From NCBI RefSeq assembly GCF_900116295.1, contig NZ_FPAF01000005.1, forward strand, positions 62,001 to 126,000: a stretch of DNA of 64,000 nt, written 5' to 3'. Both the position numbers and the translations under genes were made by a program. The notes below the pieces were generated by a model. That model was not told the origin of the DNA, searched no databases, and saw only the letters and a program-made list of their open reading frames with translations. Positions 1 through 64,000 of this stretch are shown in pieces. This stretch comes from Bacillus sp. 103mf (GTDB lineage: Bacteria > Bacillota > Bacilli > Bacillales > Bacillaceae_G). Each line of letters opens with the position of its first letter. The stretch's first letter is position 1.

Positions 1-2
1 TA

Positions 3-422
3 AAATCCCTTAATTTACTTCCGAATATCATGATTAAAAATAAAATTGCAAAAGAAGGCTATTACGAAGCGATTTTAGTTCGTAATGGCATTGTAACAGA
101 AGGGTGTCATTCTAATTTCTTTATTGTCAAAAATGGAACTCTTATTACACACCCTGCGAACCAATTTATTTTGCATGGAATTACACGTCATCATGTCATT
201 TCTTTAGCAAAGAAGTTGAATATTCCTGTTGAAGAACGACAATTTTCTCTTCCAGAAGTATATGGTGCAGATGAGTGTTTTTTTACAGCTACACCCATTG
301 AAATTGTACCAGTGACGCAAATTGGAGGAGATTGGTATCAAACGGGAGAACAACCAATTATAAGAAAGTTGCAGGAAGCGTATAAAGAAAGTATTTATAA
401 TAAAGTAACGCCGAACAATTAA
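3..422 (+). CDS. dat: D-alanine aminotransferase, C-terminal part (5' end outside window)
   Basis: This is the C-terminal half of a class IV PLP aminotransferase that interconverts D-alanine and D-glutamate for cell-wall precursors. The open frame runs in from the window edge and starts with KSLNLLPN. In D-amino-acid transaminases this Lys is the PLP-binding lysine, so the window opens at the active-site residue. The following segment (YYEAILVRNGIVTEGCHSNFF) carries the family's E-G-x-S-N cofactor-phosphate region. The stop is TAA at 420-422. An ATG at 30 lies inside the conserved fold and is not the start. The call is secure; only the N-terminus is missing. Confidence 0.9.
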   Translation, partial: KSLNLLPNIMIKNKIAKEGYYEAILVRNGIVTEGCHSNFFIVKNGTLITHPANQFILHGITRHHVISLAKKLNIPVEERQFSLPEVYGADECFFTATPIEIVPVTQIGGDWYQTGEQPIIRKLQEAYKESIYNKVTPNN

Positions 423-752
423 TAAATTACGGCTTCACTTTGAATGCGGTCATTCCAGTAACTTGAATCAGTACAGTTGTTTGAACAAGTGACAGAAAAA
501 TCGCTTCATGGATGAGTAACGATCCTAAAGGATTTTTATAACAGGCATTGCATATCGGTACTTTCTTTCAATGAGGGAGTGATGGTATATCTATATGCAC
601 GTCTCTTCGATGTGTCTGTATCTTATAAAAATGCTGTTCGAGCTATATATACTAGGTAAATATTGTATTATTTCCAAAGCCAAATACGCTGATGGAAAAT
701 GGAATGAAAGTGAAACTGCGTTTTATTGAACGTTAGAAGTGAAAAAATACGT
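423..752. other. Gene-free stretch with possible decayed coding sequence
   Basis: About 330 bases lie between dat and the terminator ahead of the nitroreductase gene. No intact gene is visible. Short protein-like runs appear in different frames, for instance around 582-657 and 658-729, each ended by stops. This pattern suggests an old decayed gene, but I cannot name the family. Confidence 0.3.
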
Positions 753-782
753 AAAAAGCTGGAACATGTCCAGCTTTTTTTG
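753..782 (+). terminator. Intrinsic terminator
   Basis: The stem AAGCTGGA/TCCAGCTT with a 5-base loop is followed by a run of T. It separates the dat end region from the nitroreductase gene. Confidence 0.8.
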
Positions 783-845
783 TTATGTGATATAATCAGA
801 CTGGCAGGGATTTTGAAAATGTTATAAAAGGGGATTTTAAATTAT

Positions 846-1493
846 ATGGATTATCAAGCATTCAAAGATATTATTCACGGTCGTCGCAGCGTTCGTAAAT
901 TTACAGAGCAAGATGTTTCTGTGGAAGATATTGAAGAAATTATCGATTGTGCGAGATATGCACCGAGTGATACAAATTCGCAAACATGGGAATTTGTCGT
1001 TATTATGAACCGTGACAAAATTAAAGAAATAGAAGAAATGACATGGAATGAATTACATAAGCGAGCAGAAGAAGCAGCACAAAAAGGGGAGGAAAAAGCA
1101 GGGAAATTATTGACTCGTTCTTTTGGACCATATGCAACAGCATTTTCAGATGCACCGGTTTTAATCATTTGTTTAGCAACCCCATATCAATCTAAATTTC
1201 GTGAAAAGATTTTTGATCCAATTGAGTTTGTTCCAGAGTCTGTTTGGGAAGAGGAAGGCATTAAAAGTAGTTGCTTAGCCTCGCAAAACTTAATGCTTGC
1301 GGCTCATGCTAGGGGCCTCGGTACATGCCCGATGACAGGACCGGTGTTATTAGCACAGAACGAGCTAAGAGACTACTTAGAAATTGGATCTGATAAACAA
1401 ATCAATATGGTGATTGCATTAGGACATCCGAAAGAACAGCCAAAAAAATTAGCTCGAAAAGAAGTAGCGGAAATTACGAAGTTTATTCGATAA
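846..1493 (+). CDS. Nitroreductase family protein
   Basis: This is a 215-residue FMN-dependent, NAD(P)H-using oxidoreductase of the nitroreductase superfamily. The N-terminal RRSVRKF (about residues 13-19) is the typical FMN-phosphate contact, and the C-terminal ALGHPKEQPKK segment is the usual family ending. The ATG follows a GGGGAT ribosome site. It is a single gene between terminators (753-782 and 1528-1564), so it is probably monocistronic. Substrate cannot be read from sequence; roles in quinone or nitro-compound reduction are typical of the family. Confidence 0.85.
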   Translation: MDYQAFKDIIHGRRSVRKFTEQDVSVEDIEEIIDCARYAPSDTNSQTWEFVVIMNRDKIKEIEEMTWNELHKRAEEAAQKGEEKAGKLLTRSFGPYATAFSDAPVLIICLATPYQSKFREKIFDPIEFVPESVWEEEGIKSSCLASQNLMLAAHARGLGTCPMTGPVLLAQNELRDYLEIGSDKQINMVIALGHPKEQPKKLARKEVAEITKFIR

Positions 1494-1527
1494 AATGAAC
1501 TCTTCGTTAGTAAGAAGAGAAAAGTTG

Positions 1528-1564
1528 AAATAATCTTAGTTATAAGGGCTAAGATTATTTTTTT
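1528..1564 (+). terminator. Intrinsic terminator
   Basis: AATAATCTTAG pairs with CTAAGATTATT across a 9-base loop and is followed by a T run. It ends the nitroreductase transcript. Confidence 0.75.
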
Positions 1565-1750
1565 GTGGAAATGAATAGTAAAAAAGATTTACTAAAAATT
1601 TCTTGAAGAAATAATGGTGATAAACAGGGAATAAGTGTGGTACAGTTAATGATATAAGTAGAGAATTTGTTTATGAAAGTAATAAGTGTATATATTTAAG
1701 AGTTATTCTTGTATAATAAATTATACATTGAGATACAGGGGGAATGGATT

Positions 1751-2239
1751 TTGAAAAAATTCATAGTCACTGGATTATCTGTTATGTTGTTAGTTGGTTG
1801 TGGAGTAACAGAAGAAAATAACGTCAAAGAAGAAAAACAACAAGAACGAGTTGTTAATGCACAGCAAGAAATAAAATATTCATTCCCAGAGGGAGTAACT
1901 TCAGTTGGTGAAGGAAAAGTAAAAGTTGTTACACCAGATGGTACATCGGAAAATGGGAATATACCTGTCGTATTTATTAAAAAAGATACGCTTATTCAAC
2001 AAGTAGAAGTTGAACTTGAGAATTTTCAAGAGGATAAAGAAATATTTATATACGTCGATAAACAGTTTGAAGACAAGCACCAAGTAAAAAAATTAGCACA
2101 AACAATAATGTCGTTAAAAGAAGAGACACTACAACCAGGTATTCATACCGTAACAGCAATTCAGTATGAAAATAATGATCCGAATGGAAAAGTAATCAAC
2201 TTTGTTCAAGCGAAGTTTGAAAATAAACCAGCACAGTAA
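1751..2239 (+). CDS. Small lipoprotein of unknown function
   Basis: This is a 162-residue predicted lipoprotein. It opens with a short basic and hydrophobic signal (LKKFIVTGLSVMLLVGCG) whose LVGC lipobox gives a lipidated Cys, so the protein should sit on the outer face of the membrane. A Glu/Lys/Gln-rich linker follows, then a mixed beta-like domain of about 110 residues that I do not recognise. I chose the TTG at 1751 because AGGGGGAA lies 7 bases upstream; an ATG at 1709 would put 14 extra residues before the signal peptide. It lies alone between terminators. Confidence 0.7.
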   Translation: MKKFIVTGLSVMLLVGCGVTEENNVKEEKQQERVVNAQQEIKYSFPEGVTSVGEGKVKVVTPDGTSENGNIPVVFIKKDTLIQQVEVELENFQEDKEIFIYVDKQFEDKHQVKKLAQTIMSLKEETLQPGIHTVTAIQYENNDPNGKVINFVQAKFENKPAQ

Positions 2240-2240
2240 G

Positions 2241-2274
2241 AAGAAATCTGCTTTTTAAGCAGGTTTCTTTTGTT
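2241..2274 (+). terminator. Intrinsic terminator
   Basis: An AAGAAA-CTGCTT / AAGCAG-TTTCTT stem is followed by T-rich sequence, directly after the lipoprotein stop. Confidence 0.7.
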
Positions 2275-2370
2275 TGTATAGGGATTTTCATTTTACCTGT
2301 CGAATATGTAATAAAACGTCATTATAACGCGTTTTCTATTGTTTACTGTGAAACGAAAGGAAGAGAAAAG

Positions 2371-2919
2371 ATGAAGCGAGCACTTATTAATATTGATTAT
2401 ACATATGATTTCGTAGCAGAAGATGGAGCTTTAACGTGTGGTAAACCTGGGCAAATGATAGAAAAGAACATTGTAGAAATTACGAAGCAGTGTATTGAAA
2501 ATGGAGATTATGTAATATTTGCTGTTGATAAACATGTAGAAAATGATTTACATCATCCAGAGAGACAATTATATCCACCTCATAATATAGCAGGAACAAA
2601 GGGAAGAGACTTATACGGTGAATTACAAAAATTATACGAAATACATAAAGATGATGAAAATGTATATTACATGGATAAAACACGGTACAGCGCCTTTGCA
2701 GGAACAGATTTAGAAATTAAACTTAGAGAAAGAGGGATACAAGAAGTGCATCTTGTTGGTGTTTGTACGGACATTTGTGTGTTACATACAGCAATTGATG
2801 CCTATAATAAAGGATTCCGCATTGTAGTTTACGAAAAAGCAGTTGCCTCATTTAATCAACAAGGGCATGAATTTGCCTTGCAGCATGTAAAGTCTTGTCT
2901 GCAAACTGCAGTAAAGTAG
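2371..2919 (+). CDS. pncA: Nicotinamidase (isochorismatase fold)
   Basis: This 182-residue enzyme should hydrolyse nicotinamide to nicotinate for NAD salvage in the cytoplasm. The expected catalytic triad is visible as Asp9 (INIDYTYDF), Lys103 (MDKTRYSAF) and Cys136 (VCTDICVLHT). The metal site is Asp53, His55, Glu64 and His71 in the D-x-H...E...H arrangement known for bacterial nicotinamidases. Length is normal. The AAAGGAAGAG ribosome site lies just before the ATG. It is monocistronic, closed by a strong hairpin. Isochorismatase-like relatives are the only real alternative. Confidence 0.88.
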   Translation: MKRALINIDYTYDFVAEDGALTCGKPGQMIEKNIVEITKQCIENGDYVIFAVDKHVENDLHHPERQLYPPHNIAGTKGRDLYGELQKLYEIHKDDENVYYMDKTRYSAFAGTDLEIKLRERGIQEVHLVGVCTDICVLHTAIDAYNKGFRIVVYEKAVASFNQQGHEFALQHVKSCLQTAVK

Positions 2920-2922
2920 GAA

Positions 2923-2964
2923 GAAACGACCGCCAGAAAAATAAAAATTCTGGCGGTTTCGTTA
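2923..2964. terminator. Bidirectional terminator
   Basis: CCGCCAGAA pairs with TTCTGGCGG, with flanking GAAAC/TTTC. T-rich sequence follows on both strands, so it can serve pncA and the convergent methyltransferase fragment. Confidence 0.75.
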
Positions 2965-2979
2965 TTTTCTTGCAATTAT

Positions 2980-3435
2980 TCAAATTGAACCTCTATACTC
3001 ATGAAATACTACGTTGCTAAATCCAGTTTCTTTCAATAATTTTTCTATAGCTTCTTTTGTTTTGAATTTTTTCATATGATACTTTATTTTATAGAGCTCA
3101 GCGACAATGAGAAAATAGCCATTTGGTTTTAATACCCGAAATACTTCTTTTACATCATTCTCTAAATTTGGCCAAAAATAATGCGTTTGAAAAGCAGTAA
3201 TAAGATCAAAAAAGTGATTTGAAAAAGGCATAGCCGATACGCTGGCTCGTTCTATAAGTACTTTTCCTGAATCCACATCTTTTTTATTCATTTTGATAGA
3301 GTTTTCTACTGCTTGATTGGAATAATCAATACCATATATGTTTCCGTTTGGATTCATTTTCGAGAGAGTATGTATTGTTTTTCCACCGCCGCAACCTATA
3401 TCGAGCACGTTTGCATGCCCATGTATTTTAATATT
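2980..3435 (-). pseudogene. Class I SAM methyltransferase, N-terminus lost at a repeat
   Basis: The frame encodes the core of a class I SAM-dependent methyltransferase: motif I LDIGCGGGKTIH, the acidic GIDYSNQAV after beta-2, and LKPNGYFLI near motif III. The homologous reading continues upstream of the first possible start (GTG at 3408) as NGNIKIHGHAN and then stops at a TAA. That point coincides with the border of the interspersed repeat at 3436. The N-terminal 30-50 residues usual in this family are gone, and there is no ribosome site or ATG. I infer a gene truncated by the repeat. A functional short form from GTG 3408 is possible but unlikely. Confidence 0.75.
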
Positions 3436-3750
3436 TCCATTTTAATTTTTCGACATCTTTGTCTAGCTCTGCCTCCTAGGCCCTCATGTCTAAGAACCTT
3501 CCACACAAGAAGGTAAAAAACACCTTCTGTGTGAAAGAACCTTAGCCAATGGGCCTAAACAGTCGGCTCCGCTTTTCTTTGTAAGTCGCTGCTATGCAGA
3601 ATACAATATGATCAGTACTCGATTGCTCCTTTTTTTAAACCTTGCATGTGGCAGAAAAAGGCCCTGACCGATTCTATGGATGGCCAGATGCTCTCGCTTG
3701 CCTAGAGAGAAAGAGGGTTTTTATGTCGATTTTTTAATTTGTATTTATAT
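3436..3750 (+). repeat. Interspersed structured repeat, type A, copy 1 (cassette B')
   Basis: It starts TCCATTTTAATTTTTCGACA and ends around ATGTCGATTTTTTAATTTG, so the ends are imperfect inverted repeats. The right half (GCATGTGGCAGAAAAAGGCC through CCAGATGCTCTCG) recurs at 20118 and 25582. The left half holds a cassette here called B', with AGGCCC/GGGCCT arms around an inner CACACAAGAAGG hairpin. It resembles the bcr repeats known from the B. cereus group; this assignment rests on general resemblance. Confidence 0.75.
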
Positions 3751-3805
3751 AGTGATATGAGTTTTATTTGTAGTATTTAGAAATTTCATAATGTTATAAT
3801 GAGAA

Positions 3806-4936
3806 ATGGTGATGAACATGAATGAAAATGAAAGACAAATGCATCGATTGCAAGCGTTAAAAGAAATTGCGGAGTTATTAAATGAAGCGACTGATTTGCA
3901 GCAAATGTTAGAAAAAGTCCTGCATACGCTCTTGCAAGTGATGGATTTACAAACAGGATGGATTTTTTTTATTGATGAAAAAGGAACGCATCGAATGCTC
4001 GTTGATACAAATTTACCACCAGCACTTACATGGGAAGAAAAGAAACCAATGTGCGAAGGTGATTGTTGGTGTATTGATCGATTTGTTGCGGGGCGTTTGC
4101 AAAAAGCAACAAATATTATTGAATGTAAGCGTATAGAGGATGCGATTGAATATGAATGGGGAGAAACAGAGAGTATTACGCATCATGCGACGATTCCACT
4201 TCAGGCAGGAGAGGAGAAGTTTGGATTATTAAATGTTGCTTCTCCTCATAAAACGTACTTTACAGAAGAAGAATTAGCTTTATTAGAAGCGATTGCTTTT
4301 CAAATAGGGACAACGATTCAACGGATTAGGCTAGTTGAGAAAGAGCGGAAATATGTAATCGTTGCAGAAAGAAATCGCCTAGCGCGTGATTTGCATGATT
4401 CTGTTAAGCAACTTCTCTTTTCCATTATGTTAACGGCTAGAGGAACAATGGATATGACGAAAAATAAAGAATTAAAGGAAATGTTAACTTATATAGGAGA
4501 GTTATCACAAGAGGCGCTGCAAGAGATGACATTATTAATTTGGCAGTTACGGCCTGAAGGTTTAGAAAAAGGTCTTGCTGAAGCAATTCAAAACTATGGG
4601 AAGCTCCTTGGTATTCATGTAATTATGCGAATTGATGGGGTTATTTCGATAGACGATGAAATAGAAGAAATGTTATGGCGTGTTAGTCAAGAAGCGCTTC
4701 ATAATTGTAAAAAACATGCTTCTTGTGAAAAAGTATTTGTCTATTTGAAAATAGAGAACAATGTGTTGAAGTTTCAAATCGAAGATGATGGAATCGGATT
4801 TATGAAAGAGAAAGTAAGAGATTCTGCGCTTGGTTTAAAAACTATGAAGGAACGTATTGAGTTGTTGAAAGGAAAATTTCATATTCAAACGAAACTAGGT
4901 GAAGGAACGAAGGTTGAGATTCAGTTACCGGTCTAA
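3806..4936 (+). CDS. Sensor histidine kinase with GAF domain
   Basis: This 376-residue cytoplasmic kinase has no membrane segments. Residues 10-180 form a GAF-like sensor domain, which contains a Cys cluster (MCEGDCWC, about 82-89) that could bind a metal or respond to redox. A HisKA_3 dimerisation region follows with the phospho-acceptor His197 in ERNRLARDLHDSVKQ. The HATPase domain shows the N box near QEALHNCKKHAS and the G box EDDGIGF. The response-regulator gene follows after 14 bases, so they form a pair. Start may be ATG 3806 or ATG 3818. The stimulus is unknown. Confidence 0.87.
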   Translation: MVMNMNENERQMHRLQALKEIAELLNEATDLQQMLEKVLHTLLQVMDLQTGWIFFIDEKGTHRMLVDTNLPPALTWEEKKPMCEGDCWCIDRFVAGRLQKATNIIECKRIEDAIEYEWGETESITHHATIPLQAGEEKFGLLNVASPHKTYFTEEELALLEAIAFQIGTTIQRIRLVEKERKYVIVAERNRLARDLHDSVKQLLFSIMLTARGTMDMTKNKELKEMLTYIGELSQEALQEMTLLIWQLRPEGLEKGLAEAIQNYGKLLGIHVIMRIDGVISIDDEIEEMLWRVSQEALHNCKKHASCEKVFVYLKIENNVLKFQIEDDGIGFMKEKVRDSALGLKTMKERIELLKGKFHIQTKLGEGTKVEIQLPV

Positions 4937-4950
4937 AGGGGAGACATGTA

Positions 4951-5586
4951 TTGAAAATTAAATTATTGCTTGTAGAAGATCATCATATTGTCCGAAGAGG
5001 ACTTGTTTTCTTTTTAAAAACAAAAGAAGAATTTGACATTATTGGTGAAGTGGGAGATGGAGAAGAGGCATTACAATTTATTCAAACAGAACGACCTGAT
5101 GTTGTATTAATGGATGTGTCGATGCCGAAAATGGACGGAATTGAAGCAACGAAGCGTATAAAACAATATGACTCATCTATTAAAATACTGATGTTAAGCA
5201 GTTTCTCAGAACAAGATTATGTTCTTCCAGCAATGGAAGCAGGTGCAGATGGGTATCAATTAAAAGAAGTGCAGCCCGATCAACTTGTAGCTTCTATTAT
5301 TGCAGTTCATCAAGGGAATGCTAATTTTCATCCAAAAGTAACGCCTGCCTTATTAGGTCGCCCTGCGGCAATTGAGAGTAAGCAAGATCACTTGTCTATG
5401 TTAACGAAACGAGAAAAAGAAGTGCTGCGAGAAATAGCCAAAGGAAGAAGTAATAAAGAAATTGCGTCAGAACTACATATTACAGAACAAACTGTGAAAA
5501 CGCATGTTTCAAATGTCTTAGCTAAATTACATGTAGATGATCGGACCCAAGCAGCCTTGTATGCGGTAAAACATGGTGTTGTATAG
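4951..5586 (+). CDS. NarL/LuxR-family response regulator
   Basis: This is a 211-residue partner of the preceding kinase. The receiver domain has the acidic pair in VEDHH and the phospho-acceptor Asp55 in VVLMDVSMPKMDG. The C-terminal helix-turn-helix reads LTKREKEVLREIAKGRSNKEIA followed by TEQTVKTHVSNVLAKL, the classic LuxR-type motif. The TTG start at 4951 is preceded by AAAGGGGAG. Targets are not visible; the azoreductase/MFS pair next door is one candidate but has its own upstream terminator. Confidence 0.9.
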   Translation: MKIKLLLVEDHHIVRRGLVFFLKTKEEFDIIGEVGDGEEALQFIQTERPDVVLMDVSMPKMDGIEATKRIKQYDSSIKILMLSSFSEQDYVLPAMEAGADGYQLKEVQPDQLVASIIAVHQGNANFHPKVTPALLGRPAAIESKQDHLSMLTKREKEVLREIAKGRSNKEIASELHITEQTVKTHVSNVLAKLHVDDRTQAALYAVKHGVV

Positions 5587-5598
5587 GAAGAGTAATGA

Positions 5599-5640
5599 CA
5601 GAAACTCATACGAAAGTATGAGTTTCTGTTTTGTTTTTTC
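5599..5640 (+). terminator. Intrinsic terminator
   Basis: CAGAAACTCATAC/GTATGAGTTTCTG is a perfect 13-bp stem with a GAAA loop, followed by a T-rich tail. It ends the two-component operon. Confidence 0.9.
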
Positions 5641-5740
5641 ATACTATTTTCTCAAGTGGTTTCCGCCTTTCTTACGGTTTATAAGAGGGAATTTTCTGAT
5701 AAGATAAATATAGAAATTCAAACAAGGGAGAGAAATAATC

Positions 5741-6277
5741 ATGAAACTAGTTGTCATTAACGGTACACCACGTAAATTTGGTAAAACTCGCGTCATTGCA
5801 CAGCACATTGCACAAACTTATAAAGGAGAATTATATGATTTAGCTGTTGAAGCACTTCCATTATATAACGGAGAAAATTCTCAATATGAATTACAAGCAG
5901 TAGTAAAATTAAAGAAACTTGTTAAAGAAGCAGATGGTGTTGTCCTATGCACGCCGGAATATCATAATGCGATGAGCGGTGCACTAAAAAATGCATTTGA
6001 TTTTCTTGGAAGCAGCGAGTTTATGCATAAACCTGTTGGGCTTCTTGCAGTTGCAGGTGGAGGGAAAGGTGGTATAAATGCCTTAAATAGTATGCGCATT
6101 GTGGCAAGAGGTGTATATGCAAATGTGATTCCGAAACAAGTTGTTATTGATAGTCTTCATGTACAGAACGGAGAATTAGGGGAAGATGCGAAACCGCTAA
6201 TTGCGGATTTGCTAAAAGAATTGAGAGGGTACATGAGCATTTTTCCAGAACTGAAAAAACAGTTAGGAGCTGATTAA
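5741..6277 (+). CDS. azr: NAD(P)H-dependent FMN reductase / azobenzene reductase
   Basis: This 178-residue flavodoxin-like protein opens with VVINGTPRKFGKTR, the FMN-phosphate loop, and contains LCTPEYHNAMSGALKNAFDF and AVAGGGKGGINAL, both hallmarks of the YhdA/Azr azoreductase group. It should reduce azo dyes or quinones using NAD(P)H. An MFS transporter gene starts 2 bases after its stop, which implies one transcript and suggests a shared role in detoxifying electrophilic compounds. That role is inference from context. Confidence 0.87.
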   Translation: MKLVVINGTPRKFGKTRVIAQHIAQTYKGELYDLAVEALPLYNGENSQYELQAVVKLKKLVKEADGVVLCTPEYHNAMSGALKNAFDFLGSSEFMHKPVGLLAVAGGGKGGINALNSMRIVARGVYANVIPKQVVIDSLHVQNGELGEDAKPLIADLLKELRGYMSIFPELKKQLGAD

Positions 6278-6278
6278 T

Positions 6279-7508
6279 TTGTCATCTCTTTACCGTGATT
6301 CTCGGTTGTACTATATTCTTGGAGCCAATAGCCTATCAGCGATTGGCTCTGGGATTACGATGATTACAATTTCGTGGCTGCTTGTAACGGCGCCTGGTGG
6401 CAATACAATGTTTGGTTATATTTCGATTATGTCTACACTTGTTATGTTTTTGTGTACACCGTTTATCGGACATTGTATTGATCGCTTTTCTCGTAAAACG
6501 TTACTTTTAGTGAATGAAGCCATTGGAGCAATCGCAGTCTTTGTTATGGTATGTTGGGGATTTACAGGTCACTCCTATGAAACAATCCATTACATTGTGC
6601 TGTATATAGCAGGTTCGTTTTATTATCTATTATTCTATCCGAATATTTTCGCATTTAACCAAGAAGTGTTTGCACCAGAGCATTATAAATCACTTAGTGG
6701 TACGATGGAAATACAGGGACAATTGACACAAGTTATTGCTGGTGCAGTTGCTAGCTTTATGATTACAATTGTTGCTGTCAAATGGATTTTATTTATTAAT
6801 ATGTTAGCGTATGTCGGTGCATTTTTACTGCTATCGTTTATTCCATATACAAAAGAGAGAACAAAACTAGGAAAGCAACCATTTGCAAAACAAATTTTTG
6901 AAGGCGTTCATTTTATGAAGAAAAGAAAGCAATTATTTTGGTTTTTATTTGCATCGTATATGCCGTTTATCGGTGTAATGATGACGAACTACTTAATGCC
7001 GGTGTACATTTCAGACGTATTAAAGGCAAATGGATCGGTATATGGTACGCAAGGAATGATGTACGGTATCGGTGCAATGTTTGCGGGAATTGGTATTCCA
7101 ATTCTTATGAAATATGTAAAAACGGAAATATCTATTGTATTCACGATGCTTATATATACAATTTCAATTACCGTAATGGTTATACAACCATCTGTTTACT
7201 TGATATACGGCCTTGCTATTTTTATGGCGATGGGAAATGCCGGAACACGTGTTGCACGAAGTGTGCTTATGATGGAAGAGGTTCCAAATGAAATAATTGG
7301 GCGTGTTGATAGTCTATTTCGATTTGTTGGTACAGGTGTACGAGTTATTCTTCTTATTGCCTTTACAACGTTTGTGTCTCAAATCGGCGTTATGGTTCCG
7401 TTTTATGCACTGAGCCTATTATTAATTGGTGCAACATGTATTGGGGTTTCATATGTGAAAATGCAGCGGCAAGAGCGAATTCACATTACCAATAAAACGG
7501 TTGTATAG
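6279..7508 (+). CDS. Major facilitator superfamily transporter
   Basis: This 409-residue membrane protein has about 12 hydrophobic segments. The loop after helix 2 reads GHCIDRFSRKTLLL, the MFS motif A region. The C-terminal half carries a matching PNEIIGRVDSLFRF. The TTG start lies 2 bases after the azr stop, so it is probably translationally coupled. It resembles DHA3-type drug exporters; substrate is unknown. Confidence 0.83.
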   Translation: MSSLYRDSRLYYILGANSLSAIGSGITMITISWLLVTAPGGNTMFGYISIMSTLVMFLCTPFIGHCIDRFSRKTLLLVNEAIGAIAVFVMVCWGFTGHSYETIHYIVLYIAGSFYYLLFYPNIFAFNQEVFAPEHYKSLSGTMEIQGQLTQVIAGAVASFMITIVAVKWILFINMLAYVGAFLLLSFIPYTKERTKLGKQPFAKQIFEGVHFMKKRKQLFWFLFASYMPFIGVMMTNYLMPVYISDVLKANGSVYGTQGMMYGIGAMFAGIGIPILMKYVKTEISIVFTMLIYTISITVMVIQPSVYLIYGLAIFMAMGNAGTRVARSVLMMEEVPNEIIGRVDSLFRFVGTGVRVILLIAFTTFVSQIGVMVPFYALSLLLIGATCIGVSYVKMQRQERIHITNKTVV

Positions 7509-7565
7509 TAGCAAATCTAATACACATCCTATAGATGTAACATTTAAAAAAAGGTGTGAAATGAT

Positions 7566-7679
7566 ATGGGAAAAACAAAAGCACTAGGTTCTGCGAAGCA
7601 TAAAGGAAATCAAACGCAAGATCATACGTCTTCAAAGAAAGCACGCAATGCTCAAAATGCAGGACAGCGTCAAGGATAG
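7566..7679 (+). CDS. Small basic hydrophilic protein (37 aa)
   Basis: A 37-codon frame starts with MGKTKALGSAKHKG and is rich in Lys, Gln, Asn and Ala, with no hydrophobic segment. AAAGGTGTGA provides a good ribosome site 4-9 bases upstream of the ATG, and a strong terminator follows immediately. The composition resembles the minor small acid-soluble spore proteins of bacilli, but I cannot match it to a named one. The expression signals on both sides make it likely to be real. Confidence 0.6.
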   Translation: MGKTKALGSAKHKGNQTQDHTSSKKARNAQNAGQRQG

Positions 7680-7685
7680 GGAAAG

Positions 7686-7715
7686 TAGCGAGGATTGTCT
7701 CCTCGCTATTTTTTT
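7686..7715 (+). terminator. Intrinsic terminator
   Basis: TAGCGAGGA/TCCTCGCTA is a 9-bp stem followed by seven T residues. Confidence 0.9.
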
Positions 7716-7795
7716 GAAATTTACTAGATGTAGGTAAAATACTTCTGTATGATCTCTTTCTTTTATATAATATAAAAAAGGGAGAGAACTGCTAT

Positions 7796-8350
7796 ATGAA
7801 TAAATGGTTATTATTACTGTTGTTATTACCGCCAGTATATGTTGTTTATATAACATACTGTATGAAGAAAACTGCTAATGAGAAAGTAAGTCATACAGCA
7901 CCGTATGTTTTAATTTTAGGTGCAAAACTATTTGGTGATAAACCGTCATTATCACTACAAAATCGATTAGATGTAGCGCTAGGCTATTTACATTCGCATC
8001 CAAAAGTAAAAGTAGTTGTATCTGGCGGACAAGGAGAAGATGAAGATATTTCAGAGGCTCTTAGTATGAGCCGCTATTTAATGGAAAACGGTATTGGAAA
8101 AGAAAGAATTTTACTTGAAGATCGTTCTACAAGTACATATGAAAATATAAAGTTTTCTAAGGATTTATATGATATAAAACATGCGGTTGTAGTAAGTAAC
8201 ACCTATCATTTATACCGAGCAAAAATTATTGCAGACCGCTTAGGAATGAAGATGGAAGCACTTGCTGCACCGACGCCAAAGCGTTCGCGGAAAAAGGCAT
8301 ATATACGTGAGTATGCGGCGATCATAAAGACAATTTTAAAAGATTATTAG
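7796..8350 (+). CDS. YdcF/SanA-like DUF218 membrane-anchored protein
   Basis: This 184-residue protein has one N-terminal membrane segment (WLLLLLLLPPVYVVYITYC) and then a Rossmann-like DUF218 domain. Family motifs are VLILGAKLFGD, VVVSGGQGEDEDISEA and LEDRSTSTYENIKFS, followed by VVVSNTYHLYRA. Relatives are linked to envelope or vancomycin-sensitivity phenotypes in other bacteria; enzymatic activity is not established. The ATG follows a GGGAGAGA ribosome site. Confidence 0.82.
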   Translation: MNKWLLLLLLLPPVYVVYITYCMKKTANEKVSHTAPYVLILGAKLFGDKPSLSLQNRLDVALGYLHSHPKVKVVVSGGQGEDEDISEALSMSRYLMENGIGKERILLEDRSTSTYENIKFSKDLYDIKHAVVVSNTYHLYRAKIIADRLGMKMEALAAPTPKRSRKKAYIREYAAIIKTILKDY

Positions 8351-8452
8351 GGCTCAAAATAGGGCTCTTTTTTATTTTGAAAAGACAAATCATTTGAAAA
8401 TAGCTCAAATTTCCATGAGAATAGAGGAAAGAATGAAAAAGGAGTTGTGTAT

Positions 8453-9406
8453 GTGATTCGATTTGAACACGTTTCAAAAACGTTTGATGATAAAACAAAG
8501 GTGGTAGATTCTCTAGAGCTAGAGATTCGTAAAGGAGAATTTTTTGTTTTGATTGGTCCGAGTGGATGTGGAAAAACAACGACAATGAAAATGATCAATC
8601 GATTAATTGAAACAACAGAAGGTTCAATTTTTATTGATGGGAAGAATATTCGGGATTATAACATTCATGAATTACGATGGGATATTGGATATGTATTGCA
8701 ACAAATTGCGCTATTTCCGCATATGACAATTGCAGAAAACATTGCGGTTGTACCAGAAATGCGCAAATGGAGTAAAGCGAAAATTCAAAAGCGTGTTGAT
8801 GAATTATTAGAAATGGTTGGTTTAGATCCTGATACATATAGGGGACGTATGCCAGATGAATTATCTGGCGGTCAAAAGCAGCGCGTTGGTGTTGTGCGAG
8901 CGCTTGCGGCCAATCCGAAAATTGTTTTAATGGATGAACCGTTTAGTGCGCTTGACCCTTTAAGCCGTGAGCAGCTGCAGCGTGATTTAGTAGACTTACA
9001 AAAAAAGATTCAAAAAACAATTGTTTTCGTAACTCATGATATGCAAGAAGCATTAGCACTTGGTGATCGTATTTGTATAATGAAAGATGGAAAAGTTGTC
9101 CAACTTGATACGCCAGAAGTAATTTTACAAAACCCCGCAAATACATTTGTAGAAGAATTTATTGGGAGACCACGATTATCTTGGTATGATCATAGAAAAG
9201 TAGAAGATATAGTATCAATATTAGTACAAGAAGGAAAACAAGGTGATGGTAATCCACTTTCGACTGAAGCTTCCTTGCAGGACGCTTTACTTCGTTTAGA
9301 ACGCGAAAAAGAAATACCAATCGAACAAAACGGTACATACATTGGTACATTAACAAGTCAACATATCGTTCAATATATAGTAGAGCAAATGAAAGTGAGG
9401 GGATAG
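8453..9406 (+). CDS. opuFA: Compatible-solute ABC transporter ATP-binding subunit (OpuF/BusA type)
   Basis: This 317-residue ATPase powers uptake of glycine betaine or related osmolytes. Walker A (GPSGCGKTT), the signature LSGGQKQRVGVVRAL, Walker B (IVLMDEPFSALDPL) and the switch His in VFVTHDM are intact. The C-terminal part (PIEQNGTYIGTLTSQHIVQYI) looks like a CBS module, known in this family to sense ionic strength. I chose GTG 8453 because AAGGAG ends 8 bases upstream; GTG 8447 lies too close. The next gene starts 4 bases after the stop. The opuF name is by architecture of the pair. Confidence 0.88.
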   Translation: MIRFEHVSKTFDDKTKVVDSLELEIRKGEFFVLIGPSGCGKTTTMKMINRLIETTEGSIFIDGKNIRDYNIHELRWDIGYVLQQIALFPHMTIAENIAVVPEMRKWSKAKIQKRVDELLEMVGLDPDTYRGRMPDELSGGQKQRVGVVRALAANPKIVLMDEPFSALDPLSREQLQRDLVDLQKKIQKTIVFVTHDMQEALALGDRICIMKDGKVVQLDTPEVILQNPANTFVEEFIGRPRLSWYDHRKVEDIVSILVQEGKQGDGNPLSTEASLQDALLRLEREKEIPIEQNGTYIGTLTSQHIVQYIVEQMKVRG

Positions 9407-9409
9407 ACA

Positions 9410-10921
9410 GTGACATCCTTTTTACAAACGATACAAGAGCGTAAACAAGAACTGTTAAGTGCCCTTTTGGAACATTTGCAAATTTCGTTGATTGCTTTAT
9501 TTTTCGCAATTCTTATCGCAGTGCCGCTTGGAATTTTGTTAACAAGAAAAGAGCGTATTGCTGAATGGGTAATTGGTACTTCTGCTGTAATGCAAACGAT
9601 TCCTTCTTTAGCACTTCTTGGGTTATTAATTCCGTTAGTTGGTATCGGAAAGGTTCCAGCTATAATCGCCCTTGTGATTTATGCACTGCTTCCTATTTTA
9701 AGAAATACATATACGGGGATACGTGAACTAGATCCATCGCTTATTGAGGCAGCAAAAGCGATGGGAATGAACAATTGGAGACGTTTATGGAAGGTAGAAA
9801 TACCACTTGCTTGGCCTATTATTATGGCAGGAATTCGGACGGCAATGGTATTAATTGTTGGTACGGCGACATTAGCTGCTTTAATTGGAGCAGGAGGGTT
9901 AGGAAAGCTTATTCTGCTTGGAATTGATCGAAATGACCATGCTCTTATTATATTAGGGGCTATTCCAGCTGCATTATTAGCACTATTCTTTGATGGTGTG
10001 CTACGCATGACCTTGCATGTAAGACGTTCACCGAGACGAACAATAGTTGCAGCAGTTGCTGCATTTGGAATCATCATCGCACCTTTTCTTTGGAGTGTGC
10101 AGAAGAAAGATATCGTAATTGCTGGTAAGCTTGGTTCAGAACCGGAAATTTTAATTCAGATGTATAAACAATTAATCGAACAGGATACTGATTTAAAAGT
10201 AGAGGTAAAACCAGGATTCGGAAAAACATCTTTTATATTTGAAGCGCTAAAATCTAAAGAAATCGATATTTATCCGGAATTTTCAGGAACGGCCTTATCA
10301 ACTTTCGTAAAAGAAGCACCAAAAAGTACAGATCGTCAAGAAGTATATGAGCAGGCACGAAATGGGATGGAGCAGAAATTTAATATGAAGCTGTTAAAGC
10401 CAATGCAGTATAACAACACGTACGCATTAGCAGTACCAAAACAAATAGCGAAGCAGTATAACATCAAGACAATTTCTGATTTGAAAAATGTTTCTTCTGA
10501 AATGAAAGCTGGCTTTACACTTGAGTTTGCAGATCGTGAAGATGGATATAAAGGAATACAAACACTATATAATATACAGTTTCCTCATTTAAAAACAATG
10601 GAACCGAAGCTGCGTTATAGTGCAATTCAATCTGGTGATGTGAATGTCATTGATGCTTATTCAACAGACAGTGAATTACAGCAATACGGTCTACAAGTAT
10701 TAGAAGATGATAAAGGGCTGTTTCCACCATATCAAGGAGCGCCATTAGTACGTGAAGAAACGTTAAAGGAATATCCAGAAATTGAAAAATCATTAAATAA
10801 ACTTGCGGGGAAAATTACTGACGAAGAAATGCGTAACATGAATTATGAAGTGAACGTAGAAGGTAAAGCAGCAGAGAATGTAGCAAAAGAATTTTTACAA
10901 AAAGAAGGACTATTAAAATAG
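9410..10921 (+). CDS. opuFB: Fused permease and substrate-binding subunit of the osmolyte ABC transporter
   Basis: This 503-residue fusion has a permease half (about residues 1-215) with several membrane helices and the EAA-like loop EAAKAMGMNNWRRLWKVEIP. It is followed by a type II binding domain (about 230-503) beginning KKDIVIAGKLGSEPEILIQM, held outside the cell by the last helix. This two-protein layout is known for Lactococcus BusA and Bacillus OpuF, whereas OpuA and OpuC use separate binding proteins. The GTG start follows GTGAGGGG. The TAG stop is completed by the first base of a type C repeat. Confidence 0.87.
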   Translation: MTSFLQTIQERKQELLSALLEHLQISLIALFFAILIAVPLGILLTRKERIAEWVIGTSAVMQTIPSLALLGLLIPLVGIGKVPAIIALVIYALLPILRNTYTGIRELDPSLIEAAKAMGMNNWRRLWKVEIPLAWPIIMAGIRTAMVLIVGTATLAALIGAGGLGKLILLGIDRNDHALIILGAIPAALLALFFDGVLRMTLHVRRSPRRTIVAAVAAFGIIIAPFLWSVQKKDIVIAGKLGSEPEILIQMYKQLIEQDTDLKVEVKPGFGKTSFIFEALKSKEIDIYPEFSGTALSTFVKEAPKSTDRQEVYEQARNGMEQKFNMKLLKPMQYNNTYALAVPKQIAKQYNIKTISDLKNVSSEMKAGFTLEFADREDGYKGIQTLYNIQFPHLKTMEPKLRYSAIQSGDVNVIDAYSTDSELQQYGLQVLEDDKGLFPPYQGAPLVREETLKEYPEIEKSLNKLAGKITDEEMRNMNYEVNVEGKAAENVAKEFLQKEGLLK

Positions 10922-11077
10922 ATGAAGTGAAACTTCCATCAGAGAGGGTTTTATCACCCTCTGATGGAAACCTCGTCCAATTGGGCGCATAGCGGCAGTT
11001 ATCCATCATCTATCTTCTTCGGACTCCTCACAATCTTGAGGGCGGGATTTTACTGCTCACAAATAGCAGGATAAAAT
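10921..11077 (+). repeat. Interspersed structured repeat, type C, copy 1
   Basis: It begins GATGAAGTGAAACTTCC, includes a hairpin built from CCATCAGAG and CTCTGATGG, then CAATTGGGCGCAT and ends near AAATAGCAGGATAAAAT. Related copies lie at 16885, 22014, 27200, 34247 (remnant) and 54987. It starts at the last base of the opuFB stop codon. Confidence 0.75.
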
Positions 11078-11092
11078 TTACAGATGTAACAT

Positions 11093-11129
11093 AAAAAAAG
11101 TCGTTTATATAAAAATAAACGACTTTTTT
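11093..11129. terminator. Intrinsic terminator
   Basis: AAAAAGTCGTTTAT pairs with ATAAACGACTTTTT and is followed by T residues. It lies after the repeat and would end the opuF transcript. A second hairpin with a TTCG loop (ATACTTTTT/AAAAAGTAT) follows at 11140-11161. Confidence 0.85.
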
Positions 11130-11321
11130 ATGCATACTTATACTTTTTTTCGAAAAAGTATTCCATTTTTGCTCATTTTCTTTTAGAATAGGTAATGTTT
11201 TTCTGAAAGAATATAAAGTGATACAGTTCGTCATTTTCAGGGTACGTATTTTTTATATAAATAACTCATAATATGAATGCCTGGTGGAACGGAATGAACA
11301 CATCAAGAAATTGCAGACGGG

Positions 11322-12737
11322 GTGATACCAATAGAAAAGAAATTAGGATTTTTTCCATTAATCGCACTTGTAGTAGGAACAATGGTTGGAGGCGGGGTGT
11401 TTAGTTTACCGCACGATTTAGCAGCAGGAGCAAACAGCGGTGCTACCTTAATTGGTTGGTGCATTACAGCTTTAGGAATGATTCCGCTTGCTCTTGTATA
11501 TCAATCATTAGCACATCGAAAGCCAGAGCTTGAGGGTGGCATTTATAGTTATGCACGCGCTGGTTTTGGAGAATATATTGGATTTAACAGCGCATGGGGA
11601 TATTGGATTGCTGGAATATTAGGTAATGTTGCAACAATTATGTTGTTATTTAACTCATTAGCATATTTTTTCCCGATTTTTAAAGGTGGTAATAATGTTC
11701 CATCTATTGTCGGTGCATCACTTTTATTGTGGACACTTCATTTTCTTATATTACTTGGAATTCGTGAAGCTTCGATTATGAATTTTATTGCGACAATTGG
11801 TAAGCTTGTCCCAATTGTATTATTTATTGTGATTATGGTTACTGCGTTTCGATGGGATACATTTACGCATGACTTTTGGGGAAAAGCTCCGGTTTCATTA
11901 TCTTCTGTACTTGGACAAGTTAAAAATACGATGCTTATTACGCTTTGGGTATTTATTGGCGTAGAAGGGGCAGTCGTTTTATCGGGCCGAGCAAAACATA
12001 GCCGTGATGTCGGAAAAGCAACTGTATTCGGTTTACTGTTAGTAATGGGCATTTATATTTTAATTTCTGTTTTATCACTAGGGGTAATGTCACGAGAGGA
12101 ATTAGCGGCACTTGAAACACCGTCAATGGGACATGTATTAGAGCATGTCGTTGGTTCATGGGGCGCATTTGTTATTAACTTAGGATTAATCGCCTCGCTT
12201 ATTGGTACATTAATTGGTTGGTTTTTACTTGTTTCGGAAATTTCTCACGTTGCTGGAAAAGACGGCGTATTTCCGAAGGTCTTTACGAAAACGAATAAAA
12301 ATCATACACCACATATGGCATTATGGATTTCAAACTGTGTTGCCCAAACATTATTTATTATTGTGTTATTTTCAGCATCCACATATCAGATCATGTATTT
12401 TATTGCATCAACATCAATTTTACTCCCATATGTATTTTCAGCACTATATCAGTTGAAATTAGTGATTACAAAAGCATATGAAGGAAACAGGTGGAAAGAT
12501 GGGATACTTGCTTCTATGGCATCTGTATATGGAGTTTGGCTCGTATATGCAGCCGGATTGAAAAATTTATTACTTGTTTCTTTAGTTTATGGCATCGGAC
12601 TTATTGTGTATGTCGCTGCAAGAAAAGAGCAAGGAAATCGCTGTTTTACTCGCGCTGAACAATATGTGATGATTATCATTTTACTTGCAGCAGGTACTTC
12701 TATTTATATGCTGGTTACTGGAAAGATTGGAATGTAA
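11322..12737 (+). CDS. Basic amino-acid/polyamine antiporter (APC superfamily, ArcD-like)
   Basis: This 471-residue membrane protein has about 12-13 hydrophobic segments. The N-terminal PLIALVVGTMVGGGVFSLP is the conserved APC helix-1 motif, with the helix break typical of arginine:ornithine-type antiporters. No arc genes flank it, so it is a stand-alone carrier and the substrate is uncertain (arginine, ornithine, lysine or agmatine). The GTG start has only a weak upstream site (ACGGGG), and an in-frame TGA upstream rules out a longer protein. A terminator follows. Confidence 0.82.
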   Translation: MIPIEKKLGFFPLIALVVGTMVGGGVFSLPHDLAAGANSGATLIGWCITALGMIPLALVYQSLAHRKPELEGGIYSYARAGFGEYIGFNSAWGYWIAGILGNVATIMLLFNSLAYFFPIFKGGNNVPSIVGASLLLWTLHFLILLGIREASIMNFIATIGKLVPIVLFIVIMVTAFRWDTFTHDFWGKAPVSLSSVLGQVKNTMLITLWVFIGVEGAVVLSGRAKHSRDVGKATVFGLLLVMGIYILISVLSLGVMSREELAALETPSMGHVLEHVVGSWGAFVINLGLIASLIGTLIGWFLLVSEISHVAGKDGVFPKVFTKTNKNHTPHMALWISNCVAQTLFIIVLFSASTYQIMYFIASTSILLPYVFSALYQLKLVITKAYEGNRWKDGILASMASVYGVWLVYAAGLKNLLLVSLVYGIGLIVYVAARKEQGNRCFTRAEQYVMIIILLAAGTSIYMLVTGKIGM

Positions 12738-12751
12738 AGATATCAATATAC

Positions 12752-12796
12752 AAAAAAGGATTTATGCTACAGTGTCGGCATAGATCCTTTTTTTTA
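12752..12796 (+). terminator. Intrinsic terminator
   Basis: AAAAAAGGAT-TATGC pairs with GCAT-ATCCTTTTTT and is followed by a T run, directly after the antiporter gene. Confidence 0.85.
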
Positions 12797-12885
12797 TGGG
12801 TGAACAAGATTTCTTGCGTGGTTAGCAGGAATTTTTAGGGATTAACAGAATATATAGTTTTAAGAATGTGTAGGAGGGGATTGTT

Positions 12886-13146
12886 ATGGAAGAAAAGGAA
12901 AAATTGATGCGGATTGTAGAGTTAGCACAAGATGTTCGGAAATTATTAGTGCAAGAAGCGTTCTTTAATCGAAATCCCGAACTGCGCGGAGCGGTAGAAA
13001 ATTTAGCGTGTTCTGTAGAGGTTTTAGCTAATATGCATGTACACGAAGATAAGAATGCAGAAGATACATTACGTTATGTATTAGCGAAAATGAAGATTGC
13101 TCACAATGCAATTTCTCACGAAAAAGAAGACTTTCATTTAACCTGA
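12886..13146 (+). CDS. Conserved small hypothetical protein (86 aa)
   Basis: This 86-residue protein is acidic and mainly helical by composition, with no membrane segment or Cys pair. I do not recognise a family. A very strong AGGAGGGG site precedes the ATG, and a terminator overlaps the stop codon, so it is a real single-gene unit. It lies just upstream of the McrB-like operon but is separated from it by that terminator. Confidence 0.7.
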   Translation: MEEKEKLMRIVELAQDVRKLLVQEAFFNRNPELRGAVENLACSVEVLANMHVHEDKNAEDTLRYVLAKMKIAHNAISHEKEDFHLT

Positions 13147-13166
13147 CAATAAGTGTCAGGTTTTTT
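13141..13166 (+). terminator. Intrinsic terminator overlapping the stop codon
   Basis: ACCTGACA/TGTCAGGT with a 5-base loop is followed by six T. The TGA stop of the preceding gene lies inside the left arm. Confidence 0.9.
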
Positions 13167-13230
13167 GTTTCTAGTTTGCTTTTATTATTCATACAATGAT
13201 AAAAGCATTGAAAAAAAGAAGGTGAGCGAG

Positions 13231-15042
13231 ATGAAACTCGAGAAAGCTCTTCACCCAAGTTTTGTAAAGAGATTACAGCATATGCGTTTTGTTGGGAAAT
13301 TTGCAGAAGAGCCAAAGAAGAAAGGATCATTTTTTGTCGTTTGTCTTTCGCCAATTCCAAACATAATTGAAGCGGCTTTTGGAGAAGATTCTTATATATT
13401 TGAGGGTTTATATAAAAATAAACAAAATGAAAAATTTTTCGCAAGTATAAAAGAAGGAAAACGAGAAAAACAATTGTTGTTATTCCGACTTTCTTATATG
13501 GAGAACACTTTATATGTAGAATTAATAGATGCTGAAGAACGAGAAATTGCAAACTCCTATAAAATGATTCCTTCGCCTAAACTATCAGTCACAAAAGCGA
13601 GAGAAGTGTTTGAAAGAAAACTCGAGAAAGGATATGTTTCATTTCTAGTGCCCAAATTTCCACATGATTTTGGTACGCCAGGGTTGTTATGGTATGAAGG
13701 GCGGATATATGGAAATGTATCTTTAAAACCTTCTATTAGTGCCATTACATATCGAGAACAGAGGCGGGATGTTCGTTACCTCGATGTGGATGATTGGATG
13801 CAGTATGCCGATATGAATGTAGAGAATAGTTTGTTTTTTGTGCGAACAGAAGTATATGAGCAATTAGAAAAACAAATAAAAGAGAATGGAAAACAAATTG
13901 AAATCAGCGATACACGTAAACAAGAAAAGGGAAATGAATGGAATGAACGTGAGTATTCTTTTATACAATGCGTAAAGCAAATTATCGCAGAAAAAGAATT
14001 ATATATTGATGAAAGTGATATTTACAATTTTCATATTTGTGTAAAGACAAATTTATTGACAATAGTAGGTGGTATGCCTGGAATCGGAAAATCACAGTTT
14101 GTGCAAGCCTATGCAGAAGCGCTCGGATTAACGTTTGGGAAAGATTTCATTTGGATTCCTGTGTCACCATCTTATCAAGAGCCTCATGATGTATTAGGTT
14201 ATCTTCATTCAAATGGAACGTATATGGAAAGTGAGACAAAACTTGTTCGAACATTGTTAGATGCTGCTGAAAATCCAAATCAATTATATATGATTGTATT
14301 TGATGAAATGAACTTGTCATATATTGAGCATTGGTTTACTCCTTTTCTATCACTCTTGCAGCTAGATCGAAAAAACCGTATTTTAACTTTATATGCGGCT
14401 AGTAATGAAAAAGAACAGGATGTACCACCGCAAATAGAAATTGGTGATAATGTCATTTTTATTGGTACAGTTAATTTTGATGAAACAACAAAGGAGCTAT
14501 CTGACCGTTTATTAGACCGTGTAAATGTTGTATTCCTTCAAAAAATTCCATTCTGTGAGATGAGTATGGTTGAGAGAAAGATGATAAATATTCCGTTTTC
14601 ATTATCTGTTTCAGCCTTAGAATTTCGAATGAACTGGGTTCATCACAAGGCAATGCTTGATGTGTTTACAGAAGAAGAATTGGAGTTATTAGATAAAGTG
14701 CATCAGCTGTTATTTCTTCACGATGCTTCAAAAGGAATTTCTTTTCGCGTTGCGTCGGCAATTGCATCTTATTTGCAAAATATCCCATATGATGAAGGGA
14801 GATCTTTGTTAATAGGTCGTGAAGAAGCATTTGATTTACAAATAAAACAACGTATTTTAACGAAGTTACGTGGTACAGAAGCGACAATGAGGGCATTGCT
14901 TCGTGAAGAGGGGAAGAAAGAGATGTCTCTTGTACAACTATTACAATCATCACTTGCAAATCGTGTATCAACTTTTGAACACTCACTGCTGTATATGAAA
15001 CAAAAACAGCGAGAGTTGGAGCTGTATGGATATGTTAAATGA
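13231..15042 (+). CDS. McrB-like AAA+ ATPase of a restriction-like pair
   Basis: The protein has 603 residues. Residues 1-240 form a unique N-terminal region of unknown fold, which in McrB-type proteins recognises the target. The AAA+ domain follows: Walker A GGMPGIGKS at 280-288, Walker B with Asp358-Glu359 in VFDEMNL, a sensor Asn415 in GTVNFDE, and Arg-rich DRLLDRVN after it. This is the McrB/dynein-clade layout, which drives a partner nuclease. ATG 13231 follows AAGGTGAG; a longer frame from 13153 overlaps the terminator and is rejected. The next gene overlaps its stop by 17 bases. Confidence 0.75.
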   Translation: MKLEKALHPSFVKRLQHMRFVGKFAEEPKKKGSFFVVCLSPIPNIIEAAFGEDSYIFEGLYKNKQNEKFFASIKEGKREKQLLLFRLSYMENTLYVELIDAEEREIANSYKMIPSPKLSVTKAREVFERKLEKGYVSFLVPKFPHDFGTPGLLWYEGRIYGNVSLKPSISAITYREQRRDVRYLDVDDWMQYADMNVENSLFFVRTEVYEQLEKQIKENGKQIEISDTRKQEKGNEWNEREYSFIQCVKQIIAEKELYIDESDIYNFHICVKTNLLTIVGGMPGIGKSQFVQAYAEALGLTFGKDFIWIPVSPSYQEPHDVLGYLHSNGTYMESETKLVRTLLDAAENPNQLYMIVFDEMNLSYIEHWFTPFLSLLQLDRKNRILTLYAASNEKEQDVPPQIEIGDNVIFIGTVNFDETTKELSDRLLDRVNVVFLQKIPFCEMSMVERKMINIPFSLSVSALEFRMNWVHHKAMLDVFTEEELELLDKVHQLLFLHDASKGISFRVASAIASYLQNIPYDEGRSLLIGREEAFDLQIKQRILTKLRGTEATMRALLREEGKKEMSLVQLLQSSLANRVSTFEHSLLYMKQKQRELELYGYVK

Positions 15043-16882
15043 AGGTACGTATGAAACAGAAATCATAGAGACAGGGGAGAGACTTCCCTTTGTATTGAAA
15101 GTGATAGTAGGAGCAGAAGAGAAGGGGGAGCATATTGTATTAAATAAACTTTGTGTTTCGCCAGTTACGATTTCTTCATGTGTGTACAAAGTACAAGAAT
15201 TAAAACCGCTTCGGCTACATATACAATCAAGGTACCCAATAAAGATTACGTTCATTTGGAATAAAGTATATGAAGGACAAAAGCAACATATGGAATGGAA
15301 ATATGAACTGCATGAAAAGCAACGTACTGTTTTACTATATGAGCATGGAAAAACGGATTATTTATATCCATGGCGCTGCGGTGTATATCACTTTGAAGTG
15401 CAGGTTGGAGAAGAGGTGTTTTACGGGGCATTTCAAATCGTTCCGAAAAATTTTTTTGATGATCAACTAGAGTTAATTCAGCAATATGTAAAGTCTGTAC
15501 TAGGTGAAATCATTTTAGATCGTGGATATTATAAAAAGACATTTGTTACGTTTGCAGATATTGAAGATTATTCATATATGCGTATGCTCCGTATGTTGCC
15601 GCAAAAAATGAAAAAAGTAAAGCAGTTATATTATGAAATGCAGCAAAAGAAATTTTTTGAACAAGAACATATATGGGAAATAAAAGAGAGAAAACCCACA
15701 AGAAAGAGCGCCATTATACATGAGAAAAAACCGTATGCAAAATGGTATAATCGCCGCTTTACAGAGCAAGAGCATTGTAAAGAAAATGGTTATGTAAAAT
15801 ATAAAACGAAGTTGTTTTATAATAAACTATTAGAAATTGATTTATTTTTGCGCGAAATTATTCAGAAACTAGAGCGGGCACAGCAAACACGAAGAGAAGA
15901 GAAAAAAGCAGTGTATACCATTTTACAAATGATTGAGCGAAATGGCTCTGTGACTGAGCGAGACAAACAAAAATATGGCAACATTCATTTGTTAAAAGAC
16001 ACTGATTTGCGCAAAATTGCGATGAAAATTCAAGAATATAAAGTGTTATATACCATTTTGCAAAGTACACTTACGTATTTTTCACATCTTTTATACACAC
16101 CATTTTGGAGAGGGGTTCAGGAAGAAGTTACACTTACAACACATTCACTTCCTCCTTTATATCATCAGCTATTACGTCAACTTGAATTTTTACCGCAGCA
16201 CAATGAATTAGAACCATCGTTTTTATTTGTTTATAAGCCGACATTTTTAATTTATGAGTATTATGCATATTTTACTATTGTGGAAATTTTACAGGAGATT
16301 GGTTTTAACGATGCTCCGTCAATTGCAGAACAAATTCAATCGTATTTTTATTTAGATGGTTTACAAGATGGAACAACAATTGTGTTAGAAAACGAAGAGT
16401 TGCAGCTGCATGTGGCATTCAATGATTTAATTGAAATACATCCGCTTATTGCGCTCAGTAAACAGAGTCATTTTTATAATGGAGAAGATACCAAAAAACC
16501 GGATATTCGTATTGATTGTTATAAGCGAGGAGAAACTGCCTATATATATCAATCATCTATTATTATTGAAGTGAAATATAGTCCGATGTATAACATTTTT
16601 CAGCCAGTTGGAAATACGAAAGCAACCGAGCAGATGTACAAATATTGGTCAATTAAATATGTAGAAGAGCAGAATGGAAAACGATTATTTCACCGCCGTG
16701 CAATTTATGAAGTTATATGTGTATATCCAGGCAGTAATATGCATGCCAAAAAAATTGAAGCAGGTTGCGGTATATTTTTACAATTGTATCCGTATAAAAC
16801 AAAAAAAGGTGAAGAGAGGCTAGCGGGGAAAAAAGAATTAGTGAATATTTTTCAGGGGTGGTTGGCGGGGATAAGGAAATAA
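15026..16882 (+). CDS. DUF2357 protein with PD-(D/E)xK nuclease domain (McrC-like)
   Basis: The protein has 618 residues. The N-terminal about 150 residues look like the beta-rich DUF2357 region, a long basic helical middle follows (about 170-400), and the C-terminus has a restriction-type nuclease core. Asp493 sits in KPDIRID and Glu515-Val-Lys517 in IIIEVKYSP, giving the D-(E)xK catalytic set. DUF2357-PD-(D/E)xK proteins are the nuclease partners of McrB-like ATPases in type IV restriction-like systems. Start is ATG 15026 or 15032, after TTGGAG. The overlap with the ATPase gene implies coupled translation and complex formation. Confidence 0.72.
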   Translation: MDMLNEGTYETEIIETGERLPFVLKVIVGAEEKGEHIVLNKLCVSPVTISSCVYKVQELKPLRLHIQSRYPIKITFIWNKVYEGQKQHMEWKYELHEKQRTVLLYEHGKTDYLYPWRCGVYHFEVQVGEEVFYGAFQIVPKNFFDDQLELIQQYVKSVLGEIILDRGYYKKTFVTFADIEDYSYMRMLRMLPQKMKKVKQLYYEMQQKKFFEQEHIWEIKERKPTRKSAIIHEKKPYAKWYNRRFTEQEHCKENGYVKYKTKLFYNKLLEIDLFLREIIQKLERAQQTRREEKKAVYTILQMIERNGSVTERDKQKYGNIHLLKDTDLRKIAMKIQEYKVLYTILQSTLTYFSHLLYTPFWRGVQEEVTLTTHSLPPLYHQLLRQLEFLPQHNELEPSFLFVYKPTFLIYEYYAYFTIVEILQEIGFNDAPSIAEQIQSYFYLDGLQDGTTIVLENEELQLHVAFNDLIEIHPLIALSKQSHFYNGEDTKKPDIRIDCYKRGETAYIYQSSIIIEVKYSPMYNIFQPVGNTKATEQMYKYWSIKYVEEQNGKRLFHRRAIYEVICVYPGSNMHAKKIEAGCGIFLQLYPYKTKKGEERLAGKKELVNIFQGWLAGIRK

Positions 16883-16884
16883 TG

Positions 16885-17165
16885 TGTTATCCCGCTATTT
16901 TGGGGCAGTAATACTCCCACTTCAAAATTTAGCGAAAGCATTGTCCAGCTCTAGCGGCTAGAATCTCCGGTCGTTTCGCCCCCTCGAACGAGGCAAAAAG
17001 CGCCTCTCTGTCAGTGGCGTGGGCGTCCTGCGATTCTGGGCGAGCCGCTTCCGCTTTTCTAAAGAAGTTAGGTGGGAGATAAACTGCTGGCATGCGCCCG
17101 ATTGGGAGGGCTAATAATCAGTGGGGGATGAACAAAACCCCCACTGATTAAAGTTTCACTTTATC
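16885..17165 (-). repeat. Type C repeat, copy 2 (minus), interrupted by a 121-bp cassette
   Basis: Read on the minus strand it starts GATAAAGTGAAAC and contains the hairpin CAGTGGGGG...CCCCCACTG, then GGGCGCATGCCAGCAG. The copy is split: bases 16940-17060 are a type B cassette also found inside type A repeats, with AGCGGCT/AGCCGCT ends and a GAGGC-GCCTC hairpin. The same position is unoccupied in copy 3 at 22014. It fills most of the gap after the nuclease gene. Confidence 0.75.
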
Positions 17166-17423
17166 TTATCCCCCTAATGGTCAGTTTTTCTTTTGAATTT
17201 TGAGGGGAGGAAGGTATCTTACAAAATGTAACATGTTTTTTATGAATATTGTTATGTATATATGGAATTTTTGTATAAATATAAAAATAATACAGGAATC
17301 ATCATTTATATATGGAAACTATAAATGAAAAAACAATTTTTCTTGCATAGCATGTTTCCTTTTTATATGATAGGTGATGAAAGCGCTAACAAAAGTAAAG
17401 GGTGATGGGAAAGGCGGGGTAGT
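17166..17423. other. AT-rich leader region of the GNAT gene
   Basis: No gene is visible. The stretch is strongly AT-rich with several ATATATGG runs and carries the cre site listed separately. Confidence 0.4.
17378..17391 (+). promoter_or_regulatory. Catabolite-responsive element (cre)
   Basis: TGAAAGCGCTAACA matches the CcpA consensus TGWAANCGNTNWCA at every defined position. It lies 33 bases upstream of the GNAT start codon, a position typical of roadblock or promoter-overlap repression. The match is by eye. Confidence 0.6.
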
Positions 17424-18020
17424 ATGTTCCAACGTGTTCAAACAAAGGAAGAACATTTTTGGTTCGAACAATTATGGGGAGATTTTTGTGAAGAACGAAA
17501 CTTAATGTTTGTAGAACGAAATTTAACACCTTCAAGATTTTTATTGATAGAAGACAATCATTATATCGGAACGGTTGAATGTATACATTATACAACACCT
17601 GAACAATCAAATTCCGAGTTTTTTTATCCGTTTTCTGAAAGTGAATATATAAAAGGGTTAAAAAACGTGTACGAAATTGGAAAGTTAAGTATTGCAAAAA
17701 CATCTCGCGGTCGTGGACAATTTAAACAACTTGCGACGATTTTATTTATACATGCGTTAGAAGTAAAGGCGGAGTGGTATATTGCGGTTGTAACAAAGCG
17801 TATGTATATGTACTTACGTTCATTAGGATTTCCAATTGAGCCAATCGATGAAGCATTGACTGTTAATGATGAACTACAAGGTGTACCAGTTCGTATTCAT
17901 GTTATGAAGGGATTGACGCATATGTATTCTTTGAAGGAATTTCGTGATGTGATTCAAGGAAATGCACATGCACAAGCATTGATTAAAGAGAACAGTAAAA
18001 ATATTATGTTAACAAGATAA
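17424..18020 (+). CDS. GNAT-fold N-acyltransferase-like protein
   Basis: This 198-residue protein has a GNAT-like core: a strand pair around FLLIEDNHYIGTVECIHY, then EIGKLSIAKTSRGRGQFKQL, where SRGRGQF fits the acyl-CoA-binding Q/R-x-x-G-x-G/A loop. The C-terminal YMYLRSLGFPIEPI is the usual GNAT end. The layout resembles the FeeM/autoinducer-synthase-like subgroup. Substrate is unknown. A perfect cre site upstream suggests carbon catabolite control. Confidence 0.65.
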   Translation: MFQRVQTKEEHFWFEQLWGDFCEERNLMFVERNLTPSRFLLIEDNHYIGTVECIHYTTPEQSNSEFFYPFSESEYIKGLKNVYEIGKLSIAKTSRGRGQFKQLATILFIHALEVKAEWYIAVVTKRMYMYLRSLGFPIEPIDEALTVNDELQGVPVRIHVMKGLTHMYSLKEFRDVIQGNAHAQALIKENSKNIMLTR

Positions 18021-18047
18021 AAATTGTCACAAAATTGCATCATTCCA

Positions 18048-18063
18048 TGTGATTATCATCACA
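18048..18063. promoter_or_regulatory. Fnr box upstream of hcp
   Basis: TGTGA-TTATCA-TCACA is a perfect Fnr/Crp-type palindrome (TGTGA-N6-TCACA). A -10-like TACACT/TATAAA lies at 18091-18100, so the box sits near -40 to -48 as expected for an activator site. Hybrid cluster protein genes are classical Fnr targets under oxygen limitation. Confidence 0.75.
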
Positions 18064-18123
18064 TCTTTCGATAGCGATTTGTATTACGCTTACACTATAA
18101 AGATTGCTAGAGAGGGGATGGGA

Positions 18124-19413
18124 ATGATGTTTTGTCATCAATGTGAACAAACGCCTACCGGAGGATGTAAAATTATCGGAGTTTGTGGAAAAGATGAAAC
18201 CATTGCAAGCTTACAAGATATTATCGTTTTTGCTTTAAAAGGAATTGCTGCATATCGTACTCATGCAGCGCAGCTTGGATACACAGACCCATTTGTAGAT
18301 GCAGTTACACATGAAGCGTTATATATGACGTTAACAAATTCAAACTTTAATGAACAAGAACATTTAGATATGGCAATGAAAGTTGGGAAAGCCGCGATTC
18401 GCGTGATGGAATTACTCGATAAGGCACATACTGATCATTTCGGAGTGCCAGAACCAGTACAAATTACACAAAATCGCGCTTATGGGAAAGCAATTGTTGT
18501 TACAGGACATAATTTGTTTGCGCTAGAAGAGTTATTAAAGCAAACAGAAGGAACAGGTATCAATATTTATACACATTCTGAAATGCTGCCAGCACATGGT
18601 TATCCCCAGTTGAAAAAATATGCGCATTTAAAGGGGAATATCGGAAAGGCTTGGTATGATCAGCGTCGTTTATTCGAAAAATTTTCAGGAGCTATATTAG
18701 CAACGACAAATTGTGTGATGCCAATCAAAGGAACATATGCAAATCGCTTCTTTTCCTACGATGTTGCAGGATTAGAGGGAGTACGCAAAATTGAAAATAA
18801 TGATTTTACATCGCTTATTGAAACGGCGCTGGAACTTCCAGATGTACAAATGGAGTCAGAAGAACAATTAACAACGGGATTTCACCATGAAACCGTATTA
18901 TCGCTTGCACCGGAAATTATTGATGCGGTGAAAGTTGGTAAAATTCAACGTTTCTTCGTCATTGCTGGTTGTGATGCACCTGGAAAAGGCGGGGAATATT
19001 ATCGTGAATTAGCAACATCCTTACCACCAGAAACAGTTATTTTAACGACATCTTGTGGGAAATTTCGATTTAATGACGTAGATTATGGCGTTGTGCCAGG
19101 AACGAATATACCGCGTTATATTGATCTCGGACAATGTAATAATTCGATTTCAACAGTGAAAATTGCAGCCGCTTTAGCGGAAGCATTTCAATGTGAAGTG
19201 AATGAGTTACCAGTCAGCATTGTATTGTCTTGGTTTGAGCAAAAGGCTGTAGCCATTTTACTCGGATTATTTAGTTTTGGTATTCAAGATATTCGTATCG
19301 GTCCGAAAGCACCGGAGTTTATATCACCAGGTGTACTACAAGTGTTACAAGACGCATTTCGTTTACAACTCATTACAACAGCAGAAGAAGATATGAAAAC
19401 GATGTTATCATAA
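18124..19413 (+). CDS. hcp: Hybrid cluster protein (hydroxylamine/NO reductase), short class
   Basis: The protein has about 429 residues. The N-terminal Cys motif C-x2-C-x7-C-x5-C (FCHQCEQTPTGGCKIIGVCG) binds the cubane cluster. The hybrid-cluster ligands lie in the conserved GHNLF, TTNCVMP, IAGCDAP, TTSCGKFRF and SWFEQKA segments. At this length it lacks the roughly 100-residue helical insertion of E. coli Hcp, which is the class III form. It detoxifies NO or hydroxylamine anaerobically. ATG 18124 is preferred over 18118, which lies too close to the AGAGGGG site. A perfect Fnr box lies upstream. Confidence 0.92.
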   Translation: MMFCHQCEQTPTGGCKIIGVCGKDETIASLQDIIVFALKGIAAYRTHAAQLGYTDPFVDAVTHEALYMTLTNSNFNEQEHLDMAMKVGKAAIRVMELLDKAHTDHFGVPEPVQITQNRAYGKAIVVTGHNLFALEELLKQTEGTGINIYTHSEMLPAHGYPQLKKYAHLKGNIGKAWYDQRRLFEKFSGAILATTNCVMPIKGTYANRFFSYDVAGLEGVRKIENNDFTSLIETALELPDVQMESEEQLTTGFHHETVLSLAPEIIDAVKVGKIQRFFVIAGCDAPGKGGEYYRELATSLPPETVILTTSCGKFRFNDVDYGVVPGTNIPRYIDLGQCNNSISTVKIAAALAEAFQCEVNELPVSIVLSWFEQKAVAILLGLFSFGIQDIRIGPKAPEFISPGVLQVLQDAFRLQLITTAEEDMKTMLS

Positions 19414-19451
19414 TAAAAAAGGTGATGTTCGATGAACACCACCTTTTTTTA
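19414..19451. terminator. Bidirectional terminator between hcp and racA
   Basis: AAAAAAGGTG-TGTTC pairs with GAACA-CACCTTTTTT, with T runs on both strands between two convergent genes. Confidence 0.85.
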
Positions 19452-19461
19452 TTACAGAATA

Positions 19462-19953
19462 TTAAAATCCAAAAATATTCAAAATCATTTTACGTCGTTT
19501 TGGTTTTTCTTCTTGTTTTGATGCTGCGACTTCTGGGGTAATATAGATAGGTTCTTTTCGTTTAAGTGCCGCTTCTAATTGTTCAATTTTTGCATGCATT
19601 TCTTCTATTTCATTACGGTGCTGTAACAATTGATAGCTTACAACATCGTCTGCCTTTTCTTGTAATTTTTCTTCTAGACGATCTAATCGTAGGGAAATAT
19701 GTTTTAATTCTTTTATAAATTGTTGCATTTCATTTGATGGTGCTGCCTCAGCAGCAGGATTGGAAGGGAGTTTATGTTCGTGACTTGATGTAGAGCGCTG
19801 AAATTCAAGCATTTGCTGTAAATCTTTTTCGTAAAAAACATAGTGTCCAAATTTATTCTTTTTTAATTCTAATCCAATTTGCTGCGCAAGGCGGATGACA
19901 GCTTTTGGACTAATACCTAACGTTTTGGCAATCATCGGCGTTTTATATTCCAC
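19462..19953 (-). CDS. racA: Chromosome-anchoring protein RacA
   Basis: This 163-residue protein opens with a MerR-like helix-turn-helix (TPMIAKTLGISPKAVIRLAQQ, then GHYVFYEKDL). A coiled-coil of about residues 75-135 follows (LDRLEEKLQEK, EIEEMHAKIEQLEAALKRK), and it ends in a basic tail KPKRRKMILNIFGF. This matches RacA, which binds centromere-like DNA near the origin and anchors it to the cell pole through DivIVA during sporulation. The GTG start follows AGGAGGGAT. It is monocistronic on the minus strand. Confidence 0.85.
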   Translation of the reverse strand: MEYKTPMIAKTLGISPKAVIRLAQQIGLELKKNKFGHYVFYEKDLQQMLEFQRSTSSHEHKLPSNPAAEAAPSNEMQQFIKELKHISLRLDRLEEKLQEKADDVVSYQLLQHRNEIEEMHAKIEQLEAALKRKEPIYITPEVAASKQEEKPKRRKMILNIFGF

Positions 19954-20117
19954 AATAATCCCTCCTACGTCTTATTGTTAGAAGGATTCGTGATAGCTTT
20001 TTTGTTCCCTGCATGCTTGACAAAAGAAGTGAGAAATCGGCAAAGAAAGTGCTTTTTCACAAAAATAATTTTTTTAGGAAGGAAATATCCCGAAAATAAA
20101 AAAATTGTCTATATAAA

Positions 20118-20430
20118 TCCATTTTAATTTTTCGGCATCTTGTCTAGATCCAGCGGCTAGAACAGTCGGTGGCTTCGCGTCTTCCGCCGAGGCAAAAAGC
20201 GCCTCTATGTCAGAAGCTCCATCCCCCTCTTGTTCTGAGCGAGCCGCTTCCGCTTTTCTTTATAAGTTGCATTTATACAGAATACAACATGACCGCTACT
20301 TGCTTTCTCCTTTTGTTTTTAAACCCTGCATGTGGCAGAAAAAGGCCCTGACCGCCTCTATGCATGGCTAGATGCTCTCGCCGCCTAAAAAGAAAGAAGT
20401 TTTTTATGTCGACTTTTTAATATGTATATA
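20118..20430 (+). repeat. Interspersed structured repeat, type A, copy 2 (cassette B)
   Basis: It has the same ends as the copy at 3436 (TCCATTTTAATTTTTCGGCA and ATGTCGACTTTTTAATATG) and the same right half, but a different left cassette (B). Cassette B reads CCAGCGGCTAGAACAG...GAGCCGCTTCCGC, with AGCGGCT/AGCCGCT arms and an inner GAGGC-GCCTC hairpin. It fills most of the racA-CorC intergenic gap. Confidence 0.75.
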
Positions 20431-20586
20431 ATTTCAGCTGTTTCTCTTATTTGACGGAGAGTATAAGTTTCGTTATCATAAACGTAAATATCTTTTTTAT
20501 GCATGCATATAATGTATAAAAGGTGATTACTAGTGTAGAAACTTGTAAGATTGTTAGAGAAGTTTTTTCTTTAGAATAAAACAATT

Positions 20587-20632
20587 AGGAGGTGGCTTCC
20601 TTACTTACAAGGTGAGTAAGGAAACGTATTTG
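20587..20632 (+). promoter_or_regulatory. Hairpin-spaced ribosome binding site
   Basis: AGGAGGTG (20587-20594) is too far from any start on a linear reading. Between it and TTG 20630 lies a 12-bp stem, TTCCTTACTTAC (20597-20608) with GTGAGTAAGGAA (20612-20623), one G-U pair and a 3-base loop. Folding this 27-base hairpin leaves 8 bases between the Shine-Dalgarno sequence and TTG 20630. The GTG at 20612 would be buried in the stem. Confidence 0.55.
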
Positions 20633-21985
20633 GACATATTTAGTATAAGTATGGTGATTGTTTTAATTGCCTTAACTGCTTTCTTCGTTGCGTCTGAATT
20701 TGCAATTGTCAAAGTTAGGAGCTCGCGCATCGATTATTTAATTGCAGAAGGAAATAAACGTGCAATTGCTGCGAAAACAGTCATTACAAACTTAGACGAG
20801 TATTTATCAACGTGTCAGCTAGGGATTACAGTGACAGCGCTCGGCCTGGGCTGGCTAGGGGAACCGACGGTTAAACGTATGCTTGATCCGATTTTTGCAA
20901 GATTGGAGGTGCCTCCCTCGGTAGCAACTGTCTTATCGGTTTTTTTAGCTTTTATGTTTATTACCTTTTTTCATGTTGTGGTAGGTGAGTTAGCTCCAAA
21001 AACGTTGGCAATTCAAAAGGCAGAAGGGATTAGTTTAGCAATTGCAAGGCCACTTATTTCTTTCTACCGACTCGCATATCCGTTTATTTGGACATTGAAT
21101 GGTTCCGCGCGTATTGTTACGAGAATGGTTGGGCTAAAACCAATGCAGAAGCATGAAGCAGCACATTCAGAAGAAGAGTTACGTATGCTTGTATCAGAGA
21201 GTTATAAAAATGGTGAAATTAATCAATCAGAATATAAATATGTAAATAGAATTTTCGAATTTGACGATCGAATTGCGAAAGAAATTATGGTTCCGCGTAC
21301 AGAAATGGTAATTTTAGAAAAAGAGCAATCTGTTACGGAAGCAATGAAAATGATGTCAAATGAGAAGTATACAAGATATCCTATCATTGATGGAGATAAG
21401 GATCATGTTATCGGTTTTGTAAACTTTAAAGATATTTTCACAGATTTTGTGAAACATGATGGGACAAATAAAGAAACTGTTGCACAGTATGCCCGTCCGA
21501 TTATTCAAATTATTGAATCCATCGCTATTCATGATCTATTTGTAAAAATGCAGCGCGAACGTACACATATGGCAATTTTAGTGGATGAGTACGGCGGAAC
21601 GTCTGGACTTGTAACAGTTGAAGATATATTAGAAGAAATTGTTGGCGACATACAAGATGAATTTGATACAGATGAAAAGCCAGAAATTCAGCGCATTAGC
21701 GAAACAAAAACAATTTTAGAAGGAAAAGTACTTGTTAGTGAAGTTAATGCATTGTTAGGACTTTCAATTGATGATGAAGACGTTGATACAATTGGAGGCT
21801 GGATTTTAACAGAACATCTTGAAATTGAACAAGGTGATAGTATTGATATTGAAAATTATAAGTTTCGTATTGTTGAATTAGATGGTCATTACATTAAACA
21901 AATTGAAGTGACGAAGCAGCTTGCAATGCAGCCTGTAGAAGTTGCAAAGCAACATGTCTCACTTCAAGAACAAGTCAGTTCATAA
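20630..21985 (+). CDS. CNNM/CorC (HlyC family) membrane protein with CBS pair
   Basis: About 451 residues. The N-terminal CNNM domain has about four hydrophobic segments (from [20 protein letters not shown]) and the family motif [20 protein letters not shown]. Two CBS domains follow ([12 protein letters not shown]..., [27 protein letters not shown]), and a CorC_HlyC transporter-associated domain closes the protein. Bacillus relatives such as MpfA are implicated in magnesium efflux. The start is uncertain: TTG 20630 is supported by a hairpin-spaced ribosome site, while GTG 20612 is the longer option. Confidence 0.85.
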
Positions 21986-22014
21986 CCTTTTCCTATATGG
22001 GAAGGTTTTTTGTT
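21983..22014 (+). terminator. Intrinsic terminator
   Basis: AACCTT..CC / GG.AAGGTT with a TATAT loop is followed by TTTTTTG, directly at the CorC stop codon. Confidence 0.65.
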
Positions 22015-22123
22015 TATCCCGCTATTCGCGGGCAGTAAGATCCCTTATCTCAAGATTTAGAGAAAAGCAAAGAAGATAGGCGGGGGATGAAGAAACCCCC
22101 ACTGATGGAAGTTTTACTTTATC
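22014..22123 (-). repeat. Type C repeat, copy 3 (minus, shortened)
   Basis: It has the same ends as the other type C copies (minus-strand GATAAAGTAAAAC; CCCGCTATT at the other side), with part of the middle missing. It keeps an uninterrupted GAAAAGCAAAGAAGATAGG at 22062-22080, the position where copy 2 carries an inserted cassette. Confidence 0.65.
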
Positions 22124-22124
22124 G

Positions 22125-22163
22125 TAAAAAATACGCCCGGTTAGAGGCGCCAGGCGTATTTTG
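22125..22163 (-). terminator. Terminator of the YueI-like gene
   Basis: On the minus strand AAAATACGCC pairs with GGCGTATTTT, followed by TTACG. It lies directly after the stop. Confidence 0.7.
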
Positions 22164-22556
22164 TCAGTTCATCTCTTGCATATAAATCTCATCTTCCACA
22201 TAAATATGTTCTTTTTCAACTGCTGTATTATGTGCGAGTACAAGTCCAATTGGTGTATTTGCATCTTTATTTTGTACAATTGTAAACGGCACTTGTTTTT
22301 CATTTGCTAATTTAATGTATTTAGATAAATGTGGATATGCGATGTTACCGTTCACATACAATGTTAATCCTTGAGAAGAACCCATACTTTTTTTAATTTC
22401 TGAATAAACGTTCGTTTGCATTACCTGTCCAATCGTTAATGCAATTTCCACACGTTCACGCAATGTGCTTAAAAACATGTTACGTTCTTCAGGCTTGTTT
22501 TGTTTTTGTCCGTGAATGCCTTCTTGAAGATAGTCTTCCACATTTTTATTTACCAT
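22164..22556 (-). CDS. yueI: YueI-like DUF1694 protein
   Basis: This 130-residue cytoplasmic protein matches the YueI/DUF1694 pattern: ERNMFLSTLRERVEIALTIGQV, an internal YPHLSKYIKLANEKQVPFTIV and the end IGLVLAHNTAVEKEHIYV. The function of the family is unknown. ATG 22556 follows AAAGGTGTG; a frame reaching back to 22652 adds an unlikely hydrophobic leader with no ribosome site. Confidence 0.75.
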   Translation of the reverse strand: MVNKNVEDYLQEGIHGQKQNKPEERNMFLSTLRERVEIALTIGQVMQTNVYSEIKKSMGSSQGLTLYVNGNIAYPHLSKYIKLANEKQVPFTIVQNKDANTPIGLVLAHNTAVEKEHIYVEDEIYMQEMN

Positions 22557-22733
22557 TTTTTTCACACCTTTCTTGTTTCTATTGTATGAAAAAAATGAAA
22601 AGGATGCAAAAAAAATAATTTCACATACTATATTGAAAAATTTTATCAACATGAAATAACAAAATGTGACAATAGTATCTTAACGAAAAATGTTTTTTGT
22701 GTTAATATTCAAAATATATAGGGTGTTTTTCGT

Positions 22734-23867
22734 ATGGAGATGGAGGGAATGGGGGTTTTTCCGATCGATAAAGATATTAGTAAAATGTTTTGTACGTACT
22801 TAGAAATGAATAAACAGCTATTCGTAGAGAACTGGAAAAACAAAATTATTATTTCAGAAAACGATCCTTTTAGACAAGAAATTAATGAAAACGGAGAAAA
22901 ATTGTTATCATTAATGATTGAGCTTATTATGAGTGAGAAAGGTATTGAACTTATTAGACCATTATGTGAGAAAATTGCCATTGAGCGCGCGGGGGCAGAT
23001 GCAAATATTGGTGACTTTGTCTATAATGCGAATGTAGGACGGAATGAATTATTTGAAGCAATGTGTGAATTAGATGTGAGTGCTCGTGAATTGAAACCAA
23101 TCATGGCAAAGATACATATTTGTTTTGATCGTTTAATTTATTATACGGTTTTGAAATACTCAGAAATTATATCGAAAAATTTGGAGGAAAAGCAAAAATT
23201 TATTAACGAAACGCATAAAGAGAGATTGACAATATTAGGGCAAATGTCAGCAAGTTTTGTTCATGAGTTTCGTAATCCATTAACATCTATTATGGGATTT
23301 GTAAAGTTGTTAAAATCGGATCAACCGCATCTCCCGTATTTAGATATTATTTCGCATGAGCTTGATCAATTAAATTTTAGAATTTCTCAGTTTTTACTTG
23401 TGTCAAAAAAAGAAATATGGAATGAAGCAGAAAAATTTTGGTTGAATGATTTATTTCATGATATTATCCAATTCTTATATCCGAGTTTAGTAAATGCAAA
23501 TGTTTCTATCGAGAAAAATTTGTCGCACCCAATATCATTTATGGGATATCGAAGTGAAGTTAGGCAAGTGTTTTTAAATATTTTAATGAACTCTATCGAC
23601 GCTCTTGAAGGAATAGAAGAAAGTAAGAGAATTGTTATTGATGTGTGTGAAGATGAAGAGTTAATACATATTTTTATTAGAAATAATGGACCAATGATTC
23701 CGCAGGAAAATATAGAAACAATATTTGAACCATTTGTAACTACAAAAAAGTTAGGAACTGGGATTGGTTTATTTGTTTGTAAACAAATTGTGGAGAAACA
23801 TAAAGGATCCATTACATGTAAGTCAACAAAAGAGTGGACAGAATTTCATATTTCGTTTGAAAAGTAA
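22734..23867 (+). CDS. Sensor histidine kinase with HisK_N-type N-terminus
   Basis: This 377-residue kinase has no membrane segments. Residues 15-150 resemble the HisK_N region found in B. cereus group sporulation-type kinases. The phospho-acceptor His177 lies in SASFVHEFRNPLTSIMGF. The HATPase boxes are FLNILMNSIDA (N), IFIRNNGP (G1), FEPFVTTKK and GTGIGLFVCK (G2). No response regulator is adjacent, so it is an orphan; feeding the Spo0A phosphorelay is an inference from family resemblance. The ATG at 22734 has only a weak ribosome site; ATG 22740 or 22749 are alternatives. Confidence 0.82.
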   Translation: MEMEGMGVFPIDKDISKMFCTYLEMNKQLFVENWKNKIIISENDPFRQEINENGEKLLSLMIELIMSEKGIELIRPLCEKIAIERAGADANIGDFVYNANVGRNELFEAMCELDVSARELKPIMAKIHICFDRLIYYTVLKYSEIISKNLEEKQKFINETHKERLTILGQMSASFVHEFRNPLTSIMGFVKLLKSDQPHLPYLDIISHELDQLNFRISQFLLVSKKEIWNEAEKFWLNDLFHDIIQFLYPSLVNANVSIEKNLSHPISFMGYRSEVRQVFLNILMNSIDALEGIEESKRIVIDVCEDEELIHIFIRNNGPMIPQENIETIFEPFVTTKKLGTGIGLFVCKQIVEKHKGSITCKSTKEWTEFHISFEK

Positions 23868-23919
23868 TAAATGTATATAGTAGAGATGTAGATCATTGTA
23901 TCGATTATATATACAAGCT

Positions 23920-24022
23920 GAAAAGCCACATAAGAACGTCTTTCTTTTTAAGAGGGGCGAGAGCATCTGGCCGTGTGTAGCAGCGACATGTGTGTCGAAA
24001 AATGAAAATGGATTTATATATT
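23920..24022 (-). repeat. Remnant of a type A repeat (minus, internally deleted)
   Basis: Read on the minus strand, it has the left end TCCATTTTCATTTTTCGACA and the right-end block GGCCAGATGCTCTCG, joined with nearly all of the middle missing. It is a deletion derivative of the family at 3436, 20118 and 25582. Confidence 0.6.
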
Positions 24023-24060
24023 TTTTAAGAAATGCCATAGTGTGGTAGTTTGTTACATTT

Positions 24061-24100
24061 AAAAACACACCGTTCTCATTTTGAACGGTGTGTTTTTGTT
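24061..24100. terminator. Bidirectional terminator
   Basis: AAAAACACACCGTTC/GAACGGTGTGTTTTT is a perfect 15-bp stem with a 7-base loop between convergent genes. Confidence 0.9.
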
Positions 24101-24205
24101 AAAAGGAATGTTGTTATATCAAGATGTGAAGTATATAAAATGAGTTAATAGTTTTTCATGCCAGTTGTATTTAAAATCTAAATTTTTTATGTTTTGACAC
24201 AAAAA

Positions 24206-25438
24206 TTAAAATGCCCAATTCCCTTTTCTAAAGATAGGCTCAAGTTTTCCACCTGATGTTTCGCCATCAATATCGAGGTTGGGAGATCCAATCATAAAAT
24301 CAACATGAGTAATACTATCATTTAATCCGTTTTCTTGAAGCTCTGCTTTACTCATATTAATACCGTTTTGAATACACATAGGGAGTGCATTGCCTAATGC
24401 GAGATGACAGGATGCATTTTCATCAAATAATGTGTTGAAAAAGATAACGTTTGTATTCGAGATAGGTGAATCGTGTGGGACGAGCGCAATTTCTCCTAAA
24501 TGCAGAGCTCCTTCATCTGTTTCCAGTAATTTTTTCAAAGTTTCATAGCCGGTTTCAGCTGAACAATCTATAACTTTTCCCTCACGGAAAGTCAGAGAGA
24601 AATTATTAATTAATGTGCCACCGTAATTTAAGGGTTTTGTACTCCTTACTACACCGTTTACCCCTTTTTTTAATGGGACAGTAAATACTTCTTCTGTTGG
24701 CATGTTCGGTATAAATGGAGTATGTAATTTATTTTGAAATTGTGCACTTAACCATCTGTGGTTATTAGGAAGTTCGATTGTTAAATCTGTTTTGTCAGAT
24801 TTATAATGTAGTTTTTTATACTTTTTCTCATTTAAATGATGTGCTTTACTATTTAATAATTGAATATGGTTTTGCCATGCCTGTATAGGGTTATCATCAG
24901 TTACTCTTGTAGTTTTAAAGATAAGATCCCATAATTTATTGACACCTTCTTTGGCATCGAGTTCAGGGAAGATTTGAGAGGCCCATTCAATGGTTGGCAT
25001 AGAGATAATTGACCAACTACATTGACTATTAATTCGATATTCGTTAAGTTCCTTCATACCAGAGGCATTTGTTTTCATAGCAATTGCAAGCCTTTCTGCA
25101 TCAATGTCTTGAAAAAGAGTAGGATTAGATGCAGCAATATATAAAAAAGCAGCATTGTTTTTCGCTAATTCAACAAGTCCTTTTGCTTTCCAGTGAGGGA
25201 ATTCCTTCAAACCTTCTAGTGGTGAATGTAAGTATTTAATTAACGTTAAATCTTCATCGGAGTATTCGACATGGACATTTTTTGCTCCGGATTTATAGGC
25301 TTGCTTTGATAATTCACGAACTAAGCGAGAAGATGTAATAGGTGCATGGATAACGAGAGTTTGTCCTTTCTGAATATTAATCCCAACTTGTATAACTAAT
25401 TGTGCGTACTTTTTTAAATTTTCTTCAAAATGAGTCAT
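24206..25438 (-). CDS. ampS: M29-family aminopeptidase
   Basis: This 410-residue cytosolic metallopeptidase removes N-terminal residues from peptides. Motifs that fit the M29 dinuclear metal site are NMPTEEVFTVP (Glu), ALHLGEIALVP (Glu), NASCHLALGNA (His) and THVDFMIGSP (His, Asp). Length matches the family. ATG 25438 has AGGAGG 6 bases upstream; the TTG at 25444 touches that site and is rejected. It is monocistronic, convergent with the kinase gene. Confidence 0.87.
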   Translation of the reverse strand: MTHFEENLKKYAQLVIQVGINIQKGQTLVIHAPITSSRLVRELSKQAYKSGAKNVHVEYSDEDLTLIKYLHSPLEGLKEFPHWKAKGLVELAKNNAAFLYIAASNPTLFQDIDAERLAIAMKTNASGMKELNEYRINSQCSWSIISMPTIEWASQIFPELDAKEGVNKLWDLIFKTTRVTDDNPIQAWQNHIQLLNSKAHHLNEKKYKKLHYKSDKTDLTIELPNNHRWLSAQFQNKLHTPFIPNMPTEEVFTVPLKKGVNGVVRSTKPLNYGGTLINNFSLTFREGKVIDCSAETGYETLKKLLETDEGALHLGEIALVPHDSPISNTNVIFFNTLFDENASCHLALGNALPMCIQNGINMSKAELQENGLNDSITHVDFMIGSPNLDIDGETSGGKLEPIFRKGNWAF

Positions 25439-25581
25439 GAGCAACCTCCTGAAAATATATAGATTACTATAAAATTATAAAAGAAATTGATTGTTTTTTC
25501 TATTCTGTTTTTTTAGCATTTGCAGAATAATAAAATAACGAGATTATATATTATAAAGGCTACCTTATAAAATTATATATA

Positions 25582-26006
25582 TCCATCTTCATTTTTCGAC
25601 ATCTTTGTCTAGCTCTGCCTCCTAGGCCCTCATGTCTAAGAACCTTCCACACAAGAAGAAAAAACACCAGAACCTTAGCCAACGGGCCTAAACAGCCGCT
25701 TCCGCTTTCCTTTATGATCCAGCTCCAGCGGCTAGAACAGTCGGTGGCTTCGCGTCTTCCACTGAGGCAAAAAGCGCCTCTATGTCAGAAGCTCCATCCC
25801 CCTCTTGTTCTGAGCGAGCCGCTTCCGCTTTTCTTTATAAGTCGCTGCTATGCAGAATATAATATGATCTGTATTCGCTTGCTCCCTTTGTTTTAAACCT
25901 CGCATGTGGCAGGAAAAGACCTTGACCGCTTCTACGCAAGGCCAGATGCTCTCGTCCTCCCCTAAAAAGAAAGGAGGTTTTATGTCGTTTTTTAACTTAT
26001 ATATAG
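25582..26006 (+). repeat. Interspersed structured repeat, type A, copy 3 (both cassettes in tandem)
   Basis: It has type A ends (TCCATCTTCATTTTTCGACA; ATGTCGTTTTTTAACTTAT) and the common right half. The left half holds cassette B' (as at 3436) followed directly by cassette B (as at 20118), joined at about 25715-25720. It fills the intergenic gap between ampS and the DUF4397 gene. Confidence 0.75.
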
Positions 26007-26031
26007 ATGTAATTATGTGTTTGTGGAAAAT

Positions 26032-26796
26032 TTAATTTGTCAAAAATAAACTTTCCAATTTTGGAGATTTATGAGCATAACCAAGCGTAACAACCGTATA
26101 AATCTTATTTGCCTCAATTTTCACCTCAGGAATTGTTAATATAATGTTTTTTGTTCCTGCAGCAGCTATTTCTATATCTGCTACGCCAGGACTCACTTGT
26201 AAATAATCTGTTGATTGTTTAAATGAAACCTTTTCAAACAGTTTTTCTCCATCCTTTAAAGCTACATCTACTTGAGGTGCATCGGGAGATAAATGAACGA
26301 ATCGTATTTTTGCTTGTCCATATGGAAGAGGTGTATTATCAGTTAAATTTAACAGTTGCAGTTTATTAACATTACCAACTGCTGCAAGAGTATATGTATG
26401 ATTTCCCATTACAGGAGTGAGAGTTGAAAAGATGGGAGTTTCCCCGCCAGCAGGTACGATATCAACGCGGTATTGCCCTTGTGTAAGTGAAAGATAGGGG
26501 CTATATTGCTTAAACGAAATGTTTTTTACTACTTTTTGTCCATTTATAACAATATCAATGGCAGATGAATCAGGAGAAGCGTGTAAGATTCGAACGTAAG
26601 AGGGCAATGCTTGCTCGCTTGAATACGGTGGTGATACACGGCTTTGCTCGTAAGCTTGTACAAGTTGTTTCACCGCCTCATAGTGTCTTAAGTATACCTC
26701 TATATATTTTTGTGGATGTGTATATTTGTAATAACAAGCAAGTTGTTTATACATTGCAGCTTGCTGGGCATATTTTTCTACTTCAGATGAATTCAT
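26032..26796 (-). CDS. DUF4397 tandem-domain protein
   Basis: This 254-residue protein has an N-terminal helical Tyr/Gln-rich region (about 1-65), then two DUF4397 repeats. These begin YVRILHASPDSSAIDIVING (about 67) and KIRFVHLSPDAPQVDVALKD (about 167), both with the HxSPD motif. No signal peptide is visible from the chosen ATG (26796, behind GAGGGAGG). DUF4397 proteins are often cell-surface or spore-associated; function is unknown. A frame extending to 26970 lacks expression signals. Confidence 0.82.
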   Translation of the reverse strand: MNSSEVEKYAQQAAMYKQLACYYKYTHPQKYIEVYLRHYEAVKQLVQAYEQSRVSPPYSSEQALPSYVRILHASPDSSAIDIVINGQKVVKNISFKQYSPYLSLTQGQYRVDIVPAGGETPIFSTLTPVMGNHTYTLAAVGNVNKLQLLNLTDNTPLPYGQAKIRFVHLSPDAPQVDVALKDGEKLFEKVSFKQSTDYLQVSPGVADIEIAAAGTKNIILTIPEVKIEANKIYTVVTLGYAHKSPKLESLFLTN

Positions 26797-27008
26797 TGAT
26801 TTGCCTCCCTCTATTATCATTATTACAACTATATGCATGCACAATGAGAAGGTATGCAAAAAAGTCTTGCTAATCTTTAAGGAGATGAAATCTCTAGCTA
26901 AGCTGGAGATTTTTTTTATTTCTAGGCAAACACACATACAAATAGATGTTTGTCCTACATATTTTGTCAATGTAAACTATTTTAAATGGATGTAAGGAGT
27001 GAAAAACT

Positions 27009-27164
27009 ATGTGGGGTTACGGTGGAGGATATCCAGGTTATGGCTGTGGATATGGCTACGGTGGATATGGCGCTGGAGGCTGTGGATATGGTTATGGCTT
27101 TGCGATCATTGTTGTGTTGTTTATTTTATTAATTATTATTGGAGCTACTTGCGTACGCTTCTAG
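27009..27164 (+). CDS. YjcZ-family small sporulation protein
   Basis: This 51-residue protein has a Gly/Tyr/Cys-rich first half ([19 protein letters not shown]) and a hydrophobic tail ([18 protein letters not shown]). This is the YjcZ/YczN-type layout of small Bacillus proteins linked to spore or mother-cell membranes. GTAAGGAGTG lies just upstream of the ATG. A longer frame on the same strand from 26999 has a biased composition and lacks this structure. Confidence 0.8.
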
Positions 27165-27199
27165 TTATGCAGAAAGAGCGTCATGGTGAACCGATTAAT

Positions 27200-27352
27200 A
27201 ATAAAGTGAAACTTCCATCAGTGGGGAGCTTCATCCTCCACTGATGGAAAGCCTGCCCAATCGGGCGCATGCCAGCAGTTATCCTCCACCTAGCTTTTTT
27301 GCCTTTTTCAATCTTGAGGTGGGGGTCTTGCTGTTCAATGATACGGGATGGA
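27200..27352 (+). repeat. Type C repeat, copy 4
   Basis: It reads AATAAAGTGAAACTTCC, then a CCATCAGTGG/CCACTGATGG hairpin, CCAATCGGGCGCATGCCAGC and a degenerate right end near 27352. It lies between the YjcZ gene and the FAD oxidoreductase promoter. Confidence 0.7.
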
Positions 27353-27417
27353 TTAATCGGTTCTTTTTTGTTTTTGATGCTTTTTTTAATTTTATATACA
27401 TAAAAAACGGATTTTTC

Positions 27418-27490
27418 ACGAACGTTTAAATATTATTTTTAAAAATCGTTCGTTAATTTTATTGACATTCCAAATGGAACATGCTACCTT
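27418..27490 (+). promoter_or_regulatory. Promoter region with inverted repeat
   Basis: ACGAACG (27418-27424) and CGTTCGT (27448-27454) form an inverted repeat just ahead of TTGACA (27462-27467). A weak -10-like TACCTT follows after 17 bases. The repeat could be an operator for the FAD oxidoreductase gene. The -10 match is poor. Confidence 0.4.
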
Positions 27491-27531
27491 TAGTAAGGGT
27501 TTTCTAAGGAATGCAATGGGGGAATGAATAT

Positions 27532-29004
27532 ATGAATACGAACTATGATGTAATTGTTGTAGGTGCAGGTCCTGCGGGAATTTTCGCTTGCTATGAAACA
27601 ATTGGTAAAATGCCAGATGCAAAAGTGCTATTAATTGATAAAGGACATGATATTTATCGGCGCAATTGTCCGATTCTTCAGAAGAAAATAACGAAATGTC
27701 CGCCTGCTGCTGGAAAGAAAGAGTATGCAGGATGTTTACCAGCATGCTCAATCACAAATGGCTTCGGCGGGGCAGGAGCATATTCAGATGGTAAATTTAA
27801 CATTACAAGTGAATTCGGTGGTTGGATGACAGATTATTTATCTCCATCGACAGTATTGGACTTAATCAAATATGTAGATGAAATTAACTTAGCACACGGC
27901 GCAACTACATCAATTACAGATCCATTAACGGATGAAGTTCGTGATATTGAAAAGCGTGCTTATGCAGCAGGATTAAAACTATTGCGTGCACAAGTTCGTC
28001 ACTTAGGAACAGAACAAAACTTAGAAATTTTAAAAAGCATTTTTGAATATTTAAAAGAGAAAATTGACATGAAATTTAAAGTGGAAGTAGACGACATCGT
28101 AACTGAAAAAGCAGAGAATGAACATACTGTACGTGGAATTGTTTTAAAAGATGGAACAATACTATCAGCGAAAAAAGTAGTCATTGTACCAGGGCGTGAT
28201 GGATCTGCTTGGCTCACAAAAATTATGAAAAAACGCCGTTTAAAAATGAGCACGAACCAAGTAGACATCGGTGTTCGCGTTGAAACTTCAAATATCGTGA
28301 TGGAAGAAATAAATAAGCATCTCTATGAAGGGAAATTCGTATTCAACACATCTGTGGGAACGCGAGTACGCACATTCTGTAGTAACCCGTCTGGTCATGT
28401 TGTTGTTGAAAATCACTCTGGTATTATGACAGCGAATGGTCATGCATATAAAGATCCTGTGCTAGGAAGTGATAATACAAACTTTGCGCTTTTAGTATCA
28501 CATCAATTTTCTGAACCGTTCGATCAGCCGAACGAATACGCACATGAAGTATCACGCTTAGCAAATCGTATTTCAATGGGTGGAGTTACGGTACAAAAGT
28601 ATGGAGATATTTTAAAAGGCCGTCGTTCTACGCCGAAGCGTATTCAAGAAGGGTTTCTTGAGCCAACATTAAAAGAAGCAGTACCAGGAGACTTAGGTCT
28701 TGTATTGCCATACAATACAATGAAAAGCTTAATTGAAATGACAGAAGCATTGAATCATGTCACACCAGGTATTGCATCTGAACATACATTATTTTACGGT
28801 GTAGAAGCGAAATTCTACTCCGCAAGACCAAAACTAAACGAACATTTTGAATCCGAAATTTCCGGCCTATACTTAGGCGGAGATGGCGCTGGAGTTACAC
28901 GCGGACTCGCACAAGCAAGTGCATGCGGTGTTCAAATTGCTCGTAATATCGTAGAACATTTAACAAGGAAAACAGAAAAAAGAGAAGAAGTTGTAGTAGG
29001 ATAA
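27532..29004 (+). CDS. FAD-dependent dehydrogenase (COG2509-like)
   Basis: This 490-residue flavoprotein has the N-terminal dinucleotide fold YDVIVVGAGPAGIFACYE, then LLIDKGHDIYRR. A Cys-rich insert follows (NCPIL, KCPPAAGKKEYAGCLPACS) and a second FAD contact near GLYLGGDGAGVTRGLAQA. It resembles uncharacterised oxidoreductases with an N-terminal Cys cluster. Substrate is unknown. ATG 27532 follows ATGGGGGA. Confidence 0.82.
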   Translation: MNTNYDVIVVGAGPAGIFACYETIGKMPDAKVLLIDKGHDIYRRNCPILQKKITKCPPAAGKKEYAGCLPACSITNGFGGAGAYSDGKFNITSEFGGWMTDYLSPSTVLDLIKYVDEINLAHGATTSITDPLTDEVRDIEKRAYAAGLKLLRAQVRHLGTEQNLEILKSIFEYLKEKIDMKFKVEVDDIVTEKAENEHTVRGIVLKDGTILSAKKVVIVPGRDGSAWLTKIMKKRRLKMSTNQVDIGVRVETSNIVMEEINKHLYEGKFVFNTSVGTRVRTFCSNPSGHVVVENHSGIMTANGHAYKDPVLGSDNTNFALLVSHQFSEPFDQPNEYAHEVSRLANRISMGGVTVQKYGDILKGRRSTPKRIQEGFLEPTLKEAVPGDLGLVLPYNTMKSLIEMTEALNHVTPGIASEHTLFYGVEAKFYSARPKLNEHFESEISGLYLGGDGAGVTRGLAQASACGVQIARNIVEHLTRKTEKREEVVVG

Positions 29005-29017
29005 TATATATTTATAG

Positions 29018-29054
29018 AAGAAACTCGTCTTATCATAGGACGAGTTTCTTTTTA
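29018..29054 (+). terminator. Intrinsic terminator
   Basis: AAGAAACTCGTC/GACGAGTTTCTT is followed by T residues after the FAD oxidoreductase gene. Confidence 0.85.
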
Positions 29055-29425
29055 TGAAAATTTTGTCTAAATTTGTTTGAAAGTATATGAAACAAAATGA
29101 AGAAGCAAGAAGGAAAATCCTCAGAGTGCTGTCGAAGTTTACACATTAGCAACATACTTTCATTTTAAATGATATTTTAGAAGAGAGGAGTAAGAAGATT
29201 TTTAGTTGCTGGTTTTGCTTGGATGGGGGGGATTAGAGAGAACATTGTTGATTTATAGATTATTATTTCTGAAATTTCTTTCTATTTTGTTTTTATGCAT
29301 TTATTTTTATATTCTATAATAATGACTTTTTAATAGAATCACTGCTTAGGCAGAGAATTTTTTTATGAAAGAAGAATTGATTTTCTACATATTTATATAT
29401 GAGTTGAAGAAACGGGGGGAACGTC
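29055..29425. other. Non-coding leader of the yodT operon
   Basis: I see no gene here. TATAAT at 29315-29320 is the best -10-like sequence, but the -35 is weak. No -24/-12 element is present, unlike ahead of kamA. Confidence 0.35.
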
Positions 29426-30736
29426 ATGCGTGATTACTTAATTAAGCCACTTGTTGGTCAACCGTATCCGATGATTTCACACGGGAAAGGTGTTTACTTA
29501 TATGATCAAAACGGTAATAAATATTTTGATGGTTCGTCAGGAGCGATTACAGCAAGTATCGGACATGGCGTAACGGAGATTGCAGAAGTTATTAAGCAGC
29601 AAGCGGAGGAGATTGCCTTTGTGTATCGTTCGCAGTTTACGAGCGAACCGGCAGAGAAGCTCGCAAAAAAGCTGAGCGACTTAAATATGGGGGATTTAAA
29701 TTGGAGCTTCTTCGTGAATAGCGGTACAGAGGCAAATGAAACGGCAATGAAAATTGCAATTCAACATTTTCAAGAACGAGGTATTCAAGGGAAACATAAA
29801 ATTTTATCGCGTTGGATGAGTTATCACGGAATTACGATGGGAGCATTATCCATGTCTGGGCATCCGCTGCGTAGGCAACGTTTTGTTTCCATATTGGAAG
29901 ATTACCCGACATTACCAGCCCCGTATTGTTTCCGTTGTCCAGTCCAAAAGGTGTATCCGACATGTCAACTTTCGTGCGCAACAGAGTTAGAGCGATCCAT
30001 TGAACGTATTGGAGCAGAGCATATTGCAGCGTTTATTGCGGAGCCGATTATCGGTGCAGCTGGGGGAGCTGTTGTACCACCGAAAGATTATTATAAGGTG
30101 ATTAAGGATATTTGTGAGCATTATAATATTTTATTTATTGCTGATGAAGTTATGACAGGACTTGGCCGCACTGGAGCATGGTTTGCGATGGAACACTGGG
30201 GTGTCCAGCCGGATATTATGACGCTCGGAAAAGGGTTAGCAGCTGGCTATGCGCCAATTGCTGCAACGATGGTAAGTGATCGTGTGATGGAACCGATTTT
30301 ACGGGGATCACGTTCTGTGATGAGTGGGCATACATTGAGCGCAAATCCACTTTCTGCAGCAACAGCTTTAGCGGTAATTGAATATACAGAAAAGCACCAT
30401 TTGCCAGAAGAAACTGCTGAAAAAGGGGAATATTTAATTGCAGGTTTGCAAAAGATGCAGCAACAATCGACAATTATTGCTGATGTACGCGGGAAAGGTT
30501 TTCTGATTGGAGTAGAATTGCAACCGTTTACAAAAGCATCTGAACTTATTTCGGTTGCGGCGAAAAATGGTCTTCTTTTATACCAAGCTGTATCAGGGCA
30601 AGCGGGTAAGGAAGATAGTGCATTGTTAGTTGCGCCGCCGCTTACGACTACATATGCAGAGCTTGATGAACTACTTCATATTTTTGCGAAGAGTGTAGAG
30701 GAAATGACACAAAAAGGAGGGCATAGTATCGCATGA
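29426..30736 (+). CDS. yodT: Class III PLP aminotransferase, YodT
   Basis: This 436-residue aminotransferase has the class III features: NSGTEANETAMKIA (PLP phosphate), FIADEVMTGLGRTG (PLP ring Asp) and TLGKGLAAGYAP (Schiff-base Lys). A CFRCPVQKVYPTCQLSC insert could bind a metal. It heads a five-gene run with overlapping or near-contiguous genes. In the inferred beta-lysine pathway it would remove the 3-amino group of acetyl-beta-lysine; this is deduced from the gene set. The GGGGGG ribosome site precedes the ATG. Confidence 0.85.
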   Translation: MRDYLIKPLVGQPYPMISHGKGVYLYDQNGNKYFDGSSGAITASIGHGVTEIAEVIKQQAEEIAFVYRSQFTSEPAEKLAKKLSDLNMGDLNWSFFVNSGTEANETAMKIAIQHFQERGIQGKHKILSRWMSYHGITMGALSMSGHPLRRQRFVSILEDYPTLPAPYCFRCPVQKVYPTCQLSCATELERSIERIGAEHIAAFIAEPIIGAAGGAVVPPKDYYKVIKDICEHYNILFIADEVMTGLGRTGAWFAMEHWGVQPDIMTLGKGLAAGYAPIAATMVSDRVMEPILRGSRSVMSGHTLSANPLSAATALAVIEYTEKHHLPEETAEKGEYLIAGLQKMQQQSTIIADVRGKGFLIGVELQPFTKASELISVAAKNGLLLYQAVSGQAGKEDSALLVAPPLTTTYAELDELLHIFAKSVEEMTQKGGHSIA

Positions 30737-31431
30737 CAACTATTACAAATACATTTAGAAAGCTAAAAACAATACAAGATGTTATGCCATATTTTCATAA
30801 TGAGATGACGCTTATGTTTGGAGGGTTTGGAGGTATTGGCTCCCCTCCCTCTTTAATTCAAGCGATTTTAGATAAAGGAATTCATGATTTACATTTAATC
30901 GGTAATGATACTGGTTTTCCTGATGTTGGAATTGGTCGCCTTGTGACAAATGAGCGTGTAAAGTCATTAATTACATCGCATATCGGTTCAAACCCAAATG
31001 CAGGACGGCAGTTAAATGAAGGAAGATTGCAAATTGAATTTTCTCCTCAAGGTACATTGGCAGAACGAATTCGAGCTGGAGGAGTCGGGCTAGGTGGTGT
31101 TCTTGTTGATGTTGGAATGGATACAATTGTAGAAGAAGGAAAACGAACAGTTGAAATAAATGGGAAGACATATTTGATTGAAACCGCATTAACCGCAGAA
31201 GTGTCCATCGTGTTTGCGAAACAAGCAGATCCGTTTGGAAACCTCGTGTTTGATAAAAGTGCACGCAATATGAATCCACATGTCGCAATGGCTGGAGATA
31301 TTACGATTGTAGAGGCTGAAGAAATTGTTCCTCTTGGGGAACTCGATCCTGAAGAGATTATAACGCCTGGTGTATTTGTTGATTATATCGTTCCATCGGG
31401 AGGAGTGAATTGGAAATGGGCATGGGAGTAG
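30733..31431 (+). CDS. yodS: CoA-transferase subunit A, YodS
   Basis: This 232-residue protein is the alpha subunit of a family I CoA transferase: MTLMFGGFGGIGSPPSLIQA is the GGFG-type N-terminal motif, and later GGVLVDVGMDT and ADPFGNLVFDKSARNMNP match. Its ATG overlaps the yodT stop (ATGA). It pairs with the next gene to make the enzyme that moves CoA onto a 3-oxo-acid intermediate. Substrate identity is inferred from neighbours. Confidence 0.87.
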   Translation: MTTITNTFRKLKTIQDVMPYFHNEMTLMFGGFGGIGSPPSLIQAILDKGIHDLHLIGNDTGFPDVGIGRLVTNERVKSLITSHIGSNPNAGRQLNEGRLQIEFSPQGTLAERIRAGGVGLGGVLVDVGMDTIVEEGKRTVEINGKTYLIETALTAEVSIVFAKQADPFGNLVFDKSARNMNPHVAMAGDITIVEAEEIVPLGELDPEEIITPGVFVDYIVPSGGVNWKWAWE

Positions 31432-32078
31432 ATGTTCGCAATAAAATTGCAAAGCGTGCTGCGAAGGAAATTCAAAACGGAATGATTGTGAATCTGGGGA
31501 TTGGCATCCCATCTCTTATTCCAAATCACTTGCCAGATGATATGCATGTTATGTTTCATGCGGAAAACGGCATTGTTGGTATGGGACCAACACCGATAAA
31601 AGGAGAAGAGGATGAAAATTTATGTAATGCAGCTGGCTTGCCAACATCGATTATTGCCGGAGCTAGTTATTTTGATAGTAGCACGGCATTCGGGATGATT
31701 CGAAAAGGATTACTTGATATTACCATTCTCGGGTCACTGCAAGTAAGTGAAAAAGGTGACTTAGCAAACTGGATTGTACCAGGTAAGCGTGTACCAGGAA
31801 TTGGTGGTGCCATGGATTTAGCGCAAAAGGCAAAACGTGTTGTCGTTGTAATGAATCATGTCGATAAATATGGAAAATCAAAAATTGTTTCAGAGTGTAC
31901 GCTGCCGCTTACGTCAAAACGATGTGTGGACATAATTATTACAGATATGGCAGTAATGGAAGTAACGCCCGAAGGATTAATGCTGCAAGAATTAATGAGT
32001 CCGTTCACAGTAGAAGATGTAAAAAAATGCACAGAAGCTGCTTTTCATGTAAGTCCGTCTTTACTAGTGATTGACTGA
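31410..32078 (+). CDS. yodR: CoA-transferase subunit B, YodR
   Basis: This 222-residue beta subunit carries the catalytic Glu in FHAENGIVGMGP, the SENG-like signature of family I CoA transferases, plus IVNLGIGIPSLIPN and GSLQVSEKGDLANWIVPG. It overlaps the end of yodS by 22 bases. TTG 31410 has AGGAG 4 bases upstream, and ATG 31416 is equally plausible. Confidence 0.87.
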   Translation: MEMGMGVDVRNKIAKRAAKEIQNGMIVNLGIGIPSLIPNHLPDDMHVMFHAENGIVGMGPTPIKGEEDENLCNAAGLPTSIIAGASYFDSSTAFGMIRKGLLDITILGSLQVSEKGDLANWIVPGKRVPGIGGAMDLAQKAKRVVVVMNHVDKYGKSKIVSECTLPLTSKRCVDIIITDMAVMEVTPEGLMLQELMSPFTVEDVKKCTEAAFHVSPSLLVID

Positions 32079-32093
32079 AGGGAGATGTAACAA

Positions 32094-33362
32094 TTGGAGC
32101 AATATAAAAAACAAGTGTGTGAATATATTGAAAGTCATGAAAATATGAGTGTGAAATTATTAAAACGTTTAATTCAAGAAAAAAGTACAAGTGGAGATGA
32201 AAGCGGAGCACAGGCAGTTGTAATTGAAAAGCTTCGTGAGCTTGGTTTAGATTTGGATATTTGGGAGCCGTCGTTTACGAAAATGAAAGATCATCCGTAT
32301 TTCGTTTCACCGCGTACAAACTTTACTGATAGTCCCAATATTGTAGCAACTTTAAAGGGAAGCGGTGGCGGAAAGTCGATGATTTTAAATGGTCATATCG
32401 ACGTTGTGCCAGAAGGAGATGTGAATCAGTGGGAGCATCATCCGTATGCAGGAGAACAAATTGGGAATCGTATATACGGGCGCGGTACAACCGATATGAA
32501 AGGTGGTAATGTATCGCTCATGCTGGCAATCGAAGCAATTGTAGCAACAGGCATTTCTCTAAAGGGAGATGTATATTTTCAAAGTGTAATAGAAGAAGAG
32601 AGCGGCGGCGCAGGTACGCTTGCAGCACTTTTACGAGGCTACGAGGCAGATGGTGTGATTATCCCAGAGCCGACGAATATGAAATTTTTCCCGAAACAAC
32701 AAGGTTCAATGTGGTTTCGTTTATTCGTAAAAGGGAAAGCTGCACATGGTGGGACACGTTATGAAGGTGTAAGTGCTATTGAAAAAAGCATGCTTGTTGT
32801 GAGGCATGTGAGAAAGCTAGAAGAAAAACGAAATGAACGGATTACAGATCCTTTATATAAAGAAATCTCGATTCCAATTCCGATTAATATCGGGAAAATT
32901 GAAGGTGGGAGCTGGCCAAGCTCTGTACCAGATTTTCTTACTTTAGAAGGAAGATATGGTGTTGCGCCGAATGAAAGTATGGAAGAGGCAAAAATAGAAT
33001 TTGAAAATTGGATAGGACAGTTAAATCAGGTAGATCCATGGTTTGCAAAACATCCAGTAGAAGTAGAATGGTTTGGCGCAAGGTGGGTTCCTGGTGAATT
33101 AGAAGAAAAACATCCGCTTATGACGACGCTAAAGGGCAATTTTGTACATATTGAAGGTACAGAGCCAATTATTGAGGCATCACCGTGGGGAACAGATGGA
33201 GGCTTATTTACACAAATCGCAAATATTCCAACTATCGTGTTTGGTCCAGGTGAAACGAAAGTCGCACATTATCCAAATGAATATATTGAAATTGATAAAA
33301 TGATCGCAGCAGCAAAAATTATTGCATGCACACTGCTAGATTGGTGCGAGGTGGATAAATGA
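32094..33362 (+). CDS. yodQ: M20-family deacylase, YodQ
   Basis: This 422-residue metalloenzyme has the M20/ArgE/DapE motifs LNGHIDVVPEGD, YGRGTTDMKGG (bridging Asp) and EEESGGAGT (catalytic Glu pair), with a dimerisation domain in the middle (AAHGGTRYEGVSAIEKS). In this cluster it probably removes the acetyl group that AblB adds, releasing the amine from a shortened intermediate; that substrate is inference. TTG start after GGGAGATG. Confidence 0.85.
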   Translation: MEQYKKQVCEYIESHENMSVKLLKRLIQEKSTSGDESGAQAVVIEKLRELGLDLDIWEPSFTKMKDHPYFVSPRTNFTDSPNIVATLKGSGGGKSMILNGHIDVVPEGDVNQWEHHPYAGEQIGNRIYGRGTTDMKGGNVSLMLAIEAIVATGISLKGDVYFQSVIEEESGGAGTLAALLRGYEADGVIIPEPTNMKFFPKQQGSMWFRLFVKGKAAHGGTRYEGVSAIEKSMLVVRHVRKLEEKRNERITDPLYKEISIPIPINIGKIEGGSWPSSVPDFLTLEGRYGVAPNESMEEAKIEFENWIGQLNQVDPWFAKHPVEVEWFGARWVPGELEEKHPLMTTLKGNFVHIEGTEPIIEASPWGTDGGLFTQIANIPTIVFGPGETKVAHYPNEYIEIDKMIAAAKIIACTLLDWCEVDK

Positions 33363-34204
33363 AATATTACGAAGAATTTGCAGAACAGACGAAGTACTAT
33401 ACAGTAGAAGGCACGTTAGATTATTTTAATAAACGTATTCGAGTTGACCATTATAAGGGAAATGTCGAACAAGTAATGTATAAAGTTGAAGAACTCGCAA
33501 ACTCTCATTCTTTCACGAAATTAATTATAAAAGGAAAGAGAGAGCACGTTTCTGAGTGGCTCTCTCTTGGCTTTATATTAGAAGCAAGTATTCCGCAATA
33601 CTTTCAGGGGCATGATGCATATTTTATGGTGAAATATCGGGATGATGAACGCCGAAATAGTGTGCAATGGGTGAAGGAAGATGAAATTGTAAGTGGTGTA
33701 ATTGCGAAGGAAGTAATAGAAAAAGAAATACCAGCACAGTTTGTTTTGCGAAAAGCGACAGAAGAAGATGCAAAGCAGCTTGCGGACGTATTTGGAAAAG
33801 TATTTGAGATTTATCCAACACCTTTGAATAAAGTCGATTATATTGTGAAAACGATGAAGGAAGATACGATTTATTACGTGTATGAAACGGAAGGGAAGAT
33901 TATAAGCACCGCTTCAGCAGAGATGAATGTAAAAGAAGGAAATGCAGAACTAACAAATTGCGCAACATTGCCAGAGTATCGAAAGCATGGTTTTATGAAA
34001 AGTTTACTTATGAAGTTAGAAGAAGAACTGCAAGAGAGAGGTATTTTTTGTTCGTATACAATCGCACGGGCACTTTCATTTGGTATGAACGCAGCGTTTT
34101 ATCAGCTTGGATATACGTACACAGGACGGCTCGCAAATAACTGTTATATTTTTGATAAGTTAGAGGATATGAACGTTTGGGCAAAGGATTTATCCCGTAT
34201 TTAG
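33359..34204 (+). CDS. ablB: Beta-lysine N6-acetyltransferase, AblB/YodP
   Basis: This 281-residue protein has a unique N-terminal region (1-120) and a C-terminal GNAT domain: FVLRKATEEDAKQLADVF, ELTNCATLPEYRKHGFMKSL (acyl-CoA loop R-K-H-G) and NAAFYQLGYTYTGRL. It acetylates beta-lysine made by KamA. In archaea the product is an osmolyte; here the company of a deacylase, aminotransferase and CoA transferase points to catabolism. Its ATG overlaps the yodQ stop. Confidence 0.88.
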   Translation: MKYYEEFAEQTKYYTVEGTLDYFNKRIRVDHYKGNVEQVMYKVEELANSHSFTKLIIKGKREHVSEWLSLGFILEASIPQYFQGHDAYFMVKYRDDERRNSVQWVKEDEIVSGVIAKEVIEKEIPAQFVLRKATEEDAKQLADVFGKVFEIYPTPLNKVDYIVKTMKEDTIYYVYETEGKIISTASAEMNVKEGNAELTNCATLPEYRKHGFMKSLLMKLEEELQERGIFCSYTIARALSFGMNAAFYQLGYTYTGRLANNCYIFDKLEDMNVWAKDLSRI

Positions 34205-34246
34205 TACATAGTATAAGAGAGAAATAAAGGTTCGAAAAGAATCAAT

Positions 34247-34305
34247 TTGTTCAACTTCCATAAGTGGGGGAGAAAAAGTCCTCGCTGATGGGAGTTTCAT
34301 TTTAG
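34247..34305 (+). repeat. Type C repeat remnant, copy 5
   Basis: Only the hairpin part survives: CAACTTCCATAAGTGGGGG and CTGATGGGAGTTTCATTTTA. The rest of the element is missing. Confidence 0.5.
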
Positions 34306-34313
34306 CGGTAGGT

Positions 34314-34350
34314 GCTCAAAATCTGGCACAATAATTGCTGATTTTTGAGC
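34314..34350 (+). promoter_or_regulatory. Sigma-54 promoter enclosed in an inverted repeat
   Basis: TGGCACAATAATTGCT has GG at 34325-34326 and GC at 34337-34338 with exactly 10 bases between, close to the consensus TGGCAC-N5-TTGCW. It is framed by GCTCAAAATC (34314-34323) and GATTTTTGAGC (34340-34350), an inverted repeat with one extra base. Transcription would start near 34350, at the end of the right arm and just before the ribosome site of the activator gene. Confidence 0.7.
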
Positions 34351-34366
34351 AAAGGAGGAGAGTACG

Positions 34367-35746
34367 TTGCTGGCGATTTCAACACAAGAAGTGATTGAAG
34401 CGATTTTAAGTAGCATTGATGAAGCCATTCACGCGGTAGATGAAAATGGAGTTACTATTTTTTATAACACAGTAGCAGCAAAACATGATGGATCGAATGT
34501 AGAAGATGTACTTGGTAAGTATTTATTAGAGGCATTTCCTTCGTTAACACCAGAAACGAGTACACTGTTAAAGGTATTGCAAATGAAAAAGCCAATCCTA
34601 CATCAAGTGCAGCGATACCAAAATCAAAGTGGAGAAGATGTTTATACGGTGAATACAACGCTACCGATTTTTATAGAAGGACGCATTGCTGGCGCTGTTG
34701 AAATTGCAAAAGATTATTCTACTATGCAAAAGTTGACAGAAAAAATTGCTGACTTGCAGTCGAAAATGAAGCGATCACCAGCGAGAAAAGCACCATACAG
34801 ACATGTAGCATTCGATACGATTATAACGAATGATAAGCGCTTTTTACAGACGAAACAGCTGGCACAAAAGGTTGCGACTACTAATGCGAACGTACTTATT
34901 TACGGTGAAACAGGAACGGGAAAAGAGCTATTTGTACAAGCAATACATGAAGCATCGAAAAGAAGAAATAACGCGTTTATCGCTCAAAACTGTGCTGCCT
35001 TGCCAGAATCATTACTTGAGAGCTTGCTGTTTGGAACAACAAAAGGCAGCTATACAGGTGCCATAGAGCGCGCAGGTTTATTTGAGCTTGCGGACGGTGG
35101 TACATTATTTTTAGATGAACTCAATTCGATGCCGTTAGATTTACAAGCAAAAATGCTTCGCGTATTAGAAGATGGTATCATTCGCCGCATTGGTGATAAT
35201 AAAACAAGAAAAGTTGATGTGCGCGTAATTACAGCAATGAATCAACCTCCAGATGAGTGCCTTCGTGAAAATAAAATTCGTACAGATTTATATTATCGAT
35301 TAAATGTGTTTTCTTTATTTATTCCGCCGCTTCGCGAGCGAAAGGAAGATATTTTATTGCTAGCCCCGTACTTTTTGAAGGCTTACAACAAAGAATATAA
35401 AAAGAATGTGATTGGTATAGGTGAAGATGCAAAAGAGAGATTGCTTCAGTATCATTGGCCAGGTAATGTACGCGAATTAAAGCATATGATTGAGCATGCG
35501 GTCATTGTAGCGGAAGGGAAAATGCTAACGTTATCTTGTTTGCCACGTTCGTTTCGGCAAATGCCGCATCCGCAAAAACATCCGATATTACCGCTTCGGG
35601 AAGCGCTTTACAAAACGGAAAAAGAGTTGATTGAACAAGCGATGTTAGAAGCGAAAGGGAATGTTTTGCAAGCTGCAAAGTTGTTAGGTATTCCAAGACA
35701 AACTTTGCAGTATAAATTAAATAAATATACGAAATATGCCGAATAA
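34367..35746 (+). CDS. Sigma-54-dependent transcriptional activator of the lysine cluster
   Basis: The protein has 459 residues. A PAS sensor domain (about 10-115) precedes the AAA+ domain with Walker A GETGTGKE (180-187) and sigma-54 contact loop GSYTGA (227-232; usual GAFTGA). Further motifs are Walker [12 protein letters not shown] and [13 protein letters not shown]. It ends in a Fis-type helix-turn-helix ([20 protein letters not shown]). It sits between ablB and kamA, with -24/-12 promoters before itself and before kamA, so it is the obvious local activator, RocR-like. The TTG start follows GGAGGAG. Effector is unknown. Confidence 0.88.
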
Positions 35747-35759
35747 TTGGCAGGTTTTT

Positions 35760-35771
35760 GTGCATTTGCAC
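35760..35771. promoter_or_regulatory. Palindrome GTGCA-TT-TGCAC, possible activator site
   Basis: The 5-bp arms are perfect. It lies about 180 bases upstream of the kamA -24 element, a distance typical of sigma-54 enhancer sites. There is no other evidence. Confidence 0.3.
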
Positions 35772-35935
35772 CAATAAATGAGCGCTTACATATATATAAA
35801 TAAAGAAAATTCTGTTTTTTAAAGGGGTATTTTTATTTTTCTTTCGAATAAAACGATATTTTTATAGTCAAGAAGCTTGTAATAGTCAAGGTTGTACGAA
35901 TAGAAGGGAATCAAAGTCTAGACGTAACCGTTAAA

Positions 35936-35955
35936 GTTGGCATGATTATTGCTTT
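35936..35955 (+). promoter_or_regulatory. Sigma-54 promoter of kamA
   Basis: TTGGCATGATTATTGCT has GG at 35939-35940 and GC at 35951-35952 with 10 bases between. Predicted transcription start is near 35964, 28 bases before the kamA start codon. Confidence 0.75.
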
Positions 35956-35991
35956 AATAAATAGTGAGCGTTTGAAAAAGGGGGAATGGCA

Positions 35992-37410
35992 ATGTTACAC
36001 GACGTATATAAACCAGAACGTCATTGGAAAGAGATTGAATTATGGAAAGATGTTACAGAGGAGCAATGGAATGATTGGATTTGGCAGTTAACAAATACAA
36101 TTAAAACATTAGATGATTTAAAGAAAGTAATTAATTTAACACCGGAAGAAGAAGAAGGTGTTAAAATTTCAACAAAAACAATCCCATTAAACATTACACC
36201 ATACTATGCATCCCTTATGAATCCAGATGATCCACGTTGTCCAATTCGTATGCAATCTGTACCGATTTCAGAGGAATTATATAAAACGAAGTACGATTTA
36301 GAAGATCCGCTTCATGAGGATGAAGATTCACCAGTTCCAGGATTAACACATCGTTATCCAGATCGTGTTCTTTTCCTAGTAACAAACCAATGTTCTATGT
36401 ACTGTCGTTACTGTACACGTCGTCGTTTTAGTGGACAAATTGGAATGGGAGTTCCAAAGAAGCAATTAGACGAAGCGATTGCTTATATTCGTGAAACGCC
36501 GCAAGTTCGTGATGTGTTAATCTCTGGCGGTGATGGACTTCTCATTAACGATAACATTTTAGAGTACATTTTAAAGAATTTACGTGCAATTCCGCATGTG
36601 GAAATTATCCGCATTGGAACGAGAGCTCCTGTTGTGTTTCCGCAGCGTATTACGGAAAACCTTTGCAATATCATTAAGAAATATCATCCAGTTTGGTTAA
36701 ATACACATTTTAATACTTCTATTGAGATTACAGAAGAATCTAAACTTGCTTGTGAAATGCTTGCGAATGCAGGTGTACCGCTTGGAAACCAAGCTGTTAT
36801 TTTAGCAGGTATTAACGATAGCGTACCAATTATGAAAAAATTGATGCACGATTTAGTAAAAATTCGCGTGCGTCCTTACTATATTTATCAATGTGACTTA
36901 TCTGAAGGAATTGGCCATTTCCGTGCACCAGTTTCTAAAGGCCTTGAAATTATTGAAGGGTTACGCGGACATACGTCTGGTTATGCAGTGCCAACATTTG
37001 TTGTAGATGCACCGGGCGGCGGTGGTAAAATTGCTGTTCAGCCAAATTATATTATTTCACAAAGTGCTGACAAAGTTGTTCTTCGCAACTTTGAAGGTGT
37101 TATTACAACGTATCCAGAGCCAGAGAATTATGTAGCAGGCAGAGCAGAAGGATATTTCAAAGAAATTTATCCTACTTATGAAGAAAAGAATTCTGATGTT
37201 GGTATAGCAGCACTGATGAGTGATAAGAAGTTTAATCTTGTACCAGAAGGCTTGCAACGTATGAATCGCCGCAAAGATTATGAAACAAATAATACGCATG
37301 CTTCATTAAAAGATAAACGTGAAAAGCGTGACGAGTTGAAAGATAAAAAATATCAAGCACAAATGGAAAAATTAAATGAGAGTAAAAAAACTGAGGGAGA
37401 TGCAGTATGA
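35992..37410 (+). CDS. kamA: L-lysine 2,3-aminomutase (radical SAM)
   Basis: This 472-residue enzyme converts L-lysine to L-beta-lysine using SAM, a 4Fe-4S cluster and PLP. The radical SAM motif C-x3-C-x2-C is in NQCSMYCRYCTRRRF, SGGDGLL is the SAM-contact region, and VPTFVVDAPGGGGKI contains the downstream lysine-binding segment. It is nearly colinear with B. subtilis KamA (YodO). The second ATG (35992) is preferred because GGGG lies 7 bases upstream; ATG 35986 is too close. yokU overlaps the stop. Confidence 0.93.
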   Translation: MLHDVYKPERHWKEIELWKDVTEEQWNDWIWQLTNTIKTLDDLKKVINLTPEEEEGVKISTKTIPLNITPYYASLMNPDDPRCPIRMQSVPISEELYKTKYDLEDPLHEDEDSPVPGLTHRYPDRVLFLVTNQCSMYCRYCTRRRFSGQIGMGVPKKQLDEAIAYIRETPQVRDVLISGGDGLLINDNILEYILKNLRAIPHVEIIRIGTRAPVVFPQRITENLCNIIKKYHPVWLNTHFNTSIEITEESKLACEMLANAGVPLGNQAVILAGINDSVPIMKKLMHDLVKIRVRPYYIYQCDLSEGIGHFRAPVSKGLEIIEGLRGHTSGYAVPTFVVDAPGGGGKIAVQPNYIISQSADKVVLRNFEGVITTYPEPENYVAGRAEGYFKEIYPTYEEKNSDVGIAALMSDKKFNLVPEGLQRMNRRKDYETNNTHASLKDKREKRDELKDKKYQAQMEKLNESKKTEGDAV

Positions 37411-37679
37411 GATGTATGTGGTGTGAAGGTGAAGAAGCAATTGAAAGTGTAAATACTGTCTACTGGGAATTACCAGATGGAACACAAACAATTACAATTG
37501 AAGAAACACCTTGTATCGCATGTTCAACTTGTGGAATGTATTATCAATCAGAGGCTATTGTAAAAGAAATTGAAGATCAGCTCTTTTTAATTTATACGAA
37601 AGATTTGCCAAAACAAGTCACATATACAGAACTCATGGAGCGCCCTCGTTTACTAAAGCGAAATTATTTTGATTTTTAA
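37407..37679 (+). CDS. yokU: YokU-family putative zinc-binding protein
   Basis: This 90-residue protein has two CxxC pairs (MRCMWCEGE and CIACSTCGMYY), a likely zinc knuckle. The ATG overlaps the kamA stop, so the two are translationally coupled. The same pairing is found in other bacilli, suggesting a role tied to KamA. Its biochemical function is unknown. Confidence 0.82.
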   Translation: MRCMWCEGEEAIESVNTVYWELPDGTQTITIEETPCIACSTCGMYYQSEAIVKEIEDQLFLIYTKDLPKQVTYTELMERPRLLKRNYFDF

Positions 37680-37706
37680 CCAGCATTTTTCATGCTGGTT
37701 TTTTTC
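37678..37706 (+). terminator. Intrinsic terminator
   Basis: AACCAGCAT/ATGCTGGTT with a 5-base loop is followed by a T run, ending the kamA-yokU unit. Confidence 0.9.
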
Positions 37707-37754
37707 TTGTTTGCCTTGTATAATGTAGCCAAGTTAGAAAGGTAGGGAATAGTA

Positions 37755-37970
37755 TTGAAAAAGTCATTTTATCATTATATGATGAAGCACCGTGCTTCTT
37801 TATTGAAAGATGAACTATGCGACTTGGCGGAAACAATATATGAAGATCATAGTTTTCCGAAGCAATCGGAAGATTATGATGAAATTAGTTCATACTTAGA
37901 GTTAAGCGGTTCATTAGAAAGTATGAGCATTTTTGATTGCGCATGGGAATTATATATGCAAGAGCAGTAG
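37755..37970 (+). CDS. yozE: YozE-family protein (SAM-like fold)
   Basis: This 71-residue acidic protein matches YozE: KKSFYHYMMKHRA at the start and DCAWELYMQEQ at the end, with FPKQSEDYDEISSYLE between. The family has a helical SAM-like fold and unknown function. TTG start after GGTAGGG. Its place between kamA and yodN matches B. subtilis gene order. Confidence 0.85.
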   Translation: MKKSFYHYMMKHRASLLKDELCDLAETIYEDHSFPKQSEDYDEISSYLELSGSLESMSIFDCAWELYMQEQ

Positions 37971-38027
37971 AGTGAAACGCCTATTTTCAGATCGTTTTAC
38001 CACTATTCATTTTTAATTTGTGTTATG

Positions 38028-38055
38028 TACACTCCTATAGAGGAGTGTATTTTTT
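38028..38055 (+). terminator. Intrinsic terminator
   Basis: TACACTCCT/AGGAGTGTA with an ATAG loop is followed by a T run, between yozE and yodN. Confidence 0.9.
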
Positions 38056-38170
38056 CATGAAAAAAATATTCAATTATACAACCTCATGTGATAAGCGTTT
38101 TTGTAATGGGTCGCATATACTGTTATCGTCACATACTTAAAATCACGACTTGAAAAGGAGAGAGAGAGAC

Positions 38171-38317
38171 ATGACGAGAAAAAAGCAGCCCAAATACAAT
38201 ATAGGAGATATAGTCGTGATTACGTTATATGGTACCGTTGGTAAAGTCACAAATGTTAATTTTCTATTTTTATTGGTTATGTGTTATGAATTTAATATGA
38301 CACATTGGGGGCTATAA
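38171..38317 (+). pseudogene. yodN: YodN, 5' fragment (interrupted)
   Basis: A GGAG-rich ribosome site and ATG begin a frame MTRKKQPKYNIGDIVVITLY followed by GTVGKVTN, which matches the start of YodN-type proteins. After ACA AAT (38249-38254) the homology ends, and about 20 foreign codons lead to a TAA at 38315. The continuation of YodN resumes in frame at 41641. The fragment is the left target flank of the recombinase element. Promoter and ribosome site look intact, so a 48-residue peptide is probably made. Confidence 0.75.
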
Positions 38318-38318
38318 A

Positions 38319-39794
38319 ATGGCGTTGGCTGCTATGTATTTACGTTTATCTAGGAATGAAGAACAATTAGATATTGAGGATATCTTAACAAATCATCGAA
38401 ATGCTCTAATTAAACTTGCAAAGCAACATAAGTTGACATATGACATTTATCAAGAAATTTCGAGTGGTGTAAACATACAAAGACCTCAGCTGAATTTATT
38501 GTTAAGTAAATTAGATGAATACGATTATCTTTTGGTAATGGATATAGACCGGATTTCTCGTGACAATGCATATGCTGAACAAATTAAATCAGTGTTGATT
38601 GCACATGACATCAAAATATTAACACCACAGGGTGCTATTGATCTAAATCAAGAAAGTAATGAAATGTTATTTTCTTTTCAAGCAATGATGGCAAATTTTG
38701 AATATAAGCAAATTAAAAAGCGTTTGGGTCGAGGTCGATTGGCAGCAGCAGAACAAGGAAGATGGACAATGAGTAATAAGGCACCTTTGGGATATGAAAA
38801 GGACAAAAATCAAAGATTAGTCATTGTTGAGGATGAAGCAAAAATAATTAGATACATATTCCAAAAGACTTTAGAAAGAGTTAGTGCAAACGAAATAGCC
38901 AAAGAATTAGATTTGCTAGGTTGGAGGAGTAGAAGTGGTAAGGTTCTAACGACTTCTCATATCTCATCAATAAGAAGAAATGTTGTATATTATGGGGTAG
39001 TCAAAGCTTGTAGAAGGGTAAACGGGAGAGTTGTTGATGAGGTTTTTGTAGAAAATGCCCATCAACCAATCATCTCAAAGCAACAATGGTTAGAAGTTCA
39101 AAAAATACTTGAAGAAAACACAACAGGAAATTTTTTTAATAAAAGGAAAGTAACCCGAAGACTTCAAAACCTAATTTATTGTAATTGCTGTGGAAGAAAA
39201 AGATACATCCAAATTGATGGTAACGGAACTGATTTTATTAAATCTTGTTTTTACAAAATAAGCAATAATAAATGCAGAGATAGGGGACATAAGTATCTTC
39301 CTGTAGAAGATTACGTAATTAATAAGGTAAAAGAAAAGAAGGAGGATCTTGAAAAGACCATTCAGAAATTAAAATCTCTTGATATTACGGATGAAGAAAA
39401 TAAATTCCTTTCACAAATGGACTCATTAGAAAAGCAATTAGAAAGATATGAAAAGAGACAAAAAAATTTAACAATAATGAGAGCAGACGGGGAAATAAGA
39501 AAGAGTGAATTTCTTGTAATGAGTGAAGAGAACGAGGAACAAATCAAACAGGTTAAGCAACAGCTTGAATTAGTTGATATTCAATTAAAAAACTTGAAGA
39601 ATACAGATGAAGAACAACGACGGTTAGAAAAAATTATTGAAATGTTAGATAAGATAGAGACATATGACTCCGAAAACTGTAATGCTTTCTTTAAAACGTT
39701 CATAAAAAAAATCTGGTTCTCAACCAATGCGATTACAAATCATAATACAAAAAAAGAGGTTCCCGAAGTCATGATTGAAATCGAATGGCTATAA
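38319..39794 (+). CDS. Large serine recombinase/integrase
   Basis: This 491-residue site-specific recombinase has the catalytic Ser11 in AMYLRLSRNEE and the resolvase-fold segment LLVMDIDRISRDN. The Recombinase domain follows (APLGYEKDKNQRLVIVEDEA), then a zinc ribbon (YCNCCGRKR...SCFY...NKCRDRG) and a long coiled coil (about 345-445) as in phage-type integrases and SpoIVCA. It starts one base after the stop of the yodN 5' fragment, with GGGGG upstream, so it is likely transcribed from the yodN promoter. It should integrate and excise the surrounding element. Confidence 0.92.
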   Translation: MALAAMYLRLSRNEEQLDIEDILTNHRNALIKLAKQHKLTYDIYQEISSGVNIQRPQLNLLLSKLDEYDYLLVMDIDRISRDNAYAEQIKSVLIAHDIKILTPQGAIDLNQESNEMLFSFQAMMANFEYKQIKKRLGRGRLAAAEQGRWTMSNKAPLGYEKDKNQRLVIVEDEAKIIRYIFQKTLERVSANEIAKELDLLGWRSRSGKVLTTSHISSIRRNVVYYGVVKACRRVNGRVVDEVFVENAHQPIISKQQWLEVQKILEENTTGNFFNKRKVTRRLQNLIYCNCCGRKRYIQIDGNGTDFIKSCFYKISNNKCRDRGHKYLPVEDYVINKVKEKKEDLEKTIQKLKSLDITDEENKFLSQMDSLEKQLERYEKRQKNLTIMRADGEIRKSEFLVMSEENEEQIKQVKQQLELVDIQLKNLKNTDEEQRRLEKIIEMLDKIETYDSENCNAFFKTFIKKIWFSTNAITNHNTKKEVPEVMIEIEWL

Positions 39795-40112
39795 ATAGCT
39801 CCAATATTCTTACTGCTTATGGCATGATGAGTCATGCCATTTAAACTACCGGCTGAACAGAGGTATGTAATTCTAAAAGAAACGAGTTGTTTCCGAGGAT
39901 TATAAATTTACTTTAATTGAATCGATCAAGTTCAATGTGAAGTAGAAGACCCTAACTACAGTTATGTTTTTTGGATTCCTCCATTTGTTAAATATAAAAA
40001 GTTGAAGATAAATGGGATGCAAGTCTTATGAGACATTGTGACAAACTGTACTTCAACAAAAACAGCTTAATAGTTTGTCAATATTTTTTAAATAGGAAAG
40101 GAGATTTAAATC
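39795..40112. other. Intergenic part of the element with hairpins and a decayed fragment
   Basis: ATGGCATGA/TCATGCCAT (39824-39845 region) forms a 9-bp stem with a TGAG loop but little T run. A protein-like fragment (CEVEDPNYSYVFWIPPFVKY) reads at about 39936-40030 without a start. TGACAAACT (40039-40047) and AGTTTGTCA (40072-40080) form an inverted repeat upstream of the next gene and may be an operator or terminator. Confidence 0.4.
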
Positions 40113-40955
40113 ATGGGTGTTGAATCATTAAAGAGCAAAATGCTAACGAAACCACATAAATTTACAGCTGGAATAGAAGGTCCTTCATGTGATAAAAAAG
40201 GGAATATTTACGCTGTTAACTTTAAAAAATCAGGCACGATTGGCAAAGTAACTCCAAATGGGAATAGTAGTGTCTTTATTGAACTGCCTAAGGGTAGTAT
40301 CGGAAGCGGGACACGTATTGACCGTAATGGAACTTTGTTCATTGCAGATTATGTTAAACATAATATATTCGCAGTTAATATTGAAACAAAAGAAATAAGA
40401 GTGTTTGCTCATAACCCTGATATGAACCAGCCTAACGATTTAGCGATAACCAATCAAGGTGTTTTATTCGCTAGTGATCCCAACTGGAGCGAATCAACAG
40501 GACAATTATGGCGTATTGATAAAAACGGGGTCACTCATTTATTAGAAACCAATATGGGAACGACTAATGGAATTGAAGTGAGCCCTGATGATAAAAAACT
40601 ATATGTAAATGAAACAGAGAAAAGAAAAATATGGGTATATGATCTATCAAGTAACTACGAATTAAGTAATAAACGCTTACTTATAGAGTTTACCGATTTT
40701 GGACTTGATGGGATGCGTTGTGATATGGCTGGAAATTTGTTTGTAACTCGCATTGGCAAAGGTGTGGTGGCAAAGGTATCACCTGATGGTCATCTTCTAA
40801 GCGAAATTCACTTTACCGGAAAAAAATGTAATAACCTTACATTTGGAGGCCCTGATGGAAAAACCTGTTATGTGACAGTAGCTGATACAGGAAACATTCA
40901 AATGTTTCAAACAGATGTACCTGGAAGGTGTTGGAGTTTACTGCATGATAGATAA
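40113..40955 (+). CDS. SMP-30/gluconolactonase-like beta-propeller protein
   Basis: The protein has 280 residues. Blade-like repeats (GNIYAVNFKK, GTLFIADYVKHNIFAVN, GVLFASDPNW, KKLYVNETEKRKIWVYD, GNLFVTRIGKGVVAKV) fit the six-bladed SMP-30 fold. Candidate metal ligands are Glu22 (IEGPSCD), Asn in QPNDLAI, Asn in TTNGIEVSPDD and Asp in LDGMRCD. Such enzymes hydrolyse lactones; the substrate is unknown. There is no signal peptide. It is the only intact cargo gene of the element, with a good GGAAAGGAG site. Confidence 0.8.
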   Translation: MGVESLKSKMLTKPHKFTAGIEGPSCDKKGNIYAVNFKKSGTIGKVTPNGNSSVFIELPKGSIGSGTRIDRNGTLFIADYVKHNIFAVNIETKEIRVFAHNPDMNQPNDLAITNQGVLFASDPNWSESTGQLWRIDKNGVTHLLETNMGTTNGIEVSPDDKKLYVNETEKRKIWVYDLSSNYELSNKRLLIEFTDFGLDGMRCDMAGNLFVTRIGKGVVAKVSPDGHLLSEIHFTGKKCNNLTFGGPDGKTCYVTVADTGNIQMFQTDVPGRCWSLLHDR

Positions 40956-41046
40956 GATTATTCCATATTATCTAACTGAACATGATTATTAGTTATGTAA
41001 TTTAGTAGATTGATAATGTGTGTGTATTTACCTGAATTTAAATAGT

Positions 41047-41205
41047 TAAGAGTTGTGATATACAACATCCAGACCAATGACTGGATTCATTCTAAATTTA
41101 GTGAGGTAATTGTTGAATGGAAAGTGTAGAAGGTGAACGCAAGTTGGACGCTGATTGAACAATGGTTACGGAAAAAAGGTTTTAAAAACAAATTTTGACT
41201 AAAAG
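41047..41205 (+). pseudogene. Decayed coding fragment in the element
   Basis: One frame reads protein-like from about 41047 (VVIYNIQTNDWIHSKFSEV), passes a TAG and continues in frame as NASWTLIEQWLRKKGFKNKF before a TGA. No start codon with a ribosome site fits. I do not recognise the family. Confidence 0.35.
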
Positions 41206-41298
41206 TTCATCGTCAATTATCGGAATTTTAAAGAGGGAAATCACTTCTCCAAGATACTGCTATATAGTTCGGACTGTTTCGGTGGGAGGAGGAGAAAA

Positions 41299-41526
41299 AT
41301 GGGGAATGATAACAAGGAAAAAATACGTTGAGACAAGATTCCAAACAAAAACTTCATGCATATTCTGCAACGAGGTGATTTCATTGTGAAAGTAAAATAT
41401 GGAGAAAGAGGAACCTTTGATCCGGTGAAGGCAGCCAAGGGACTAATTGAATTGTACAATAAGTTTAATAATCCGAATGTTCTAGATAATCAAGAAAATG
41501 ATAAAATAAAAGACAAACCAAATTAA
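41299..41526 (+). pseudogene. Small gene with an in-frame TGA near the right border of the element
   Basis: An ATG after GGAGGAG starts MGNDNKEKIR, then a TGA (41329-41331), then the same frame continues to VKVKYGERGTFDPVKAAKGL and ends at 41526 (75 residues plus the internal stop). A shorter 46-residue protein could start at GTG 41386 behind GAGGTGA. The position beside the right border and small size fit an accessory recombination gene, but I have no family match. Confidence 0.45.
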
Positions 41527-41640
41527 ACTCGTGTGCCACTAAGGTATACGGTTTTTCTTTTTTATTTACATTTACAAGGAGGCGATAACCTTTTAATCGT
41601 AAATGGTTATTCATCAAATAAATTTAGAAATATAACAAAT

Positions 41641-42219
41641 ATAAAAATACTAGATGGCGTTTATGTATACGAAGTGAACAATCACGATGGATTTTACGTA
41701 GAACATACATTACAGCTTGTGACGGAACAAGAAATGAAAGATGGCGAATCCGAGTGGATTGAACTGCACTATAAATTTACGTTTGGTGATCTCGTTCAAG
41801 TAACAGGCTATGAAAAAGATGTATTTCGTGTTGTTGGCTACCGGACGGAAGTATGGCGTTATAAAAATGATGCATGGGAAGATACAATTTATGAATTATC
41901 TCGTATTACAGATGGAGAGTGGCTAGAAGCGGATGAATCTGATTTGGCACTTATAGCGAATGCACAAACAGCAAATATCATTTTAAAGAAAATGAAACAA
42001 GATAAGGCAGGTATGAATAAGCTTGATTTAGGTAAATTAAAGTCTATTAATAATTCGAAAAAAGTAAGTATAAAAACGAATCGAAAAGAAATTATTGATG
42101 GTTTACTAGATATTTTTAATGATTACAGAACATTATATGAAACATTTCAAGATGAAGAGTATAAAATTGTGATGGAAGTTGTACGTAATTATTTAATCAA
42201 ATTATCCGAGAAAAAATAA
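41641..42219 (+). pseudogene. yodN: YodN, 3' fragment (interrupted)
   Basis: From 41641 the frame reads IKILDGVYVYEVNNHDG, then FGDLVQVTGYEKDVFRVVGY and the conserved WRYKNDAWEDTIYELSR, all typical of YodN, for 192 residues. It lacks its own start: the nearest in-frame GTG (41533) has no ribosome site, while an AAGGAGG at 41576 has no standard in-frame start behind it. Joined to the 28 codons at 38171 it would give a 220-residue protein, about the expected length. Function of YodN is unknown. Confidence 0.75.
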
Positions 42220-42220
42220 C

Positions 42221-42376
42221 TTAGAAAGAGAGCAGGAATTGAAAGAAAATAAAAGCTGTATATGGTATGCCTACAATTGTTAAAAAGATAATAAATATAG
42301 AAATTAGTTTGTCCACCCATTTATCTTCATGTACAAAACCTTCTTCTGTATGTATTGTTTTTTGTTTATATTCCAT
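42221..42376 (-). CDS. Small membrane protein (51 aa), antisense orientation
   Basis: On the minus strand an AGGAGG site 8 bases before the ATG starts a 51-residue frame. The first 22 residues are hydrophilic (MEYKQKTIHTEEGFVHEDKW); the rest is a single hydrophobic segment (LISIFIIFLTIVGIPYTAFI). It lies between the yodN 3' fragment and yozD, opposite to both. No family is recognised. Confidence 0.55.
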   Translation of the reverse strand: MEYKQKTIHTEEGFVHEDKWVDKLISIFIIFLTIVGIPYTAFIFFQFLLSF

Positions 42377-42530
42377 TGTGTTTTCCTCCTTTATATAGCT
42401 TGTACTACATGTTATGCAAAAGTGTCTTCTTGTATAACCTATATATCTAGTAAGAAAAGAAAAATGTTTTTCTATTGTTATACATAATTTCTATTTTTCT
42501 TCATAAAACAGAATTAAAGGGGTGATGCTC

Positions 42531-42716
42531 ATGAAGGAAATAGAGGTCGTGATTGATACGGAAGAAATTGCGGAATTTTTTTATGAGCAATTAATTGCGA
42601 GAGGTTATGTACCAAAGCGCGAAGAAATTGAAGATCTTGCAGATATTGCATTCGATTATTTGTTAGAGAAATGTATGATTGATGAAGTATTTGACGAAGA
42701 TGATGAAGGAAAGTAA
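42531..42716 (+). CDS. yozD: YozD-family small acidic protein
   Basis: This 61-residue protein matches YozD: MKEIEVVIDTEEIAEFFYEQ followed by ADIAFDYLLEKCMIDE. The ATG at 42531 has AAGGGGTGATG upstream; nine bases more (GTG 42522) would remove the spacing. Its place next to yodN matches B. subtilis. Function is unknown. Confidence 0.85.
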   Translation: MKEIEVVIDTEEIAEFFYEQLIARGYVPKREEIEDLADIAFDYLLEKCMIDEVFDEDDEGK

Positions 42717-42741
42717 CGACGGGATAGACTCGTCGTTTTTT
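42715..42741 (+). terminator. Intrinsic terminator
   Basis: AACGACG/CGTCGTT with a 9-base loop is followed by T residues after yozD. Confidence 0.8.
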
Positions 42742-42827
42742 GCATCGCATAAATTACAAAACTAATATCACCATATCGTGTTGTATTTGGTATAATGAAA
42801 GTGAAAATTTTCTGAAGAGGTGAAGAA

Positions 42828-43019
42828 ATGTTCAAAAAAATTATTGATTCTTTGCTAGGGAATAAACATAAGCACCACTCTTATTCCAGTAGTGATTATC
42901 GACATCGACATCGTTCGTATTCTAGCAGCGATCATCATAAGCATCGTCCATCTCATGGGTATGGGCATCATCATTATAAAAGAAAACATAAAAGTGGCAG
43001 TTTTTTCTCTAGTAGTTGA
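42828..43019 (+). CDS. Histidine/serine-rich basic peptide (63 aa)
   Basis: After a short amphipathic start (MFKKIIDSLLGNKHKHH) the sequence is a low-complexity alternation of His, Ser, Tyr, Arg and Lys (SYSSSDYRHRHRSYSSSDHH), with about a quarter His. It could bind metal ions or be a Ser/Tyr phosphorylation substrate. AGAGGTG precedes the ATG. Its stop codon overlaps the start of the protein kinase gene (TGATG), so both are on one transcript. Confidence 0.72.
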   Translation: MFKKIIDSLLGNKHKHHSYSSSDYRHRHRSYSSSDHHKHRPSHGYGHHHYKRKHKSGSFFSSS

Positions 43020-43837
43020 TGAATTTTCAAAAAGTATTGGCATGGTTTGATCGACCGCTGTCCATCGATACTGTCGTTGCACAGCGGTATCAAATTCAAC
43101 GCATTCTTGGTATGGGAAGTTATGGTTTTACATATCTTGTTACTGACATGTTGTCTCATGAGAAAAAAGTATTAAAACAACTTCGAAAAAGTAAGCAGCG
43201 CTACGCATCAGGTAGGAAATCGTTTACATATGAGCAAGCGATTTTACAGCAGTTAGAACACCATGCGATTCCTAGTTTTTTTCATAGTTTTACATGGAGA
43301 AAAGAACCTTTTTTTATAATGGAAGAAATGCGCGGGAAGACATTTGAAGATTTTATTTTCAAATATGGAGAAATGTATACAGAGAAAGAAGTTTTTCTTA
43401 TTTTATATAAAGTACTTCATGTCGTTTCTTATTTTCATAGTCAAGGTATTGTGCATCGCGATTTGCGAATTCCTAATATTTTAATGAATGGTGATGAAAT
43501 ATCTATTATTGATTTTGGATTAGCTCGCTTTATTGGTGAAAATGATGAACGTGCTCAATCTTATAAAGGGGAACAAGCATCTATGCGTGAAATTCATTAT
43601 CGTAGTGATTTTTATGCACTAGGACATTTTGTTTTGTTTTTGTTGTATTCTAGTTATGAATCTGCAAAAGAAGAAAGACCTTGGTATGAAGAATTAACAT
43701 TATCAGCAAATAGCAGTGACGTAATTATGCGGATGTTACAAATGAAAGAGCCGTATTACGAAAATGTACAAGAACTAATAGAAGATGTGCGCTGTATAAT
43801 AGAAAGGATGGGAGATACATGTTCCAAAAGTTTTTAG
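43019..43837 (+). CDS. Serine/threonine protein kinase-like protein
   Basis: This 272-residue protein has a eukaryotic-type kinase core. The Gly loop is ILGMGSYGFTYLV, the phosphate-anchoring Lys is in KKVLKQL, the hinge is FFIMEEM, the catalytic loop is IVHRDLRIPNILM and the metal Asp is in IIDFGLA. No membrane segment or sensor domain follows. It is coupled to the His-rich peptide upstream and overlaps spo0M downstream by 19 bases, so those proteins are candidate substrates or partners. This is inference. Confidence 0.83.
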   Translation: MNFQKVLAWFDRPLSIDTVVAQRYQIQRILGMGSYGFTYLVTDMLSHEKKVLKQLRKSKQRYASGRKSFTYEQAILQQLEHHAIPSFFHSFTWRKEPFFIMEEMRGKTFEDFIFKYGEMYTEKEVFLILYKVLHVVSYFHSQGIVHRDLRIPNILMNGDEISIIDFGLARFIGENDERAQSYKGEQASMREIHYRSDFYALGHFVLFLLYSSYESAKEERPWYEELTLSANSSDVIMRMLQMKEPYYENVQELIEDVRCIIERMGDTCSKSF

Positions 43838-44577
43838 CAAGCGTTGGTATTGGCAGTGCAAAAGTTGATACTGTATTAACGCAAGAAGAATGGCTCATCG
43901 GAGAAGAAATTACAGGGGTTGTACATATTACTGGTGGATCAGTAGAACAAGAGATTGATAGCATTTATTTAACGTTATCTACGACATATATTCGTGAAGT
44001 GGATGATAAAAAAATGAGTTCAACATATGATTTAAAAAAGGTGCGCTTAACAACTCCTATAACGATCGGGATAAATGAAAAACGAGAAATTCCATTTTCT
44101 TTCCCAATGCCGATTGAAGCACCATTAACATTTGGAATGAAAACAGTTTGGGTACAGACTGGTCTAGATATTAAACGTAGCATTGATCCAAGTGATCGTG
44201 ATTACGTTCAAATACTTCCCAACTTATTGTTAAAAAGTGTATTAGATGCAGTCCAAAATCTTGGATTTCATCTTCGTCAAACGGAATGTGAAGAACTTCC
44301 ATACCGTTTGCGCGATCATGTACCATTCGCACAAGAGTTTGAGTTTGTTCCTGTATCCGGGCAATATTATGGAAAGCTCGATGAATTAGAACTGCTGATC
44401 ATCCCGCGTTCGTATGATAGTTTAGAAATTGTGATGGAAGTAGATCGGAAAGCAAGTGGAATTGCTGGACTATTATCTGAAGCTTTAGATATGGATGAAA
44501 AAGTTTTACGTTTTACAGTGAAGCGTGAAGATATTCCAACAATGCAGCAAAAAATTAACAATTATATTTCTGGGTAA
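43819..44577 (+). CDS. spo0M: Sporulation-control protein Spo0M (arrestin-like)
   Basis: This 252-residue protein starts MFQKFLASVGIGSAKVDTVL and continues GEEITGVVHITGG, typical of Spo0M, an arrestin-fold protein affecting sporulation and linked to the cytoskeleton in B. subtilis. The ATG lies inside the end of the kinase gene with GGATGGGAG upstream, so translation is coupled. A terminator follows. Confidence 0.9.
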   Translation: MFQKFLASVGIGSAKVDTVLTQEEWLIGEEITGVVHITGGSVEQEIDSIYLTLSTTYIREVDDKKMSSTYDLKKVRLTTPITIGINEKREIPFSFPMPIEAPLTFGMKTVWVQTGLDIKRSIDPSDRDYVQILPNLLLKSVLDAVQNLGFHLRQTECEELPYRLRDHVPFAQEFEFVPVSGQYYGKLDELELLIIPRSYDSLEIVMEVDRKASGIAGLLSEALDMDEKVLRFTVKREDIPTMQQKINNYISG

Positions 44578-44593
44578 TTCATGCATAAAAAAG

Positions 44594-44631
44594 AAATGGA
44601 GAGGGAAAATAAAACACCCGCTCCATTTTTG
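44594..44631 (+). terminator. Intrinsic terminator after spo0M
   Basis: AAATGGAG/CTCCATTT with inner GGG/CCC is followed by TTTTTG. It overlaps the longest possible reading of yodM, which argues for a yodM start downstream of it. Confidence 0.7.
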
Positions 44632-44649
44632 TATAGTGAGGTTATGCAG

Positions 44650-45303
44650 ATGAAGAGATATCGACATTTATATATGTTACTATTTGTTTTACTCATTGGT
44701 TTTGTCGTACTATCTTTTTCTTATCAAACATCTTTCATTGATCAATTTGATCATGTAGTAAGTAATTATATACAAAGCTTTCGTAACGAATATTTTACCG
44801 CTTATTTTGTATGGATGTCTTATATTGGATCAAAAAAGGTATATTTTCCTGTATTGTTTATCCTGTTTATGTATTTCTTGATTCGAAGACGATACATGAC
44901 AGCCATTTTGTTAATGATAAATTTTTATGGTTCGCGCCATATGAACTATATGTTAAAGCTATGGTATGAACGACCAAGACCTGATATATCACAACTTGTT
45001 ACGGCGACAGGTTACAGCTTTCCGAGCGGACATGCGATGAATGCTGTTACATTTCTTGGGTTTATTGCATACATTACAATTACCGAACATCGCCTACAAT
45101 TGCATCAAAAAGTATTGCTTATTGTTATTGCCTGCTTTTTTATCTTTTCCATTTCTATTAGTCGTATATATTTAGGGGTACATTATCCGTCTGATATTTT
45201 AGCGGGCTGGGCTGCTGGAGGAAGTTGGCTTGTTTTATGTATCATGTTTCATCAAACATTTATCCCGCAAGTAGCCGACAATAAATCTTCTGTATCAAGT
45301 TAA
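44650..45303 (+). CDS. yodM: PAP2-family membrane phosphatase, YodM
   Basis: This protein has about 217 residues and six hydrophobic segments. The phosphatase motifs are present: KLWYERPRP (motif 1), YSFPSGHAMNA (motif 2, catalytic His) and SRIYLGVHYPSDILAGW (motif 3). It probably dephosphorylates a lipid phosphate such as undecaprenyl pyrophosphate or phosphatidylglycerol phosphate. ATG 44650 has GAGG 8 bases upstream; the frame extends to 44581, but that part overlaps a terminator. Confidence 0.87.
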   Translation: MKRYRHLYMLLFVLLIGFVVLSFSYQTSFIDQFDHVVSNYIQSFRNEYFTAYFVWMSYIGSKKVYFPVLFILFMYFLIRRRYMTAILLMINFYGSRHMNYMLKLWYERPRPDISQLVTATGYSFPSGHAMNAVTFLGFIAYITITEHRLQLHQKVLLIVIACFFIFSISISRIYLGVHYPSDILAGWAAGGSWLVLCIMFHQTFIPQVADNKSSVSS

Positions 45304-45348
45304 TCAATGATTCGTTATGGGTTAATTTCAATCCATTTTATTTTACAT

Positions 45349-45381
45349 AAAAAGAGCCTATGTGAGCATAGGTTCTTTTTG
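45349..45381. terminator. Bidirectional terminator
   Basis: AAAAAGAGCCTATG/CATAGGTTCTTTTT with a TGAG loop lies between convergent yodM and the CDF gene and includes the CDF stop. Confidence 0.85.
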
Positions 45382-46239
45382 CATAGGTTCCACATGAATA
45401 TGTGTGTACCAAATATTGTGTTTTTGTTGCAGCTTTTCTTCAATTTCATCAGTAATACGATGACTTTCACTTACGTCCATGTGTGCGTCTACTTCGATAG
45501 TAATATCAACATACGTTTGATTTCCATACATGCGTGCTCGTATGTCCACAATGTGTTCAACGCCTGCAATGGTTTTTACTGTTTCGGCATATTTCTTCAT
45601 TTTGTCTGGATCAATGCCATCTGTTAACAGATGTGACGCTTCTTTGAAAATATCCCAAGCTGTTTTACAAATAATGATGCCGACGATAAGTGCTGCAATT
45701 GGATCAAGAAGAGGCATTTGAAATTGTGAACCGAAAATACCAATAACTGTCCCTACACTCACGAGAACATCAGATAAATTGTCTTTTGCAGCCGCTTCTA
45801 GTGCCTTACTTTTTGTTTCTTTTGCAATTTTACGATTATATACGTATACGGTATACATAATAGCAGCGCAAAACAAAGCAACCCAGGCTGCTATTAAATT
45901 AGGGGTCGTCTGTTCCTCCTTGAAAAAGGATTGAACAGCATTCACGATAACTTCGAATCCGACAGTCATCATAATAAAGGATGCGACGAGTGAAGCGATT
46001 TGTTCCGCGCGTAAGTGACCATATGGGTGATCCGGATCGCGAGGTTTTCGGGAAATTTTCAATCCAATTAATACAGCTAGTGATGCGCCGATATCGGTTA
46101 AATTGTTAAGACCATCTGCACGCAGTGCGCTAGAAACAGCTATGTAACTTATTGTAATTTTAACAGTTGATAAAAATATATAAGCAACAATGCTTAGTAT
46201 TGCCCCTTTATCAGCAGCTTTGTTAGAAAGTGGCTCCAT
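45358..46239 (-). CDS. Cation diffusion facilitator family transporter
   Basis: The protein has about 293 residues. Six hydrophobic segments precede a cytoplasmic C-terminal domain. The LRADGLNNLTDIGASLAVL segment and AAAKDNLSDVLVSVG contain the paired Asp/Asn metal sites of CDF transporters (HxxxD or DxxxD types). The Asp-rich form resembles manganese exporters such as MneS, but specificity is uncertain. ATG 46239 has better spacing from AAGGTGA than ATG 46248. Confidence 0.87.
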   Translation of the reverse strand: MEPLSNKAADKGAILSIVAYIFLSTVKITISYIAVSSALRADGLNNLTDIGASLAVLIGLKISRKPRDPDHPYGHLRAEQIASLVASFIMMTVGFEVIVNAVQSFFKEEQTTPNLIAAWVALFCAAIMYTVYVYNRKIAKETKSKALEAAAKDNLSDVLVSVGTVIGIFGSQFQMPLLDPIAALIVGIIICKTAWDIFKEASHLLTDGIDPDKMKKYAETVKTIAGVEHIVDIRARMYGNQTYVDITIEVDAHMDVSESHRITDEIEEKLQQKHNIWYTHIHVEPMQKEPMLT

Positions 46240-46380
46240 ACTATTCATTCACCTTTCTCTCAAAGATTCTCTATGTATAAGCGTATCAAACGAAAGTCGT
46301 GTGGGTCTATACAAACATTGTTGTGTACTTTTAGCATTTTAAGAAAGGGAGAACATTGTTTCGTAAGGGCAAAAAATACA

Positions 46381-46415
46381 AAAAGCACTTAGATATGCTT
46401 CTAAGCGCTTTTTTG
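46381..46415 (-). terminator. Intrinsic terminator of the thioredoxin-like gene
   Basis: AAAAGC-CTTAGA pairs with TCTAAG-GCTTTT, with a T run on the minus strand. Confidence 0.8.
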
Positions 46416-46428
46416 TAAGTTGTTTATA

Positions 46429-46743
46429 TTAATATACTTCTAAGAACTCAGTAACTTGCTCTTCTGTCTTTGCATTCGCACTATGTAGATGGCCCAGTTT
46501 TTCACCGTTTTGATACACTAATAAACTTGGAATTCCCATTACTTGATATTCTTCAGCAATGCTTGGAAACTCATCTTTATTAATGGAATACCACTCAAAT
46601 TTATTGAACTCTTCCATTACATCACCGATAAAATTGTCCATACGTACACAATCTGGGCACCATGTTGTGAAAAATTTAATTACTACTGGATTTTCTTTTG
46701 CGATAAGCTCGCGGAATTCTTTTTCAGATTTGATTTCTTTCAT
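46429..46743 (-). CDS. Thioredoxin-family protein, YdbP-like
   Basis: This 104-residue cytoplasmic thioredoxin fold has the active site FTTWCPDCVRM (CPDC instead of CGPC), a cis-Pro in MGIPSLLVY and the ending HLHSANAKTEEQVTEFL, all as in B. subtilis YdbP. It is a thiol-disulfide oxidoreductase with unknown partners. ATG 46743 follows AAAGGAG. Confidence 0.87.
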   Translation of the reverse strand: MKEIKSEKEFRELIAKENPVVIKFFTTWCPDCVRMDNFIGDVMEEFNKFEWYSINKDEFPSIAEEYQVMGIPSLLVYQNGEKLGHLHSANAKTEEQVTEFLEVY

Positions 46744-47090
46744 GTTTTTAACTCCTTTCAATGTCAGACGAATTTTTAAATTTTTAGGTGGTGATTTCGT
46801 AAAAAGACAAAACGTCTAACGAACGTCTTTTTTCGAATCATTCGCTTACAAGTTGATCCACCGCTGTTTCTCGAAGAGCTAATACAACAGGAGAACAGGC
46901 GTACGATTTGATACCTATTCTATTATGTACTAGTCATTCGCTTATAATTTTCGGATGAATACCTTGTCCTTACATGAAAGTAGCAAAGGTATGCCAAAGA
47001 TCACGAAAGCGAATATTAGGAACCTCACTTTTCTTTATAAGCTTTTTCCATAGATGTGTCAAACTTTTGGAATTGCAAGGAAGTCACAAA
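46744..47090. other. Intergenic region with a decayed fragment
   Basis: AAAAAGAC...GTCTTTTTT at about 46800-46832 is hairpin-like. On the minus strand a protein-like run (GIKSYACSPVVLALRETAVD) reads at about 46845-46915 and ends in a TGA, preceded by other fragments with stops. It looks like the tail of a decayed gene that I cannot identify. Confidence 0.35.
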
Positions 47091-47121
47091 AGAAACCGGC
47101 TCCTTTATGGAGTCGGTTTTA
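47091..47121 (-). terminator. Terminator of the sunset-domain gene
   Basis: ACCGGCTCC/GGAGTCGGT is a 9-bp stem with one G-T pair. The minus strand continues TTTCTTTTG. Confidence 0.75.
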
Positions 47122-47124
47122 TTA

Positions 47125-47631
47125 CTATTTTTTTGATTTTCTATACCCTGCAGCTTGTGCGTCTGCTTCTGAGCAAAACATTTCTTCTGCATTGGTTTTA
47201 TCATAAAATTGCTGTCCGGGCATATGATAAATTTTTTCACCTTTACTGTTTTTGTTTCCTTTAATACTACAAGATCCGCTCTGTGAAGATTTAGGTTCTG
47301 GTTTAGATTGAGAAGTTGTACTTTGTGTTTGTTTTTGTTCAGATTTAGCCTGTTGCTCTTGTTGTTTTTTCTGTTCTTCTTGTTTTTTCAATTCCTGTTG
47401 CTTCTTTTGTTCTTCTTCTTGTTGTTTTTTCAATTCTTCTTGTTTTCGTCCGTCATCTTGTTTAGCAATTGTAGTTTCTTTTACTTTTTCTTTGCTATCA
47501 TCCTTGGAGCCGTTGGAACAAGAACCTATTAAAATTAATAATAGAATAATAATACCAAGGCATCCGAAACAGCCACAGCCAAAATGCTTTTTCTTTTCTT
47601 GTTGCTGCTTATTTCTTTCTTCTGTTGCCAT
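47125..47631 (-). CDS. Membrane-anchored sunset-domain protein
   Basis: This 168-residue protein begins with a hydrophilic start and a Cys-rich lead (FGCGCFGC) into one membrane segment (LGIIILLLILIGSC). A Lys/Glu/Gln coiled-coil-like repeat follows (about 65-110), then a Ser/Gln linker. The C-terminus (CSIKGNKNSKGEKIYHMPGQ, then YDKTNAEEMFCSEADAQAAG) matches the sunset domain, often found beside extracellular nucleases. The domain probably lies outside the membrane. ATG 47631 follows AGGAGG. Confidence 0.8.
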   Translation of the reverse strand: MATEERNKQQQEKKKHFGCGCFGCLGIIILLLILIGSCSNGSKDDSKEKVKETTIAKQDDGRKQEELKKQQEEEQKKQQELKKQEEQKKQQEQQAKSEQKQTQSTTSQSKPEPKSSQSGSCSIKGNKNSKGEKIYHMPGQQFYDKTNAEEMFCSEADAQAAGYRKSKK

Positions 47632-47756
47632 AATTAGCCTCCTATGTATCAGAATTTCAATGTTTAGTATAACAAATTTCAAATAGTAATTTTACATAAA
47701 TTTTTACTTGATGAATTATAAAGTAAGATTTTTGTATATTTACGTTTTAGAATGAT

Positions 47757-47978
47757 AAAACCCAGCTCTTTTTTGGCTGGGTGATTTTTTTATATACCAA
47801 ATAAAGTAGTTCTTATATCTTTTTAACGTATATAATTTTCTTCTTAACTTTTATGTAATGTATGAAACAAAGTTGTGAGAACTTTCGATTAGAGATACTA
47901 TCATATTGTAAAAGGTGGCTTTGCTATATAGCGGAGTCTTTTTGATAAAAAAAAGACACTACATGAGTGTCTTTTAAT
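47757..47978 (+). ncRNA. Cluster of three terminator-like hairpins without a gene (possible small RNAs)
   Basis: AACCCAGC/GGCTGGG with a T run (47757-47792), a GGCTTTGCTA/TAGCGGAGTC hairpin with TTTTT (about 47916-47945) and AAAAGACACT/AGTGTCTTTT (47948-47978) follow one another. No plus-strand gene precedes them. One or more short untranslated transcripts could end here; no clear promoter is visible. Confidence 0.3.
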
Positions 47979-48152
47979 TGAAAGAAAATTCTTTCTATTA
48001 TATAATTGATTAGGGGAAAGGTAATGTTAAAGTGTTATTTTTAATGTTATCTTATTATTTAATAGGCCATGGAATCAAATCAATTGATTTTTTGGCTTTT
48101 TTTATTAGGATAAACAGATTTTTTATTTTTCATATTATATGTTACTTTTTAT

Positions 48153-48503
48153 TTAACAGCGAATGACAGTGCCGGAATAACAAGTTATAAAATAGTCTCC
48201 AGTGTCTATAATGGTTACTGCGGAAATAAATCCTTTAAACCCTTCTGAAGAGTAATAGATTTCTTTAGGGAGATTTTCAGCAGATTGGTACTTTCTTTTT
48301 TCATACTTTACATGATGGTGCTTAATTGTTTTTGGTTCAGGTATAATGGATTGTTTGTTTATGGCAGTGGAAGTATTTACATTCAAAGAATCTTGAGAAG
48401 TGACATCTAATCCTGCTGCGTTTACACTCTCCGTTTGTGAAAAAGCACCAATGCCACAAAATCCGATAAATGTTGCTAAAGTAACCTTTGCGAAATTTTT
48501 CAT
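48153..48503 (-). CDS. Secreted small protein of unknown function
   Basis: This 116-residue protein has a typical Sec signal peptide (MKNFAKVTLATFIGFCGIGA up to about NAAG, residue 31). The mature part is polar, rich in Lys/His in the middle (IKHHHVKYEKRKY), with two Cys near the end that could form a disulfide. I do not recognise the family. AAAAGGAG precedes the ATG. Confidence 0.65.
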   Translation of the reverse strand: MKNFAKVTLATFIGFCGIGAFSQTESVNAAGLDVTSQDSLNVNTSTAINKQSIIPEPKTIKHHHVKYEKRKYQSAENLPKEIYYSSEGFKGFISAVTIIDTGDYFITCYSGTVIRC

Positions 48504-48834
48504 TTTCTTTTTTCTCCTTTTCTAATTTTTTGTAAGATTGTTCTTACACCTAACAGTCTATATGGAGTGTATATGGACTGTAAATATATATGAAAAGACA
48601 AAATTTGAGCAAAATCTCCATTTTTCTCGAATTTTGTATAATAAATCGTTGTTTGGAAATTTGTCAAAAATTGAAAGCTTTTCCTATGCGAAAAGGAGAA
48701 CTATTTATGCAGAAAAAGAATAAATATTCATTGTTCAAATATTTGAATAAAATGTGAACAATTTTTAATCAGTTAGATTGGTCGATAGGCCTAGAATCTT
48801 GTTGCATTCATTTAGGGGACTACGATTCTATTGA
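48504..48834. other. Gene-free AT-rich region with a palindrome
   Basis: ATTGTTCA (48730-48737) and TGAACAAT (48755-48762) form an inverted repeat around a second palindrome TTCAAATATTTGAA, followed by TTTTT. It could be a terminator or an operator. Nothing else is seen. Confidence 0.35.
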
Positions 48835-49066
48835 ATGGAATGTAGATGTATTGAAAAAAATAAAGAAGTATTATCTGGTTATGGCGTTTGGATAGAGTGT
48901 CTAAATGACGGAAGCCAACGCATTATAGCTGAAGATTTCAATTCAAAAACATGGTGTGATGAGACTTATTTAAAAGTATTGTATCTGCAATACGTAATAT
49001 ACATCAAGATAAATACCGTGAAAAACAATCTAAAGCGAAAGTAAGACGGTGTTTTTGATAAAAAAT
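48835..49066 (+). pseudogene. Frameshifted small hypothetical gene
   Basis: A frame from 48835 reads GYGVWIECLNDGSQRIIAED and on to about KVL near 48985. The protein-like sequence then continues in another frame (SAIRNIHQDKYREKQSKAKV) to a TGA near 49065. The original is probably one 75-80 residue protein with a single-base change. No ribosome site is clear. Family unknown. Confidence 0.35.
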
Positions 49067-49196
49067 CTCATAGCCTACAAACAAAAAGAATGATATTCTT
49101 TCTATATAATTTTGTGAAAATTCCCTTTTGATTTTCGAGATATGTATCTAAATCTCTTCAAAGCAAGGGGAAAAACTAGAGTGGAGGCATAAGGAA

Positions 49197-50012
49197 ATGA
49201 TTCAGTATAAAGATCATTACATAACTATCTTTCAAAGTGCTATGTATCAAACAAACTCAGTTGTTGTAGAAACTGATGAATTGGTATTAGTAATAGATCC
49301 GACTTGGCTACCAAATGAAGTGAATGAAATTCAGAATTATGTTTATAAAAATAAAAAAGATAAAGACGTATACTTACTTTTTACACATTCTGATTTTGAT
49401 CATATTTTAGGTTATGGTGCATTTTTGTATGCTAAAGTAATTGCAAGTAAAAAATTAAAAGATTGCCCGAATAAGCAATCAATTATCGATAGTATTCGAG
49501 ATTTTGATGATTCATATTACTTAACAAGAGAGTATGAAATAAAGTTTCCAAATGTAGATATTTCTATTAGTAAGAAATATGAGGAATTAGAAATAGGTGA
49601 TATGAAATTTCATTTTTATCAAGCTCCAGGTCATACTGAAGATGGCATTATTACAGTTCTCGAGCCTCTCGGTATCGTAATAGCTGGTGACTACTTATCA
49701 AATATAGAGTTTCCTTATATTTATCATAACAGTGATGACTATTTATCAACTTTACAAAAATTAGAATCTATAATAGACAAACATGATATTAGCCTCCTAA
49801 TACCAGGACATGGAGGGTTTACAAAAGATCAAGCAGAGATGAAAAAGAGAATATCCGAGTCAGTTCATTATATTTTACAAACGAAACAGTTACTTTTAGA
49901 AGATAAACAAGAAGAAACATATGATCTCATAAAAAAATATAGTTATCCAAAAGCAATGAAAAAATTTCATAATTATAACCTTACCTTGTTAAAAAAAGAA
50001 CGGAACGTATAA
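49197..50012 (+). CDS. Metallo-beta-lactamase fold hydrolase
   Basis: This 271-residue protein has the MBL signature variant LFTHSDFDHILGYG, where HxDFDH replaces HxHxDH. Metal His lies in QAPGHTEDGI, Asp in VIAGDYLSN and His in LIPGHGG. The C-terminal 60 residues are helical. With the first His of the motif changed to Ser-Asp, metal binding may use a subset of ligands. Substrate is unknown. A GGCATAAGGAA site precedes the ATG. Confidence 0.8.
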   Translation: MIQYKDHYITIFQSAMYQTNSVVVETDELVLVIDPTWLPNEVNEIQNYVYKNKKDKDVYLLFTHSDFDHILGYGAFLYAKVIASKKLKDCPNKQSIIDSIRDFDDSYYLTREYEIKFPNVDISISKKYEELEIGDMKFHFYQAPGHTEDGIITVLEPLGIVIAGDYLSNIEFPYIYHNSDDYLSTLQKLESIIDKHDISLLIPGHGGFTKDQAEMKKRISESVHYILQTKQLLLEDKQEETYDLIKKYSYPKAMKKFHNYNLTLLKKERNV

Positions 50013-50027
50013 AGGCATTTTTTCGTT

Positions 50028-50426
50028 CTAAGCTATATAAAAAGAAACCCATGAGTTATCAAGGGTATTATTTGAGTGGGGTGTTATATTAATATTCCCA
50101 ATGGGGAAATGGAATTTGATGTTGTTGGTAATAATAAGGTGAATGCTCGGCGTGCATTTGGTTTTGATTAGGTATATATGCTGCAATGCATTTCGATTTT
50201 GACTTGGGTTACAACCTTTAGGAGGACCGATTACAGTAGTAGATTGAATAGGAGATACTGTTTGTTTCCATTGTTGTTCATCGAGACAATAAGTATGGGC
50301 CATAATATTTGCGGGTGTTAATCTTAAAATGTCCGATCCAAAAGTAACTTCTGGAGTAGGAGCATTAAAAATGGCTAAATAAGTGGAACTTTTGAATGAG
50401 TATAAATCAGTCTCGGGCCTCATGCA
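50028..50426 (-). CDS. Doubtful hypothetical protein
   Basis: A minus-strand frame of about 132 residues (MRPETDLYSFKSSTYLAIFN..., later TVIGPPKGCNPSQNRNALQH) is open but has no ribosome site, and upstream Met codons at 50474 or 50426 are equally unsupported. The composition is protein-like, so it may be a decayed or weakly expressed gene. No family is recognised. Confidence 0.3.
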   Translation of the reverse strand, partial: CMRPETDLYSFKSSTYLAIFNAPTPEVTFGSDILRLTPANIMAHTYCLDEQQWKQTVSPIQSTTVIGPPKGCNPSQNRNALQHIYLIKTKCTPSIHLIITNNIKFHFPIGNINITPHSNNTLDNSWVSFYIA

Positions 50427-50496
50427 CATAGCATTAGTTATTATATAAAATATTACATAACAAAGAAAAAACATAGAAAAAAGGAGTGATTTTTAA

Positions 50497-50805
50497 ATGG
50501 AGCATAAAGGACTGAAAATATTTATTCATGCTAGTACTTGGTTTGCACCTGTATTAGTTCCTTTTATTATATTTCTTGTGAGTTCAGATCGAGAAATTAA
50601 AAATTTATCATTACAAGCAGTCATATTTCACTTTGTCATCGGCGTATTAATTGGTATTTCGGCATTTTTCTCTTGGGTATTAATTGGAATTCCATTTTTA
50701 ATTATTTTTGGACTAATGGCTTTAATTACTCCAATTATTGGTATTGTTCGTGCATTGAATGATCGATCTTTTCAATATCCGATTGTTGGATCATGGCTGA
50801 AATAA
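50497..50805 (+). CDS. DUF4870 membrane protein
   Basis: This 102-residue protein has three hydrophobic segments (ASTWFAPVLVPFIIFLVS, VIFHFVIGVLIGISAFFSW, FLIIFGLMALITPIIGIVRA), a polar DREIKNLSLQA loop and the family-like end ALNDRSFQYPIVG. DUF4870 proteins are small membrane proteins of unknown role. AAAGGAGTG precedes the ATG; a hairpin terminator follows. Confidence 0.82.
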   Translation: MEHKGLKIFIHASTWFAPVLVPFIIFLVSSDREIKNLSLQAVIFHFVIGVLIGISAFFSWVLIGIPFLIIFGLMALITPIIGIVRALNDRSFQYPIVGSWLK

Positions 50806-50830
50806 ACTATATGAATATAAAATGTATGAA

Positions 50831-50860
50831 AGGGATAGCGTATTGCTATTCTTTTTTTAT
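50831..50860 (+). terminator. Intrinsic terminator
   Basis: GGATAGC/GCTATTC with one G-T pair is followed by a T run. Confidence 0.65.
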
Positions 50861-51407
50861 TAGAAATAAATTGTTTATATATCCAAAGATAGCGAAAATA
50901 AAATAAATTGTAATCTTCTAAAAAGTCTGATATATTTGAATGGAAAATAAAATGAGTGTAAAACGGGTGAAGATAAAGTGTTTGTTCTATCTTCTTAATA
51001 CAGGGATCGATTAGACAAAATATTGTCTCGTAACTGTGTTTAAGAGTGATGTGATTCTTGTTTGTTTTACATATCAAAGTCTGCGTGGAGAGGAGGTGCA
51101 AATTTACGAAGATAAGTGTCTCTTTGTATAGTAACAGCTTCTTTGAAAGTTATTTTTTATTGTCGTAAATCATTAATAAATATGAAGCTTATGAGAGATT
51201 CTTTGTTTGGAACATTTGCTTATTTTCTCAATCCTTTCAAAAGTACCATTATGAACAATCTAAACATAGAAAAACCTTGTACGCTACTAACCTCATATTC
51301 TTTGAGAGCAGTTAAAATAGAGAATCGTGAGGAAAATATATTTGTGCAATCTTGGAAAGGCTTACAGAAGTGTAAACGAAGATCTATTTGGATTGGAGGA
51401 AAACAAA
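50861..51407. other. Long leader region upstream of the methylcitrate operon
   Basis: About 550 bases without a supported gene. A strong orphan ribosome site (GAGAGGAGGTG, 51083-51093) has no good frame after it. No -24/-12 element or cre site is seen, so the operon promoter is not identified. Confidence 0.35.
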
Positions 51408-52526
51408 ATGGGAGCTGAAAAAAATTTTTTTCCAGGACTTGAAGGGGTAATTGCAGCAGAGACGAAGATTTCTTTTCTTGATACAAAAAAAGGAGAAATC
51501 GTTATTCAAGGGTATGACTTGATTGAGTTATCTAAAACGAAAAGCTATTTAGATATTGTTCATCTTTTATTAGAGGAGAAACTTCCTAATTCAGATGAAA
51601 AAGCGGCATTGGAAGAAACGTTAAAGCATGAATATGAAGTTCCTATTGGTGTTTTTGATGTTTTAAAAGCATTGCCAAAACAAACGCATCCAATGGATGG
51701 ATTGCGTACAGGAATTTCGGCGCTATCTGGTTATGACAATGAAATTGATGATCGCTCATTAGATGTAAATAAAAATCGTGCTTATAAATTGTTAAGTAAG
51801 GTGCCGAATATAGTAGCTAATAGCTATCGAATTTTAAATAATGAAGAACCAATTGAACCGATTCAAGAATTATCTTATAGTGCAAACTTCTTCCATATGC
51901 TTACGGGTAAGAAGCCTTCTGAATTAGAAGAAAAAATATTTGATCGATCACTCGTTCTGTATAGTGAACATGAAATGCCTAACTCTACTTTTACGGCTAG
52001 AGTAATTGCGTCGACACAATCAGACTTGTATGGTGCCTTAACTGGAGCAGTTGCTTCTTTAAAAGGTAATTTACATGGAGGCGCAAATGAGGCAGTGATG
52101 TACATGCTGCTTGAAGCAGGTACTGCCGGAAAATTTGAAGAATTATTGCAAAAGAAACTGTATAACAAAGAAAAAATCATGGGATTTGGACATCGCGTCT
52201 ACATGAAGAAGATCGATCCAAGAGCGCTTATGATGAAAGAAGCATTAAAACAGCTATGTGATGTGAAAGACGATTATACATTATATGAAATGTGTGAAGC
52301 TGGAGAAAAGATTATGGAGAAGGAAAAAGGAATCTATCCAAACCTAGATTATTATGCTGCTCCAGTCTATTGGATGTTAGGTATTCCAATTCAACTATAT
52401 ACACCAATCTTTTTCAGTTCAAGAACGGTAGGCCTATGTGCGCATGTGATTGAGCAACATACAAATAATCGCTTGTTTCGCCCACGTGTAAATTATATCG
52501 GCGAGCGACATGTGCTTAGCAAATAA
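51408..52526 (+). CDS. prpC: 2-methylcitrate synthase / citrate synthase family
   Basis: This 372-residue enzyme condenses propionyl-CoA with oxaloacetate. The catalytic His lies in LKGNLHGGANEAV, the second in MGFGHRVYMKKIDPRA, and Asp in the C-terminal YPNLDYYAAPVYWMLGIP. It starts the run prpC-prpD-prpB, which sets it apart from a housekeeping citrate synthase. The ATG at 51408 follows GGAGG; a longer frame from 51327 lacks a site. Two hairpins separate it from prpD. Confidence 0.9.
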   Translation: MGAEKNFFPGLEGVIAAETKISFLDTKKGEIVIQGYDLIELSKTKSYLDIVHLLLEEKLPNSDEKAALEETLKHEYEVPIGVFDVLKALPKQTHPMDGLRTGISALSGYDNEIDDRSLDVNKNRAYKLLSKVPNIVANSYRILNNEEPIEPIQELSYSANFFHMLTGKKPSELEEKIFDRSLVLYSEHEMPNSTFTARVIASTQSDLYGALTGAVASLKGNLHGGANEAVMYMLLEAGTAGKFEELLQKKLYNKEKIMGFGHRVYMKKIDPRALMMKEALKQLCDVKDDYTLYEMCEAGEKIMEKEKGIYPNLDYYAAPVYWMLGIPIQLYTPIFFSSRTVGLCAHVIEQHTNNRLFRPRVNYIGERHVLSK

Positions 52527-52527
52527 A

Positions 52528-52583
52528 AACAACTGGGGAGTTGTTAAGGCCGCCCGCCAGATGGGTGTTTGACCGACACCCAT
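52528..52583 (+). promoter_or_regulatory. Two intercistronic hairpins between prpC and prpD
   Basis: AACAACT/AGTTGTT around GGGG (52528-52545) is followed by ATGGGTGT/ACACCCAT with a 7-base loop (52561-52583). There is no proper T run, so RNA processing or stabilisation is more likely than full termination. Confidence 0.5.
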
Positions 52584-52624
52584 TCTTAATAATAACGAAT
52601 TTTCGATAGAAAGGGAAGAATAGC

Positions 52625-54061
52625 GTGATTAAAACAAATGAAATTAAACAAAAAGATGCAATTTTAGAAGAGATTACGGATTATGTATTAAATAAAGAGA
52701 TTACAAGCTCAGAAGCATTCAGTACAGCACGCTATGTGTTACTTGATACGCTTGGATGTGGGATTTTAGCACTGCAATATCCAGAGTGTACGAAATTACT
52801 AGGACCTGTCGTACCAGGAACTGTTGTGCCAAATGGTACACGTGTGCCGGGAACATCATTTGTACTTGATCCAGTACGCGGTGCCTTTAATATCGGATGT
52901 ATGATTCGTTGGTTAGATTATAACGATACGTGGCTTGCGGCTGAATGGGGACATCCGTCTGATAATTTAGGTGGTATTTTAGCTGTTGCAGATTATGTGA
53001 GCCGCGTTCGTATTTCAGAAGGAAAAGAACCATTAAAAGTAAGAGATGTACTTGAAATGATGATTAAAGCACATGAAATCCAAGGTGTACTTGCATTAGA
53101 AAATAGTTTAAACCGCGTTGGTCTTGACCATGTGTTATACGTAAAAGTAGCGACAACAGCAGTTGTTACGAAAATGCTTGGTGGCACACGTGAAGAAATC
53201 TTTAATGCATTGTCTCATGCATGGATTGATAACTCTAGTCTTCGTACATATCGTCATGCTCCAAATACAGGTTCACGTAAGTCATGGGCAGCTGGGGATG
53301 CAACAAGCCGTGGTGTTCATCTTGCACTTACTGCATTAAAAGGTGAAATGGGTTACCCAACAGCATTATCTGCACCAGGATGGGGATTCCAAGATGTATT
53401 GTTTAACAAGCAAGAACTAAAATTAGCAAGACCTTTAGATTCTTATGTAATGGAAAATGTATTGTTTAAAGTATCATATCCAGCAGAATTCCATGCTCAA
53501 ACAGCTGCAGAATGTGCAGTGAAATTACATCCAGAAGTGAAAGAACGATTAGATGAAATTGACCGTATTACCATTACGACACATGAATCAGCAGTTCGTA
53601 TTATTGATAAAGAGGGTCCATTAAATAACCCAGCTGACCGAGATCATTGCTTGCAATATATTACTGCAATCGGTTTATTAAAAGGTGACATTGTTGCAGA
53701 TGATTATGAGGATGAAGTAGCTTCTGACCCTCGAGTAGATGAATTACGAAATAAGATGGTTGTTGTTGAAAATAAACAATACAGTTTAGATTATCTTGAT
53801 CCGAACAAGCGCTCAATCGCCAACGCTGTTCAAATTCATTTTAAAGATGGTACAGTAACTGAAAATGTAGAATGTGAATATCCATTAGGTCACCGTTTCC
53901 GTAGAGACGAAGCGATTCCAAAGGTTGTTCAAAAATTCTCTGCAAATATGGCTGTTCATTATTCTAATAAACAACAAGAAAAAATTCATGAGGCTTGTTT
54001 GAATGAAGAAAAATTAGAAAATATGAATGTAAATGAATTTGTAGATCTTTTCTTAATTTAA
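52625..54061 (+). CDS. prpD: 2-methylcitrate dehydratase (MmgE/PrpD family)
   Basis: This 478-residue enzyme converts methylcitrate to methylaconitate. Family motifs include [16 protein letters not shown] near the start, [20 protein letters not shown] (active-site region) and [17 protein letters not shown]. Length is normal. GTG start at 52625 after AAAGGGAAG. The next gene begins 17 bases downstream. Confidence 0.92.
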
Positions 54062-54078
54062 GTATAGGGGGAATAAGA

Positions 54079-54987
54079 ATGGCTTGGGTTGTAAATAAAC
54101 AGTCAACACAAGAAGAACTTGCCAATCGATTCCGAACTTTAGTAGAAGCACCTGAAATCTTGCAAATTCCTGGTGCGCATGATGCGATGGCTGCTCTTGT
54201 TGCAAAAAATGCTGGATTTTCAGCTCTTTATTTATCAGGAGCTGCTTATACAGCAAGTAAGGGTTTACCAGATTTAGGTATTGTAACATCTACTGAAGTG
54301 GCTGAAAGAGCAAGAGATCTTGTTAGAGCAACGGATTTACCTCTTCTTGTCGATATTGATACAGGGTTTGGTGGAGTGTTAAATGTAGCAAGAACTGCTG
54401 TAGAAATGATGGAAGCAAATGTAGCTGCTGTTCAAATCGAAGATCAGCAACTCCCTAAAAAATGTGGACATTTAAATGGGAAAAAACTTGTTTCTATTGA
54501 AGAAATGCAACAAAAAATTAAAGTTATAAAAGAAGTAGCACCATCGATGGTTGTTGTAGCTCGTACGGATGCTCGTGCGGTTGAAGGATTAGATGCATCG
54601 ATTGAGCGAGCAATTGCTTACATAGAAGCGGGTGCAGATGCTATTTTCCCAGAAGCTTTGCAGTCAGAAGAAGAATTTCGTTTATTTACAAAAAAAGTAA
54701 CGGTACCTTTACTTGCTAATATGACTGAATTTGGGAAAACACCGTATTATACTGCCGAAGAATTCGCTAATATCGGTTATCAAATGGTTATATATCCAGT
54801 GACTTCTCTTCGCGTAGCAGCAAAAGCTTATGAACGTATTTTTCATCTTATAAAAGAAGAAGGATCGCAAAAAGAAGGGCTTTCTGATATGCAAACAAGA
54901 AGTGAATTATATGAAACAATTTCTTATCATGACTTTGAGGAGTTAGATAAGGGAATTGCAAAAACAATTTTATCAGAAGGACAATAG
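54079..54987 (+). CDS. prpB: Methylisocitrate lyase
   Basis: This 302-residue PEP-mutase/isocitrate-lyase superfamily enzyme splits 2-methylisocitrate into pyruvate and succinate. The metal-binding region VDIDTGFGG and the catalytic loop KKCGHLNGK are intact, and ARTDA is present. It closes the methylcitrate operon. The TAG stop is completed by the first base of a type C repeat. Confidence 0.92.
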   Translation: MAWVVNKQSTQEELANRFRTLVEAPEILQIPGAHDAMAALVAKNAGFSALYLSGAAYTASKGLPDLGIVTSTEVAERARDLVRATDLPLLVDIDTGFGGVLNVARTAVEMMEANVAAVQIEDQQLPKKCGHLNGKKLVSIEEMQQKIKVIKEVAPSMVVVARTDARAVEGLDASIERAIAYIEAGADAIFPEALQSEEEFRLFTKKVTVPLLANMTEFGKTPYYTAEEFANIGYQMVIYPVTSLRVAAKAYERIFHLIKEEGSQKEGLSDMQTRSELYETISYHDFEELDKGIAKTILSEGQ

Positions 54988-55143
54988 ATGAAGTGAAACT
55001 TCCAGCAGTGGAGGCATCCTCTCACTGCTAGTTAGTTGAACCAATCGGGTGCATGCCAGCAGTTGTCGCTCATCTATCTTCCTCACTCTACTCTGAATCG
55101 TGGGGATGAGGGTCTTACTGCCCCAAAATAGCGAGATAAAATA
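54987..55143 (+). repeat. Type C repeat, copy 6
   Basis: It begins GATGAAGTGAAACTTCCAGC, contains CAATCGGGTGCATGCCAGC and ends near CCAAAATAGCGAGATAAAAT. The left end is joined to the stop codon of prpB in the same way as copy 1 is joined to opuFB. Confidence 0.75.
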
Positions 55144-55145
55144 AG

Positions 55146-55213
55146 AAAGCGATGATACACATTTTTAGCAAAAACACCTGCTTGATGTGAAATGAATCAT
55201 CGCTTTTTTGTCA
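55146..55213 (+). terminator. Intrinsic terminator
   Basis: AAAGCGATGAT/ATCATCGCTTT with a long (about 39-base) loop is followed by a T run. It ends the methylcitrate operon after the repeat. Confidence 0.65.
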
Positions 55214-55389
55214 TATTAACGGATAGTAAGAATGAGAGTGATAAAAGTTTTTTGACGAAAAAGAAACGAAATCCTCGTTTGTGTAGTTGCATTTTATCAT
55301 AATATTTTTTCCACGGTAGAAAAGCATTAGCATGTTATGCAGATAGGAAAAGAGGAGTATAGACATTCTAAAGGAAGGGAAATTCAGTT

Positions 55390-57150
55390 ATGATGGCTGC
55401 AAAATATGACTCTGTTCGAAATTGGATGAAGCAGGACCCGTACATTTTGAGGAAAGATAATACAATTCGAGAAGCATTACGAATACTAGCTGAATCAGAG
55501 AGCACAGAACTCCCTGTTTTAGAAAATAATCATGTGATTGGAGTTGTGAAACTAATTGATTGTGTAAAGTGGTTAGAGGATCATTCAGAGTGGGATGAAC
55601 CGATTGTCACTATACTGAGACATTTTTTCTATAACGTAAGGGAAGAGTTTTCATTAAGCAAGTTAGAGAATATTCCACTTTACGTTACTTGCGAAGAAAA
55701 CAGAGAGCTTAAAGGAGTGTTCAGTAATAAGGAATTATTAGCCTTTCATAAAGATTTGGTTCAAGAAATTGAATGTGCACATCAAATGATAGAATGGTTT
55801 AAACTTTGTTTTGATACTGCATACGAAGGTATTGCAATTGTGGATGAAAATGGAGTTATCCAAATGTTTAATGATACGTACAGTCGTTTTGTTGGTGTTA
55901 CGAAGGAAGAAGCAATTGGGCAGCACGCTGAAAATGTAATTGAGAATACGCGGCTTCCAGTTGTATTAAAAACAGGAGTACCAGAAAGAAATCAAGTGCA
56001 CCGTCTGCAAGGACAGAATCTAGTTGTGCACCGGATGCCAATTTGGAAGCAGGGAAGAGTGATAGGTGCTGTAGGGATGCTTATTCATGAAGGGATTTCG
56101 GATATTTATAAAATACTAGAACGATTTGATCAAAAGGATAGGGTAATCAAACCAACGTTTTCTAAACCGAAAAAGAAGCAGATTCGATTTGAAGATATTC
56201 TTGGAGAAAGTCAAACAATTTCTGAAACGAAAAAAATGGCTCGAAAAGCAGCTGGATCAAAAGCATCCGTATTAATTACTGGAGAAAGCGGTGTTGGTAA
56301 AGAGCAATTCGCACGCGCGATACATTATACCGGTATAACAAAAAACGGTCCGTTTATTAGTGTGAACTGTGCTGCTATTCCTGATAATTTACTAGAATCT
56401 GAATTATTTGGTTATGTAGAAGGTGCTTTTACAGGTGCGAAAAAGAATGGGAAGGCAGGGAAATTTGAACTTGCAAATCATGGAACATTATTTTTAGACG
56501 AGATTGGCGATATGTCACTATTAACGCAAGTGAAAATTTTACGTGTTTTACAAGAAAGAGAAATAGAAAGAATAGGTGGTACACATCCAATTCCTGTTGA
56601 TTTCAGGATAATCGCAGCGACAAATAAAGATTTAAAACAAATGGTTAGAGAAGGAACCTTTAGGGAGGATTTATACCATCGTCTTCATGTTATTCCGATT
56701 CATATTCCACCGCTTCGCTTTCGAAAACAAGATATACCACTCATTGTTGAAGAACATTTACAAAAGTTATGTCAAATGTATGGTGCCGAAGAAAAGACAC
56801 TTGATAAAGAGGTATTACGCCTTATGTTCCATTATAATTGGCCGGGTAATGTCAGGGAATTAATCAATGTGTTAGAAAGGCTATTTGCACTATCAGATGA
56901 TGCACATATACGGGCTAAGGATTTACCAGAAGAATTTTATTACCGGGATATGGAGCAGAAGAAATTAGTACCTATGATTCAGTCTTTACCAGCAAAACAA
57001 GAAGCAATGAAAGTGGTGCGTGAAGAGGAAGAAAGAGGATTAATTGAACGCGTTTTAAAAGAAGCAAAAGGAAATAAGTCAAAAGCAGCGGCATTGTTAG
57101 GGATTTCTAGGGCGACCCTTTATAATAAATTGTCAAGATTCAAAATCTAA
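55390..57150 (+). CDS. Sigma-54-dependent activator with CBS and PAS domains
   Basis: The protein has 586 residues. A CBS pair (1-120, ILRKDNTIREALRILAE...) and a PAS domain (about 135-240) form the sensor. The AAA+ domain has Walker A GESGVGKE (298-305), the perfect sigma-54 contact GAFTGA (345-350) and Walker B GTLFLDEIGD, and a Fis-type helix-turn-helix ends the protein (NKSKAAALLGISRATLYNKL). It lies between the methylcitrate and valine-type operons, and the latter has a -24/-12 promoter, so it is the likely activator. Effector may be an acyl-CoA or nucleotide; unproven. Confidence 0.88.
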   Translation: MMAAKYDSVRNWMKQDPYILRKDNTIREALRILAESESTELPVLENNHVIGVVKLIDCVKWLEDHSEWDEPIVTILRHFFYNVREEFSLSKLENIPLYVTCEENRELKGVFSNKELLAFHKDLVQEIECAHQMIEWFKLCFDTAYEGIAIVDENGVIQMFNDTYSRFVGVTKEEAIGQHAENVIENTRLPVVLKTGVPERNQVHRLQGQNLVVHRMPIWKQGRVIGAVGMLIHEGISDIYKILERFDQKDRVIKPTFSKPKKKQIRFEDILGESQTISETKKMARKAAGSKASVLITGESGVGKEQFARAIHYTGITKNGPFISVNCAAIPDNLLESELFGYVEGAFTGAKKNGKAGKFELANHGTLFLDEIGDMSLLTQVKILRVLQEREIERIGGTHPIPVDFRIIAATNKDLKQMVREGTFREDLYHRLHVIPIHIPPLRFRKQDIPLIVEEHLQKLCQMYGAEEKTLDKEVLRLMFHYNWPGNVRELINVLERLFALSDDAHIRAKDLPEEFYYRDMEQKKLVPMIQSLPAKQEAMKVVREEEERGLIERVLKEAKGNKSKAAALLGISRATLYNKLSRFKI

Positions 57151-57168
57151 ACAATTGTTATATCAAGT

Positions 57169-57200
57169 GTAAAACTGTCTAGACAGTTTTACGTTTTCTT
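57169..57200 (+). terminator. Palindromic terminator or operator
   Basis: GTAAAACTGTCT (57169-57180) is followed directly by its reverse complement to 57192, a perfect 24-bp palindrome with a T-rich tail. It probably ends the activator transcript but lies only about 43 bases before the next -24 element. Confidence 0.65.
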
Positions 57201-57232
57201 TTCATTTTGCCCTTGTTCTATCAATTTTTAGA

Positions 57233-57249
57233 TTGGCATAGATTTTGCA
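57233..57249 (+). promoter_or_regulatory. Sigma-54 promoter of the valine-type operon
   Basis: TTGGCATAGATTTTGCA has GG at 57235-57236 and GC at 57247-57248 with 10 bases between. Predicted start is near 57260, about 30 bases ahead of the first start codon. Confidence 0.75.
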
Positions 57250-57288
57250 TATAAATAAAATGAAGACCGAAATGATAGGGGGATACAG

Positions 57289-58998
57289 ATGGAGAAAACA
57301 AAGTTGCAATGGGAAGAATTTTTTTCGCTGAATCAGGAGCTTAATACAATCTTTTTTACACCTGAGGATTTTTCAGGTGATGAAGATTTAATCGCAAAAA
57401 CAACAGAACAATTTGTGAAACAGGAAATTGTTCCTCAAATTGAAAATATCGAGCAGCACAATTATCAAGTTTCCCGCAGGTTGTTTGAAAAGGCTGGAGA
57501 ACTTGGATTGTTGAGTATAGAGGTTCCGGAAGAATATGGTGGATTTGAATTAGGGAAAGCAGTTTCTGGACTTGTGGCGGAAAAGATGGGATATGCAGGA
57601 GCCTTTAGTGTTTCTTTTAATATTCATGCTGGAGTAGGAACGCTGCCATATATATACTACGGAACAAAAGATCAGAAGGAAAAATACTTACCTAAAATTG
57701 CATCAGGCGAATGGATTGGAGCTTATGCTTTAACAGAATCTAATGCTGGATCTGATGCATTAAGTGCAAAAACAAGTGCTGTCTTAAACGAAGAAGGAAC
57801 AGCTTGGACATTAAATGGTGAAAAACAGTGGATTACAAATGCTCATATGGCTGACGTATATGTTGTGTTTGCAAAGACAAATAAAGGAATGACAGCATTT
57901 ATTGTCGAAAGAACATGTGAAGGCGTTTCGATTGGCCTAGAAGAAAAGAAAATGGGTATTAAAGGTTCTTCAACTGCGACACTGATTTTAGAGGATGTTG
58001 TCATACCTGCTGAAAATGTACTAGGGGAAGTAGGAAAGGGACATCACGTAGCTCTTAATATTCTCAATTTTGCTAGATTGAAACTTGCTTTCGGAAATAT
58101 TGGAACAGCAAAGCAAGCAATAGGCTTATCTGTTCAATACGGAAAAGAACGAAAACAGTTTCAAACAGAATTAGTTGATTTCACGATGATTCAAGAGAAA
58201 ATTGCAAATATGATTATTGCTACATACGGTGCAGAGAGCGCAGCTTATCGAACAGCAGGCGTAATTGATGAAGCAATTCATGCGAGTGATGAAGGTATTA
58301 TGCAGAAAATGTCTCAATTTGCAATGGAGTGTGCGATCAACAAAGTGAATGCTTCAGAAACACTTGGAAACATTGTGGATGAAGCGGTACAAATTCATGG
58401 TGGTTATGGTTATATGCAAGAATATGAAGTAGAACGATTATATCGTGATGCTAGAATTAGCCGTATATTTGAAGGAACGAATGAAATTAACCGCTTAACA
58501 GTTGCGAAAATGTTAATGAAACAAACGAAACAACTAGGGGACCAAGTAGATAAAGATAAATTTGAAAATGTAGAACGAAATCATCGTTATATTTTATTAT
58601 CGAAACAATTATTGAAGAAATCTTTGAAAACGCTATCTCAAACTCCTGAATTAAAAATCGAACAAGAACAAGAATATTCACGCGTGTTAGCAGACATGTT
58701 GAAAGATGTATATGTAATGGAATCGGCATTTTTACGTACAAAGAAAGCGATAAGTAAAAATGGTGAAGAAAAAGAATGTGCAAAACAGTTTATAACGGAT
58801 GTGCTTTGTGAAGAAGGATATCGAAAAGTAGAATCAGCAGCAATTGTTCTTCTTTCTGCAGCGGTGCAAGAAGAGCAAACTAGAAGCGCCATTCTAGATG
58901 AAATTCGTCAACTGTCAGTACCTCTATACACGAACTTGTTTACGAAAAAGAGAGAAATCGCAAAGACGATTATAAATCGCGGGAAATATATTATTTAA
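57289..58998 (+). CDS. Acyl-CoA dehydrogenase
   Basis: This 569-residue flavoenzyme has the usual core (1-400): AYALTESNAGSDA, KQWITNAHMADVYVVFAK, QFQTELVDF and VQIHGGYGYMQEYEVERLYRDARI, plus a C-terminal extension of about 170 residues as in very-long-chain-type members. In this operon, with hydroxyisobutyrate and methylmalonate-semialdehyde dehydrogenases, it may oxidise isobutyryl-CoA, though the long form is more usual for long chains. GGGGG precedes the ATG. Confidence 0.85.
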   Translation: MEKTKLQWEEFFSLNQELNTIFFTPEDFSGDEDLIAKTTEQFVKQEIVPQIENIEQHNYQVSRRLFEKAGELGLLSIEVPEEYGGFELGKAVSGLVAEKMGYAGAFSVSFNIHAGVGTLPYIYYGTKDQKEKYLPKIASGEWIGAYALTESNAGSDALSAKTSAVLNEEGTAWTLNGEKQWITNAHMADVYVVFAKTNKGMTAFIVERTCEGVSIGLEEKKMGIKGSSTATLILEDVVIPAENVLGEVGKGHHVALNILNFARLKLAFGNIGTAKQAIGLSVQYGKERKQFQTELVDFTMIQEKIANMIIATYGAESAAYRTAGVIDEAIHASDEGIMQKMSQFAMECAINKVNASETLGNIVDEAVQIHGGYGYMQEYEVERLYRDARISRIFEGTNEINRLTVAKMLMKQTKQLGDQVDKDKFENVERNHRYILLSKQLLKKSLKTLSQTPELKIEQEQEYSRVLADMLKDVYVMESAFLRTKKAISKNGEEKECAKQFITDVLCEEGYRKVESAAIVLLSAAVQEEQTRSAILDEIRQLSVPLYTNLFTKKREIAKTIINRGKYII

Positions 58999-59014
58999 AT
59001 AGGAGGAGAGCAGT

Positions 59015-59905
59015 ATGAAAAAGATTGGTTTTATCGGCTTAGGTAATATGGGTCTTCCGATGTCTAAAAATTTAGTTAAATCAAATTATACGGTATATGG
59101 AGTCGATTTAAATAAAGAGGCTGAAGCTTCCTTCGAGAAAGAAGGAGGAATCATCGGTTTATCAATTAGAAAATTAGCAGAAACATGTGATTTGATTTTT
59201 ACAAGTTTACCGTCACCGCGAGCTGTTGAAGCTGTTTATTTTGGGGAAGAAGGTTTAATTGAGAATAGTCATTCGAATGTTGTTTTAATTGATACAAGCA
59301 CAGTAGCTCCGCAACTAAATAAAAAGCTTGCAGATGCTGCGAAGGATAAAAAAGTCGATTTCTTGGCTGCACCGGTTAGCGGTGGAGTGATTGGAGCGGA
59401 AAACCGCACATTAACTTTTATGGTTGGTGGACCAAAAGAAGTATATGAAAAAGGTTTACCAGAGATGGAAGTATTGGGAGCAAATATATTTCATGTGAGT
59501 GAGAAAATTGATAGTGGTACGACTGTAAAATTGATTAATAACTTATTAATTGGTTTTTATACAGCGGGTGTTAGTGAAGCTCTGACATTAGCAAAGAAAA
59601 ACAATATGGATTTAGATAAAATGTTTGATATTTTAAATGTGAGTTATGGACAAAGTAGAATTTATGAGCGCAATTATAAAAGCTTTATTGCGCCAGAAAA
59701 CTATGAACCAGGATTTACTGTAAATCTACTAAAGAAAGACTTAGGATTTGCAGTTGATTTAGCAAAAGAAAGTGAGCTTCACTTACCAGTAAGTGAAATG
59801 CTTTTGAATTTGTATGATGAAGCTGGTAAAGCAGGATATGGTGAAAAAGACATGGCTGCTTTATATCAAAAGGTAAGTGAACAATTAACCTCTAGTCATA
59901 AATAA
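59015..59905 (+). CDS. mmsB: 3-hydroxyisobutyrate dehydrogenase
   Basis: This 296-residue NAD-dependent enzyme oxidises 3-hydroxyisobutyrate to methylmalonate semialdehyde. It has the dinucleotide motif FIGLGNMGLPMSKNL, the substrate motif LAAPVSGGVIGAE and the catalytic Lys region TTVKLINNLLIG. A strong AGGAGGAG site precedes the ATG. It sits between the acyl-CoA dehydrogenase and mmsA. Confidence 0.9.
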   Translation: MKKIGFIGLGNMGLPMSKNLVKSNYTVYGVDLNKEAEASFEKEGGIIGLSIRKLAETCDLIFTSLPSPRAVEAVYFGEEGLIENSHSNVVLIDTSTVAPQLNKKLADAAKDKKVDFLAAPVSGGVIGAENRTLTFMVGGPKEVYEKGLPEMEVLGANIFHVSEKIDSGTTVKLINNLLIGFYTAGVSEALTLAKKNNMDLDKMFDILNVSYGQSRIYERNYKSFIAPENYEPGFTVNLLKKDLGFAVDLAKESELHLPVSEMLLNLYDEAGKAGYGEKDMAALYQKVSEQLTSSHK

Positions 59906-59949
59906 CAATGAATACTAGCAAATATAAAAAATAAAAAGGAGCGAATACA

Positions 59950-61410
59950 ATGATTACAACAGAAATTAAACGCGTGAAAAATCATATTAATGGTGAATGG
60001 GTAGAATCTACTGGCACAGAAGTGGAAGCTGTTCCGAATCCTGCGACGGGGAAAATAATTGCTTATGTTCCACTTTCTCCAAAAGAAGATGTGGATCGTG
60101 CTGTTGAAGCTGCAAAAGCAGCATATGAAACATGGTCTAAAGTACCAGTTCCAAATCGCTCAAGACAGTTATATAAATATTTACAACTTTTACAAGAAAA
60201 CAAAGATGAGCTTGCAAAAATTATTACATTAGAAAATGGTAAAACATTAAAAGATGCAACTGGCGAAGTGCAGCGAGGAATTGAAGCTGTAGAATTGGCA
60301 ACATCAACACCAAATTTAATGATGGGGCAAGCACTTCCAAATATTGCAGGTGGAATCGATGGTTCAATTTGGAGATACCCAATTGGAGTTGTTGCTGGTA
60401 TTACTCCGTTCAACTTCCCGATGATGATTCCACTATGGATGTTCCCATTAGCAATTGCTTGCGGTAATACATTTGTATTAAAAACATCTGAAAGAACGCC
60501 GCTTTTAGCAGAAAAACTAGTAGAATTATTCTATGAAGCGGGCTTCCCCAAAGGGGTTTTAAACTTAGTACAAGGTGGAAAAGATGTTGTAAATAGCATT
60601 TTAGAAAATAAAGATATTCAAGCTGTTTCATTTGTTGGATCTGAGCCAGTTGCACGCTATGTATACGAAACAGGAACAAAATATGGAAAACGAGTACAAG
60701 CACTTGCAGGAGCGAAAAACCATGCAATTGTTATGCCGGACTGCAATATTGAAAAAACAGTACAAGGTGTCATTGGTTCTGCATTTGCGAGCAGTGGAGA
60801 GCGCTGCATGGCATGCTCTGTTGTAGCGGTAGTTGATAAAATTGCTGATGAATTCATTGATGTTCTTGTATCAGAAACGCGTAAATTAAAAGTCGGTGAT
60901 GGTTTCCATGAAGAGAATTATGTAGGTCCATTAATTCGTGAATCTCATAAAGAGCGTGTACTAGGCTATATTAATAGCGGTGTAGCAGATGGAGCTACTT
61001 TATTAGTAGATGGCCGTAAAATTAATGAAGAAGCTGGGGAAGGGTATTTCGTTGGAGCAACAATCTTTGATGGTGTGAATCAAGATATGAAAATTTGGCA
61101 AGATGAAATTTTTGCTCCAGTATTAAGCATTGTGAGAGTCAAGGATTTAGAAGAAGGAATTAAGCTTACAAACCAATCAAAATTTGCAAATGGTGCAGTC
61201 ATTTATACGTCAAGTGGTAAACACGCACAAACATTCCGTGATAATATCGATGCAGGGATGATTGGCGTAAATGTAAACGTTCCAGCTCCAATGGCATTTT
61301 TCGCATTTGCAGGAAATAAAGCTTCTTTCTACGGTGACTTAGGTACAAATGGAAAAGATGGTGTGCAATTTTATACACGTAAAAAGGTAGTGACAGAACG
61401 CTGGTTTTAA
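59950..61410 (+). CDS. mmsA: Methylmalonate-semialdehyde dehydrogenase (CoA-acylating)
   Basis: This 486-residue aldehyde dehydrogenase turns methylmalonate semialdehyde into propionyl-CoA and CO2. The catalytic Cys286 lies in [11 protein letters not shown], the family-specific motif; [11 protein letters not shown] is the cofactor-binding segment. It is closely related to inositol-pathway IolA, but the gene context is valine degradation. AAGGAG precedes the ATG and a terminator follows. Confidence 0.92.
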
Positions 61411-61420
61411 GAAGAATGTA

Positions 61421-61453
61421 AAAAAGTGTCCATGGTATTGGACACTTTTTATT
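61421..61453. terminator. Bidirectional terminator
   Basis: AAAAAGTGTCCA/TGGACACTTTTT with a short loop lies between mmsA and the convergent hydrolase gene. Confidence 0.85.
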
Positions 61454-61486
61454 TGAAATAAAATGTATAAGTTTCACTTGATATAA

Positions 61487-62539
61487 TTAGCTTCTTAGAA
61501 GGCTGAAAAAGCTGTTCACAACCTCGTCTGAAACATCCTCTAATTGCTTATACTTATATTGCGGATTTTGGTCCTTATCAATGACAACAGAGCGTATTCC
61601 TTCGAAAAAGTCTTCATGTTTCAGAAAGTTTTTAGCGAGCACAAGATCAGTAGCAAAGCACTCTTCTAATGTTTTTTCTTCTCCACCAATAAATTGTTTT
61701 AACGTTATTTTTAGGGAGAATGGTGATTTTGATAATATTGTTGCTTTTGTTTGAGTTGTCAAAGGGCTCGTATCTTTTCCTAAAGAATGGATAATTTCTT
61801 CGACAGTGTGAAAAGAAAAGTGCTTATCAATCTCTGTTTGGAATGTTGAAAGTTCACTTTCGGTAACAGGAAGTTCTGAATAATCATTGATTAGCTCTGT
61901 TAATGATGTATGGATATCTTTTGCATGCCAATCTACTTGTTCAATATGAGTAAGAAGAGCATTCAATTTTTCGCTTGTCATGTAAAAGTCAGCAGCATTT
62001 ATATATAGTACATCAGCTGCTTTAATGACAGAAGCTGTTAATGCTAAGTAACGTCCTATATAGCCCGGCGCTTTATTTAAAAAATAAGCAGATCCGACAT
62101 CAGGGAAAAAACCGATATTCATTTCTGGCATCGCCCACTTTGTTCGCTCAGTTACAATTCTATGACTAGCTCCGTAAGTGAGTCCAACTCCTCCGCCCAT
62201 AACAAAGCCATCTAAACACGCGACAATTGGTTTAGGAAACTTATAAACGAGCATATCTAATTGGAATTCATCTTCAAAAAATTGCTCGGCTTTTTGCAGG
62301 GCAGAGTCATGTAAACGAGCTTCGTAAAGAGTCTTAATGTCACCGCCGGCACAAAGTCCCTTCGTACCTGCGCCTTTTATAATGACAAGATGAATTTGAT
62401 CATCCATTTCCCATTCTTTCAATTTTTGCGTTATTGGTCCTATCATTTCATAAGAAATGGAGTTTAATGCTTTTGGGCGATTTAACGTAATGGTAGCTAC
62501 TCCATTTTTGTTAACTGAAAATAGAACTTGATCAGTCAT
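61487..62539 (-). CDS. 3-hydroxyisobutyryl-CoA hydrolase (enoyl-CoA hydratase fold)
   Basis: This 350-residue crotonase-fold enzyme is longer than hydratases (about 260) and matches 3-hydroxyisobutyryl-CoA hydrolases: GTKGLCAGGDIKTL, FVMGGGVGLTYGASHRI, AMPEMNIGFFPDVGSAYFL. It releases 3-hydroxyisobutyrate for mmsB, completing the chain from valine. It is transcribed toward mmsA on the other strand with its own AAAGGAGG site, so it is controlled separately. Confidence 0.87.
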   Translation of the reverse strand: MTDQVLFSVNKNGVATITLNRPKALNSISYEMIGPITQKLKEWEMDDQIHLVIIKGAGTKGLCAGGDIKTLYEARLHDSALQKAEQFFEDEFQLDMLVYKFPKPIVACLDGFVMGGGVGLTYGASHRIVTERTKWAMPEMNIGFFPDVGSAYFLNKAPGYIGRYLALTASVIKAADVLYINAADFYMTSEKLNALLTHIEQVDWHAKDIHTSLTELINDYSELPVTESELSTFQTEIDKHFSFHTVEEIIHSLGKDTSPLTTQTKATILSKSPFSLKITLKQFIGGEEKTLEECFATDLVLAKNFLKHEDFFEGIRSVVIDKDQNPQYKYKQLEDVSDEVVNSFFSLLRS

Positions 62540-63002
62540 AATATATCCTCCTTTATCATTCTCTGTTTGTTTTCACAAGTTGTGTCAGTGTCTAAACAAA
62601 TAGACATTTTGTAAAAAAACAGAGAAATTACGTTTTTATATATAAATTTCTTGTTTTTTTTCTTTAATCCTGCAATACCACATGTCTTTCTTTGTTTTAA
62701 AATGAAGAGCAAATGAATATACTGTAGAAAATAGATATAATCTTTAATAGTAATGCGTTTTTTTGCGTTTTTTTGGAGAGATATTTTGGAAGGATTTTAT
62801 AAAAGAAAAGGGAATAAAACTTCTAACGATTAATTGATATGATTTGCAATTTTTTATAATAAAGGTTTTAATAAATTGATATAATGAGTTTTCTATATTT
62901 TGGTCTTATTTTCGTTTTTAGGTTTGTTGATAAGTTTATTTTTACTAAATATAGAATGTTTACTTAATGTACCCTAAGAAAGTAGAGGGAGGGGAGATTG
63001 GA
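62540..63002. other. Gene-free AT-rich divergent region
   Basis: About 460 AT-rich bases between divergent genes. No conserved operator, -24/-12 element or small gene is visible. Confidence 0.4.
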
Positions 63003-63263
63003 ATGCCAGGGCTTTTGTTATTATCAGTCATTATTTTGTCTTCTCTTATGGTTGGTTTAACTTTTTATTTTCATCAAGAAGATACAGAGCAAGATACTGT
63101 GCGAGATAAAGTACGATTGGTATTTCCAATTTTCATTTTAACAATTGCAATTAGCTTTGCATTAACTGAAAATAATTACGTTGCAATTCTTTCATGGTTT
63201 TTTATGACAGTGTTATTATTCATTGTGTTGTACGTTGTAATGAAGGATTATTTACAAAAATAA
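63003..63263 (+). CDS. Small membrane protein (86 aa)
   Basis: Three hydrophobic segments (LLLLSVIILSSLMVGLTFYF, RLVFPIFILTIAISFAL, AILSWFFMTVLLFIVLYVV) are separated by a charged EDTEQDTVRDKV loop. No family is recognised. ATG 63003 follows GGGAGGGGAG; 12 upstream codons are open but lack a site. A terminator follows. Confidence 0.7.
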   Translation: MPGLLLLSVIILSSLMVGLTFYFHQEDTEQDTVRDKVRLVFPIFILTIAISFALTENNYVAILSWFFMTVLLFIVLYVVMKDYLQK

Positions 63264-63292
63264 AAGTGCCATAAATGGCACTTTTATTTTAA
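63262..63292 (+). terminator. Intrinsic terminator
   Basis: AAAAGTGCCAT/ATGGCACTTTT with a 2-3 base loop is followed by ATTTT. Confidence 0.75.
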
Positions 63293-63571
63293 AGTAATGT
63301 TTAATTTCACATACCGTAATAAAAAGAAAATAAAAAATCGATAGAAATAAATCCTTTAGAAATATAAAATAGTTGGGTATGGACTGGAAAGAATAATGAT
63401 AAAAGTTTTTCTTTATATTCTGTTGTCACTTTTCTCATACTACAAATGAATAATGGCAGAAGCCAAATGAGTTTTCGTTAGGGAAGTCATACCATTCTTA
63501 CTCATTCTCTTGTCAATCAGTAATACCCACTATACTATGAAAATAGAGACATAAAAAAGGGGTGTTTTTGC
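63293..63571. other. Gene-free region upstream of the DUF2584 gene
   Basis: Under 300 AT-rich bases; I see no gene or clear regulatory motif. Confidence 0.35.
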
Positions 63572-63811
63572 ATGAAGTTTGAAATGCATACAAAGATTAC
63601 TACAAATGAAACCGAGAAACGATTACATACAGAAGATAATATATTTCAGTTAGTGTTAGAAGGATATCATTTATTTGTTATTGATGAAATATTGCCGGTG
63701 TATAAAACAAGACAAGAGCTTGTTGGAAGTGCCGTTGTAAAGAAAGTGGAATGGGCAGAGGGAAGAACGACGCTGTTATATCAACTTATTTCACTTCAAT
63801 CTGTGAATTAA
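63572..63811 (+). CDS. DUF2584 family protein
   Basis: This 79-residue protein matches DUF2584 by its start (MKFEMHTKITTNETEKR), the internal LVLEGYHLF and the ending TTLLYQLISLQSVN. The function is unknown. AAAAAGGGGTG precedes the ATG. sbcD begins 22 bases downstream and may be cotranscribed. Confidence 0.8.
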   Translation: MKFEMHTKITTNETEKRLHTEDNIFQLVLEGYHLFVIDEILPVYKTRQELVGSAVVKKVEWAEGRTTLLYQLISLQSVN

Positions 63812-63833
63812 TAGAAAAGAAAGGAAGGGAAAG

Positions 63834-64000
63834 ATGAAATTTTTTCATACAGCCGATTGGCATTTAGGAAAGCTTGTACATGGTGTTTATATGACAGAAG
63901 ATCAGCGCTATGTTTTAGAACAATTTATACAAGCAGTGAAAGAAGAAAAACCAGATGCTGTCATTATTGCAGGAGACTTATATGACCGTGCCATCCCGCC
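63834..64000 (+). CDS. sbcD: Nuclease subunit SbcD, N-terminal part (3' end outside window)
   Basis: The frame begins MKFFHTADWHLGKLVHG, which contains the D-x-H metal motif of Mre11/SbcD phosphodiesterases, and reaches VIIAGDLYDRAIP, the GD-x-x-D motif. SbcD with SbcC cuts hairpins and processes double-strand breaks. GGAAGGGAAAG precedes the ATG. Only 55 codons lie in the window. Confidence 0.92.
   Translation, partial: MKFFHTADWHLGKLVHGVYMTEDQRYVLEQFIQAVKEEKPDAVIIAGDLYDRAIP

What the first reader, a model, noticed from the sequence alone, without database searches (positions are those of the whole stretch)
38171..42219. A large serine recombinase element splits yodN and its excision should restore the gene
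Seen: a YodN-like N-terminus stops at ACA AAT (38249-38254), and the rest resumes in the same frame after a second ACAAAT (41635-41640). Between them lies 3.4 kb with a large serine recombinase. Deleting one copy plus the insert gives a continuous 220-codon frame. Neighbours yozE, yozD and kamA sit where B. subtilis has them, supporting the yodN identity. Known parallels are sigK, spsM and gerE, which are rebuilt by recombinase-driven excision during sporulation. I know of no such description for yodN. Whether excision is programmed or the gene is simply dead is open.
Basis: partly seen in the sequence, partly recalled or inferred. Interest (0 to 1): 0.82.

Follow-up and report, generated by a model that had tools for sequence, protein, structure and literature searches.

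The report
Excisable recombinase element splits spore gene
A small DNA element carrying its own recombinase sits inside a spore-germination gene and probably removes itself in the dying mother cell during spore formation, so that the gene works there while the spore keeps the element; relatives of it carry very different cargo in the same gene of other spore-forming bacilli.

Summary
yodN (NCBIfam NF058646, 'germination protein YodN') is interrupted in frame by a 3,386-bp element with a SprA-type large serine recombinase (LSR). Of 23 genomes found with this LSR family (about 59-90% identity), 22 have it in yodN at the same codon; the exception is a decayed copy. Element ends form attP-like inverted arms (18.0 of 22 matching, shuffled 9.3); the central dinucleotide agrees at both ends in 21 of 21. 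All 22, and the window, also carry an undescribed 37-46-residue protein, at the far end but for one: a candidate excision factor. A sigma-K-like promoter precedes 18 of 22 copies tested, the window's only in part. Split yodN stays under strong purifying selection (C-half dN/dS median 0.006 in eight genomes); the one yodN element with a broken LSR has a decayed yodN. Cargo varies: GerA-type receptors, a spoVA2mob-like set, BREX, type I restriction, phage head genes, or (window) an SMP-30 gene. Best reading: a new gene-intervening family excised in the mother cell, like skin, SPbeta and gin. Excision is inferred, not shown. The papers searched describe no yodN case.

The parts
38114..38122 (+). 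-10-like element CATATACTG upstream of yodN (sigma-E/K type, conserved)
   Evidence: CATANNNT[AG] within 100 nt upstream of yodN in 31 of 32 sequences (with AC 16-17 nt before it in 13 of 32) and in 28 of 29 further, top-scoring and closely related intact copies (19 of 29); no shuffle control was run for this one
38171..38254 (+). yodN N-half, 28 codons, up to and with the junction ACAAAT
   Evidence: conserved N-half upstream of the LSR in relatives
38230..38275 (.). attL: core ACAAAT 38249-38254 (central dinucleotide AA), element arm 38254-38275
   Evidence: arm symmetry with attR
38319..39794 (+). large serine recombinase, 491 aa, SprA-like
   Evidence: PF00239/PF07508, phrog_95 integrase, best solved relative SprA/YokA E 1.1e-21, open in 21 of 21 read, window included
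40032..40091 (.). remnant of one end of an IS110-type element, left of the SGL gene
   Evidence: 82% over 57-60 nt to two transposase-bearing copies in the G002 element
40113..40955 (+). cargo: SMP-30/gluconolactonase (SGL) gene, 280 aa
   Evidence: PF08450, E 1.1e-42
41064..41097 (.). remnant of the start of an IS110-type transposase gene, right of the SGL gene
   Evidence: 91-94% over 34 nt
41359..41367 (+). -10-like element CATATTCTG upstream of the small gene; the -35 AC of most relatives reads TC here
   Evidence: footprint of 21 sequences and motif counts
41386..41526 (+). candidate recombination directionality factor, 46 aa, GTG start with GAGGTG before it
   Evidence: conserved in 22 of 22 yodN elements of relatives
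41529..41551 (+). terminator-like hairpin followed by T-run at the right end
   Evidence: similar stretch seen at some right ends of relatives
41616..41661 (.). attR: element arm 41616-41637, core ACAAAT 41635-41640
41635..42219 (+). yodN C-half, 194 codons plus stop
   Evidence: NF058646 238 bits; dN 0.12-0.14 against dS above 1.5 (near saturation) to four near relatives

Best explanation
The 3.4-kb stretch is a minimal site-specific recombination unit (attL - LSR - cargo - small directionality factor - attR) that integrated into yodN. In growing cells yodN stays split. Late in sporulation a mother-cell sigma factor (K-type, or E) turns on the 46-residue factor; with the LSR it recombines attL with attR at ACAAAT, releases a circle and makes a continuous yodN in the mother cell, which is about to lyse. 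The forespore copy keeps the element, which is thus inherited. Shown by sequence: site, att arms, intact LSR, conserved small gene and its association with the LSR, selection on both yodN halves (in relatives; for the window only against distant kin). Inferred: that the small protein is the directionality factor, that its promoter is sigma-K/E dependent, that excision takes place and is confined to the mother cell.
For: Same insertion codon in 22 of 23 genomes with this LSR family. att arms 18.0/22 inverted match in 21 elements (13-22), shuffled mean 9.3, maximum 10.7 in 1000; host arms 8.0; central dinucleotide (AA or GA) equal at both ends 21 of 21. LSR open in 21 of 21 read, window included; dN/dS 0.118 (0.098-0.168, 21 pairs of 7 genomes). 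Small gene in 22 of 22 yodN elements; in family scans in 9 of 9 genomes with the LSR and 0 of 10 without, and in 11 of 12 against 1 of 181; the search profile was built from 17 of these proteins, so the presences are partly by construction and the absences are the test. Promoter AC-N16/17-[CA]ATANNNT[AG] within 70 nt in 18 of 22 small genes tested, shuffled mean 0.4, maximum 4 of 22, and by eye in G009, whose small gene lies next to the LSR. YodN C-half dN/dS median 0.006 (0-0.037, 28 pairs, 8 split genomes); N-half: one amino-acid change in 8 split genomes. In that clade the 4.7-4.9-kb version is kept over long times: LSR and host distances correlate, r 0.94 (7 genomes; 9 of 5040 permutations reach it). 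A broken LSR goes with a broken yodN in G012 (one case). Precedent: sprA plus sprB suffice for excision in sporulation (PMC4191935 passages).
Against: No excised junction or circle was seen; no reads or expression data were available. The window's own small gene has the -10-like box but not the AC at -35, so it is one of the 4 of 22 that miss the motif; the strict form is met in only 4 of 22. The predicted transcript start would lie only about 12-15 nt before the start codon, a tight leader (skin-Cd CD1234 has 14). The small gene evolves loosely (dN/dS median 0.46, 0.24-1.06, 21 pairs). G001 has LSR and small gene but no C-half in its assembly; its contig ends near the right end. In 5 of the 22 the two halves lie on different contigs, so that they flank one element is inferred. 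G002 and G003 C-halves sit on long branches (0.4, 0.7) and the window's is the longest in its subclade (0.2), which could mean relaxed constraint. One genome (G436) has a small-gene-like stretch without this LSR. The equal central dinucleotide is partly given by the codon of the host gene. Sigma-K and sigma-E sites cannot be told apart by sequence here.
Confidence: 0.8

Rival explanations
1. Mobile element with ordinary, not sporulation-tied, excision (random or damage-induced), restoring yodN in a minority of cells; the split is tolerated because yodN matters little.
For: Some relatives look like prophages: capsid gene in 3 of 3 viral records that carry the LSR and in G008; such elements can excise on damage. 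The window element's LSR moved between families.
Against: Very strong selection on both split halves in the clade with small elements, sigma-K-like promoter before 18 of 22 small genes tested, long vertical keeping of the 4.7-4.9-kb versions.
Confidence: 0.12
2. Dead gene: an immobile remnant has inactivated yodN in the window strain.
For: The window element is the smallest of the 17 measured, holds IS110-type remnants, lacks the -35 AC, and its C-half branch is the longest of its subclade.
Against: LSR, small gene, both att sites and both halves are open and in phase; dN 0.12-0.14 with dS above 1.5; where the LSR is broken (G012) yodN is visibly decayed.
Confidence: 0.06
3. The two halves act as separate polypeptides, without excision.
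For: In the window an in-frame GTG at 41533 could start the C-half.
Against: In the 12 split relatives read the open frame before the C-half is 7-31 codons with no shared start (a decayed tandem copy, L048, has 3); the N-half, 26-28 codons, is still conserved.
Confidence: 0.02

Closest known systems
SPbeta prophage in spsM of B. subtilis (sprA/sprB)
   Same: LSR at one end and small directionality factor at the other (PMC6957869 passages), sporulation gene split, mother-cell promoter just before the small gene (PMC4191935 passages); SprA is the best solved relative of the LSR.
   Different: LSR only about 29-31% identical to the best SPbeta-type records; the small-gene profile finds nothing in the last 14 kb of an SPbeta-type phage; target is yodN; none of the window's scanned element proteins but the integrase is phage-like, and the element is some 37 times smaller than that 126-kb record.
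gin element in gerE of B. cereus ATCC 10987 (girC/girX)
   Same: Non-phage element in a sporulation gene, LSR plus a 42-residue factor, excised in sporulation (PMC5595907: abstract, introduction, section 8 and discussion read).
   Different: gin is 28.6 kb with three recombinases; other target; GirX sequence not compared here (its letters were not available).
skin of C. difficile and B. subtilis (sigK), vfbin (spoVFB), vrin (spoVR), yin (yabG)
   Same: LSR-driven reconstitution of a mother-cell gene; skin-Cd factor CD1234 has its transcript start 14 nt before the start codon (PMC5025042 passages).
   Different: Other targets; the yodN element occurs in several genera with many cargos, whereas yin was reported as unique (PMC10747680 passages).
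spoVA2mob on Tn1546
   Same: The G002 cargo has YhcN/YlaJ, SpoVAC, SpoVAD and a DUF421+DUF1657 gene in a row; '2Duf' is so described in PMC10126465, and a spoVA operon on Tn1546 in PMC5133452 (start of abstracts in the search listing only).
   Different: Here the set lies in an LSR element in yodN; not compared with spoVA2mob at DNA level.

Membership tests
Sporulation gene-intervening elements (skin, SPbeta/spsM, gin, vfbin, vrin, yin) | Splits the coding region of a sporulation-related gene in frame at a short direct repeat | tested here: met
   yodN (NF058646 'germination protein') split at ACAAAT, same phase; the gene's role in germination rests on the NCBIfam name only
Sporulation gene-intervening elements (skin, SPbeta/spsM, gin, vfbin, vrin, yin) | Encodes a large serine recombinase with attP-type arms at its ends | tested here: met
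Sporulation gene-intervening elements (skin, SPbeta/spsM, gin, vfbin, vrin, yin) | Small directionality factor under a mother-cell promoter | tested here: inconclusive
   Small gene in 22 of 22 and co-occurring with the LSR; motif in 18 of 22 tested, window not among them; no functional test
Sporulation gene-intervening elements (skin, SPbeta/spsM, gin, vfbin, vrin, yin) | Interrupted gene is expressed in the mother cell | tested here: inconclusive
   CATANNNT[AG] upstream of yodN in 31 of 32, with a -35 AC in 13 of 32, no control; sigma-E and K sites overlap
Sporulation gene-intervening elements (skin, SPbeta/spsM, gin, vfbin, vrin, yin) | Element is excised in sporulation, giving a working gene | not testable with these tools
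   Only indirect: dN/dS 0.006 on split C-halves, G012 natural experiment
SPbeta-like prophage | Phage genes and SprA/SprB orthologues | tested here: not met
   No phage family but the integrase among the element proteins scanned; LSR under 60% to all 504 phage records hit
gin element | Insertion in gerE with girA, girB, girC, girX | tested here: not met
   One recombinase, in yodN

The most novel reading that the evidence does not exclude
yodN is a standing dock, across at least five named genera of bacilli, for a family of LSR-plus-factor cassettes that load spore-line traits (germinant receptors, a spoVA2mob-like set) and phage defences (BREX, type I restriction). Because excision is confined to the doomed mother cell, the interrupted gene is repaired where it is needed while the spore lineage keeps the cargo: a sporulation-gated cassette system in which small forms such as the window's have been tamed and passed down.
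Probability: 0.6. Interest if true: 0.85.

Novelty: new variant of a known kind. Interest (0 to 1): 0.77.

Why it matters
It would add a new target gene and an undescribed small-protein family (no useful hit in Pfam, NCBIfam or PHROGs; none in phage records) to the few known developmental gene rearrangements of bacteria, with one dock and one enzyme pair in 22 genomes of at least five named genera, sizes from 3.4 to 48 kb and unrelated cargos. It shows natural forms from prophage-size elements down to a two-gene unit with one cargo gene, makes the role of yodN in spores testable, and gives new LSR/attB pairs. It also suggests that a split yodN should not be read as a pseudogene without looking for the element.

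Tried and rejected
Tried: own-genome search for a second yodN (no genome held). Literature for yodN (no paper; 19 hits for the bare word, none related by title). Homology of the small protein to Pfam/PHROGs/NCBIfam families (none useful), to phages and plasmids (none; E 6-10 only) and to the last 14 kb of an SPbeta-type phage (none). The IMG/VR prophages' right ends could not be tested for the small gene, because their records stop before the yodN C-half. The plain repeat search does not show the att repeat, which is too short. A sigma-70 promoter scan gave fewer sites than shuffles (14 against 20.2), so nothing is claimed for the LSR promoter. A plasmid search with the 6-kb region gave short matches in 9 records, none covering the element. 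YodN C-half against solved structures: nothing below E 0.8. Whole-genome LSR searches scored only the best 3 or 8 candidates of each genome, so they could miss copies.

Considered and rejected: chance repeat (22 other genomes with the insert at the same codon); independent expression of the C-half (no shared start); window element being SPbeta or gin (membership tests).

Dropped before counts: the two distant LSRs of 31% identity (G456, G512) were left out of the family of 23; loci L015-L034 (25-27% identity) were not examined. G013 (decayed LSR outside yodN, left arm still recognisable) is counted as the exception. G012 and G013 (decayed) and G578 (LSR in two pieces on two contigs, 67% and 49% identity) are not in the 21 LSRs; that 21 includes the window. 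The 21 att pairs include the window and G012 but not G001, G013 or G578. The 22 small genes include the window and both copies of G014 but not G001 or G009. C-half dN/dS of the small-element clade uses 8 genomes, LSR dN/dS and the distance test 7.
Full report
WHAT IS THERE. The window holds kamA, yokU, yozE, then yodN split in two. The N-half is 38171-38254, the C-half 41635-42219; both carry ACAAAT at the junction in one codon phase. The C-half scores 238 bits against the NCBIfam equivalog 'germination protein YodN'. The insert is 3,386 bp from core to core.

THE FAMILY. A scan of a collection of 84,980 species genomes with the LSR returned 34 loci, 14 of them close relatives at 61-90% identity (L001-L014). 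Whole-genome searches found the LSR at E <= 1e-60 in 9 of 397 genomes sampled from the order, 14 of 193 of one family (two of these only 31% identical) and 9 of 19 of the family of Ectobacillus panaciterrae; these sets overlap. In all, 23 genomes carry an LSR of about 59-90% identity. In 22 of 23 the N-half of yodN lies just upstream, cut at the same codon. The exception, G013, has a decayed LSR elsewhere and an uninterrupted yodN. Named hosts of the 22 are Peribacillus, Robertmurraya, Neobacillus, Ectobacillus, Mesobacillus and three 'Bacillus sp.'; nine are unnamed. The C-half was found in 21 of 22, on the LSR's contig in 16; in the other 5 the pairing is inferred. The missing one, G001, has a contig that ends near the right end of the element. 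yodN itself is near-universal: 189 of 193 and 19 of 19 genomes, so empty sites abound.

ATT SITES. For 21 elements with both ends, the element arm right of the core in attL and the reverse complement of the element arm in attR agree at 18.0 of 22 positions on average (13-22), against 9.3 in shuffled arms (maximum 10.7 in 1000) and 8.0 for the two host arms. This is the symmetric attP and asymmetric attB expected of an LSR; the centre is the dinucleotide AA or GA, equal at both ends in 21 of 21. In the window it is AA (arms 17 of 22).

THE PARTNER GENE. At the right end of the elements, 42-112 bp before the C-half where the two were read together, lies a 37-46-aa ORF. Two sequence groups (the window type and the small elements of the G011 clade) share nine invariant columns, the start included. 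It is present in 22 of 22 yodN elements; in G009 it sits beside the LSR instead. In whole-genome scans it occurs in 9 of 9 genomes with the LSR and 0 of 10 without in one family, and in 11 of 12 against 1 of 181 in the other (the lone case is G436, the miss is G013). The profile was built from 17 of these proteins, so the absences are the real test. It has no known family. Upstream, a block is conserved: AC, 16-17 nt, then [CA]ATANNNT[AG], within 70 nt of the start in 18 of 22 genes tested against a shuffled mean of 0.4 and maximum of 4, and in G009 in its strict form (read by eye). The strict form is met in 4 of 22; the -10 part alone in 20 of 22 (shuffled mean 3.9, maximum 9). The window meets only the -10 part. 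This resembles promoters of mother-cell sigma-K or sigma-E; a site of that kind lies before sprB (PMC4191935 passages) and a sigma-E site before CD1234 of skin-Cd (PMC5025042 passages). yodN itself has CATANNNT[AG] upstream in 31 of 32 sequences (no control).

SELECTION. In eight near relatives (G011, G036, G192, G242, G264, G348, G577, G578) yodN is split by a small element (4.7-4.9 kb in the seven measured). Their C-halves have dN/dS median 0.006 (0-0.037; 28 pairs), as low as three uninterrupted ones of the clade (0.018, 3 pairs); the LSR has 0.118 (21 pairs of 7). In other groups the LSR has 0.140 (10 pairs) and, with the window, 0.131 (5 of 6 pairs finite); split Neobacillus C-halves have 0.031 (7 of 15 pairs finite). 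The N-halves of the eight differ by one amino acid in one of them, with several silent changes. LSR and host distances correlate (r 0.94; 9 of 5040 permutations): the insert has been inherited for long, with the gene kept under selection. By contrast G012, whose LSR is frameshifted, has stops in yodN. Cargo genes of seven small elements have 0.14-0.16, the phasin-like gene 0.46 with an in-frame stop in one, and the small gene 0.46. For the window C-half, dN is 0.12-0.14 against dS above 1.5.

MOBILITY AND CARGO. The window's LSR groups with G001, G002 and G003 (support 100/99), while its C-half falls (100/100) with the family of G009 and away from G002 and G003 (G001 has no C-half): the element moved between lineages. 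G002 and G003 have near-identical LSRs with very different yodN. Sizes core to core, from the coordinates, for 17 elements: 3.4 kb (window), seven of 4.7-4.9 kb, then 6.0, 14, 26, 28, 29, 30, 37, 37 and 48 kb. Cargo: G538 holds a GerA, a permease and a GerAC gene and no other ORF of 60 codons by the filter used; G010 has GerA and GerAC besides sugar-related genes; G002 has YhcN/YlaJ, SpoVAC, SpoVAD and a DUF421+DUF1657 gene, the make-up of spoVA2mob (listing); G005 has BrxA, BrxB, BrxC, PglX and PglZ; G004 has HsdR, HsdM and HsdS domains; G008 has phage capsid and prohead protease; the small ones have PhaP, PadR, an alpha/beta hydrolase and an unknown protein (families scanned in G011 only; homologues in 7 of 7 looked at, G578 not checked). 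Three viral records of 25-35 kb carry the LSR at one end, two with the yodN N-half before it and one beginning at the core, all with a capsid gene. Only part of the ORFs was scanned: 27 of 28 for G004, 26 of 31 for G005, 29 of 54 for G010, 34 of 72 for G006 and G002 together, 3 of 15 for G008.

HOW IT WORKS. The anatomy is that of the attL-int-rdf-attR unit described for spore-gene elements, with int and rdf at opposite ends as in SPbeta and phi3T (PMC6957869 passages). sprA and sprB alone suffice for excision in sporulation (PMC4191935 passages). I therefore propose that the small protein directs the LSR to excise in the mother cell, where yodN is then read through. Shown: anatomy, association, selection. 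Inferred: role of the small protein, sigma factor, compartment, excision itself. Rivals (plain prophage-like excision; dead gene; two-piece protein) are weighed in their own sections.

WHAT IS KNOWN. Interrupted spore genes named in the papers seen are sigK, spoVFB, spoVR, spsM, gerE and yabG. Searches for yodN and for intervening elements showed none in yodN; only open-licence papers are held, and large LSR catalogues (PMC10083194, listing only) may contain members without naming the case.

Noticed in passing
window 40032-41097: The SMP-30 gene lies between a 60-nt and a 34-nt remnant of an IS110-type element (the latter covers the first codons of its transposase), as if the gene had replaced the middle of an old insertion sequence.
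   Followed up: partly
L167 5360-9187 (G538) and L063 10991-14682 (G010): GerA-type germinant receptor genes as cargo inside a germination gene's insert.
   Followed up: partly
L053 11923-15353 (G002): spoVA2mob-like set (YhcN/YlaJ, SpoVAC, SpoVAD, DUF421+DUF1657) inside the yodN element.
   Followed up: partly
L057-L058 (G005): A BREX set (BrxA, BrxB, BrxC, PglX, PglZ) within the yodN element.
   Followed up: partly
L071 (G014): Two right ends in tandem, each with the small gene; one followed by a decayed yodN C-half, the other by an open one: traces of a second or composite insertion.
   Followed up: no
L050 and similar loci of the G009 family: A shorter YodN paralogue (32-38% identity, open frame mostly about 150 residues) lacking the N-terminal part; L050 matches NF058646 below its cut-off (72.8 against 180 bits).
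   Followed up: partly
L206 (G436): A lone small-gene-like stretch without this LSR, near a methyltransferase-like ORF (by look); yodN is uninterrupted in that genome.
   Followed up: partly
window 42828-43019: Small ORF very rich in histidine and serine, spore-coat-like in look (recalled resemblance).
   Followed up: no
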